38,630 bases of DNA. Source: Planktomarina sp. (GTDB lineage Bacteria; Pseudomonadota; Alphaproteobacteria; Rhodobacterales; Rhodobacteraceae). Below are positions 1-38,630 of this stretch, one piece after another. The position numbers and the translations under genes were made by a program. Numbering within the stretch: the first letter of the stretch is position 1; each line of letters opens with the position of its first letter. The stretch spans positions 1-38,630 of the forward strand of contig JAFMEA010000018.1 in NCBI GenBank assembly GCA_017856985.1, given 5' to 3'. The notes under the pieces were generated by a model, which searched no databases, was not told the origin of the DNA, and saw nothing but the letters and a program-made list of their open reading frames with translations.

Positions 1-72
1 TGTAGCTCAGTTGGTTAGAGTACCGGCCTGTCACGCCGGGGGTCGCGGGTTCGAGTCCCGTCAACCGCGCCA
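1..72 (+). tRNA. tRNA-Asp (GUC), 5'-truncated by the window edge
   Basis: A tRNA cloverleaf can be read directly. The D-arm contains AGCTCAGTTGGTTAGAG. The anticodon stem CCGGC/GCCGG (23-27 and 35-39) encloses the loop CTGTCAC, giving anticodon GTC at 30-32, for aspartate. A T-arm with GGTTCGAGTCC follows. The 3' acceptor strand CAACCGC is followed by discriminator G and an encoded CCA ending at 72. The first five acceptor bases lie outside the window, since position 1 corresponds to tRNA base 6. It is convergent with the peptidase gene that ends at 91, and no terminator hairpin is visible in the 18 bases between them. Confidence 0.95.
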
Positions 73-90
73 TTAAAATCTTTATCTCTC

Positions 91-1473
91 TTAATTATAA
101 ATTTTATCGAGAATTCGCGCCCAACTACGAATTCCCTTATGAAAACTGCGGAGATCATATTTTTCATTTGGACTGTGTATAGCATCATTATCTCGTCCAA
201 AGCCAATTAGTAGAGTATCCATACCTAAAATAGATTTAAAATGTCCTGCGATTGGAATGGATCCTCCACACCCGATAAACGCAGCTGCATTGGGCCATTC
301 ATCAGTCAAAGCGAGCCTTGCAGCCTCAAAAATGGGATTTTCAATGGACATTGAACTTCCTTTAGAAGCTCCATGTGCTTTGAACTCTACTGAGCAATCT
401 GGGGGAAGGTTTGATTTTACAAATTTCCGAAAATTTTGTCGTATTACATGAGGATCTTGTTCACCCACCAGGCGAAAAGAAATCTTTGCTGATGCTTTGC
501 TTGGAAGTACTGTTTTAAAACCATCGCCAGTATAACCGCTCCAAATTCCATTTATCTCGCAGGTGGGTTCTGACCAAATCATTTCTAAAGCAGTTTTACC
601 TTGTTCTCCCGCCAACTCGGAGAGGCCTACTTGATTTAGAAAGTTATTATGGTCAAAATCCAGTTCTTCCCATTGTTTTTTTATGTTATCGTCAAGACAG
701 GCAACACCATCATAAAAACCAGGGATAGTTATACGGCCTGATTCATCATGCAGCGAAGTTAAAACTTTAGATAAAACCCGTGCTGGGTTGTTAGATATCC
801 CACCGTACATTCCAGAATGTAAATCTTTTACTGGTCCGGTGATGATTAACTCTTCGCTCAACAAACCGCGCAGGCGTGTGACAATTCCTGGCGTATTGTC
901 CCCAAATAAACCAGTATCGCAAATTATTCCAATATCTGCTTTTAACTCTTTCGCGTTGCTTTGCATGAACGGAACTAGAGACGGAGAGCTCGACTCTTCC
1001 TCGCCCTCAAAAAAAAGACTTATTTTACCTGGTAGTTTTCCATGGACAGCTTGCCAGGCTCTACAAGCTTCAATAAATGTCATTAACTGACCTTTATCAT
1101 CTGCTGCGCCTCTGGCATAAATTACATCACTAATATCCCCTTGCGCTAAATATGGATCAAAAGGTGCTTTTTCCCATAGCTCAATTGGATCAACGGGTTG
1201 GACATCATAATGCCCATAAAACATAATGTGCTTACCAGAAGTTCCTGTGTGTGCGACCACCATGGGATGGCCACTTGTTTCACGTTTACTTGCCCTGAAA
1301 CCAATTTTCTTTAAATCTTCTACCAACCAATCTGCCGCAATGTTACAATCTGCTGTATAGGCTGGATCTGTTGAAATACTGGGGATTTTGAGAAGATCAA
1401 ATAAACGGAGCGTAGCCTTTTCTATTTGGGCATCAATGTGCTCCAACACTAAATTTAAATTTTTCTTTGACAT
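91..1473 (-). CDS. M20 family metallopeptidase (probable dipeptidase)
   Basis: A 460-residue cytosolic protein of the M20/M28 di-zinc peptidase family, probably cleaving dipeptides or similar small substrates. Visible family marks are the first metal-binding His-x-Asp in MFYGHYDVQP, the bridging Asp in YARGAADDKGQ, and the catalytic Glu pair in FEGEEESSSPS, followed by DTG. A central lid/dimerisation domain (M20_dimer) starts around residue 190, after RLRGLLSEELIITGP. Near the C-terminus GCGGSIPIAG and the late His of DAIHSPNEKYD match the usual final metal-ligand region. Length is normal for the dipeptidase branch. The start at 1473 is preceded by GGAGG (reverse strand TTTGGAGGATCAATG). The gene stands alone, divergent from the RodZ-like gene. 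The exact substrate cannot be told from sequence. Confidence 0.88.
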   Translation of the reverse strand: MSKKNLNLVLEHIDAQIEKATLRLFDLLKIPSISTDPAYTADCNIAADWLVEDLKKIGFRASKRETSGHPMVVAHTGTSGKHIMFYGHYDVQPVDPIELWEKAPFDPYLAQGDISDVIYARGAADDKGQLMTFIEACRAWQAVHGKLPGKISLFFEGEEESSSPSLVPFMQSNAKELKADIGIICDTGLFGDNTPGIVTRLRGLLSEELIITGPVKDLHSGMYGGISNNPARVLSKVLTSLHDESGRITIPGFYDGVACLDDNIKKQWEELDFDHNNFLNQVGLSELAGEQGKTALEMIWSEPTCEINGIWSGYTGDGFKTVLPSKASAKISFRLVGEQDPHVIRQNFRKFVKSNLPPDCSVEFKAHGASKGSSMSIENPIFEAARLALTDEWPNAAAFIGCGGSIPIAGHFKSILGMDTLLIGFGRDNDAIHSPNEKYDLRSFHKGIRSWARILDKIYN

Positions 1474-1550
1474 TGATCCTCCAAAAAATATTTTAACGTC
1501 GCATTGTTGAGCACCTGCTAAGTTCTCTGTTTTTTTATGATAGTTAATTT

Positions 1551-1568
1551 GAAAGCCTGTGGGCTTTC
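1551..1568. promoter_or_regulatory. Inverted repeat in a 300-bp divergent intergenic region
   Basis: GAAAGCC (1551-1557), loop TGTG, GGCTTTC (1562-1568): a perfect 7-bp inverted repeat. It lies between the divergent M20 peptidase (start 1473) and RodZ-like gene (start 1774). No T-run follows it on either strand, so it does not look like an intrinsic terminator. It could be an operator or an mRNA-leader hairpin for either gene. The rest of 1474-1773 is AT-rich, and I see no gene or RNA in it. Confidence 0.35.
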
Positions 1569-1773
1569 GGATAACGGACCATTTTATGTAAAACTGTAAT
1601 AACTACGTTTCTCTTTATTGTAATCTTAAATTACCAATAATTGGCTCATAATTGCCTATTTTTATTGTTATTTAATTGTGGGTCCATTTTTTGGTTTATT
1701 TTGTGGCTATTGCGTGTCACTAAATAATTGAATTGTAGGACTTTATGCAGAATTTATTTGTCAGGGCATTTGT

Positions 1774-3003
1774 ATGATTGGTAGAAGATCATCACGTTTG
1801 AAGCTTATTAAAAAAACAACAGGGCCAAAAGGCTTTGACGATTATGAATTGATGCTTGGTGATACCATGAGGGGTGAGCGTGCCACCCGAGGAAAATCTC
1901 TTTTAGACGTACAAAATGAACTTAAAATAAAAGCAGTTTATATTGCGGCAATTGAAGACGCTGATCCTCTCATTTTTGATACTCCTGGCTTTATAGCCGG
2001 TTACGTCCGCTCGTATGCAAAATATCTTGGATTAGATCCTGAAGAATCATTTATACTTTTCTGTCGTGAAAGTGGATTTAAACCGGTTAACGGAATGGAT
2101 TCTGACAGTGCACTTCCCAATCGATCGAAATCAGTCAAAGATTTCGATAGTGATAAAAAACGTTTACCTTCTGGACTGAGCGCCACTCCGTCATCTTTTA
2201 TTCCGCATAAAGAGAATTTGTTAAATAAAATAGATTTAAAAGCGTTGATTTCGTCTTTGGTTTTAGTATTTTTCCTGGGCGGTTTGTTTTATGGTATTCA
2301 TAACGTTGTTCAGAAAATACAACAGGTTAAAATTTCTGCTGTAGATCATCCACCATTATTACAATCCGATCTTGATCCGCTTTTACAATTTGTCCCAGTT
2401 GATAGTTCTTCTGGACAAAATTTAATTAAAAAAGAATTAAATTATACTCGTATTTATCGACCTCAAGCTCTTGATAGTCCCCTTCTTGAACCGCGTGATG
2501 GGCCAATCTCTGGGCTTGACCCCAAGATGCTTGGTACTTTTGGCGATATTAATTCGTCAAGCTCTCGCAATGCACTATTAACGGATGCAAAATCAAATCT
2601 GTTAATCAGTGCGACACCTCAGCCTAAAAAAACAACCGAACTACAGATTATAAAGGCTGAACCCGATAGGGTCCAATTACTGGCATCAGAGGGAGTTTGG
2701 GTGCGTATAAAAGATAGCGAAGGGAATACGTTATACGAACAAATAATGAATGCTGGTAGTCCCTTTAATGTTCCCGCAACAGAAGCAGCTCCATTTATTG
2801 ACCGAGCGGGGAATTCTGGATCCTTGTTTTTTGTTATAAACGGAAAACTGTATGGGCCTGCTGGAGAGAAATCGAGCACAGTAAAAAACGTAAGCTTATC
2901 ATCCAAAAATATAATCGGCACCTATGATTTATTCACTCCAAATGCTCAATCGGCACTATATAGCTTCCTACGTAATCTTGGACCGATACCTCTTAATGAT
3001 TAG
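1774..3003 (+). CDS. RodZ-like helix-turn-helix membrane protein (DUF4115)
   Basis: A 409-residue bitopic membrane protein with the RodZ architecture. The cytosolic N-terminus carries an XRE-like HTH at about residues 30-95, with KSLLDVQNELKIKAVYIAAI and the typical FIAGYVRSYAKYLGLDP. A single transmembrane helix spans about 156-175. The C-terminal DUF4115-type beta domain lies at about 297-370 and contains SEGVWVRIKDSEGNTLYEQ. Proteins of this type link MreB to the elongation machinery in model bacteria, but whether this one does is inference. The start has a ribosome site (CAGGGCA, 7 bases upstream). The gap to ispG is only 33 bases, so the two are probably one operon, the usual arrangement in Rhodobacterales. 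Confidence 0.85.
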   Translation: MIGRRSSRLKLIKKTTGPKGFDDYELMLGDTMRGERATRGKSLLDVQNELKIKAVYIAAIEDADPLIFDTPGFIAGYVRSYAKYLGLDPEESFILFCRESGFKPVNGMDSDSALPNRSKSVKDFDSDKKRLPSGLSATPSSFIPHKENLLNKIDLKALISSLVLVFFLGGLFYGIHNVVQKIQQVKISAVDHPPLLQSDLDPLLQFVPVDSSSGQNLIKKELNYTRIYRPQALDSPLLEPRDGPISGLDPKMLGTFGDINSSSSRNALLTDAKSNLLISATPQPKKTTELQIIKAEPDRVQLLASEGVWVRIKDSEGNTLYEQIMNAGSPFNVPATEAAPFIDRAGNSGSLFFVINGKLYGPAGEKSSTVKNVSLSSKNIIGTYDLFTPNAQSALYSFLRNLGPIPLND

Positions 3004-3036
3004 AAGTAGGGCAAATTTACTGTTTAGGAATTTTCT

Positions 3037-4155
3037 ATGTCGCTGAATCATATACGCCCTTGGCGGAACATTCATCGGCGGAAAAGCAGAAAAATAATGG
3101 TCGGGTCTGTTCCTGTTGGGGGTGACTCTCCTATTAGTGTTCAAACTATGACTAATACCCTCACAACAGATATAGTGGCCACAGTTGCACAAATTCAGGC
3201 AGTCGCAGACGTTGGTGCTGATATTGTTCGTGTGTCGGTACCCGACGAGGCGTCGTCGAAAGCACTCAAAGAAATTATAAAAGAAAGCCCAATTCCAGTT
3301 GTTGCAGACATCCATTTTCACTATAAACGTGGGATTGAAGCTGCGGAAGCCGGTGCAGCATGTCTTAGAATTAACCCTGGAAATATTGGTAGCAAGCAAC
3401 GTGTTCTAGAGGTTATTAAAGCAGCTGAGGATCATGGTTGCTCAATGCGAATTGGTGTAAATGGGGGATCTTTAGAAAAACATTTACTAGAAAAGTATGG
3501 TGAGCCTTGTCCTAGTGCACTTGTAGAAAGTGGTCTTGAGCACATCAGAATACTTGAGGATAACAACTTTTTCAATTTCAAAATTAGTGTAAAAGCTAGT
3601 GATGTTTTTATGGCGGCGGCGGCCTATCAGGAACTGTCAGAGGTCACTGATGCACCAATTCATGTTGGGATTACTGAGGCTGGCGGACTGATGTCTGGAA
3701 CAATTAAATCAGCCATTGGATTGGGAAATCTTCTGTGGATGGGTATTGGTGATACAGTGCGTGTAAGCCTATCGGCTGATCCCGTTGAAGAAATTAAAGT
3801 AGGCTATGATATCTTAAAGTCATTGGGTTTGAGGCACCGTGGGGTAAATATTATTTCATGCCCTAGTTGTGCGAGACAAGGGTTCGACGTAATCAAGGTT
3901 GTGGAAACACTCGAGAAACGTTTAGAGCACATCAAAACACCCATGTCGCTCTCAATTATTGGGTGTGTTGTGAATGGTCCTGGAGAAGCTCTGATGACTG
4001 ATGTAGGCTTTACTGGCGGTGGGAGTGGATCTGGGATGGTCTACCTCGCTGGCAAACAAAGCCATAAGTTGGGAAACGATCAAATGATCGATCATATTGT
4101 GGAACAGGTTGAAACACGGGCAGAGTTATTAAGTCGGGAAAGACCCGTAACGTAA
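3037..4155 (+). CDS. ispG: 4-hydroxy-3-methylbut-2-enyl-diphosphate synthase (IspG/GcpE)
   Basis: A 372-residue [4Fe-4S] enzyme of the MEP isoprenoid pathway. It converts 2-C-methyl-D-erythritol 2,4-cyclodiphosphate to HMBPP, using flavodoxin or ferredoxin electrons. The N-terminal TIM barrel opens with the substrate-binding signature [12 protein letters not shown] and continues with VRVSVPD and [13 protein letters not shown]. The C-terminal cluster domain has the three cysteine ligands C275 and C278 (CPSCAR) and C310 ([10 protein letters not shown]), with E317 as the fourth ligand. Length matches the two-domain bacterial form. A TAGGA ribosome site lies 8 bases before the ATG. It is probably co-transcribed with the RodZ-like gene and converges on the M48 protease gene 30 bases downstream. 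Confidence 0.96.
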
Positions 4156-4185
4156 TAAAATCGTTAGTAAAAGACGTAGCTAACC

Positions 4186-5490
4186 TCAAAAACCATAAAT
4201 GATGTCTTGTGTGTTCTGCCATGCTACTGACCCTCGTGGGAGAATGGCCTCGGCGCGCTTTGCCTGCAAAATTGCATTTTTTATATCCCCTTGAAGGGCA
4301 TAACGTTGCGCTGTTGCCAATGACGCTTCTCCAATTTTACCTGATCTGCTAAACGCTCTGCCAAGGTGATACAAAATATTTGCATCTTTACTGTCCAGAT
4401 TTTGGGCTATTTTCAAAACTTTAAGTGCTTCAATATCGTTAATCTGTTTGTTTTGAGTCAACAGAGCTTTTCCATAACCACCTAAAATAAGAGGGTCGTT
4501 GGGAGCAAGCTTTGTTGCGCTCCTGTAAGCGTTTATTGCTTCAGAATATTTACGATTTTCCAATAGAATTTGGCCTTGTAATTCCCTGTAATAGGGATCC
4601 TTTGGCTTTAAAGTGACTAAATTCCCTATAAAATTAATTGCCTCTTGGACTTGGCCAAGGCGATGATTTGATATTGCTTTTTGCATTAAATCTAAGTGCT
4701 CATTACTTGTTGGCTTTTCCAGCCCCCACCCTGGATCATTTCTAAATGCAGCAAGTTTAGTGTGAAGTCGTGAAAAAAAATATTTGTTTTCTGGGCTGGT
4801 TGAGTGATTGGGCTGTTTTGAAGTAAGCCGGGTTAGAGCATTTATGCGGTCTCTGTCCAGAGGGTGGCTTCTCGTATAAGGATCTTGCCTTTTTAGGCTA
4901 AAATTAATTTGCTGTTCGAATATTTTGAATACTTCAATCATTGCGTTTGAATTTAAATTAACTTCATTCAGGTAGTGAACAGCCGATCGATCTGCAGAAG
5001 ATTCTTCATTTCGAGTATGTGCCAATAAAACACGATTTGCAGAATTTGCAGTTCCTAATGCTATTCCAAAACCAGCCTTAGATTGGCCACCGGCTGCCGC
5101 GGCTATCGCTATTAATGTTCCGAATGTTGAGGTGATTTTAGCTTTTCTTGTGTTTGCCATTCTGCGTGTGATGTGTCCGTTCGCGATGTGGGCTGCTTCG
5201 TGTGCTATCACTGCTTGAAGCTGTGCAGCGCTGCTTAGTTTGAGTATCAGGCCAGAATGAATAAATATATGATTTTGATCTATGACAAAGGCATTAAGTG
5301 TTGCTGAATCAACTACCAAAATTTGGAAATTACTACTATTAATTCCTGCAGCATTCAAAATTGGTTGCGCTAATTCTTTTAAGCTGTTCTCAATGTCGGA
5401 GTCGCGTAAAAGAGAGATACTCTTTGCTGAACTTGCGCCAAGTAATAAAAGAAATGTTGCCAAAACAACTTTCAGACGTGTGTAAAGCAT
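4186..5490 (-). CDS. M48 family zinc metalloprotease with TPR-like repeats (BepA/YfgC-like)
   Basis: A 434-residue periplasmic or secreted protease. A signal peptide with a hydrophobic core (about residues 7-20, ending in SSAKS) precedes the M48 catalytic domain. The zinc motif HEAAH is at 97-101 and a third ligand Glu is near 163 in NEESSADRSA. The C-terminal half (about 275-420) shows helical repeats of TPR type, for example AINFIGNLVTLKPKDPYYRELQ and AINAYRSATKLAPNDPLIL. This architecture is that of BepA/YfgC, which degrades or helps assemble LptD and BAM substrates in E. coli; the same role here is inference. AGAGG before the ATG supports the start. Confidence 0.88.
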   Translation of the reverse strand: MLYTRLKVVLATFLLLLGASSAKSISLLRDSDIENSLKELAQPILNAAGINSSNFQILVVDSATLNAFVIDQNHIFIHSGLILKLSSAAQLQAVIAHEAAHIANGHITRRMANTRKAKITSTFGTLIAIAAAAGGQSKAGFGIALGTANSANRVLLAHTRNEESSADRSAVHYLNEVNLNSNAMIEVFKIFEQQINFSLKRQDPYTRSHPLDRDRINALTRLTSKQPNHSTSPENKYFFSRLHTKLAAFRNDPGWGLEKPTSNEHLDLMQKAISNHRLGQVQEAINFIGNLVTLKPKDPYYRELQGQILLENRKYSEAINAYRSATKLAPNDPLILGGYGKALLTQNKQINDIEALKVLKIAQNLDSKDANILYHLGRAFSRSGKIGEASLATAQRYALQGDIKNAILQAKRAEAILPRGSVAWQNTQDIIYGF

Positions 5491-5736
5491 TTAAGACCTC
5501 TACAGTTTTAAAAAATCTCTAAAATAAATGGATTTGAAGATGGTCCATAAAAAAGAATTTACATTGACCCTTTCATCGTTACGGACGTAATGGAAGCTGC
5601 AAAATCAATGGAACTTTAAGGTTATCGTTTAAATGAATTTATGAATTTATATTGTTATAAAGGTCTGTTACAATTTATTTTGTAGGCTTAAAAAAAACCT
5701 GGTCAAATAATGTCTTTTATATTGGAGTTATGATCC

Positions 5737-8322
5737 ATGCTAATTGTGCGCGCTTTTGGATATTTTATAACCAAATTTTCGCTTAATATTTTTTTTATAT
5801 TACTACGCATAATAGGTGCTTTATTTTCAACTATTACACTTGCTGTAGTATTTTTGGCGCTCTTTATTGGAGCTGTATTTTTTATTTATGGCGTAGGGCT
5901 CCCTAGTCACAAAGAGTTAGCTAGTTACCAACCTAAAACTATTAGCCGGATTTATTCAGCCTCGGGACATATCATTGATGAATTTGCTACTGAGCGACGG
6001 CTTTTTGCCGCGGAGGAAGAGATCCCTAACCTTGTAAAAGAGGCATTTATTTCGGCTGAAGATAAAAACTTTTATACGCATGTAGGTTATGATCCGGCCG
6101 GCATGGCTGCCGCTTTGCGCGATGCTGTAGTATCGCGAGGTAAAAATTTGAGGGGTGCATCGACGATTACCCAACAGGTTATGAAAAACTTTTTACTTGA
6201 TGGCTCCCGTTCGGCTGAACGCAAAGTCAAAGAGCTTATTCTCTCAACACGATTAGAAAATACCCTTGAAAAAGATGAAATCCTTGAACTTTACTTGAAT
6301 GAAATTTTTCTTGGTCAGAACTCTTATGGTGTCGCTGCGGCAGCACAAACTTATTTTAATAAATCTTTAAAAAATTTATCACCTGAAGAAGTGGCCTATT
6401 TAGCAATATTACCAAAAGCCCCATCAAAATATCATCCCGTTCGCCAACGTGATCGGGCAATTAGTCGACGAAATTTTGTTTTAAAGGAAATGAATGAAAA
6501 TAATTTTTTATCTGATGAGGATTATGAATTAGCGCGAAATAAATCACTTAAAACCGTGCAAAATGGAGATTTTACTAGCTTCCGCAGTTCCTTGCCCAAG
6601 CGAGACTATCCAACAGACGAAATTAGGCGTCAATTGAGTCGTGACTTTGGCGAGGCAGAGTTTTTTACAGGTGGTTACTCTGTAAGGGCAACTATTGATC
6701 CAAGCTTACAGAATGTTGCTGCGCAAAGCTTACGATTAGGACTGGAAAATTATGACCGTGCGCAAGGGATTTATCATGGTACTGGAAAGGCAATACCAGA
6801 AGAGGACCTTTCTCAATGGAGGGGACATCTATCAAAAATTAATATTCCTCGAGATATTGTTATTAATGAGAAATGGAGCCCTGCTGTCGTACTGGAAATT
6901 CAAAAAAATGATGCCTTAATAGGAGTGGAAGGCTTTGAAGGAAGTAAGCATATTTTACCAAGTGATGATGTCCAATGGGTGACTTGGTTTAAAGGAAAGA
7001 AAGCAAAACGTCTTCAAGACATACTGTCTGTTGGTGATGTTATTCTGGTGTCGCCATCATTAAACGCAACAGATGGTCAGTTCTTAAACTGGTCTTTGAG
7101 GCAGATACCCAAGATTCAGGGCGGTTTTGTTGCTATGGATGTTCATACTGGACGTGTGATTGCTATGCAGGGAGGATTTTCCTATGAACATTCTCTTTTC
7201 AACAGAGCGACACAAGCGATGCGCCAACCGGGATCTTCCTTCAAACCATTTGTTTATGCCGCCGCATTGGATAGTGGATATAGTCCAGCTACAATCGTGA
7301 TTGATGCACCAATTGAAGAGGCTACACTAAAGGAAGGAGAATTTTGGCGTCCAAAAAATTATACTGACAAGTTTTATGGCCCATCTCCGGTCAGAAAAGG
7401 AATCGAAGAATCACGTAATCTGATGACTGTCCGCTTAGCAAAAGCTGTTGGTATGAAAACTATTGCTGCCTATGCGGAAAAGTTTGGAGTTTATGAAGAT
7501 ATGAAGCCATATCTGTCAATGTCGCTGGGTTCACAAGAAACCACTCTTTATAAAATGGTTTCTGCCTATGCAATGTTTGCTAATGGTGGAGAAAGAGTTT
7601 TGCCAACTTTAGTGGACCGTGTGCAAGATAGGGATGGCAACACAGTGTTCAAACATGACAATCGCAGTTGTGAAGATTGCAAGCGATTTGATTTAGTCAC
7701 AGGTTGGCTACCAGAAATAACTTCTGATCGTGAGAAAGTGATGGATCAAGTTACAGCCTTCCAGCTGACGTCTATGATGGAGGGAGTGGTTGATCGTGGA
7801 ACTGCGAGGAGAACAGTTAATTTACCAGTGCCGGTTGCTGGGAAAACAGGCACGACCAATGAAGCAAAAGATGTTTGGTTTGTAGGGTTCACGAGCAACC
7901 TTGTTGCTGGCTGCTATATGGGAATGGACCAACCCTCACCTTTGGGAAAAGGTTCGGGCGGTGGTGGTATGTGTGGCCCAGTTTTTGATCGCTTTATGAA
8001 TGCTGCGATAGAAAAATATGGTGCTGCCAATTTTAAAGTTCCTAAAAATGGGAATTTTATAAATATGGACCGACATTCGGGTGCCAGATTGCAGGAAGAT
8101 GCTGAGGGTGATCACGTCATAGCTGAGTTCTTTAGAGTTGGTGAAGAACCAAAATTTGGTGCTCCAGGCTTGACTGGTGATTTTAAAGTGAGTGGAAACA
8201 TTCCGTTATTTGATAAAGGTGAGACTGAAGAGATGAATGAGATGATTACATCTTCAGGTAAAAAGGTTAATGTTGCACCACAGGCTTCAATTGGTACTAT
8301 TTCATCTGGTGGGTTGTATTAG
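5737..8322 (+). CDS. mrcA: Penicillin-binding protein 1A (class A, bifunctional)
   Basis: An 861-residue inner-membrane peptidoglycan synthase with glycosyltransferase and transpeptidase domains. The N-terminal membrane segment is at about 15-50. The glycosyltransferase domain has the catalytic Glu 108 in SAEDKNFYTH, then RGASTITQQVMKN and the KELILSTRLENTLEKDEILE region. An OB-like insert lies between the domains. The transpeptidase has SxxK as S500-K503 (GSSFKPF), the SRN triad in EESRNLMTV, and KTGTTNEAKDVWFVGFT. It has the PBP1A length and order. The ribosome site TTGGAG is 10 bases before the ATG. The 246-bp gap to the divergent M48 gene should carry its promoter. prfB follows after 84 bases. 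Confidence 0.95.
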   Translation: MLIVRAFGYFITKFSLNIFFILLRIIGALFSTITLAVVFLALFIGAVFFIYGVGLPSHKELASYQPKTISRIYSASGHIIDEFATERRLFAAEEEIPNLVKEAFISAEDKNFYTHVGYDPAGMAAALRDAVVSRGKNLRGASTITQQVMKNFLLDGSRSAERKVKELILSTRLENTLEKDEILELYLNEIFLGQNSYGVAAAAQTYFNKSLKNLSPEEVAYLAILPKAPSKYHPVRQRDRAISRRNFVLKEMNENNFLSDEDYELARNKSLKTVQNGDFTSFRSSLPKRDYPTDEIRRQLSRDFGEAEFFTGGYSVRATIDPSLQNVAAQSLRLGLENYDRAQGIYHGTGKAIPEEDLSQWRGHLSKINIPRDIVINEKWSPAVVLEIQKNDALIGVEGFEGSKHILPSDDVQWVTWFKGKKAKRLQDILSVGDVILVSPSLNATDGQFLNWSLRQIPKIQGGFVAMDVHTGRVIAMQGGFSYEHSLFNRATQAMRQPGSSFKPFVYAAALDSGYSPATIVIDAPIEEATLKEGEFWRPKNYTDKFYGPSPVRKGIEESRNLMTVRLAKAVGMKTIAAYAEKFGVYEDMKPYLSMSLGSQETTLYKMVSAYAMFANGGERVLPTLVDRVQDRDGNTVFKHDNRSCEDCKRFDLVTGWLPEITSDREKVMDQVTAFQLTSMMEGVVDRGTARRTVNLPVPVAGKTGTTNEAKDVWFVGFTSNLVAGCYMGMDQPSPLGKGSGGGGMCGPVFDRFMNAAIEKYGAANFKVPKNGNFINMDRHSGARLQEDAEGDHVIAEFFRVGEEPKFGAPGLTGDFKVSGNIPLFDKGETEEMNEMITSSGKKVNVAPQASIGTISSGGLY

Positions 8323-8406
8323 CGTAAATAATAATGTCGGCTTGGCAATTAAACTGTGGTTGTTTAAAGTTTTGAAACAAAAAGAATTAGACCTTCTAGG
8401 TGATAA

Positions 8407-9537
8407 ATGCGTGCAGAGATGACCACTGTGGTAAATGCGATTGGAAAATCTCTGAAGCTTTTGGGCCAGCGCTTGGATTTTGAAACGGCTCCATACCGTT
8501 TGGAAGAGTTTAACGCGCTGATCGAAGATCCAGCACTTTGGGATGACCAGGAACGTGCTCAAAAATTGATGCGTGATAGGCAACTATTAATTGACTCCCT
8601 AGCTGTTTATGAGGGCATCAAACTAGAGCTCTCTGATAATCTAGAAATGATTGAGTTAGCCGAGTTAGAAAATGATTCTGGGGTAATAAGAGATTCTGAA
8701 AATGCTCTTAAAAACCTTAAGAAAACTGCGGCTAAAAAAGAATTAGAAGCACTTTTAGACGGCGAAGCAGATAGCAATGATACTTTCCTAGAAATTAACT
8801 CTGGAGCAGGTGGCACTGAAAGCTGTGACTGGGCTCTGATGTTAGCTCGGATGTATATTCGTTGGGCAGAAAAAAAGGGCTACAAAGTAGAACTCCAATC
8901 AGAAACAGCAGGTGAAGAGGTTGGAATAAAATCAGCATCATATAAAGTTATTGGTCATAATGCCTATGGCTGGCTCAAGTCTGAGTCGGGTGTGCACAGG
9001 TTAGTTCGTATCAGTCCTTTCGATGCGGCGGCCAAGCGCCATACCTCCTTCTCTTCTGTGTGGGTGTATCCGGTTGTGGATGATGATATTGATATTGAGG
9101 TGCAAAGTAAGGACATTCGTATTGATACCTACCGGAGTTCTGGTGCCGGTGGGCAGCACGTAAACACGACCGATTCAGCTGTTAGAATTACCCATATCCC
9201 GACCGGTATAGTTGTAACTAGTTCGGAAAAATCACAGCATCAAAATCGCGAGATAGCAATGAAAGCTTTAAAATCGCGTCTATATCAAATAGAATTAGAC
9301 CGACGAAATGCTGCTGTTAATGAAGCGCATGAAAATAAAGGAGACGCAGGTTGGGGAAATCAAATTCGTAGTTACGTATTGCATCCCTATCAAATGGTGA
9401 AAGATTTGCGCACTTCTTATGAAACTTCCGACACTAAAGGAGTTTTGGATGGTGACTTGGATAGTTTAATGGCGGCTACTCTAGCCATGAAAGCTTCTGG
9501 AAAATCGCGTGCCGAGACTAAAGATGCGCAAAATTAG
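8407..9537 (+). CDS. prfB: Peptide chain release factor 2 (RF2)
   Basis: A 376-residue class I release factor that terminates translation at UGA and UAA. The stop-codon recognition tripeptide is SPF (203-205, in RISPFDAAAKRHTSF). The peptidyl-tRNA hydrolysis motif GGQ is at 248-250 (SGAGGQHVNTTDSAV). The gene is one uninterrupted frame from the ATG, without the in-frame TGA and +1 frameshift that autoregulates prfB in E. coli. The start fits the alphaproteobacterial N-terminus (MRAE...), and AGGTG lies 7 bases upstream. It sits behind mrcA and ends at a strong hairpin terminator shared with the convergent bactofilin gene. Confidence 0.96.
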   Translation: MRAEMTTVVNAIGKSLKLLGQRLDFETAPYRLEEFNALIEDPALWDDQERAQKLMRDRQLLIDSLAVYEGIKLELSDNLEMIELAELENDSGVIRDSENALKNLKKTAAKKELEALLDGEADSNDTFLEINSGAGGTESCDWALMLARMYIRWAEKKGYKVELQSETAGEEVGIKSASYKVIGHNAYGWLKSESGVHRLVRISPFDAAAKRHTSFSSVWVYPVVDDDIDIEVQSKDIRIDTYRSSGAGGQHVNTTDSAVRITHIPTGIVVTSSEKSQHQNREIAMKALKSRLYQIELDRRNAAVNEAHENKGDAGWGNQIRSYVLHPYQMVKDLRTSYETSDTKGVLDGDLDSLMAATLAMKASGKSRAETKDAQN

Positions 9538-9540
9538 TAT

Positions 9541-9584
9541 AAAGGGCACAGGTTTAAATGTGCCTTTTACTGTTTTTATTTTGG
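9541..9584 (+). terminator. Intrinsic terminator after prfB
   Basis: AAAGGGCACA (9541-9550) and TGTGCCTTTT (9559-9568) form a 10-bp stem with one G-U pair and an 8-base loop. The run TGTTTTTATTTT follows on the plus strand at 9572-9583. The hairpin starts 4 bases after the prfB stop and lies just before the end of the convergent bactofilin gene. On the minus strand the T-run is weaker, so it serves prfB best. Confidence 0.85.
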
Positions 9585-9585
9585 A

Positions 9586-10068
9586 TTACTGTTTTGCTGA
9601 AGCAATACCGTTTTGCTTGTTTGAAGCGGGATTTAATGGGTCGTCTTGGCGTTGAACTGATCCTTCAAAATGTGCGCCACTTTCAATAGCAATAGTTTTG
9701 TGAATTATATCGCCTTCTACCCGCGCTGTCGAAGTTAAACGAACTTTCAATCCCCTTACTCTACCTACTACATGGCCGTTTACGACCACGTCATCAGCTA
9801 TAATTTCACCCTTTACCGTTGCACCATCTCCAATGGTTAGTAGGTGTGCTCTAATGTCTCCATCAACACGGCCCTCAACCTGAACATCCCCTGTGGTTTT
9901 CAAATTCCCAGTAATAAGTAAATCTGAAGATAAGATTGATGCAGGTGGTTTAGCTTTCGGTACTTGCGGCTTATACTCAACGGCTGGTTTACTGAGGGGC
10001 TCTGCTGCCTTCGGCGTTTCCACGTCAGTTTTAGGTGATGGGGTATTTATTTTATTTTTAGAAAACAT
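9586..10068 (-). CDS. Bactofilin (polymer-forming cytoskeletal protein)
   Basis: A 160-residue bactofilin. A disordered, Pro/Lys-rich N-terminus of about 45 residues precedes the right-handed beta-helix core (about 45-135), recognised by SDLLITGNLKTTGDVQVEGRVDGDI and then repeated G-x-V / hydrophobic rungs (GATVKGEI, NGHVVGRV, TARVEGDI). A short charged tail follows. Bactofilins form nucleotide-free filaments that locate cell-wall enzymes in other bacteria. The gene overlaps the end of the upstream M23 peptidase by 11 bases, and its ribosome site lies inside that gene, so translation is probably coupled. The pairing suggests that the filament positions the peptidase; that is inference from family knowledge. 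Confidence 0.92.
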   Translation of the reverse strand: MFSKNKINTPSPKTDVETPKAAEPLSKPAVEYKPQVPKAKPPASILSSDLLITGNLKTTGDVQVEGRVDGDIRAHLLTIGDGATVKGEIIADDVVVNGHVVGRVRGLKVRLTSTARVEGDIIHKTIAIESGAHFEGSVQRQDDPLNPASNKQNGIASAKQ

Positions 10069-11380
10069 CTCTTCCTGCCTTGATAAAGATCATTGGGTTA
10101 ACTGCCTTGCCATCGACTCGTACCTCATAATGAAGGTGGGTGCCAGTGGATCGTCCGGAGTTTCCCATATCCCCGATCTTTTGTCCACGGGAAACACGCT
10201 GACCTTTTTTTACGCGAATTCTTGCCAAATGGGCGTACCTAGTTTCAACTCCAAATTCGTGTTTGATGTATACTACACGTCCATAACCTCCGTTCCAACC
10301 CGCTTGGGTAACCACGCCATCCCCAGTTGCATAAATCGGAGACCTTGATTTTGCTGCTAAATCAACGCCACGGTGCATTTGTCCCCATCGGGGTCCAAAA
10401 CCGCTTGTGTAACGAAAAGAACCTTTGACAGGCATATCAAAGGGAGTTTTCTCAACTGCTATTCTATAAATATTTAATTTATCCAACTTTATCAGAATAC
10501 TGTTTGCCCTATTTATTCTCGGGTCCTCAGTCTCAAAAACATCTGGTTGAAACAAAATTGGAGCTAAGGCTCCTCCTTGACCAGAGTAACCTCTTCTAAC
10601 TTGGTCCAGTAAACGTTTGGTACTTAAACCAGCATTGCGGAACATTTTGTCCAACGGTTCTACTGATATAGTTAATGCATCTTCCAGTTGTCGAAAAATT
10701 TGGTCAGACTTTTCCTCAAAGAACTGTATTTCAAGTTCTAAGCTTTCCATATTTTTTTTGGCTAATTCTGCAGCATCAAACGCATTGTCTCGTTGCTGAG
10801 AAATTCCTCGTAAGGTATGATTCATGTACTCCATAGTTTGGGAAACTTCAGCCAAACTAATAGCATTTGGAAGTACACCAATTTCAGGATTTAATTGTTT
10901 TTTCAGTAGTTCTAATTCTATTCGAAGCGCTTCACGCTCGTTCATGGCTCGTCGCAGTGTCCCATGGATTACATTAATACCTCGCTCTAATTCCCGGCGC
11001 ATATCTTCTGACCCAAGTAGGTCTGATTGCATTATTGAAACCTGACTTAGTGCAGTGTTGAACCTATTTTGTGACGCTATCGACTCCCGTTCTCTTATAT
11101 CGCGCTCGGTAGCTAGAGCGTTGAGCCGTTCTTCATATAGAGCTTGGTCACGTCGGGCTTGATCTCTAAAATTTCCTGACCCAATAGTCTCTATTAGTAC
11201 AATGGCCGTTGCTATAATACTCCATATTATAACAGTAGAAATTCCAATAAGGGCTAGAATTTGGGTAATTGGCGTTAACTTAACAAATCGGGTTTCTTTA
11301 TCCGTTCGCAAAAACAATCTTTTTTCTGGAACCTTGCGTTCTAGAAATGAATTCAAATTATTTTTGATTTTTGTGAACAA
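10058..11380 (-). CDS. Membrane-anchored M23 (LytM) family metallopeptidase
   Basis: A 440-residue envelope peptidase. One transmembrane helix at about residues 40-63 is followed by a long periplasmic coiled coil (about 72-245, heptad-like, rich in Glu, Arg and Leu). The C-terminal LytM domain carries the zinc and catalytic motifs HRGVDLAAK, RYAHL and HLHYEVRVDG, all intact, so it is probably an active DD-endopeptidase rather than a degenerate EnvC-type activator. The start codon is TTG at 11378-11380: AGGGA lies 6 bases upstream and no in-frame ATG sits near it. It forms a two-gene unit with the bactofilin. The 147 bases upstream hold no gene. Confidence 0.9.
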   Translation of the reverse strand: MFTKIKNNLNSFLERKVPEKRLFLRTDKETRFVKLTPITQILALIGISTVIIWSIIATAIVLIETIGSGNFRDQARRDQALYEERLNALATERDIRERESIASQNRFNTALSQVSIMQSDLLGSEDMRRELERGINVIHGTLRRAMNEREALRIELELLKKQLNPEIGVLPNAISLAEVSQTMEYMNHTLRGISQQRDNAFDAAELAKKNMESLELEIQFFEEKSDQIFRQLEDALTISVEPLDKMFRNAGLSTKRLLDQVRRGYSGQGGALAPILFQPDVFETEDPRINRANSILIKLDKLNIYRIAVEKTPFDMPVKGSFRYTSGFGPRWGQMHRGVDLAAKSRSPIYATGDGVVTQAGWNGGYGRVVYIKHEFGVETRYAHLARIRVKKGQRVSRGQKIGDMGNSGRSTGTHLHYEVRVDGKAVNPMIFIKAGRDVF

Positions 11381-11527
11381 GTTGCATCCCTATTATTATT
11401 TCAAAGTAGTAATACTTCTAATTGGTCTACTGATAGCCAACGTAGCTTTCGGCCGCAACAAATTTGAGAAATTTATGTCATGCAGATTTTTAAGGCAGTT
11501 TTTGGGGTGGTGTTTTGCCAATTTCAA

Positions 11528-12358
11528 TCATCGCATGCCTGGTGGTAACAAGGTTTGATCAACTAGTGGCCAATAAAAATCTGGTGCTATTCCCGCTTGT
11601 GCTCTTTTTTCATCGTTAAAAGGCGGCCTCAAGTTGGAATGGAAGTATTTTCGTACCAATTCATGGAATTTGGGTTTTGGATCAATGTTTTCTTTGCCAC
11701 AAAGAAAGTGAAACCACTTGGAACCATAAGCCACGTGTGCCACTTCTTCTGAATAAATTAAATTGAGAGCGTCTACAGCCTGAGTGTCCTTCACATTCTC
11801 AAAAACTTTAATCATTCCAGGCGTTACGTCTAGGCCGCGGGCTTCCAGTACCATTGGCACTACTGCGAGGCGCCCCAAAAAGTCATTAGCGGTATCCTCT
11901 GCGGCCCTCCACATTCCGCCATGGGCAGGCATGGCGCCATAAAAGCTGCTGTGACTTTCCAAGCAATCGCACATGAGATTGAAATGTTTGCTCTCATCGT
12001 CAGCAGCTTTGACCCAGTCATCATAAAAACCAATTGGCATGGCAGTATTAGAGAACCGAGCAATTAGGTCCCAATGTAAGTCGACTGCATTAAGTTCTAT
12101 ATGTGCCACAGCGTGTAAAAGAGCATTACGACCCTCCTTTGAGCCTGTTTTTCGCCTTGGAACATTTTTTGGTTCCAAAAGTTCTGGAGAAACTGGTCGC
12201 GCGGGTACAGGAGGCGGGTTGAAAGTTCCTATTTCTGTGGCCTTCAAGTCATTGCGCTGTTGGAACCATTTCGATGCAAACTTTCGGGATAAGGCAGTTT
12301 TTTCACGCGCATTATGAGTTTCCAAAACATTACATGCCATTTCTGAAAGCGACATCAT
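11528..12358 (-). CDS. Ferritin-like DUF455 family protein
   Basis: A 276-residue protein with a predicted di-iron four-helix bundle. Carboxylate/histidine motifs typical of the fold are present: HAVAHIELNAVDLHWD, then WVKAADDESKHFNLM (ExxH), and a third helix with IYSEEVAHVAYG (EExxH). An extra Trp-rich region MPAHGGMWRAAEDT lies in between. The family is widespread in Proteobacteria and its reaction is not settled; oxidase or hydroxylase activity is possible. Its ATG overlaps the stop of bcp (ATGA), so the two are one translational unit. An antioxidant or iron-related link with the peroxiredoxin is suggested by this context only. Confidence 0.85.
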   Translation of the reverse strand: MMSLSEMACNVLETHNAREKTALSRKFASKWFQQRNDLKATEIGTFNPPPVPARPVSPELLEPKNVPRRKTGSKEGRNALLHAVAHIELNAVDLHWDLIARFSNTAMPIGFYDDWVKAADDESKHFNLMCDCLESHSSFYGAMPAHGGMWRAAEDTANDFLGRLAVVPMVLEARGLDVTPGMIKVFENVKDTQAVDALNLIYSEEVAHVAYGSKWFHFLCGKENIDPKPKFHELVRKYFHSNLRPPFNDEKRAQAGIAPDFYWPLVDQTLLPPGMR

Positions 12359-12822
12359 TTGTTAATAGCCCTAACCTCTTCAAGGACTTCGTGAGCATGT
12401 CCTTCAACTCTTACTTTGCGCCATGTGTTTAGGATCGTTCCATCAGCACCTATTAAATAAGTAGATCTTTCAATACCCATATAGACTTTGCCATACATTT
12501 TTTTTTCAACCCATGTGTCAAAAATGTTGCAGAGTTTCCCATCATTATCGGATACCAAATTAATTTGTAAGTCATACTTACAGATAAATTTTTCATGTTT
12601 CGTGACACTGTCCCGTGAAACACCTATAACAATAGTGTTTTCAGCTTCAAAAACGGCTGATTGTTCTGAAAAGCTGATTGCCTCTTTTGTACAGCCTGGC
12701 GTGTCGTCTTTTGGGTAAAAGTAAAGAACTAGTGTTTTGCCTTCATTATTAGGAAACTTAAATGGCAAATTACCTTCAATTATAGCATTGATTTCAGGTA
12801 TTTTATCACCGATTGTTAGCAT
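12355..12822 (-). CDS. bcp: Thioredoxin-dependent peroxiredoxin (Bcp/PrxQ)
   Basis: A 155-residue thiol peroxidase that reduces hydroperoxides. The peroxidatic site YFYPKDDTPGCTKEA places the active cysteine at C44. The resolving cysteine common in E. coli Bcp, five residues later (C50 there), is absent: the sequence reads CTKEAISF. A cysteine at C81 (KFICKYDL) falls where PrxQ proteins of the Xylella type have the helix-3 resolving cysteine, so C44-C81 is the likely disulphide. C98 is a third cysteine. It is first in a two-gene unit with the DUF455 protein. The 83-bp divergent gap to the AsmA-like gene must hold both promoters. Confidence 0.93.
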   Translation of the reverse strand: MLTIGDKIPEINAIIEGNLPFKFPNNEGKTLVLYFYPKDDTPGCTKEAISFSEQSAVFEAENTIVIGVSRDSVTKHEKFICKYDLQINLVSDNDGKLCNIFDTWVEKKMYGKVYMGIERSTYLIGADGTILNTWRKVRVEGHAHEVLEEVRAINK

Positions 12823-12905
12823 GATATCCTCAGTTTATATTAGAGTTACTGTTGGTCGAAACACTTTAGGTCACGTTGTGCTAATTAAAAAGGTTTAAGT
12901 GCAGG

Positions 12906-15900
12906 ATGTCGAAGATACAAACCGAGAAAGAAAAAGAGGAAAAAGCAGAGCCGCCACCGCGGCGAGGGTGGGTGTCTCTTATCTCCTTATACATGGGTCT
13001 TTTTCTTTTTTCCATTATTTTATGTGCCGGCTTACTAGTTACTGTTTTGCAAGATCGGACATTAACTCTACCTAAAACAATTCAAACTAAGTTAAACGTT
13101 TTTTTAAATACTGAACCGGATTTTCCCGAGATAAGTTTTAGCAGTGCTGAAATTGGTTTTTCGGCAATATTAAATCCGAAGTTGGTGTTAGAGGGGGTGC
13201 AATTCTCTGATGACTTGACGGGTTCTGGGGTGAGGCTTGGAAAGCTTGAGGTGGTTTTTGATGGTAGTAAATTCATAACAGGCGTCGTAGCGCCAAAATC
13301 TACACGGCTGAATGGTGCTGTATTAGATGTTACACGTAAAATTGATGGTAGTTTTGACCTAGGTTTTGATGTTTCGAGTGGAATTACCACTACGCTATCT
13401 GTGGACGAAGTGTTCAAAAAAATTGAAGGTTTTTTTGTGGATGAAGAGTATAGAAGCCTTGAAAAAGGTGAAATTGATCAGGTTACGGTCAATTATACTG
13501 ATCAATTAAACAAAAGGGCTTGGACGTTTGATGGTGGGCGGCTCCGGGCAGAGCGGGACGACGGTCGTGTTACACTGCGAATTGATTTGGCATTACTTAG
13601 TGGCGGAGATGAGCCAGCCACTGTTGGGATTGGCTATGAATTTTCAACCGATGGAATTGGTGAGTTGAGTGCAGAAATACATAACATACCAGCTGGAGAT
13701 TTAGGAATACAAGCGGAAGCACTTACATGGCTTAGCTTTGTAAATGGAAATTTATCTGGGAGCTTACGCAGCACTAGGATTAATGGAGAATTCGATGAAT
13801 TAAATGCCCTTTTAGATTTTGGGCAGGGAGATTTATTAGCTGGTAAAGGTAACAAAAACATTCCTTATTCTAAAGCAAAAACCTATTTTTCATATTCGCC
13901 AAAGAATGAGCGCTTGGATATTGATCTTATACTGATTGAGTCTGATTGGGGTAAATTATCAGCCAGTGGATATTCGCTGCTATTATCTGAAGGCGAAGAT
14001 GGCCACCTATCTGATGGAATGATTTTGGATCTTGAGGTAGATAGTGCTGAATTACAATCAACACCATGGTGGGCTGAAAATGTCAAAATTTCTGAGGCAA
14101 CATCACAGATAAAAATAACCTACAGCCCTTTGCAGGTAGATGTTGGACAAATTCAAGCGCGAGTAAACGGTACAAATATTAGTGGATCTGGCCGTGCAAG
14201 TTTAATGCACGCAGGATGGATCTCTAACTTAAATGTAGAAATCCCAAGCTTAAGTTCAAAAGATTTACTTAAATTTTGGCCCTTGGGACAAAAAATTAAA
14301 AGTCGTAAATGGTTCGAACAAAACGTAAATTTAGGAACTTTCAAAAATTTAAGGATTAATGCAAATAAAAATGTGGGACGGGAATTTGAGGTTGCAAGCA
14401 GCTTTAGTTTTGAAAATGCAAATATTAAATTTATGAAACACATGCCTGTGATCTCTAATGGCTCAGGTTACGGTATGCTTGAGGGGAGCGCTTTAACCGT
14501 CGTTTCTCAGGGTGGCCACATTAAAGCGCCTGAGGGTGGCCGCATAGCTCTAAAGGGCTCAGTGTTTAAAATCGAAGATACAAGGGTTCCGAGCCCATTG
14601 GCCAAGTTTGATGTGCAGGGTAGTGGTAGTATTTCAGCTGCCATGTCTTTGTTGAATCAAAAACCTTTTGAGATTGCAAATAGATCAAAAATGAACATCA
14701 AAGATGTTTCGGGTCACGTCACCTTTGATGCTAAAATTAAGTCTGTATTAACAAAGGCCGTGAAATTGCGAGATGTCAGATATGACGTCACTGGTGTTTT
14801 ACAAAATGTTCGTACAGGATCATTAATACCGGAAAAAATGATCGTATCAAAATTTCTTAATTTCAACGCGTCACCAGAAAAAGTTCAAATTTTTGGCGAT
14901 GGGACTGTATCTGAGGTTCCATTTTCAGGACGATGGACGCAGCCACTTGGTGTGGCTGGGCTATCTAGTCAGGTTGCTGTGCAGATAGAGATTTCTGAAA
15001 CTTCTTTAAGGAGTTTAAATATTTTATTTCCGAAGGAAGCTATCTCGGGCAAAGCCAATGGTGATTTAATTCTTGATATTCAAAAAGGGTCACCAATTTT
15101 GTTTGATCTCAAGTCGGATCTCGTAGGAGTGGGTATAGATGTGCCTGCGCTAAGTTGGGAAAAGGAAACTACTGTGCCTGCCGATTTTGAAATTTCTGGA
15201 AGCTTTTCAAAACCAATTACAATCAACCAATTTAAACTAAAAAGTGAGGGTTTGTCGACTTGGGGAGATATGGCCTTTGATGATATGGGCCTAACTAATA
15301 TTTCATTAAATGATTTAAAGGTCGGTAAGTGGCTGTCCTCTGATGTCGTTTTGCAGAGACGCGATCCTGGAAAACCAATGCAAATTACCCTAAGTGGTGG
15401 CGCCTTAGATCTGCGAAATTTACCAGTTAATAAGTCAACAGGTGCAACCGCACCAATTATAGCTAACCTTAATACTGTTCGTATTTCGAAAAATTTAGCT
15501 CTTACTAACGTATCGGCCACTTTTTTGGGTGGAGAGGCTGTGACGGGTGAGTTTTCTGGAAATGTTAATGATGGAACCCCTCTAACAGGCAATGTTTCTG
15601 GGCGTGGGGATAACCTACGTTTGGATCTCTTTTCAGACGATGCGGGCGGAGTTCTACGGGACTCTGGTTTGCTACGACAAGCCAGTGGTGGATATATGGA
15701 TTTAGGTATTACTCCGGCCGCTTCCGGATGGAACGCTGACATGAAAATTAGTAATGTTCGGATTAAAGATGCCCCTCAAATAGCTCAGCTTTTGAGTGCT
15801 ATTTCAGTCGTTGGTTTGCCTGACCAAATTGATGGCAAAGGTATTTTTTTTAACACGATAGAAAGTGAATTTAATATCGAAAATGATGAATATACAGTGT

Positions 15901-16178
15901 ATCGTTCAAGTGCAGTTGGGCCATCGCTAGGTCTGTCCTTGGATGGTTATATAAACACTAAGCGCAAGTTGATGGATTTGCAGGGAGTTTTATCCCCATT
16001 CTACTTACTTAATGGAATTGGCGCTTTTTTAACGCGACGTGGTGAAGGTTTGATTGGTTTTAACTTTAATTTAAAAGGGCCAACTGCCCAACCTATAGCC
16101 ACGGTCAATCCTCTATCTGCATTTACGCCTGGAATGTTTAGAGAAATTTTTAGGCGTCCAGCCCCAAAGCAAAATTAA
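12906..16178 (+). CDS. AsmA-like / DUF3971 large envelope protein (YhdP/TamB-type)
   Basis: A 1090-residue protein. A charged cytosolic N-terminus (1-20) precedes one transmembrane helix (about 23-48) and a very long periplasmic part rich in beta strands. The C-terminus (about 930-1070) has the AsmA_2-like pattern, with LLSAISVVGLPDQIDGKGIFFNTIESEF, YRSSAVGPSLGLSLDGYI and GEGLIGFNFNLKGPTAQPIATVNP. Members of the wider AsmA group form hydrophobic-groove bridges that carry phospholipid between the membranes; that role here is inference. The gene ends in TAATG with queA, so the stop and next start share a base. The start is the first Met of the frame and its ribosome site is weak (AAGG about 13 bases upstream). 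Confidence 0.82.
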   Translation: MSKIQTEKEKEEKAEPPPRRGWVSLISLYMGLFLFSIILCAGLLVTVLQDRTLTLPKTIQTKLNVFLNTEPDFPEISFSSAEIGFSAILNPKLVLEGVQFSDDLTGSGVRLGKLEVVFDGSKFITGVVAPKSTRLNGAVLDVTRKIDGSFDLGFDVSSGITTTLSVDEVFKKIEGFFVDEEYRSLEKGEIDQVTVNYTDQLNKRAWTFDGGRLRAERDDGRVTLRIDLALLSGGDEPATVGIGYEFSTDGIGELSAEIHNIPAGDLGIQAEALTWLSFVNGNLSGSLRSTRINGEFDELNALLDFGQGDLLAGKGNKNIPYSKAKTYFSYSPKNERLDIDLILIESDWGKLSASGYSLLLSEGEDGHLSDGMILDLEVDSAELQSTPWWAENVKISEATSQIKITYSPLQVDVGQIQARVNGTNISGSGRASLMHAGWISNLNVEIPSLSSKDLLKFWPLGQKIKSRKWFEQNVNLGTFKNLRINANKNVGREFEVASSFSFENANIKFMKHMPVISNGSGYGMLEGSALTVVSQGGHIKAPEGGRIALKGSVFKIEDTRVPSPLAKFDVQGSGSISAAMSLLNQKPFEIANRSKMNIKDVSGHVTFDAKIKSVLTKAVKLRDVRYDVTGVLQNVRTGSLIPEKMIVSKFLNFNASPEKVQIFGDGTVSEVPFSGRWTQPLGVAGLSSQVAVQIEISETSLRSLNILFPKEAISGKANGDLILDIQKGSPILFDLKSDLVGVGIDVPALSWEKETTVPADFEISGSFSKPITINQFKLKSEGLSTWGDMAFDDMGLTNISLNDLKVGKWLSSDVVLQRRDPGKPMQITLSGGALDLRNLPVNKSTGATAPIIANLNTVRISKNLALTNVSATFLGGEAVTGEFSGNVNDGTPLTGNVSGRGDNLRLDLFSDDAGGVLRDSGLLRQASGGYMDLGITPAASGWNADMKISNVRIKDAPQIAQLLSAISVVGLPDQIDGKGIFFNTIESEFNIENDEYTVYRSSAVGPSLGLSLDGYINTKRKLMDLQGVLSPFYLLNGIGAFLTRRGEGLIGFNFNLKGPTAQPIATVNPLSAFTPGMFREIFRRPAPKQN

Positions 16179-17227
16179 TGCTTCTTTCAGAATTTGATTT
16201 TCAACTTCCTCCAGAGTTAATTTCTACGAGACCAGTGACGCCTCGTGGTGACGCTAAATTACTTGTAAGTACAGGTGGACAATTACAAGACGCCAGAGTT
16301 GCCAATATTTGTAAGTTTTTAAAGGCTGGTGATCGCCTTATCTTAAATAATACCAAGGTCATTCCCGCACGATTAAATGGAGTTCGTTTGCGTCACTCTG
16401 TTCAAGGGCTGGTGAAGGCAAAAATCGAAGTGACTTTAATACAGCCATTGTCATCTGGCAAATGGAAGGCATTGATCAAGCCACTGCGGAAATTACAAGT
16501 TGGAGAGGTTGTTGTATTTAGGGAGGGCTTGACAGCAACCTGCACTGACAAATTGGATGGCGAAGCAACTCTGTCTTTTTCTGTGCAAGGGAATGAATTA
16601 GACAGTGCTATTGATGTTAGTGGAGAAATGCCTTTGCCGCCATATATAGCCTCAAAAAGGGCTGCAGACGAGCAGGATCGTTTGGATTATCAAACAGTTT
16701 GGGCCAAACATCGGGGAGCGGTAGCAGCGCCAACTGCGTCGTTACATCTTGATGAGCTTGCTTTGGCAACTTTGGCGGATCACGGTGTTGATATAACCTT
16801 TATAACTTTGCACGTTGGAGCCGGTACATTTTTGCCGGTAAAGGTAGAGAATATACGAACGCATAAGATGCATGCTGAATGGGGTCATGTCAGCGCCCAA
16901 TCTGTGGCTGAAATTAAAGCAACAAGGCTAAAAGGCGGACGTATTATCCCGGTCGGAACTACGGCTTTGCGTTTAATTGAAACCGCATCACGAAGCGGAA
17001 GTCTAAAGCCTTTTGAAGGAGAGACAGATATTTTTATCTACCCGGGCTTTAAATTTCAAGTAACTGATGGCTTAATGACAAACTTTCATTTGCCAAAATC
17101 AACATTGCTGATGCTTGTTGCCGCTTTTGTTGGCAAAAATGAGCTTGATGCGATTTACCGGCACGCGATCAATAACGCCTATCGATTTTTTAGCTATGGG
17201 GATGCGTCATTGCTATTTCCTAAATAA
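16178..17227 (+). CDS. queA: S-adenosylmethionine:tRNA ribosyltransferase-isomerase (QueA)
   Basis: A 349-residue queuosine-pathway enzyme. It transfers and isomerises the ribosyl part of SAM onto preQ1-modified tRNA to make epoxyqueuosine. Family marks are the N-terminal FDFQLPPELISTRPVTPRGDAKLL, RLILNNTKVIPARL, the PLPPYIASKRAADEQDRLDYQTVWA block, APTASLHLDE, HVGAGTFLPVKVENI, and the final TNFHLPKSTLLMLVAAFVG. Length is typical. It is translationally coupled to the AsmA-like gene (TAATG). tgt, its frequent partner, is not next to it here. Confidence 0.95.
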   Translation: MLLSEFDFQLPPELISTRPVTPRGDAKLLVSTGGQLQDARVANICKFLKAGDRLILNNTKVIPARLNGVRLRHSVQGLVKAKIEVTLIQPLSSGKWKALIKPLRKLQVGEVVVFREGLTATCTDKLDGEATLSFSVQGNELDSAIDVSGEMPLPPYIASKRAADEQDRLDYQTVWAKHRGAVAAPTASLHLDELALATLADHGVDITFITLHVGAGTFLPVKVENIRTHKMHAEWGHVSAQSVAEIKATRLKGGRIIPVGTTALRLIETASRSGSLKPFEGETDIFIYPGFKFQVTDGLMTNFHLPKSTLLMLVAAFVGKNELDAIYRHAINNAYRFFSYGDASLLFPK

Positions 17228-17308
17228 ACGAGTTTAGATTTTAAATTTTTATTCTATTTAAATATTTTTAATTGTTATTCCCCAGAAGTGTAAGTTTGAG
17301 GTCACAGA

Positions 17309-18565
17309 ATGTTTCAAGTTTTGTCCCGTTCATGGGCGTTGTTACTCGGGATGATGTTTTTGATGGTAGGCAATGGTCTGCAAGGCACGCTTCTCGGTAT
17401 AAGAGGCAGCATTGAGGGATTTTCGACCTTTGAAATGTCTATAGTTATGTCTGCATACTTTGCAGGGTTCCTAGGTGGTTCAAAAATTGCTCCGGAGTTG
17501 ATTAGAAGAGTTGGACATGTGCGTGTTTTTGCGGCGCTTGCATCTTTTATTTCGGCAATACTTATTTTGTACCCAATGTTTGCACATCCGGTAGCTTGGG
17601 CATTAGGTCGCGTGGCTATTGGATTTTGTTTTTCCGGTGTCTACGTCACCGCGGAAAGTTGGTTGAACAATTCTGCGGACAATACCAACCGGGGAAAAGC
17701 CTTATCAATGTACATGATTGTTCAAATGATTGGCATAGTTAGCGCCCAGGCTGTTTTAGCCATAGGCGACGCTAGTGGCTACATCCTATTCATAATAGCA
17801 TCAGTTTTGGTTTCAATTTCATTTGCTCCAATTTTACTGTCAATTTCGCCAACACCAGCATTTGAAACAGCAAAACCTATGCCATTAAAGACGTTGATCG
17901 AAACTTCTCCTCTTGGTTGTTTTGGAATGTTTGCTTTGGGCGGGGTTTTCTCAGCGCAATTTGGTATGTCAGCTGTATATGGGACCTCAGCGGGCCTTAC
18001 AATAACCCAAATCTCTTTATTTGTATCTAGTATCTACGTAGGCGCATTGTTTATGCAGTATCCAATCGGCTGGTTTTCGGATAGAGTTGACCGTCGTCTA
18101 GTGATTTTGTTAGTGGCGGCTTTGGGCGGCGTTGCAGCGTTTCTTGCTTTGCTGAGTAGTCAATATTTTGTAACTATTTTATTTGCTGGATTTATAATGG
18201 GTGGCACTTCGAATCCATTGTATTCACTGCTTATTGCTTACACGAATGACTATCTTGAGCCTGACGACATGGCCGCAGCATCTGGTGGCCTAGTCTTTAT
18301 TAGTGGCGTTGGTGCGATTGCGGGTCCTTTGATTATTGGTTGGATGATGGATCAATTTGGGGCACAGGCCTTTTTTATGGTAATATCTATCTTGATGATT
18401 GGTTTGGCTATTTATGCAGGTTTTAGAATGACTCAGACTTCACGTGAAGGCATTGAAGACGGTGCCTACACGCCTGTTATGCCGTCTTCATCTCTAATAG
18501 CCGTAGAAGTTGCATCTGAATTTGATATTGAGACTGCTTTGTTAGATGAAACTAAAGACGCCTAG
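17309..18565 (+). CDS. Major facilitator superfamily transporter (YcaD-like)
   Basis: A 418-residue membrane protein with about 12 predicted transmembrane helices and a short charged C-terminal tail (from about residue 380). The loop between helices 2 and 3 has APELIRRVGHVRVFA, and between helices 8 and 9 there is GWFSDRVDRRLVILL, both versions of the MFS D-R-x-G-R/K motif. The overall pattern resembles the YcaD/UMF branch of MFS carriers. The substrate cannot be told. It lies between queA and a DUF924 gene with gaps of 81 and 72 bases, all on the plus strand. Confidence 0.85.
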   Translation: MFQVLSRSWALLLGMMFLMVGNGLQGTLLGIRGSIEGFSTFEMSIVMSAYFAGFLGGSKIAPELIRRVGHVRVFAALASFISAILILYPMFAHPVAWALGRVAIGFCFSGVYVTAESWLNNSADNTNRGKALSMYMIVQMIGIVSAQAVLAIGDASGYILFIIASVLVSISFAPILLSISPTPAFETAKPMPLKTLIETSPLGCFGMFALGGVFSAQFGMSAVYGTSAGLTITQISLFVSSIYVGALFMQYPIGWFSDRVDRRLVILLVAALGGVAAFLALLSSQYFVTILFAGFIMGGTSNPLYSLLIAYTNDYLEPDDMAAASGGLVFISGVGAIAGPLIIGWMMDQFGAQAFFMVISILMIGLAIYAGFRMTQTSREGIEDGAYTPVMPSSSLIAVEVASEFDIETALLDETKDA

Positions 18566-18637
18566 GCTAAGTTTTTCTTTGCACTTTGGTATTAGATAGC
18601 CTTAATTACTTTAAAGCTAGGTCATCGAGGTAAGGAA

Positions 18638-19216
18638 ATGGCAAGCGCTGACGAGGTAGTAAATTATTGGTTAGATGAGGTTGGTGCTGATGGTTGGTAT
18701 TCAGGCGGCGTAGATCTCGATGACGAAATAGGTGAACGTTTTAGTCAAGTCTGGTGGGAAACCTTAAATGGTGCGAACGGCTTATGGTTAACTTACCCAA
18801 CAGGTACGCTTGCTTATTTGATTTTAATGGACCAGATGCCTCGAAACATGTTTAGGGGCACGGCTAATTCTTTTGGCTCGGATCGCCAAGCTCTTACTGC
18901 GGCCAAGTCAGCACTTCAAAATTGTTGGGACCTGAAAATAGATGAGCCAGCGCGCCAATTTTTTTATATGCCTTTAATGCACTCTGAGAGCCTGACGGAT
19001 CAAGATAGAGCAGTTCGGTTGATAATGACCCGCATGCCTGATGGTAAATCTTTAGGGTTGCCGCATGCCCAGGCGCACCGTGAAATTATTCGAAAATTTG
19101 GACGTTTTCCAACTCGAAATAATGCCTTATCCCGTAAATCAACTCCACAAGAAGAGGCATATAGGGTTGCTGGTGGGTATGGTTTAACTTTGCGTGAACT
19201 GGCTCAACGTGCTTAA
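18638..19216 (+). CDS. DUF924 family protein
   Basis: A 192-residue soluble all-helical protein of the DUF924 family. The family opening (E)VVNYWLDEVGADGWYSGGVDLDDEI is present, followed by LAYLILMDQMPRNMFRGTA and FFYMPLMHSESLTDQDRAV. The C-terminus contains AHREIIRKFGRFPTRNNALSR and TPQEEAYR, both hallmarks of the family. TPR-like helical packing is known for the fold but no biochemical function is established. AAGGAA lies just before the ATG. lpd follows after 107 AT-rich bases. Confidence 0.9.
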   Translation: MASADEVVNYWLDEVGADGWYSGGVDLDDEIGERFSQVWWETLNGANGLWLTYPTGTLAYLILMDQMPRNMFRGTANSFGSDRQALTAAKSALQNCWDLKIDEPARQFFYMPLMHSESLTDQDRAVRLIMTRMPDGKSLGLPHAQAHREIIRKFGRFPTRNNALSRKSTPQEEAYRVAGGYGLTLRELAQRA

Positions 19217-19283
19217 ATAATTTAATCTTCATTTAGCATCTAAGTTTCAAAAAAAGCAATTTAGATTGTGTTGAAATTATTTA

Positions 19284-19301
19284 TAGTTTAATATTAAACT
19301 A
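19284..19301. promoter_or_regulatory. 18-bp perfect palindrome upstream of lpd
   Basis: TAGTTTAATATTAAACTA is a perfect 18-bp palindrome ending 22 bases before the lpd ATG, in an otherwise structureless AT-rich gap. Its size and position near the likely transcription start suggest an operator for a dimeric repressor. It does not match any operator I can name with confidence. It could also form an mRNA hairpin close to the lpd ribosome site (AGGGGGCGG). Confidence 0.4.
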
Positions 19302-19323
19302 ATTTTAATAATAGGGGGCGGCT

Positions 19324-20718
19324 ATGGCTGAAAAAACATATGACTTAATTGTTATAGGGGCAGGCCCTGGAGGTTATGTTGCTGCTATTCGTGCGGCCCA
19401 ATTAGGACTAAAAACCATTGTCGTCGAACGTGAGCATATGGGTGGCATCTGCCTTAATTGGGGCTGCATTCCTACCAAGGCGATGTTACGTTCGTCTGAG
19501 GTGTATCACTTAATGCAGCGCGCTAAAGAATTTGGTTTGTCTGCACAAAAAATCGATTTCGACTTAGCGGCCGTCGTCTCACGCTCTCGTGGCATCGCCA
19601 AGCAATTAAATAGTGGTGTGACGCATTTACTAAAAAAAAATAAAGTATCTTGCCTTATCGGTGACGCGTCAATCACTGGGCCTGGAAAGGTTGCGGTTAC
19701 GACTCCGAAAGGTGATGAACTGTTGTTGGCAAAAGACATAATAATCGCTACTGGTGCACACGCCCGCGAACTACCAGGGCTTGAGGCTGATGGGGATTTA
19801 GTTTGGACATATAAAACGGCGCTTACCCCCCCAAGAATGCCAAAAAATCTTTTAGTCATTGGGTCAGGTGCGATCGGCATCGAATTTGCAAGTTTTTACA
19901 ATACCTTAGGTTCTAATACTACTGTTGTTGAGATGATGGGTCAAGTTCTGCCTATTGAAGATAGTGAAATATCAGCGCTTGCCCAAAAGTCCTTTGAGAA
20001 GCAGGGCATGAAAATTAAAACCAATACGATTGTTAAAAAGCTTGACCGTGGCGTGGGCTCGGTTAGGGCGCACATTGAGCAAGATGGAAAAAGTTCGGTG
20101 GAGACCTTTGATACTGTAATTTCTGCTGTTGGTATTGTGGGCAATGTTAAAGGTCTGGGGCTTGAGGCCTTAGGTGTTAAGGTGGATAACGGGCACGTTC
20201 AAACTGATCATTATGCTTGGACTGGTGTTGAGGGGGTTTATGCTATCGGTGATGTGGCAGGGGCTCCCTGGCTGGCACATAAAGCTAGTCATGAAGGCGT
20301 AATGGTTGCTGAACTAATTGCTGGCGGCAAGCCACACCCAGTGAAACCGGAGAGTATTGCTGGCTGCACATACTGCACCCCGCAGGTGGCCAGTGTGGGC
20401 TTAACTGAAGCACAGTCGCTAGAGGCCGGGTATGATGTTCGTGTTGGGCGGTTCCCTTTTGTTGGTAATGGAAAGGCGATTGCCCTGGGAGAGCCTGAGG
20501 GCATGGTAAAAACTATTTTTGATTCCAAGACTGGTGAGCTTCTTGGCGCTCATATGATTGGTGCTGAAGTCACAGAGTTAATTCAAGGATATGTAGTTGG
20601 ACGTCAATTGGAAAGTACAGAAGAAGATTTTATGCAAACAGTTTTCCCACATCCAACTCTATCTGAGATGATGCATGAAAGTGTATTAGATGCGTGGGAT
20701 CGAGCCATTCATATCTAG
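19324..20718 (+). CDS. lpd: Dihydrolipoyl dehydrogenase (E3)
   Basis: A 464-residue FAD enzyme that re-oxidises dihydrolipoamide in 2-oxoacid dehydrogenase complexes. The FAD Rossmann motif GAGPGGYVAAIRAAQLG opens the protein. The redox disulphide is C43-C48 in GGICLNWGCIPTKAM. The NAD-binding motif is GSGAIGIEFASFYNTLG. The second FAD motif is YAIGDVAGAPWLAHKA. The catalytic His-Glu pair is H443/E448 in HPTLSEMMHE. The CLNWGCIPTKA variant is common in the E3 of alphaproteobacterial pyruvate dehydrogenase. No E1/E2 genes are in the window, so which complex it serves is not shown here. Confidence 0.95.
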   Translation: MAEKTYDLIVIGAGPGGYVAAIRAAQLGLKTIVVEREHMGGICLNWGCIPTKAMLRSSEVYHLMQRAKEFGLSAQKIDFDLAAVVSRSRGIAKQLNSGVTHLLKKNKVSCLIGDASITGPGKVAVTTPKGDELLLAKDIIIATGAHARELPGLEADGDLVWTYKTALTPPRMPKNLLVIGSGAIGIEFASFYNTLGSNTTVVEMMGQVLPIEDSEISALAQKSFEKQGMKIKTNTIVKKLDRGVGSVRAHIEQDGKSSVETFDTVISAVGIVGNVKGLGLEALGVKVDNGHVQTDHYAWTGVEGVYAIGDVAGAPWLAHKASHEGVMVAELIAGGKPHPVKPESIAGCTYCTPQVASVGLTEAQSLEAGYDVRVGRFPFVGNGKAIALGEPEGMVKTIFDSKTGELLGAHMIGAEVTELIQGYVVGRQLESTEEDFMQTVFPHPTLSEMMHESVLDAWDRAIHI

Positions 20719-20918
20719 ATTTCTAAAAATCTTGAGAAATTAACTTCTACTATTCTATCTTTTATAAAGTAATTGGCAATAAGTTTTGTGGATAAATTAC
20801 TGTTGTTCCTTCAGGTTTACAATGAATTAATGTCAAGCAAAATTTTTGTTGATTGATTGACCTTTTGGACTGGCCCCGAGGCCACATAAGACTATGTTCC
20901 ATTAAGATGGAGTAAATT

Positions 20919-23804
20919 ATGGCTGAACTAAAAAAAATTGAAGTCCGGGGCGCACGCGAGCACAATCTGAAAAATATAGATGTGGATATTCCGCGTGATA
21001 AATTAGTAATTATCACAGGTTTGTCGGGCTCTGGAAAATCATCTCTAGCCTTTGATACAATTTATGCTGAGGGCCAGAGAAGATATGTTGAAAGCCTCTC
21101 TGCCTATGCCCGGCAGTTTCTTGATATGATGGAAAAGCCAGATGTTGATCACATTAGTGGTTTGAGCCCTGCAATCTCAATTGAGCAGAAGACAACTTCT
21201 AAAAATCCGCGTTCTACAGTTGGAACAGTGACAGAAATTTACGACTATATGCGCTTATTGTTTGCGAGAGTCGGCACGCCATTCTCACCTGCAACGGGCT
21301 TGCCTATTGAGGCGCAGCAGGTACAGGACATGGTAGACCGGGTAATTGCCATGCCAGACGGAATTCGTGGATTTTTGTTAGCGCCGATCGTGCGTGACAG
21401 AAAGGGCGAATACAAAAAAGAATTTCAAGAGCTTCGCAAGCAGGGGTTCCAGCGGGTCAAGGTAGATGGTGAATTCTATGAATTGGATCAGCCGCCAACC
21501 TTAGATAAAAAATTTAGGCATGACATCGATGTTGTTGTTGATCGAATTGTTGTTGGTGAGGGCATTGAAACACGCTTGGCTGATAGTTTTCGCACAGCGC
21601 TTGATCTTGCAGACGGGATCACAGTTCTGGAGACTAAGAATTCTGAGGGAGAGACGGAGAGGTATACCTTCAGTGAAAAATTTGCATGCCCAGTTTCCGG
21701 GTTTACTATTCCTGAAATTGAACCGCGGTTGTTCTCCTTCAACGCACCGTTTGGTGCTTGTCCCGATTGTGATGGATTGGGGGTGGAGCTTTTCTTTGAC
21801 GAGCGTCTAGTTGTTCCTGACCAGACCCTTAAAATAAATGATGGTGCTTTGGCCCCTTGGCGCAAAGGAAAGTCACCATATTTTCTCCAAACAATTGAAT
21901 CAATTTCGAAACATTATAGCTTTGATAAATCGTCGAAATGGAAAGATTTATCTGCACAGGTACAAAAAGTATTTCTTTACGGATCAGGTGCAGAAGAAAT
22001 ATTGTTTCGCTACGATGAAGGTGGTCGTGTTTATCAGGTTACCCGCACATTTGAAGGCGTAATACCAAATATGGAACGCCGTTATAGAGAAACTGATAGC
22101 AATTGGATACGTGAAGAATTTGAACGTTATCAAAATAACCAGTCATGTGGAAAATGTAGTGGTTATCGGCTGCGTGCTGAGGCATTAGCTGTAAAGATTG
22201 CTGACTTACATGCGGGACAGGTGGTTCAAATGTCGATTAAAGAGGCATTTGATTGGTGTGAAAGCGTTCCCGCTCAATTGGGTAAGCAAAAACTGGCAAT
22301 TGCTGGTCCAATCTTAAAAGAAATACGTGAACGATTGGGATTTCTTAATAATGTTGGTTTAGAATACTTAACTTTAGCGCGAAATTCTGGTACGTTGTCT
22401 GGGGGTGAAAGTCAGCGGATCAGATTGGCGAGCCAAATTGGCTCAGGGCTGCAAGGCGTACTGTATGTTTTAGACGAACCCAGTATTGGGTTACATCAAC
22501 GAGACAATGGTCGCTTATTAACAACCCTAAAGAATCTTCGTGATCAAGGTAATACAGTAATCGTAGTTGAGCATGATGAAGAGGCGATACGCGAGGCTGA
22601 TTATGTATTTGATATTGGACCAGGAGCTGGAGTGCATGGTGGGCACGTAGTAGCTTGTGGCACGCCAGACGAAATAATAGCTAACGGCGCCTCGATTACC
22701 GGTGATTATCTGGCTGGGCGTCGTGCTATAGATATTCCTACAAAACGCAGACTGGGCAATAAGAAAAAAGTCTCCGTTCGTAAGGCCACGGGAAATAATC
22801 TGCAAAATGTCACCGTTGATTTTCCACTAGGTCAATTTGTTTGTGTGACTGGTGTGTCTGGGGGTGGAAAGTCAACCTTGACCATTGAAACATTGTTCAA
22901 GACTGCCTCGATGAGCCTCAATGGAGCGCGGCAGACGCCAGCCCCGTGTGAGGCCGTTAAAGGATTAGAGCATCTCGACAAAGTTATTGATATAGACCAG
23001 CGTCCCATCGGCCGCACACCTCGTTCAAATCCAGCAACCTATACTGGCGCCTTCACTCCAATCCGAGATTGGTTTGCGGGAATGCCTGAATCAAAAGCTC
23101 GTGGATACAAGCCGGGTCGCTTTTCTTTCAATGTTAAAGGTGGACGTTGCGAGGCCTGTCAAGGAGATGGAGTTATCAAAATCGAAATGCACTTTCTTCC
23201 AGATGTATATGTTGAGTGTGAGACCTGTAGAGGTGCGCGCTACAATCGCGAAACCCTTGAAGTAAAATTTAAGGGCAAGTCAATTGCTGATGTTCTCGAT
23301 ATGACTGTTGAAGTTGCTCAAGAGTTTTTTAAAGCTGTACCCTCAATCCGAGAGAAAATGGATGCGTTGATGCGCGTAGGTCTGGGTTATATTAAAGTTG
23401 GTCAGCAGGCGACTACACTTTCAGGAGGAGAAGCCCAACGAGTGAAACTCTCCAAGGAATTGTCTAAGCGCAGCACTGGACGTACGTTATATATACTTGA
23501 TGAGCCAACAACTGGCCTGCACTTTGAAGATGTACGCAAGCTTCTGGAAGTATTGCACGAACTCGTAGATCAAGGGAATTCTGTTATTGTAATTGAACAT
23601 AACTTAGATGTAGTAAAAACAGCTGATCATATCATTGATATTGGACCTGAAGGAGGGGACGGTGGTGGACAAATTGTTGCCAAAGGCACCCCAGAAGAAG
23701 TTGCAAGTATTTTGGGCAGCCATACCGGGCGATACTTGAAAGATATGTTAGCTTCAAAGGGCAGATTGATACCGCAAACTACAGCTGACCGCCTTCAAGC
23801 ATAG
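20919..23804 (+). CDS. uvrA: Excinuclease ABC subunit A (UvrA)
   Basis: A 961-residue nucleotide excision repair ATPase that scans DNA for bulky damage with UvrB. Two ABC modules are present: Walker A GLSGSGKS (34-41) and GVSGGGKS (about 645), with signatures [18 protein letters not shown] and [15 protein letters not shown], and Walker [14 protein letters not shown] and [13 protein letters not shown]. The C-terminal zinc site is intact ([10 protein letters not shown] and ECETCRG). The first zinc module reads CPVSG then CPDCDG, so one of its four usual cysteines is Ser. The 200 bases upstream show no clear alphaproteobacterial SOS box (GTTC-N7-GTTC). Confidence 0.96.
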
Positions 23805-23862
23805 CAGTTCAAGTGAGGGCTATTAGTTAAAATTTTACTACAATATCTAATCTGAGCGACCT

Positions 23863-25188
23863 TTAGAGGTTAGGTTTGGTAAGAATAAGATCGAGTAGGC
23901 TTTGAACTTCTGTGGCGTTTAGCTTATCGAAGCTTGTGGCAAATTCTTCAATTTTTTTTGCTATGCTGGAACCTAAAATATGATCAGAAAAATTATGAAA
24001 TTTTTCTGATATTTCGACGTCGCTTAACGGAAGATCTGTGTCCCCACGTGGGGTGCCTGGGGCTGCCTCATACCGTGTCCCATTTCGCATTAAAATCGAG
24101 ACTTGTGCCCACCGTTTGCCTTCGCTTATCTGCGTTAAATGTGCATCTTCAATTAAGGTTGTAGCTGCACTAATCCTCAAGATATTAGGATCTTTTAAGG
24201 TTGAAACTTCCAGCTCAGAAACACCCACTTGGCCGCGTACAATCATACATGCAACTGGGAAAGCTATAGAATATGCAAATTCATCTGCAGAGACTGGCTT
24301 ATGTCCTGCCAGTCGCGTGGCGTTGTGAAATGTCCTGATCTCCACCGAAGCTATTTCTTGATAAGATAACTTGTGGCGTAACATTAATTCAGATGCTGCA
24401 TCAATACTGGGATGGGCCCAACGGCAGCAGGGGTAGGGTTTATAATGGGTGTCAGTTACAAGTTTCCACTCATTTCCTAGGCTTTCCCAATGTGGGCCCT
24501 CGCAGGTAAGAGCCGGTGCGCCGGTGAATCCGTTCTGAGCCAAAAAACCAGCTGTGATGCCAGTAGGAGCACCCCAACCTACGCCATCGCGCACCATAGT
24601 AGGGTGATCGATGCAGCGCATCATTTGGCTGCGTGGACCGTGATATTCTCCAATCCCTGCCGCTTCGTTGATTTGTGTTTCTTCACAGCCCAAGATGCGC
24701 GCAGTCATAGCAGCCACTCCAATAGCCGTCCAAGCCCCAGAGGTATGGTAATCGGCGCAGGTGTCATGTTGGGTTAACCCGGCACGGTAGGAAATTTCAT
24801 AGGCCAGTGCTAAGTAAGTGGCTAAGTCTTGGCCGGTGAACCCCTTTCCATCAGCTAAGGCAAATAACGCTGGAAAAATGGCAGAGCCTGCATGGCCTTT
24901 ACAAGGGGAGCTTCCGTCATGGCCATCCACGCTGTCGATAGTCATAGCGCCCGCCATGGCTGCTCCCGCGGCGCTGACAATATTTCCGTCAAACAAACAA
25001 CGTGCAGATGACGTTGGGGTGCTACCAAACATTATTCTTGCAGTCTGGCTGCCAATTTGTGCCATCTTACTCTGGGACCCGATTGCAGCTACGCCAATGG
25101 TGTCTAATAAGGATCGGCGTAAGACCCGCAGAATATCTTCGTTCAGGATATCATATCGAAGGTTTGCTGCAAATTCTTTCATTAACAT
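23863..25188 (-). CDS. MmgE/PrpD family protein
   Basis: A 441-residue protein of the MmgE/PrpD family, whose characterised members dehydrate 2-methylcitrate or decarboxylate cis-aconitate. Recognisable features are LLDTIGVAAIGSQSKM near the N-terminus, SVDGHDGSSPCKGHAGSAIFPAL, SGAWTAIGVAAMTARILG, the active-site-like HYKPYPCCRWAHPSIDAA block, and FPVACMIVRGQVG. No other methylcitrate-cycle gene is present, and the substrate is unknown. The ATG at 25188 has AGGA 6 bases upstream. Its 5' side borders the remnant of mmsB, suggesting it arrived or became adjacent during breakdown of the old valine operon. Confidence 0.85.
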   Translation of the reverse strand: MLMKEFAANLRYDILNEDILRVLRRSLLDTIGVAAIGSQSKMAQIGSQTARIMFGSTPTSSARCLFDGNIVSAAGAAMAGAMTIDSVDGHDGSSPCKGHAGSAIFPALFALADGKGFTGQDLATYLALAYEISYRAGLTQHDTCADYHTSGAWTAIGVAAMTARILGCEETQINEAAGIGEYHGPRSQMMRCIDHPTMVRDGVGWGAPTGITAGFLAQNGFTGAPALTCEGPHWESLGNEWKLVTDTHYKPYPCCRWAHPSIDAASELMLRHKLSYQEIASVEIRTFHNATRLAGHKPVSADEFAYSIAFPVACMIVRGQVGVSELEVSTLKDPNILRISAATTLIEDAHLTQISEGKRWAQVSILMRNGTRYEAAPGTPRGDTDLPLSDVEISEKFHNFSDHILGSSIAKKIEEFATSFDKLNATEVQSLLDLILTKPNL

Positions 25189-25238
25189 GGCGTATCCTAC
25201 GACCGGCTGTGGCCCTCAAGTTATGCTAACACGTCCAA

Positions 25239-25358
25239 TTAATAACTGCATGAGCCAATTTTGTCCTCAAAAAAGTTTTGGGAAACTTTGGCGGCAGCTG
25301 CTAAACTCAAAGTCATAGGCGCGCTCATATGCATCATACCTAAATAGCTTATTTTCAT
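25239..25358 (-). pseudogene. Remnant of mmsB (3-hydroxyisobutyrate dehydrogenase), N-terminus only
   Basis: A 39-codon frame starts with ATG at 25358 and ends in TAA at 25239. It begins MKISYLGMMHMSAPM, which lines up with the family opening MKIGFIGLGNMGxPM, the NAD-binding GxGxxG loop. The glycines that bind NAD are gone (GMMHMS). About 10-15 further residues (LSLAAAAK) fit the next helix, then similarity fades. A functional mmsB is near 290 residues, so this cannot be active. The ATG follows the stop of the preceding HIBCH remnant by one base (TAAGATG), keeping the original operon spacing. Confidence 0.7.
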
Positions 25359-25359
25359 C

Positions 25360-25542
25360 TTATTTGTCCATAAAATCTAACGGATGCTTCCCAAGTGGAC
25401 GAAGCATGGCGCTGGCAGCTGAAAGTAGAGGGTCTGTTAAGGTGTACTGCCATTTTGGTTTTTTATCTTTATCCATAACTAGGGCGCGGATGCTCTTAAT
25501 AAAATCTCCGTGCACAGCTTTGGACGCGGGAGGATAGTTGGC
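25360..25542 (-). pseudogene. Remnant of 3-hydroxyisobutyryl-CoA hydrolase (C-terminus)
   Basis: Sixty codons without a stop, ending in TAA at 25360. The part DFIKSIRALVMDKDKKPKW lines up with the conserved C-terminal block of 3-hydroxyisobutyryl-CoA hydrolase (enoyl-CoA hydratase superfamily; consensus DFxEGVRAxLIDKDxxPKW). It is followed after 19 residues by PLGKHPLDF, like the usual end PLGxxxLxF. The catalytic crotonase core, about 280 residues, is missing. The fragment is in the same frame as the acyl-CoA dehydrogenase remnant just upstream and separated from it by a TGA, which marks the junction of a large internal deletion. Confidence 0.72.
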
Positions 25543-25708
25543 TCACGTATTTAAGCCTCGAGCTACAATTATGCGTACAATTTCATTACTAATTTCTAGA
25601 ATTTGGTAAACTCATAAGTCTCCAACTGTTTTTTATGTAATATTCAGCAAAGAAGGCTTAGCTTCCACTGAGCTGCATAAAGACATTCGCCACTCTGCTA
25701 CTTATTTC
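25543..25708 (-). pseudogene. Remnant of acyl-CoA dehydrogenase (isobutyryl-CoA type), C-terminus
   Basis: Read on the minus strand, one frame gives RVANVFMQLSGS, a stop, then AFFAEYYIK. This lines up with the acyl-CoA dehydrogenase block VANEALQLHGGYGYLxEYxIEK, with the Tyr codon turned to TAA. A slip in an A-run moves to a second frame: KTVGDL, TGA, VYQILEISNEIVRIIVARG, matching K-x-V-R-D-L-R-V-H-Q-I-L-E-G-T-N-E-I-M-R-x-I-V-A-R, with Arg changed to TGA. The natural stop may be the TGA at 25543. Two in-frame stops and a frameshift show it is dead. Isobutyryl-CoA dehydrogenase is the step between branched-chain oxoacid dehydrogenase and the later valine steps. Confidence 0.72.
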
Positions 25709-25814
25709 GGTGATAGGCTACTCTCTGGATTCTTACAAATTGCCCTATGTTGCTGACACCAAAATCTGTAGCTATATCCTTCAATAACCAGGAGTATATA
25801 AAGCTCTCAATTTT
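25698..25814 (-). pseudogene. Possible fragment of an AraC-type regulator (HTH end)
   Basis: A short open stretch just downstream of mmsA encodes DIATDFGVSNIGQFVRIQR and stops at 25698. This resembles the second helix-turn-helix of AraC-family regulators (IAxxxGFSxLGxFxRxYR). Only about 25 residues can be compared, no start or first HTH is visible, and it overlaps the start of the acyl-CoA dehydrogenase remnant. It may be a leftover of a regulator of the old operon, or a chance match. Confidence 0.3.
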
Positions 25815-25829
25815 AGAACAAAAAGTATT

Positions 25830-27329
25830 TTACTCCATGATTGGAATACTAAATTCACTACCTTCTTTAAGTCCTGACGGCCAACGCGCGGTAACAGTTT
25901 TTGTGCGGGTGTAAAATTTAAAAGCATCTGGGCCATGTTGGTTGAGATCGCCAAAGACTGATTTTTTCCAACCACCAAATGTATGATAAGCCAATGGCAC
26001 TGGAATCGGTACGTTTATCCCAATCATGCCGACGTTGACACGATTTGCAAAATCACGAGCAGTGTCGCCGTCCCGAGTAAAGATAGCTGTCCCATTTCCA
26101 TATTCATGATCCATGGCAAGGCCGAGGGCCTCCTCGTATGATTGTGCACGGACAGTAGAGAGCACGGGCCCAAAGATCTCATATTTATAAATATCCATGT
26201 CTTTTGTGACATTATCGAACAAATGCGCTCCCACAAAGAAACCGTCTTCATAGCCTTGCAGATTAAAATTACGACCATCCACAACTAATTTGGCGCCCTG
26301 ATCTAAGCCGGTTTGGACTAAGCGTTCGATGTTAGCTTTGGCAGCTGCTGTAACCACAGGCCCGTAGTCGACATCATTTCCAGAAGTATAGGGTCCAACT
26401 TTGAGAGCCTCAACACGTGGAATTAATTTTTCCAGCAAGCGATCTGCGGTATCTTCTCCAACTGGCACTGCCACTGAAATTGCCATACAGCGCTCGCCAG
26501 CGGCCCCATAACCAGCACCAAGAAGGGCATCGGCAGCTTGGTCCATATCTGCGTCTGGCATTATTATCATGTGGTTTTTAGCACCGCCAAAACATTGAAC
26601 ACGTTTCCCGTTGGCACAACCCGTCGCATAGATATATTCAGCGATTGGTGTCGACCCCACAAATCCAATGGATTGGATGACATCATGATACAAAATTGCG
26701 TCCACAGCTTCCTTGTCACCGTTTACAACCTGTAAAACACCCTTTGGAAGCCCAGCTTCTTCAAATAATTTAGCCAACATCAGCGGAACTGATGGATCTC
26801 GCTCGGATGGTTTCAAAATGAACGCATTTCCACAGGCAATGGCAGGTGCAAACATCCACATTGGGATCATTGCTGGAAAATTGAATGGAGTTATACCTGC
26901 GGTTACACCGAGTGCCTGGCGCATAGAATACATATCAATACCGGGTCCCGCACTATCAGTGTATTCACCCTTTAATAATTGAGGGGCGCCAATGCAGTAC
27001 TCCACAACTTCCAGACCACGAATAACATCGCCCTTGGCATCTGGAATGGTCTTACCATGCTCGCGGCTTAACGCCTCTGCTAATTTATCCATGTCGCGGT
27101 TTAAAAGGTCCACAAATTTCATTAACACGCGTGCACGGCGTTGCGGGTTTACAGCAGCCCAACTCTGTTGGGCGGTTACCGCAAAACTTACGGCTTTATC
27201 CATTTCAGCTGCGTTGGCTAATGGTACTGTGGCCTGAATTTCACCAGTAGCAGGATTATATACATCAGCAAATCGACCAGATGTACCTTTTACATGCTCG
27301 CCGTTTATATAGTGGGTTAGCTCTTGCAT
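25830..27329 (-). CDS. mmsA: CoA-acylating methylmalonate-semialdehyde dehydrogenase (MmsA/IolA)
   Basis: A 499-residue aldehyde dehydrogenase superfamily enzyme. It oxidises methylmalonate semialdehyde to propionyl-CoA (last step of valine and thymine breakdown) or malonate semialdehyde to acetyl-CoA (inositol, beta-alanine, uracil routes). The active cysteine is C281 in GAAGERCMAIS. The Asn of PFNFPAMIPMWM is at 150. KPSERDPSVPLM and the C-terminal block PIPVPLAYHTFGGWKKSVFGD are typical of the MmsA branch, which lacks the usual catalytic Glu. The gene is complete, with AGGAG 8 bases upstream of the ATG. Its usual operon partners survive only as decayed fragments downstream, so it now acts alone or for another pathway. 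Confidence 0.95.
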   Translation of the reverse strand: MQELTHYINGEHVKGTSGRFADVYNPATGEIQATVPLANAAEMDKAVSFAVTAQQSWAAVNPQRRARVLMKFVDLLNRDMDKLAEALSREHGKTIPDAKGDVIRGLEVVEYCIGAPQLLKGEYTDSAGPGIDMYSMRQALGVTAGITPFNFPAMIPMWMFAPAIACGNAFILKPSERDPSVPLMLAKLFEEAGLPKGVLQVVNGDKEAVDAILYHDVIQSIGFVGSTPIAEYIYATGCANGKRVQCFGGAKNHMIIMPDADMDQAADALLGAGYGAAGERCMAISVAVPVGEDTADRLLEKLIPRVEALKVGPYTSGNDVDYGPVVTAAAKANIERLVQTGLDQGAKLVVDGRNFNLQGYEDGFFVGAHLFDNVTKDMDIYKYEIFGPVLSTVRAQSYEEALGLAMDHEYGNGTAIFTRDGDTARDFANRVNVGMIGINVPIPVPLAYHTFGGWKKSVFGDLNQHGPDAFKFYTRTKTVTARWPSGLKEGSEFSIPIME

Positions 27330-27796
27330 AATTTTCTCCTAAGGTTTGCGTCAACTTAGCCTCGCGACTACAGAAATAAAAGGGCATTAAATTAAATTCA
27401 ATTTAAAAAATATAAGGATGTATTGTATAGTCGGGATTATATGTAGGTTCCAATCTGAACGTCTAATTTGCTGTTTTTAAATGGGTTACTTTGCTGATCA
27501 GTGAGCGGGCCCTAGACCGCAAATTTATCTCTAGCATTTTAACATAATAGTTTTGTATTTTTACGGTCTGATTTTATTATACTCTCGATATTGGCTATTC
27601 TTGGTAGGATTAACTTTTTTAGGTAGCCAGTTTAGCTCTTTTAAAAAGGCTTTATTAACCAGAAATCCATTGAGAGCATTTTGGATAGAAGCTAGAAAAG
27701 TTAATGCCATAGGTTTTTTTGGTTATTATTGATGCCAAATACTTGCAATTCTTGCAAAATCTGGCTTCTTGTCCTCAACCAATTGGAGAATACCGG
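27330..27796. other. 467-bp intergenic region, no gene recognised
   Basis: This divergent gap between mmsA and coaD is unusually long for the window and very AT-rich. It must hold both promoters. A minus-strand 49-codon frame (27715 to 27566) begins at ATG but has no convincing ribosome site and no recognisable motif. Short GC hairpins such as GCGG/CCGC near 27505-27520 lack T-runs. The gap may contain a decayed regulator gene, but I see no alignable remnant. Confidence 0.5.
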
Positions 27797-28291
27797 ATGC
27801 GTGTAGGACTTTACCCTGGAACATTTGATCCTATAACTTTGGGGCATATAGATATCATACGCCGTGGTTGTGCCTTAGTTGACCGCTTGGTAATTGGGGT
27901 GGCTATTAATCGTGAGAAGGGTCCTTTGTTTGATCTGGAGGAACGTTTAGCCATGATTAATGAAGAATCTCGTTTGCTAAATTTGAAAACAGGGATTGAG
28001 ATAGTTGTACACCCATTTGAGAACTTGCTTATTGATTGCGCCCGGGACGTGGGGGCAAGCATAATTCTGCGTGGGTTAAGAGCCGTTGCGGATTTTGAGT
28101 ATGAGTACCAGATGGTTGGAATGAACCGCCAACTTGACAGTAGCATAGAAACTGTCTTTTTAATGGCGGAGGCTCACCATCAAGCAATTTCATCCAAGTT
28201 AGTTAAAGAAATCTGTGGGCTAGGTGGGGATGTGTCTAAGTTTGTGACGCCTGCGGTCAATTTGGCATTGAAAGCTAAATTGAACAACTAG
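27797..28291 (+). CDS. coaD: Phosphopantetheine adenylyltransferase (CoaD)
   Basis: A 164-residue enzyme of coenzyme A synthesis that joins 4'-phosphopantetheine and ATP to dephospho-CoA. It has the nucleotidyltransferase motif GTFDPITLGH near the N-terminus, RGLRAVADFEYEYQMVGMNR in the middle, and ISSKLVKEI near the end. The open frame extends upstream to a TTG at 27719, but the ATG at 27797 gives the family's normal start (MRVGLYPGTFDP) and has GGAG 8 bases before it. Its stop TAG lies within CTAG, which on the other strand is the stop of the convergent gap gene, so the two genes overlap by 4 bases. Confidence 0.95.
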   Translation: MRVGLYPGTFDPITLGHIDIIRRGCALVDRLVIGVAINREKGPLFDLEERLAMINEESRLLNLKTGIEIVVHPFENLLIDCARDVGASIILRGLRAVADFEYEYQMVGMNRQLDSSIETVFLMAEAHHQAISSKLVKEICGLGGDVSKFVTPAVNLALKAKLNN

Positions 28292-29289
28292 ATAAGTTTT
28301 CCCATTGCTACTGCCGTATCTGCCATTCGGTTTGAGAAGGCCCATTCATTATCATACCAAGCTAATATTCGAACCATGTCTCCGCCCATAATCATCGTCT
28401 GATCGATATGAAAAACTGATGAATGCGGATCATGATTAAAGTCAGAAGAGACTAATGGCTCATCAGTGACGTCTAATACGCCTTTTAAAGGCCCAGCCGC
28501 TGCCGCCTGCATCATGTCAGTGATTTCTGCTTTATTCGTATGTTGGCCTGCCTCAAAGGTTAAGTCTATAGCTGATACATTTGGAGTTGGGACACGGATA
28601 GCCACCCCATCTAACTTACCGTCCAATTCTGGAAGGACCAAACCCACAGCCTTAGCTGCTCCTGTGGTGGTCGGTATCATAGATAGCGCTGCGGCGCGGC
28701 CACGATAGAGATCGTTATGAGGCCGATCTAATGTGGGCTGATCTCCGGTGTAGCTGTGGATTGTAGTCATTAAACCACGTTTGATACCAATGTTGTCATG
28801 CAATACCTTGGCGATTGGCGCCAAACAGTTTGTGGTGCAAGATGCATTTGAAACGATTAAATCTTCGGCAGTTAAAGTGTTGTGATTAACTCCATAAACA
28901 ATTGTTTTATCTGCATCCCTACCAGGAGCAGAGATTAAAACTCGTGAACAGCCGTTGTCGAGGTAAGACTGGCAATCAGTCTTTGATGTAAAAATCCCAG
29001 TACATTCCATTACAATGTCAACGTCTGACCAAGGCAAATCAGCTGGGTTTCTAAAAGCGGTCACGCGAATGTCATTTTTACCCAACTTAAAAGAGCTTTT
29101 TCCAGCCGTTAATTTAGTTTGAAAACGGCCATGTACGGAGTCATACTTCAATAAGTGTAAATTGCTTTCGATTGAACCCAAGTCATTTATGGCTATGACT
29201 TCTAAGTCGGAGCGTTTTGACTCAACGATTGCACGCAGAATATTGCGGCCAATACGCCCAAAGCCATTTATCCCAATTTTTAGTGTCAT
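28288..29289 (-). CDS. gap: Glyceraldehyde-3-phosphate dehydrogenase, NAD-type copy
   Basis: A 333-residue type I GAPDH that catalyses the reversible oxidation of glyceraldehyde-3-phosphate to 1,3-bisphosphoglycerate. It has the Rossmann start KIGINGFGRIGRN, catalytic C151 in SNASCTTNCLAP, and H178 in TIHSYTGDQ. Asp36 (INDLG) and Pro190 (TLDRPHND) are the residues that, in well-studied enzymes (D32 and P188 of the Bacillus enzyme), favour NAD over NADP. It converges on coaD. Upstream lies a close match to the CceR operator at 29310-29323. A second gap copy starts 1.2 kb upstream in the same direction, with 167 AT-rich bases between them. Confidence 0.95.
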   Translation of the reverse strand: MTLKIGINGFGRIGRNILRAIVESKRSDLEVIAINDLGSIESNLHLLKYDSVHGRFQTKLTAGKSSFKLGKNDIRVTAFRNPADLPWSDVDIVMECTGIFTSKTDCQSYLDNGCSRVLISAPGRDADKTIVYGVNHNTLTAEDLIVSNASCTTNCLAPIAKVLHDNIGIKRGLMTTIHSYTGDQPTLDRPHNDLYRGRAAALSMIPTTTGAAKAVGLVLPELDGKLDGVAIRVPTPNVSAIDLTFEAGQHTNKAEITDMMQAAAAGPLKGVLDVTDEPLVSSDFNHDPHSSVFHIDQTMIMGGDMVRILAWYDNEWAFSNRMADTAVAMGKLI

Positions 29290-29309
29290 ACTTGAAAGCC
29301 ACCTATTTT

Positions 29310-29323
29310 TGATAGCGCTAACA
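29310..29323. promoter_or_regulatory. Putative CceR-type operator upstream of gap (NAD copy)
   Basis: TGATAGCGCTAACA lies 21-34 bases before the gap ATG. It matches TGTTAGCGCTAACA at 13 of 14 positions. As I recall it, that is the palindrome recognised by the LacI-family carbon regulator CceR of Rhodobacter sphaeroides. The core TAGCGCTA is perfectly palindromic. Position near the ribosome site suggests repression. The regulator gene is not in the window. Confidence 0.5.
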
Positions 29324-29456
29324 TCATGTCATTGCATTGAAGTCAACATATCTATTACCTATTACACCGTATCAATAACTAAATTAATTTTTTAAAAACA
29401 AAAATTAATGTTTAGAATCAAAATTTTAATGTTTAATTATTTCTTTAAAGATGAAT

Positions 29457-30458
29457 TTAAAAAAGTGTTCCCATTTTTGCTGCTAAGTCTGCCATTCGTA
29501 CAGAAAAGCCCCACTCGTTGTCGTACCATGCTAAAACTCTCACGGTGGTACCGCCAATTACTTTGGTCTGGTCAGGGGCAAAGATAGAGGATTCAGTCGT
29601 ATGGTTGAAATCTATTGAAACTTTAGGCGCTGGATCATATCCGATAATTCCTTTTAAATTCCCTGACGCAGCTACTGCTACGCAAGCGTTAACTTCTTCC
29701 ATTGTTACTTGCTTTGAGGCTTCAAAAGTAAGGTCAATGCACGATACATTTGGTGTTGGGACTCGAATCGCTGTCCCGTCCAGCTTACCTGCCATTTCTG
29801 GCAATACTTCTTCCAAGGCTTTTGCTGCTCCCGTCGACGTTGGTATTAACGACAACGCTGCGGCTCGGGCTCGATAAAGGTCACTGTGGCGCCGATCTAG
29901 AGTGGGCTGATCCCCGGTATAGCTATGGATTGCAGTCATAATTCCACGCTCTATGCCGATTGAATTATTCAAGACCTTAACCAGGGGTGCAAGACAATTC
30001 GTCGTGCAGGATCCGTTGGAAATGACTTTGTCGGTAGGTAATAGCATATTTTCGTTGGCACCTAAAACAATCGTCCGATCCACATTTTTGGCTGGTGCAG
30101 AAATTAGAACTTTTTTGGCGCCCTGCTTGAGATGAACCTTAGCATTGTCGCCGTCGTTGAAGTTCCCAGTGCATTCAAGAACGACGTCAACATTCTTCCA
30201 ATCTAGATCAGTTGGGTCATAGGAGGAGAACATTTGAATAGGGCCGTCACCCATATTTAAATTTCCACTTTTGGTTGTAATTTCACCAGAGAAGCGGCCA
30301 TGAACGCTGTCGTACCTCATTAAGTGCGCGCTGGTTTCCAATGGCCCAGTAGCATTTATCGCAACCACCTTTAAATCGGTGCGGCGACTTTCATGGATAT
30401 GTGATAAAATGCAGCGGCCAATACGTCCAAACCCATTAATGCCAATTTTTACTGTCAT
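29457..30458 (-). CDS. gap: Glyceraldehyde-3-phosphate dehydrogenase, second copy (possibly NADP-preferring)
   Basis: A 333-residue type I GAPDH that aligns with its neighbour without gaps. Catalytic C151 (SNGSCTTNCLAP) and the HSYTGDQ histidine are kept. The NAD-selecting Asp36 is Ala (INATG) and Pro190 is Arg (TLDRRHSD). In B. subtilis GapB and in engineered Bacillus GAPDH, loss of these two residues shifts preference to NADP. This copy may therefore work in the gluconeogenic, NADPH-using direction; that is inference. It lies between tkt (upstream, same strand) and the other gap. A second, weaker CceR-like site is at 30539-30552. Confidence 0.93.
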   Translation of the reverse strand: MTVKIGINGFGRIGRCILSHIHESRRTDLKVVAINATGPLETSAHLMRYDSVHGRFSGEITTKSGNLNMGDGPIQMFSSYDPTDLDWKNVDVVLECTGNFNDGDNAKVHLKQGAKKVLISAPAKNVDRTIVLGANENMLLPTDKVISNGSCTTNCLAPLVKVLNNSIGIERGIMTAIHSYTGDQPTLDRRHSDLYRARAAALSLIPTSTGAAKALEEVLPEMAGKLDGTAIRVPTPNVSCIDLTFEASKQVTMEEVNACVAVAASGNLKGIIGYDPAPKVSIDFNHTTESSIFAPDQTKVIGGTTVRVLAWYDNEWGFSVRMADLAAKMGTLF

Positions 30459-30538
30459 TTTACTATCCCAACCAATATTACTTTTTTGGTTAGCAAGGGA
30501 CTTTACGGAATGAAAGTTAAAACAGGCAATCTGGATTA

Positions 30539-30552
30539 TGTTAGCGAAAACA
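30539..30552. promoter_or_regulatory. Putative weaker CceR-type operator upstream of second gap
   Basis: TGTTAGCGAAAACA matches TGTTAGCGCTAACA at 12 of 14 positions, with one half-site intact. It is 81 bases upstream of the second gap ATG, a distance compatible with a promoter-proximal site. A lone half-site GGTTAGC occurs at 30488-30494. Confidence 0.4.
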
Positions 30553-30611
30553 TTTTTGATATAAGGGATAAGTGAACGTTATTTTAATATAATTAAAATT
30601 TTTTATTAATT

Positions 30612-30639
30612 TAACGGAGAAGAATTTTAATCACCGTTA
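30612..30639 (-). terminator. Possible terminator after tkt
   Basis: TAACGG (30612-30617) and CCGTTA (30634-30639) form a 6-bp stem with a long AT loop, immediately after the tkt stop. On the minus strand the next bases are AATTAATAAAAAATTTT, only weakly T-rich, so termination may be partial and allow read-through into gap. Confidence 0.3.
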
Positions 30640-30640
30640 C

Positions 30641-32656
30641 TTACAATAATGACCTGGCCTTTTCACTAATTGCCTCTGCTGTGATTCCAAATTTTTTATA
30701 TAGTTGCTCGGCTGGGGCGGATGCGCCAAAACCGCTCATCCCTATAAAGCCGGCCTTAGACTCTCGACCTCTTTCTCCTAATAGCCATTGGTCCCAGCCC
30801 ATTCGAACGGCTGCTTCTACCGCTACTCGGACTGCACCACCTGGTAATACACGCCTACGATAGGGAGTATCTTGCTGCGCAAATAATTCCATACAAGGCA
30901 TGGAAACTACACGCGTACCTATTCCGTCGGCCTGGAGTAGGTCGCGGGCGTGCATGGCGAGAGAGACTTCCGTGCCCGTGGCAAGTAAGATTACCTGGCG
31001 TTTGCCCGTGGCTTCAGCCAAAATATAGGCGCCGCGTGCGCTGAGATTTGCAGCTTTATAGTTGGTTCGCACTGGCGGCACACTTTGCCGTGACAGAGCC
31101 ATTACGGTAGGTGTGCTGGACTGGCTTAGAGCTACTTCCCATGCTTCGGCTGTTTCGGTAACGTCAGCAGGTCTGAAAACTAATGTGTTGGGTGTAGCAC
31201 GCGAAATTGCAAGATGTTCTACTGGCTGGTGAGTTGGACCATCTTCCCCGAGACCAATTGAGTCATGGGTCATTACATACACAGTTGGAACTCCCATTAA
31301 AGCTGACAGGCGCATTGCACCGCGGGCATAGTCAGTAAAACACATGAAAGTTCCACCGTAGGGTCGAAGCCCACCATGCAATGCTATGCCGTTTAGGGCC
31401 GCTGCCATGCCATGTTCGCGGATCCCAAAATAAATGTAACGGCCTTTCCTATTTTCTGGGTTAAAAACACCCATATCATCTGTTTTCGTATTATTTGATC
31501 CAGTTAAATCAGCGGAGCCTCCCACGGTGTGCGTCATTACTGGGTTAACTATCTTCAATGTACTCTCTGACGCTTTACGGGTGGCTACTTTAGGAAGTTT
31601 TTCGGACGCTTCTTTTTTTATCAACCGGATTGCCGTACCTAATTTTTTTGTAGTCTCACCAGAAAATGCTTGGCTGAACTGGCTCTGACGGAAGCGCGAT
31701 AAATTCTTAAATCGAGCCTCCCAATCTAATCTCTCTAATGTTCCTCGTGCGCCTATAGCTTTCCAGTCAGCCCGTACATCAGCAGGAATTTCAAAAGCAC
31801 CGTGGCCCCAGCCGTAAGCAGCTTTGGCATCAGCTAATTGTTTAGCATCGGTTAATGCACCGTGGCCTTTTGAAGTATCTTGCGCCGCGTGGCCCAACGC
31901 AATGTGAGTTTTGCAAGCAATCATTGAAGGTTGTTCTGTGTGACGTGCGATATTTAAGGCTGTGTCAATTGCTTTCGGATCATGGCCATCTATGGACTGC
32001 ACGTGCCAGCCAGATGCTCTGAAGCGCTGTATTTGATCTGTTTTGTCCGACAAATCAACTGGGCCATCAATCGTGATATTGTTATCATCCCACAAGACAA
32101 TTAAGTTACCTAGGTTTTGGCGCCCGGCTAAGCCGATAGCTTCTTGGCTTATCCCCTCCATTAAACAGCCATCACCTGCGATCACATATGTCTTGTGATT
32201 TTGAATACTTTTGCCGTGGGTGGCTCGCAAAATCTCTTCTGCGATCGCAAAGCCGACTGAATTGGCAAGGCCCTGGCCAAGAGGCCCAGTTGTAGTTTCA
32301 ATACCGCTTGCATGGCCATACTCTGGGTGACCTGCTGTTTTGGCGCCCCATTGGCGAAAGTTCTTAATTTCTTCAAGGGTCATGTCTGCGTAACCGGTTA
32401 AATGCAAAAGTGAATACAGTAACATTGAGCCGTGCCCAGCAGACAATATAAACCGATCCCGATCTGGCCAGTTTGGTTCAGATGAATCAAACTTTAGATG
32501 TTTTTCGAATAATACGGTGGCTACATCAGCCATCCCCATTGCCATTCCAGAATGTCCAGAGTTAGCCGCAGCTACCGCATCAAGAGTAAGCGCTCTAATG
32601 GCGGCGGCTTTCTTCCAGTGGGCAGGGTTTCTTGAAGCAAGTGCCTTGAGATCCAC
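30641..32656 (-). CDS. tkt: Transketolase
   Basis: A 671-residue thiamine-diphosphate enzyme of the pentose phosphate pathway that moves two-carbon units between sugar phosphates. It shows [18 protein letters not shown] (H35), [15 protein letters not shown] (H75), and the ThDP/metal motif GDGCLMEG (from 161) ending in DDNNIT (about 191). The central [10 protein letters not shown] carries the catalytic Glu, and [19 protein letters not shown] is the transketolase signature. The start codon is GTG at 32654-32656, with AGGAAGG 8 bases upstream. Placement beside two gap genes makes a small central-carbon cluster. The 197-bp leader contains a minus-strand intrinsic terminator. Confidence 0.96.
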
Positions 32657-32730
32657 GACTAAACCTTCCTGTTTTGGCTAATATGATGACTTCCTAACAA
32701 CAAAAGATAAAATATCAAGTAAGCCAATTT

Positions 32731-32761
32731 GAACAAAAAAAGACCAATGTCTCTCGGTCTT
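32731..32761 (-). terminator. Minus-strand intrinsic terminator in the tkt leader region
   Basis: On the minus strand AAGACC (32761-32756), a 10-base loop and GGTCTT (32745-32740) are followed at once by TTTTTGTTC. This is a standard Rho-independent terminator. It lies 75 bases upstream of the tkt GTG, so it ends a transcript coming from further right on the minus strand: either a tkt leader RNA (attenuation) or grxD read-through antisense to zapA and its partner gene. Confidence 0.6.
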
Positions 32762-32768
32762 GGACCTT

Positions 32769-32798
32769 TTGCCAGTCTTGCAATACATTATTCATAAT
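32769..32798 (+). promoter_or_regulatory. Candidate sigma-70 promoter for the coiled-coil/zapA pair
   Basis: TTGCCA (32769-32774), an 18-base spacer, and CATAAT (32793-32798) resemble -35 and -10 boxes with one mismatch each to TTGACA and TATAAT. They place a transcription start near 32805, about 50 bases before the ATG at 32854. Confidence 0.4.
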
Positions 32799-32853
32799 AA
32801 TTCCGATTCGAGACATGCCGCTGTAAATTAAGTAGTTGTGTAAAGGATTAATC

Positions 32854-33204
32854 ATGGATGATATTTTGGGACTCGAAAAGAGGTTAAAAGCTGCGCTTGA
32901 TAGAATTGCTTCAGTCGTGGGTACAATGCCGGACGTTGAGAAAAATAATGATAATCTTGCTGGTTTAGTGGGTGAGTTGGAGGTGGCTCTATCAAGGCTA
33001 AAGCAGTCAAACACTGATCTCCGAGAAATGAATCAACAACTTCGTGATGCTAACTCAAAAGGTGTTGGAGATCCGGAACTAATCAATAATGCTCTTAAAA
33101 TAGAAATTGATAATATTCGACTTGAACGGGAGGCTGAAAAATCTCAAATAAATATTATTCTGGCTGCCATCACGGACGCGGATGGGGAACAGACAAATGC
33201 CTGA
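32854..33204 (+). CDS. Small coiled-coil protein preceding zapA
   Basis: A 116-residue protein, nearly all predicted helix with heptads. It begins MDDILGLEKRLKAALDRIA, continues through LVGELEVALSRLKQSNTDLREMNQQL, and ends with EIDNIRLEREAEKS and a short acidic tail. I do not recognise a named family, but small coiled-coil genes commonly precede zapA in Rhodobacterales. The open frame extends to a GTG at 32836, but the ATG at 32854 has AAAGGA 8 bases before it and gives the better N-terminus. Its stop overlaps the zapA start by 8 bases, so the two are translationally coupled. A role with ZapA at the Z-ring is inference. Confidence 0.75.
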   Translation: MDDILGLEKRLKAALDRIASVVGTMPDVEKNNDNLAGLVGELEVALSRLKQSNTDLREMNQQLRDANSKGVGDPELINNALKIEIDNIRLEREAEKSQINIILAAITDADGEQTNA

Positions 33205-33583
33205 CATAAATCTAAATATAGGTGGCCGGTCCTTTGCCGTGGCTTGTCCGGAAGGTGAAGAAGCTTCTTTAGAAGCCGCTGCGCAAATATTGAGTGCTGA
33301 TGCCAGAACCTTAGTTGAGCAATCTAAGACACTTTCTGAGTCACAAATGCTTTTGATCTCAGGCTTGATGTCGGCAGATAGAGCTATTTCTATTCAAGAG
33401 GATCTAAAAAAGGCTGAAGTTGAAATTAATAACTTAAAATTGAAAATTGAAGAAGGATCCATGGAAAAGAGTATTGATGACGACAAACTAAGTTCATCAA
33501 ATTTAACAACAGAATTATATGAGCGTTTAAGCAAGCTTTCTCTAAAGGCAGAAAGTTTAGCTGATAGTCTAGAAAAAAAGTGA
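33197..33583 (+). CDS. zapA: Cell division protein ZapA
   Basis: A 128-residue FtsZ-associated protein. The N-terminal beta-hairpin domain has MPDINLNIGGRSFAVACPEGEE, then the helix EASLEAAAQILSADARTL. A long C-terminal coiled coil mediates tetramer formation in the family. The ATG at 33197 is chosen over an in-frame ATG at 33182 because GGGGA sits 8 bases upstream and the family starts with a strand of this form. It overlaps the preceding coiled-coil gene. Only 31 bases separate its stop from the convergent grxD, leaving no room for the 6S RNA gene often found after zapA. Confidence 0.88.
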   Translation: MPDINLNIGGRSFAVACPEGEEASLEAAAQILSADARTLVEQSKTLSESQMLLISGLMSADRAISIQEDLKKAEVEINNLKLKIEEGSMEKSIDDDKLSSSNLTTELYERLSKLSLKAESLADSLEKK

Positions 33584-33614
33584 TTGGCGGTAAGCTTCTG
33601 AATTAAAAAACTAT

Positions 33615-33977
33615 TTAGCCTTTGTTTGCTTTTCTGATTTCGTCAGCCGCTTCTTTATTATAGATAATACTATTCTCCTCCAGTAGTCCGTCAAATTCTC
33701 CAGACATTGCCATATCGCGAATTATGTCACATCCACCAATGAACTCACCTTTTATGTAAAGTTGGGGAATTGTTGGCCAATCTGAATAATCTTTAATACC
33801 TTGTCGCACACCGTCATCTTCCAATACATTGATGTCCTTATAGTCAACGCCCATATAGTTCAGTATACCAGCTATTTGGCTTGAAAATCCACATTGTGGC
33901 GTCGCCGCATTGCCTTTCATAAATAGAACGACATCATTGGATGAAACAGTTTCGCGAATTTTATCTTCAGCCGTCAT
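33615..33977 (-). CDS. grxD: Grx4-family monothiol glutaredoxin
   Basis: A 120-residue CGFS-type glutaredoxin that binds a [2Fe-2S] cluster with glutathione and works with BolA in iron-sulphur cluster delivery or iron sensing. The active site is C29 in TPQCGFSSQ. FMKGNAATPQ, WPTIPQLYIKGEFIGGCDI and the C-terminal helix are all present. The frame extends upstream to 34061, but ATG at 33977 has AGAGGG 8 bases before it and gives the family N-terminus MTAEDKIRE. It is downstream of bolA on the same strand, separated by 222 non-coding bases. No terminator is visible before the convergent zapA. Confidence 0.95.
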   Translation of the reverse strand: MTAEDKIRETVSSNDVVLFMKGNAATPQCGFSSQIAGILNYMGVDYKDINVLEDDGVRQGIKDYSDWPTIPQLYIKGEFIGGCDIIRDMAMSGEFDGLLEENSIIYNKEAADEIRKANKG

Positions 33978-34082
33978 TTTTTTACCCTCTAAATAATTAT
34001 GTACAATCTTTTGTGTTTTGTATGTAAATCCCTGGGACCCTAAAAATATGTAATTGTCCACCTATGGTGCCCTATAAAATTA

Positions 34083-34094
34083 ATTTGCGCAAAT
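34083..34094. promoter_or_regulatory. 12-bp palindrome between bolA and grxD
   Basis: ATTTGCGCAAAT is a perfect palindrome about 105 bases upstream of the grxD ATG, inside the 222-base gap that separates grxD from bolA. It may be an operator giving grxD its own promoter. No known box is recognised. Confidence 0.3.
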
Positions 34095-34199
34095 GGTGCA
34101 ACCCTCAGTAAGTAGTAAGTCAGCAAACTTCTTATCTTAGACTCGCTTTATAATATTGTTAAATTAAATTTAGCAGTACTAAAGTTATATTTTGATCAT

Positions 34200-34451
34200 C
34201 TATGCAGTTTCTATTGGTATTTTTGTTGTTAATGCCAAGGCGTGTAATTCCCCATTTGTGCCGTCCATTTTCCCTTTTAGTGCAGAGTATACAGCACGAT
34301 GTTGCTGAACCCTATTTTTGCCAATGAAACTTGAATCTGTAATCTCTGCGGCATAGTGATTACCATCTCCAGCAAGATCGGTAATTGTAATAATTGCGTG
34401 AGGAAATGTACTGCGGATTAATTCCTCAATGTCGTTTGCGGCCATAGCCAT
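34200..34451 (-). CDS. bolA: BolA family protein
   Basis: An 83-residue BolA-like protein that forms [2Fe-2S] heterodimers with CGFS glutaredoxins. The KH-like fold is seen in IEELIRSTFPHAIITITDL, the family motif FIGKNRVQQHRAVYSAL and GELHALALTTKIP. The conserved His lies in QQHRAVY. GAGGAG 7 bases before the first ATG supports the start at 34451; a second ATG two codons later is possible. It sits 54 bases downstream of purL and upstream of grxD, all on the minus strand. Confidence 0.93.
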   Translation of the reverse strand: MAMAANDIEELIRSTFPHAIITITDLAGDGNHYAAEITDSSFIGKNRVQQHRAVYSALKGKMDGTNGELHALALTTKIPIETA

Positions 34452-34505
34452 TTATTTTCTCCTCTTCTTCATTATACTTGGATTTAATACCTGAGCTTGT
34501 TAACT

Positions 34506-36665
34506 TCAAGTAATGGCTGCCTCGAAACTATTGCGGTAAATCTTGCTCAAGCCTTGCAGTTCGGACATAGAGTTTCCAAAGTAAACATGCTCACCGCCAA
34601 AGGTTCCAACACATTCGGCGGGTATGGCTGCCTTTCCAGCTGCTGCTAGTATTGCTTCTGCTTGATCAAAGTCACAGGCAATTAAATAACGTGCCTGATC
34701 TTCCCCAAACAGTATAGCGGTATCTTCTATTTCTAGTGATACACCTATTCCTGCAGCCTCACACATCTTAAATGCCGCTAACGCTATCCCACCATCTGAT
34801 AAATCCGTGCACGCTTCTATCCATGAAGAATTTTGGCGAATAAACTCACCATTTGTTTTTTCTGCTACTAAATCTACGAATGGTGGGCTTCCTTCTTGGA
34901 GGTTGAAAACTTCAGCCAGAATGGCTGATTGACCTAAATGGCCTGAAGTTTTCCCAATTAGAAGGGCTATGTTGCCTTCGCACGGAACGCCAGTTATCGC
35001 GTCTTCCGTCTGGGTAATTAACCCAACGGCACCTATTGTTGGAGTGGGTAGTATCGCAACTCCGTCGGTCTCATTATAAAGGGAGACGTTGCCGGATACG
35101 ACTGGCATATTTAATTCTTGAACGGCTTCAGAAATACCTTTTATAGCGCCAACCAGCTGGCCCATAACTTCTGGTTTTTCAGGGTTCCCAAAATTAAGAT
35201 TATCTGTAATTGCAAGTGGCAATGCGCCAACTGAGATTAGATTGCGGTAAGCCTCTGCTACGGCTTGCTTTCCGCCTTCATAAGGGTTTGCTGCCACATA
35301 GCGAGGCGTTACATCTGACGTAAATGCTAAAGCTTTATTGGTGCCATGCACCCTTACAATTCCCGAGCCTAAGCTGGGTGTCTTAATAGTATCAGCCATT
35401 ACTTGACTATCATATTGTTCGTAAACCCACTGTTTTGCAGCATAATTGGGACTAGTAATTAATTTTTTAAGGCCGTCGATTGGATCAATTTGTGGAACGT
35501 CGCTTAAGTCTACCTTAGTAACTGTTTCCACCCATGGCCTGTCATACTCAGGTGCAGTCCCAGATAGGGCTTTCAATGGAAGGTCAGCTTTGAGTTCCCC
35601 GTCCATAAAAATAATAAACCGATCTTCAGAAATAGTTTTGCCAACTATCGAAAAGTCCAAGTCCCATTTTTCAAAAACAGCTTTAGCTACTTTCTCAAGT
35701 TTTGGATTCAATACCATCAACATACGTTCTTGAGATTCTGATAACATCATTTCATACGCTGTCATGTTAAGCTCTCTGGTAGGAACTTTTTCTAAGTCAA
35801 GCTGTATGCCTAGGTTTCCTTTGTCTCCCATTTCCACCGCTGAACAAGTCAAGCCAGCCGCACCCATGTCTTGAATGGAAATTACAGCACCAGTTGCCAT
35901 AAGTTCTAAGGTTGCTTCCATCAGTCTTTTTTCTGTAAACGGATCACCCACCTGAACAGTTGGGCGTTTTTCTTCTATGGTCTCATCAAATTCTGCACTG
36001 GCCATAGTAGCGCCACCTACGCCATCACGACCAGTTTTAGCACCTAGATAGACAACAGGCATTCCGACGCCCGAAGCTGCAGAATAAAATATCTTATCAG
36101 TATCTGTTAGTCCTGCGGCAAAGGCATTTACTAAGCAATTACCATTATAAGCTGTATCAAATCGAACTTCACCGCCAACGGTAGGTACGCCAAAGCAATT
36201 ACCGTAGCCGCCTATGCCGGCCACAACTCCTGAGACCAGAGTTTTTGTTTTTGGAAGGGCTGGCGCGCCGAATGATAGTGAATTCATGGTGGCAATTGGA
36301 CGGGCGCCCATGGTAAACACGTCACGTAAAATGCCACCCATACCAGTTGCTGCGCCTTGATAGGGTTCAATATAACTTGGATGATTGTGGCTTTCCATTT
36401 TAAAAACAACTGCTTGGCCATCGCCAATATCAACCACACCTGCGTTTTCTCCTGGTCCACAAATAACCTGTGGACCTGTTGTTGGTAGTGTTCTTAGCCA
36501 TTTTTTTGATGATTTATATGAACAATGCTCGTTCCACATTGCCGAAAATATTCCTAATTCAGTAAAGGAGGGGGATCGTCCAATTAGTTCAAGTATCCGT
36601 TTGTATTCCTCCTCGCTAAGTCCATGAGTTTCAATAATTTCAGGCGTAATCAATGGTTCTGTCAA
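34506..36665 (-). CDS. purL: Phosphoribosylformylglycinamidine synthase, PurL subunit
   Basis: A 719-residue small-type PurL. With PurQ and PurS it converts FGAR to FGAM in purine synthesis. It contains [21 protein letters not shown] at the start, the [24 protein letters not shown] nucleotide block, [14 protein letters not shown], and the second half with [14 protein letters not shown] and [15 protein letters not shown]. Length fits the type that lacks the fused glutaminase. The start is TTG at 36663-36665: AAAGGA lies upstream, no in-frame ATG fits, and the N-terminus [11 protein letters not shown] matches relatives. No purQ or purS is in the window. Confidence 0.96.
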
Positions 36666-36868
36666 TCTATATTCCTTTTGGCCACAATAGTTTATAGATA
36701 CGAAAAATTAGAAGTAAGGGAAAGGTTTCTATCAAAATTAATCTTGGTAAATAACAAATATTTAATTACCAAATATTTTGTAAATATGGCCGGCATGACG
36801 ACTTCTGTCGTTTGTACCTTAAGAGTGACTTCTGATAAAAATAAAATTTATAAATTGTGTCTTAACGT

Positions 36869-36883
36869 CCAAATAATATTTGG
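36869..36883. promoter_or_regulatory. AT-rich palindrome upstream of purL
   Basis: CCAAATAATATTTGG is a perfect palindrome around a central A, in the 263-base gap between purL and the LysR gene. Similar sequence occurs twice nearby (CAAATATTT near 36759 and CCAAATATTTTG near 36771). They could be repeated operator sites for purL or chance AT-rich symmetry. Confidence 0.25.
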
Positions 36884-36928
36884 TTGGCCAATATGTTTAA
36901 ATAATTTTGACCAGAGGCATTTCGTATA

Positions 36929-37828
36929 TCAGGACGGACCTCGATCGGAGCGCCTTCGGGCAATGATTTCGTCCTGTACAAAGTCTCTGAAAGCCGCAAT
37001 TCGTCTGGAATGGCGCAGCTCTTCGGGATAGGCTAAGAACACTGGTACTTCGGCTGGTTCTATTTCTGGAAGTACACGGATTAAGTCTGGGAAGTCATGC
37101 GTGACATAATCTGGCAACACACCAATTCCTAAGTTATTAATTACACCCTGAAGAACTCCAAAGTAATTATTAACTTTAAGTGTCGACTTTGGTTGATGCG
37201 TTAAGAGTCTCTGAACCAAGGAAGCGCTGACGGCGACTTGAGGGGCACTAGGGTTTTGGCAAATAATGCGATGTGAAGATAAATCGTTTAATGATTCAGG
37301 GAGGCCCCGTTCGTCAAGATAATGTTCTGACGCATAAAGCCTCATTTGCACTGTCATTAGCCTTTTACGGATTAAATCTGCTTGGCTTGGCTCTTTCATA
37401 CGAATGGCAACATCAGCCTCACGCATAGGAAGATCTAATACCCGCTCTTCCAGCATCAAATCCACATTCAGATCAGGATATTTTTCATAAAGGTGAGGCA
37501 GCCGGGGAGCGAGCCATAAAGAGCCAAAACCCGTTGTTGTGGTGACGCGTAATTCTCCATATACTTCATCTTCACTATCTCGAATTCGTGCTGATGCCGC
37601 GTCGAGCCGCTTCCTCATGGCATGGGTTGCTTCGAATAATAGTTCACCTTGTTCTGTAAGAATTAGACCGCGCGCATGTCTGTGAAATAGGGTTGCGTCC
37701 AGGGATTCTTCTAAGGCTCTTACTTGTCTCGAAACTGCAGATTGAGATAAATGCAATACTTCTCCGGCATGGGTTAGTGACCCGGCATCTGCAACAGCGT
37801 GAAATATTCTTAGCTTGTCCCAATCCAT
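36929..37828 (-). CDS. LysR family transcriptional regulator (GcvA-like)
   Basis: A 299-residue LysR regulator. The N-terminal winged HTH (about 1-62) has MDWDKLRIFHAVADAGSLTHAGEVL and the recognition helix in LSQSAVSRQVRALEESL. A linker helix rich in Arg follows. The C-terminal effector domain (about 90-295) includes DVAIRMKEPSQADLIRKRL. The ligand and targets are unknown. It stands alone on the minus strand. An inverted repeat TGTTA-N9-TAACA sits just upstream, as expected for self-regulation. Confidence 0.9.
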   Translation of the reverse strand: MDWDKLRIFHAVADAGSLTHAGEVLHLSQSAVSRQVRALEESLDATLFHRHARGLILTEQGELLFEATHAMRKRLDAASARIRDSEDEVYGELRVTTTTGFGSLWLAPRLPHLYEKYPDLNVDLMLEERVLDLPMREADVAIRMKEPSQADLIRKRLMTVQMRLYASEHYLDERGLPESLNDLSSHRIICQNPSAPQVAVSASLVQRLLTHQPKSTLKVNNYFGVLQGVINNLGIGVLPDYVTHDFPDLIRVLPEIEPAEVPVFLAYPEELRHSRRIAAFRDFVQDEIIARRRSDRGPS

Positions 37829-37847
37829 GCAAATTCTCCAAATACTG

Positions 37848-37866
37848 TGTTAGCAGTACGGTAACA
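37848..37866. promoter_or_regulatory. Putative LysR-type operator upstream of the LysR gene
   Basis: TGTTA (37848-37852), nine bases, then TAACA (37862-37866): an inverted repeat containing the T-N11-A core typical of LysR-family sites, 20-38 bases upstream of the regulator's ATG. It could control the regulator itself and possibly the argC side. Confidence 0.4.
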
Positions 37867-38020
37867 TGTGATTTGATTATGAGCTATGTCATTCTTCTGT
37901 AATCCGTCACAATCTTTTGGTCTAACTACATCATTGATATCTGATAAGAGGGGCCACGGCCCTGAAGTGGGAAGTTTCTTTTAAAAGCTGAAAAGATTTT
38001 CAATAGCGTCAAGCCTGAGT

Positions 38021-38064
38021 GGTTTTGGCCTTCGCCTCCCAGCCTTAAACCATAGTTTGTTTTT
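38021..38064 (+). terminator. Terminator-like hairpin in the argC leader, loop CTTCGCCTCCCA
   Basis: GGTTTTGGC and GCCTTAAACC pair (GGTTT/AAACC and GGC/GCC with a small internal mismatch) around a 12-base loop containing CCTCCC. After the bases ATAG comes TTTGTTTTT. The hairpin lies 86 bases before the argC ATG. It could be an attenuator of argC or the end of a small RNA beginning near the GC hairpin at 37951-37962 (GGGC-CACG-GCCC). The rest of the 321-base gap 37829-38149 shows no gene. Confidence 0.45.
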
Positions 38065-38149
38065 GAGACTTGTTGGTTCCCAAAAAATAAACAACAGTTG
38101 AAAGACATTAAATTTTACCGCATATCCAGAACTTGGAAGGTGGTGTGTG

Positions 38150-38630
38150 ATGACCCATAAAGTAATTATTCTGGGAGCAAGCGGGTATACGGGCGCGGAA
38201 TTAGTGCGTTTAATATCGTCGCACCCAGAGATGAGCATCCAAGCTCTTTCGGGAGATAGAAAAGCGGGCCAAGAAATGTCCGCGGTATTTCCACACCTAC
38301 GCCACCTTGATTTACCTAAGCTTCAAAGAATTAGTGATATCGATATCTCTTCAGCTGATTTAGTATTTTGCGCCTTACCGCATGCCACATCTCAAGCGGT
38401 AATTTTAACCATCCCTGATACCGTGAAGGTAGTCGATTTATCCGCTGACTTTCGCATCTCCGATACCAGTGTTTATAAAAAATGGTATGGCAAAGAGCAT
38501 GACGCCCCAGACTTACAAAAAATTGCAGTTTACGGACTTACAGAGTTTTATCGTGGTGAAGTGGCTAATGCGCGAATTGTAGCCTGCACTGGTTGCAATG
38601 CCGCAGCTGGTCAGTTTGCACTTCGCCCCT
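38150..38630 (+). CDS. argC: N-acetyl-gamma-glutamyl-phosphate reductase (ArgC), 3'-truncated by window edge
   Basis: The first 160 codons of an arginine-pathway enzyme that reduces N-acetylglutamyl-5-phosphate to the semialdehyde with NADPH. The Rossmann opening is [19 protein letters not shown], followed by [22 protein letters not shown] and [10 protein letters not shown]. The catalytic cysteine lies in [12 protein letters not shown], where the common signature reads NPGCYPT; the change from Pro to Thr and Tyr to Asn is a variant form. GGAAGG lies 9 bases before the ATG. Only part of the gene is in the window. Confidence 0.92.

Follow-up and report, generated by a model that had tools for sequence, protein, structure and literature searches.

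What occupies the 641 bases (25189-25829) that separate an intact mmsA from an MmgE/PrpD-family gene in this Planktomarina genome, and why does mmsA itself survive there? The window, by which we mean the whole 38,630-nucleotide stretch analysed (contig JAFMEA010000018.1), belongs to a draft genome of 2.58 Mb in 175 contigs with 95.25% completeness, hereafter G000. An earlier note had given coordinates for the gap that proved correct (Table 1), and had read the gap as a fossil valine-degradation operon. Our comparison supports that reading, and we consider it highly probable (roughly 0.9) that the gap is what remains of a block of a valine-catabolism operon that became pseudogenised specifically in this lineage. 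Among the matches listed for the MmsA protein, from which very near records may be missing, the closest named ones belong to Rhodobacterales (e.g. Litoreibacter, Yoonia, and Sulfitobacter, at 89-90% amino acid identity). Elsewhere in the window (28288-32656), two glyceraldehyde-3-phosphate dehydrogenase genes in tandem (333 aa each) lie beside a transketolase gene.

Table 1. Features of the mmsA-PrpD region in the window, with the evidence for each.
Feature	Coordinates	Strand	Evidence
MmgE/PrpD-family gene, intact, 441 aa	23863..25188	-	PF03972 and PF19305 above cut-off; 80% aa identity to G017
31 bases ahead of the PrpD start, corresponding to mmsB end and PrpD leader of G017	25189..25219	-	22/31 bases identical, ungapped
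mmsB (3-hydroxyisobutyrate dehydrogenase) N-terminus remnant, first 19 codons; starts one base past the HIBCH stop	25301..25358	-	DNA match, shuffle score, junction
HIBCH C-terminus remnant, last 52 codons and stop; first ~290 codons missing	25360..25518	-	tblastn, shuffle score, PF16113, junction
ACAD (isobutyryl-CoA dehydrogenase-like) C-terminus remnant; stops and 2-base frameshift at 25635/25634	25543..25713	-	frames, tblastn, alignment, shuffle scores
mmsA, CoA-acylating (methyl)malonate-semialdehyde dehydrogenase, 499 aa, intact	25830..27329	-	TIGR01722 635.5 bits (cut-off 448.5); 96% aa identity to G010; dN 0.027, dS saturated
mmsA-coaD intergenic stretch; divergent LysR-type gene of relatives absent, as in G010	27330..27796	.	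comparison with relatives

Remnants of an acyl-CoA dehydrogenase (ACAD), a 3-hydroxyisobutyryl-CoA hydrolase (HIBCH), and mmsB are all present in the gap, in operon order and on the mmsA strand (minus), as judged from reading frames, DNA alignment, and shuffle scores. For the latter, the best local protein score of the minus strand of the gap against the proteins of intact relatives was compared with 500 dinucleotide shuffles; the scores of 89 for ACAD, 184 for HIBCH, and 55 for mmsB were each reached by 0/500 shuffles, whose maxima were 51, 46, and 43, respectively. Searches of the gap by tblastn with the proteins of an operon-bearing congener (G017) recovered HIBCH (E 3e-14) and ACAD (E 4e-7), and gave no mmsB match at E<=0.01 with matches below 25% identity filtered out, so that the identity of the mmsB remnant rests on its shuffle score and on a 211-base DNA match. 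This match is an ungapped block, 73% identical to the relative G010, that runs from the HIBCH end through one spacer base into the mmsB start. The TAAGATG junction to which the earlier note had pointed is real, and its one-base spacing recurs in G010 (TAAAATG) and G017 (TGATATG). At the ACAD end, 171 bases align to G010 DNA in two ungapped blocks (63% and 70%), while the HIBCH remnant scores 23.3 bits against PF16113, below the 27.2 cut-off. The reading frames are broken, as had been claimed, by deletions and, within the ACAD piece, by stops together with a 2-base frameshift. A further ACAD N-terminal piece at about 25778-25720 is plausible by eye; its score of 36 was matched by 18/500 shuffles, and we do not claim it.

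Relatives within the genus carry intact orthologues of the operon at the same place. In G017 the genes run coaD, lysR, mmsA, ACAD, HIBCH, mmsB, prpD, uvrA, with every frame open; its HIBCH and HIBADH score 345.6 and 359.9 bits against NCBIfam cut-offs of 274 and 291.6, while its ACAD exceeds no listed cut-off, so that a role as isobutyryl-CoA dehydrogenase is suggested by the company of the gene. The mmsA-ACAD-HIBCH-mmsB-prpD locus of congeners (G017, G012, G004, and others) thus matches the window in place between coaD and uvrA, in order, and in strand, whereas in the window about 2.5 of the 3.2 kb is missing and none of the three reading frames survives. In the 11 relatives with both flanks readable, the mmsA-PrpD interval measures 3,178-3,192 bases and holds all three genes (with a frame break in 3/11), as compared with 641 bases in the window. 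Neither of the outcomes that the earlier note had named as contrary to its reading, a lack of matches to these three families in this order or conservation of the same sequence as coding in relatives, was found.

ACAD adjoins mmsA in 13/20 genomes of the genus (G000 included), joined by HIBCH in 12 of these and by a full-length mmsB in 11. All three genes have open frames beside mmsA in eight genomes (G001, G002, G003, G004, G006, G012, G015, and G017), and the operon carries frame breaks in three (G007 and G018 in mmsB, G009 in ACAD), which are likely assembly errors, given that G007 and G018 also have a split mmsA and that G009 and G018 show a disturbed uvrA. The G009 uvrA region (L039 8881-10999) gives matches in several frames with many stops, as expected if the gene is broken or the assembly is poor there. 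Two further operons are cut by a contig end, in G010 within mmsB and in G005 within ACAD, leaving HIBCH and mmsB of the latter out of sight. Another four genomes (G011, G013, G014, and G019) carry HIBCH and HIBADH away from the mmsA contig, G011 without a close ACAD; a contig end truncates mmsA in G014 and G019, and adjacency of their operon to mmsA is unreadable. The remaining 3/20, namely G000, G008 (67% complete), and G016 (86%), show neither the operon beside mmsA nor HIBCH and HIBADH elsewhere. Both of the latter were considered as sharers of the deletion and set aside as unreadable at this locus: G008 has its PrpD orthologue in different surroundings and yielded no coaD, and in G016 the contig ends inside uvrA, with mmsA and coaD not found. 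By uvrA, among genomes with a match to that gene, G016 is the nearest to G000 (99% aa; 95.7% DNA over 2,399 bases).

The apparent assembly errors at this locus in G007, G009, and G018, together with the fragmentation of G000 into 175 contigs, could suggest that the short interval was mis-assembled or mis-binned and that the true genome has the operon. We regard such an artefact as very improbable, since gene order on both sides agrees with relatives, the remnants contain many scattered substitutions of a kind that a mis-join does not make, and the whole assembly, on which this judgement rests, yielded no true HIBCH or HIBADH.

The search for second copies gave the same picture throughout the 95%-complete assembly, with no HIBCH, mmsB, or close ACAD elsewhere. 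The best HIBADH match in the G000 contigs reaches 174.1 bits against a cut-off of 291.6, the best PF16113 match has an E-value of 2.8e-35 as compared with ~1e-102 to 1e-106 for operon copies of HIBCH, and the closest ACAD shares 35% identity with its G017 counterpart. This route of valine breakdown therefore appears to have been lost in G000, in so far as a draft of 175 contigs at 95.25% completeness, from which a second copy could be missing, represents the genome. PF12573, used for BCKDH, had no match anywhere, controls included. Valine catabolism might instead continue through unrelated or promiscuous enzymes, with only these copies lost, and G000 does have matches to the families concerned (8 to ACAD, 5 to HIBADH, and 9 to crotonase). 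All of them fall short: the HIBADH matches stay below the cut-off, the crotonase matches below the scores of operon HIBCH, and the ACAD matches at no more than 35% identity with the lost copy. Moreover, operon-bearing relatives carry such paralogues as well, which makes continued catabolism by these means unlikely.

The loss can be placed relative to a sister genome. G000 pairs with G010 in the mmsA protein tree (support 86/89, below the tool's star) and also by coaD (92% aa; dN 0.044, against at least 0.094 to the other eight). As G010 retains the whole of ACAD and HIBCH, and mmsB up to its contig end, the loss postdates the split between the two. We counted changes in the remnants at ungapped sites where G018, G007, and G017 agree (272 of 367 aligned sites usable), and in mmsA with a different set of references (G017, G005, and G012). 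G000-only changes in the remnants number 35/215 at codon positions 1 and 2 and 15/57 at position 3, as compared with 13/945 and 32/162 in mmsA (Fisher p 8e-5 on change counts), which indicates relaxed constraint at positions 1 and 2. At the same remnant sites G010 has 5/215 changes of its own at positions 1 and 2 and 4 at position 3; with only these 9 G010 changes, the ratio of positions 1 and 2 to position 3 does not differ significantly between the two genomes (Fisher p 0.45). Changes at positions 1 and 2 are more numerous in G000 than in G010 both in the remnants (35 vs 5 of 215, p 4e-7) and in mmsA (13 vs 4 of 945, p 0.048), so part of the remnant excess may reflect a faster lineage. The ratio is 0.62 in the remnants and 0.16 in the intact pair G010-G007; by a hand estimate with saturated third positions and a large error, the genes may have been non-functional over roughly half of the branch that leads to G000 from its split with G010. 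Of the recent decay that the earlier note had proposed, the part that stands is that it postdates the G010 split; recency in itself is not established, and with ~80% of the interval gone and 35/215 changes at positions 1 and 2 the decay is not fresh.

The same changes bear on whether the gap is more than dead sequence and was recruited to a new role, as a short peptide or a regulatory RNA. In favour of such a role, an open frame of more than 50 codons persists in the HIBCH piece. What is left after the loss of some four fifths of the interval is nonetheless marked by the stops and frameshift of the ACAD piece and by heavy change at positions 1 and 2, and no Rfam match was found at gathering scores in 23500-28500; we regard recruitment as very improbable.

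Two neighbours of the operon have histories of their own. A divergent lysR adjoins mmsA in 11 relatives and is absent in both G000 and G010, hence it was probably lost earlier than the valine genes. A candidate LysR remnant in the expected orientation within the mmsA-coaD stretch of the window was rejected, as its score of 37 was reached by 15/500 and 14/500 shuffles in two runs. In the opposite orientation the same stretch holds a LysR-like match with a score of 48 (0/500 shuffles), which is gappy and of low identity, and the corresponding G010 stretch shows nothing. PrpD has been kept in G000 as well. Its orthologue in G008 (77%; L195 5031-6401) lies near an enolase-superfamily gene (below every cut-off) and, by eye, near RraA-like and sugar ABC-transporter genes, a neighbourhood that suggests PrpD is not a valine gene and hints at a sugar-acid role.

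The earlier note was silent on the survival of mmsA, and the link to inositol is added by the present analysis. Both inositol and pyrimidine breakdown lead to malonate or methylmalonate semialdehyde, from which MmsA/IolA enzymes make an acyl-CoA, and a single CoA-acylating dehydrogenase of this type can act in valine as well as inositol breakdown. In G000, mmsA is the sole match to itself at E<=1e-100, and it is strongly constrained (dN to G010 in Table 1). The genome encodes iolD (790 bits, cut-off 715) and iolC (319.5, cut-off 300), followed by an IolB-like gene (147.5 of 205 bits) and an aldolase (228.9 of 343.05), both below cut-off, and iolD exceeds its cut-off in 17/20 genomes of the genus. 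No iolA was found among the 8 proteins scanned near iolD, where 10 ORFs reach 150 aa or more. A hydantoinase/dihydropyrimidinase-family gene is also present (TIGR02033 586.1 bits, cut-off 393.25). The likeliest explanation, judging from gene content, is that mmsA survives because an inositol cluster without its own iolA, and perhaps also pyrimidine breakdown, needs it. Of a pathway pair to which MmsA/IolA enzymes are common, the valine branch would here be gone and the shared enzyme alone left.

We hypothesize that the ancestral locus comprised a divergent lysR followed by mmsA-ACAD-HIBCH-mmsB-prpD between coaD and uvrA, and that lysR was probably lost first, before G000 and G010 diverged. After that split the three valine-specific genes would have been inactivated and mostly removed by at least three deletions (~2.5 kb net), with mmsA retained for other pathways yielding malonate or methylmalonate semialdehyde. 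More tentatively, and with somewhat less than an even chance in our judgement, this may represent the stepwise release of a shared enzyme, in which loss of lysR and then of the valine-only genes turned mmsA into a dedicated inositol/pyrimidine gene in place, G010 being a preserved intermediate.

Gene loss and pseudogenes are described in pelagic Roseobacter lineages in the main texts of two studies (PMC12661815, PMC10675870), from which the words valine and inositol are absent, and among the publications listed in literature searches no title concerned this loss. One of them gives pseudogene shares of 4.9-15.3% in the RCA cluster (PMC12661815), of which membership of the present genome would be a guess. 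As far as these texts go, the event is thus ordinary in kind: a clear yet ordinary gene loss. It nonetheless offers a clean example of pathway loss, in which the scraps are still readable, a sister keeps the genes, and several congeners are available for comparison. On the genomic evidence, the species is predicted to be unable to use valine by this route despite its mmsA, and, with the valine genes lost and mmsA kept, an annotation of valine degradation based solely on mmsA would be mistaken.
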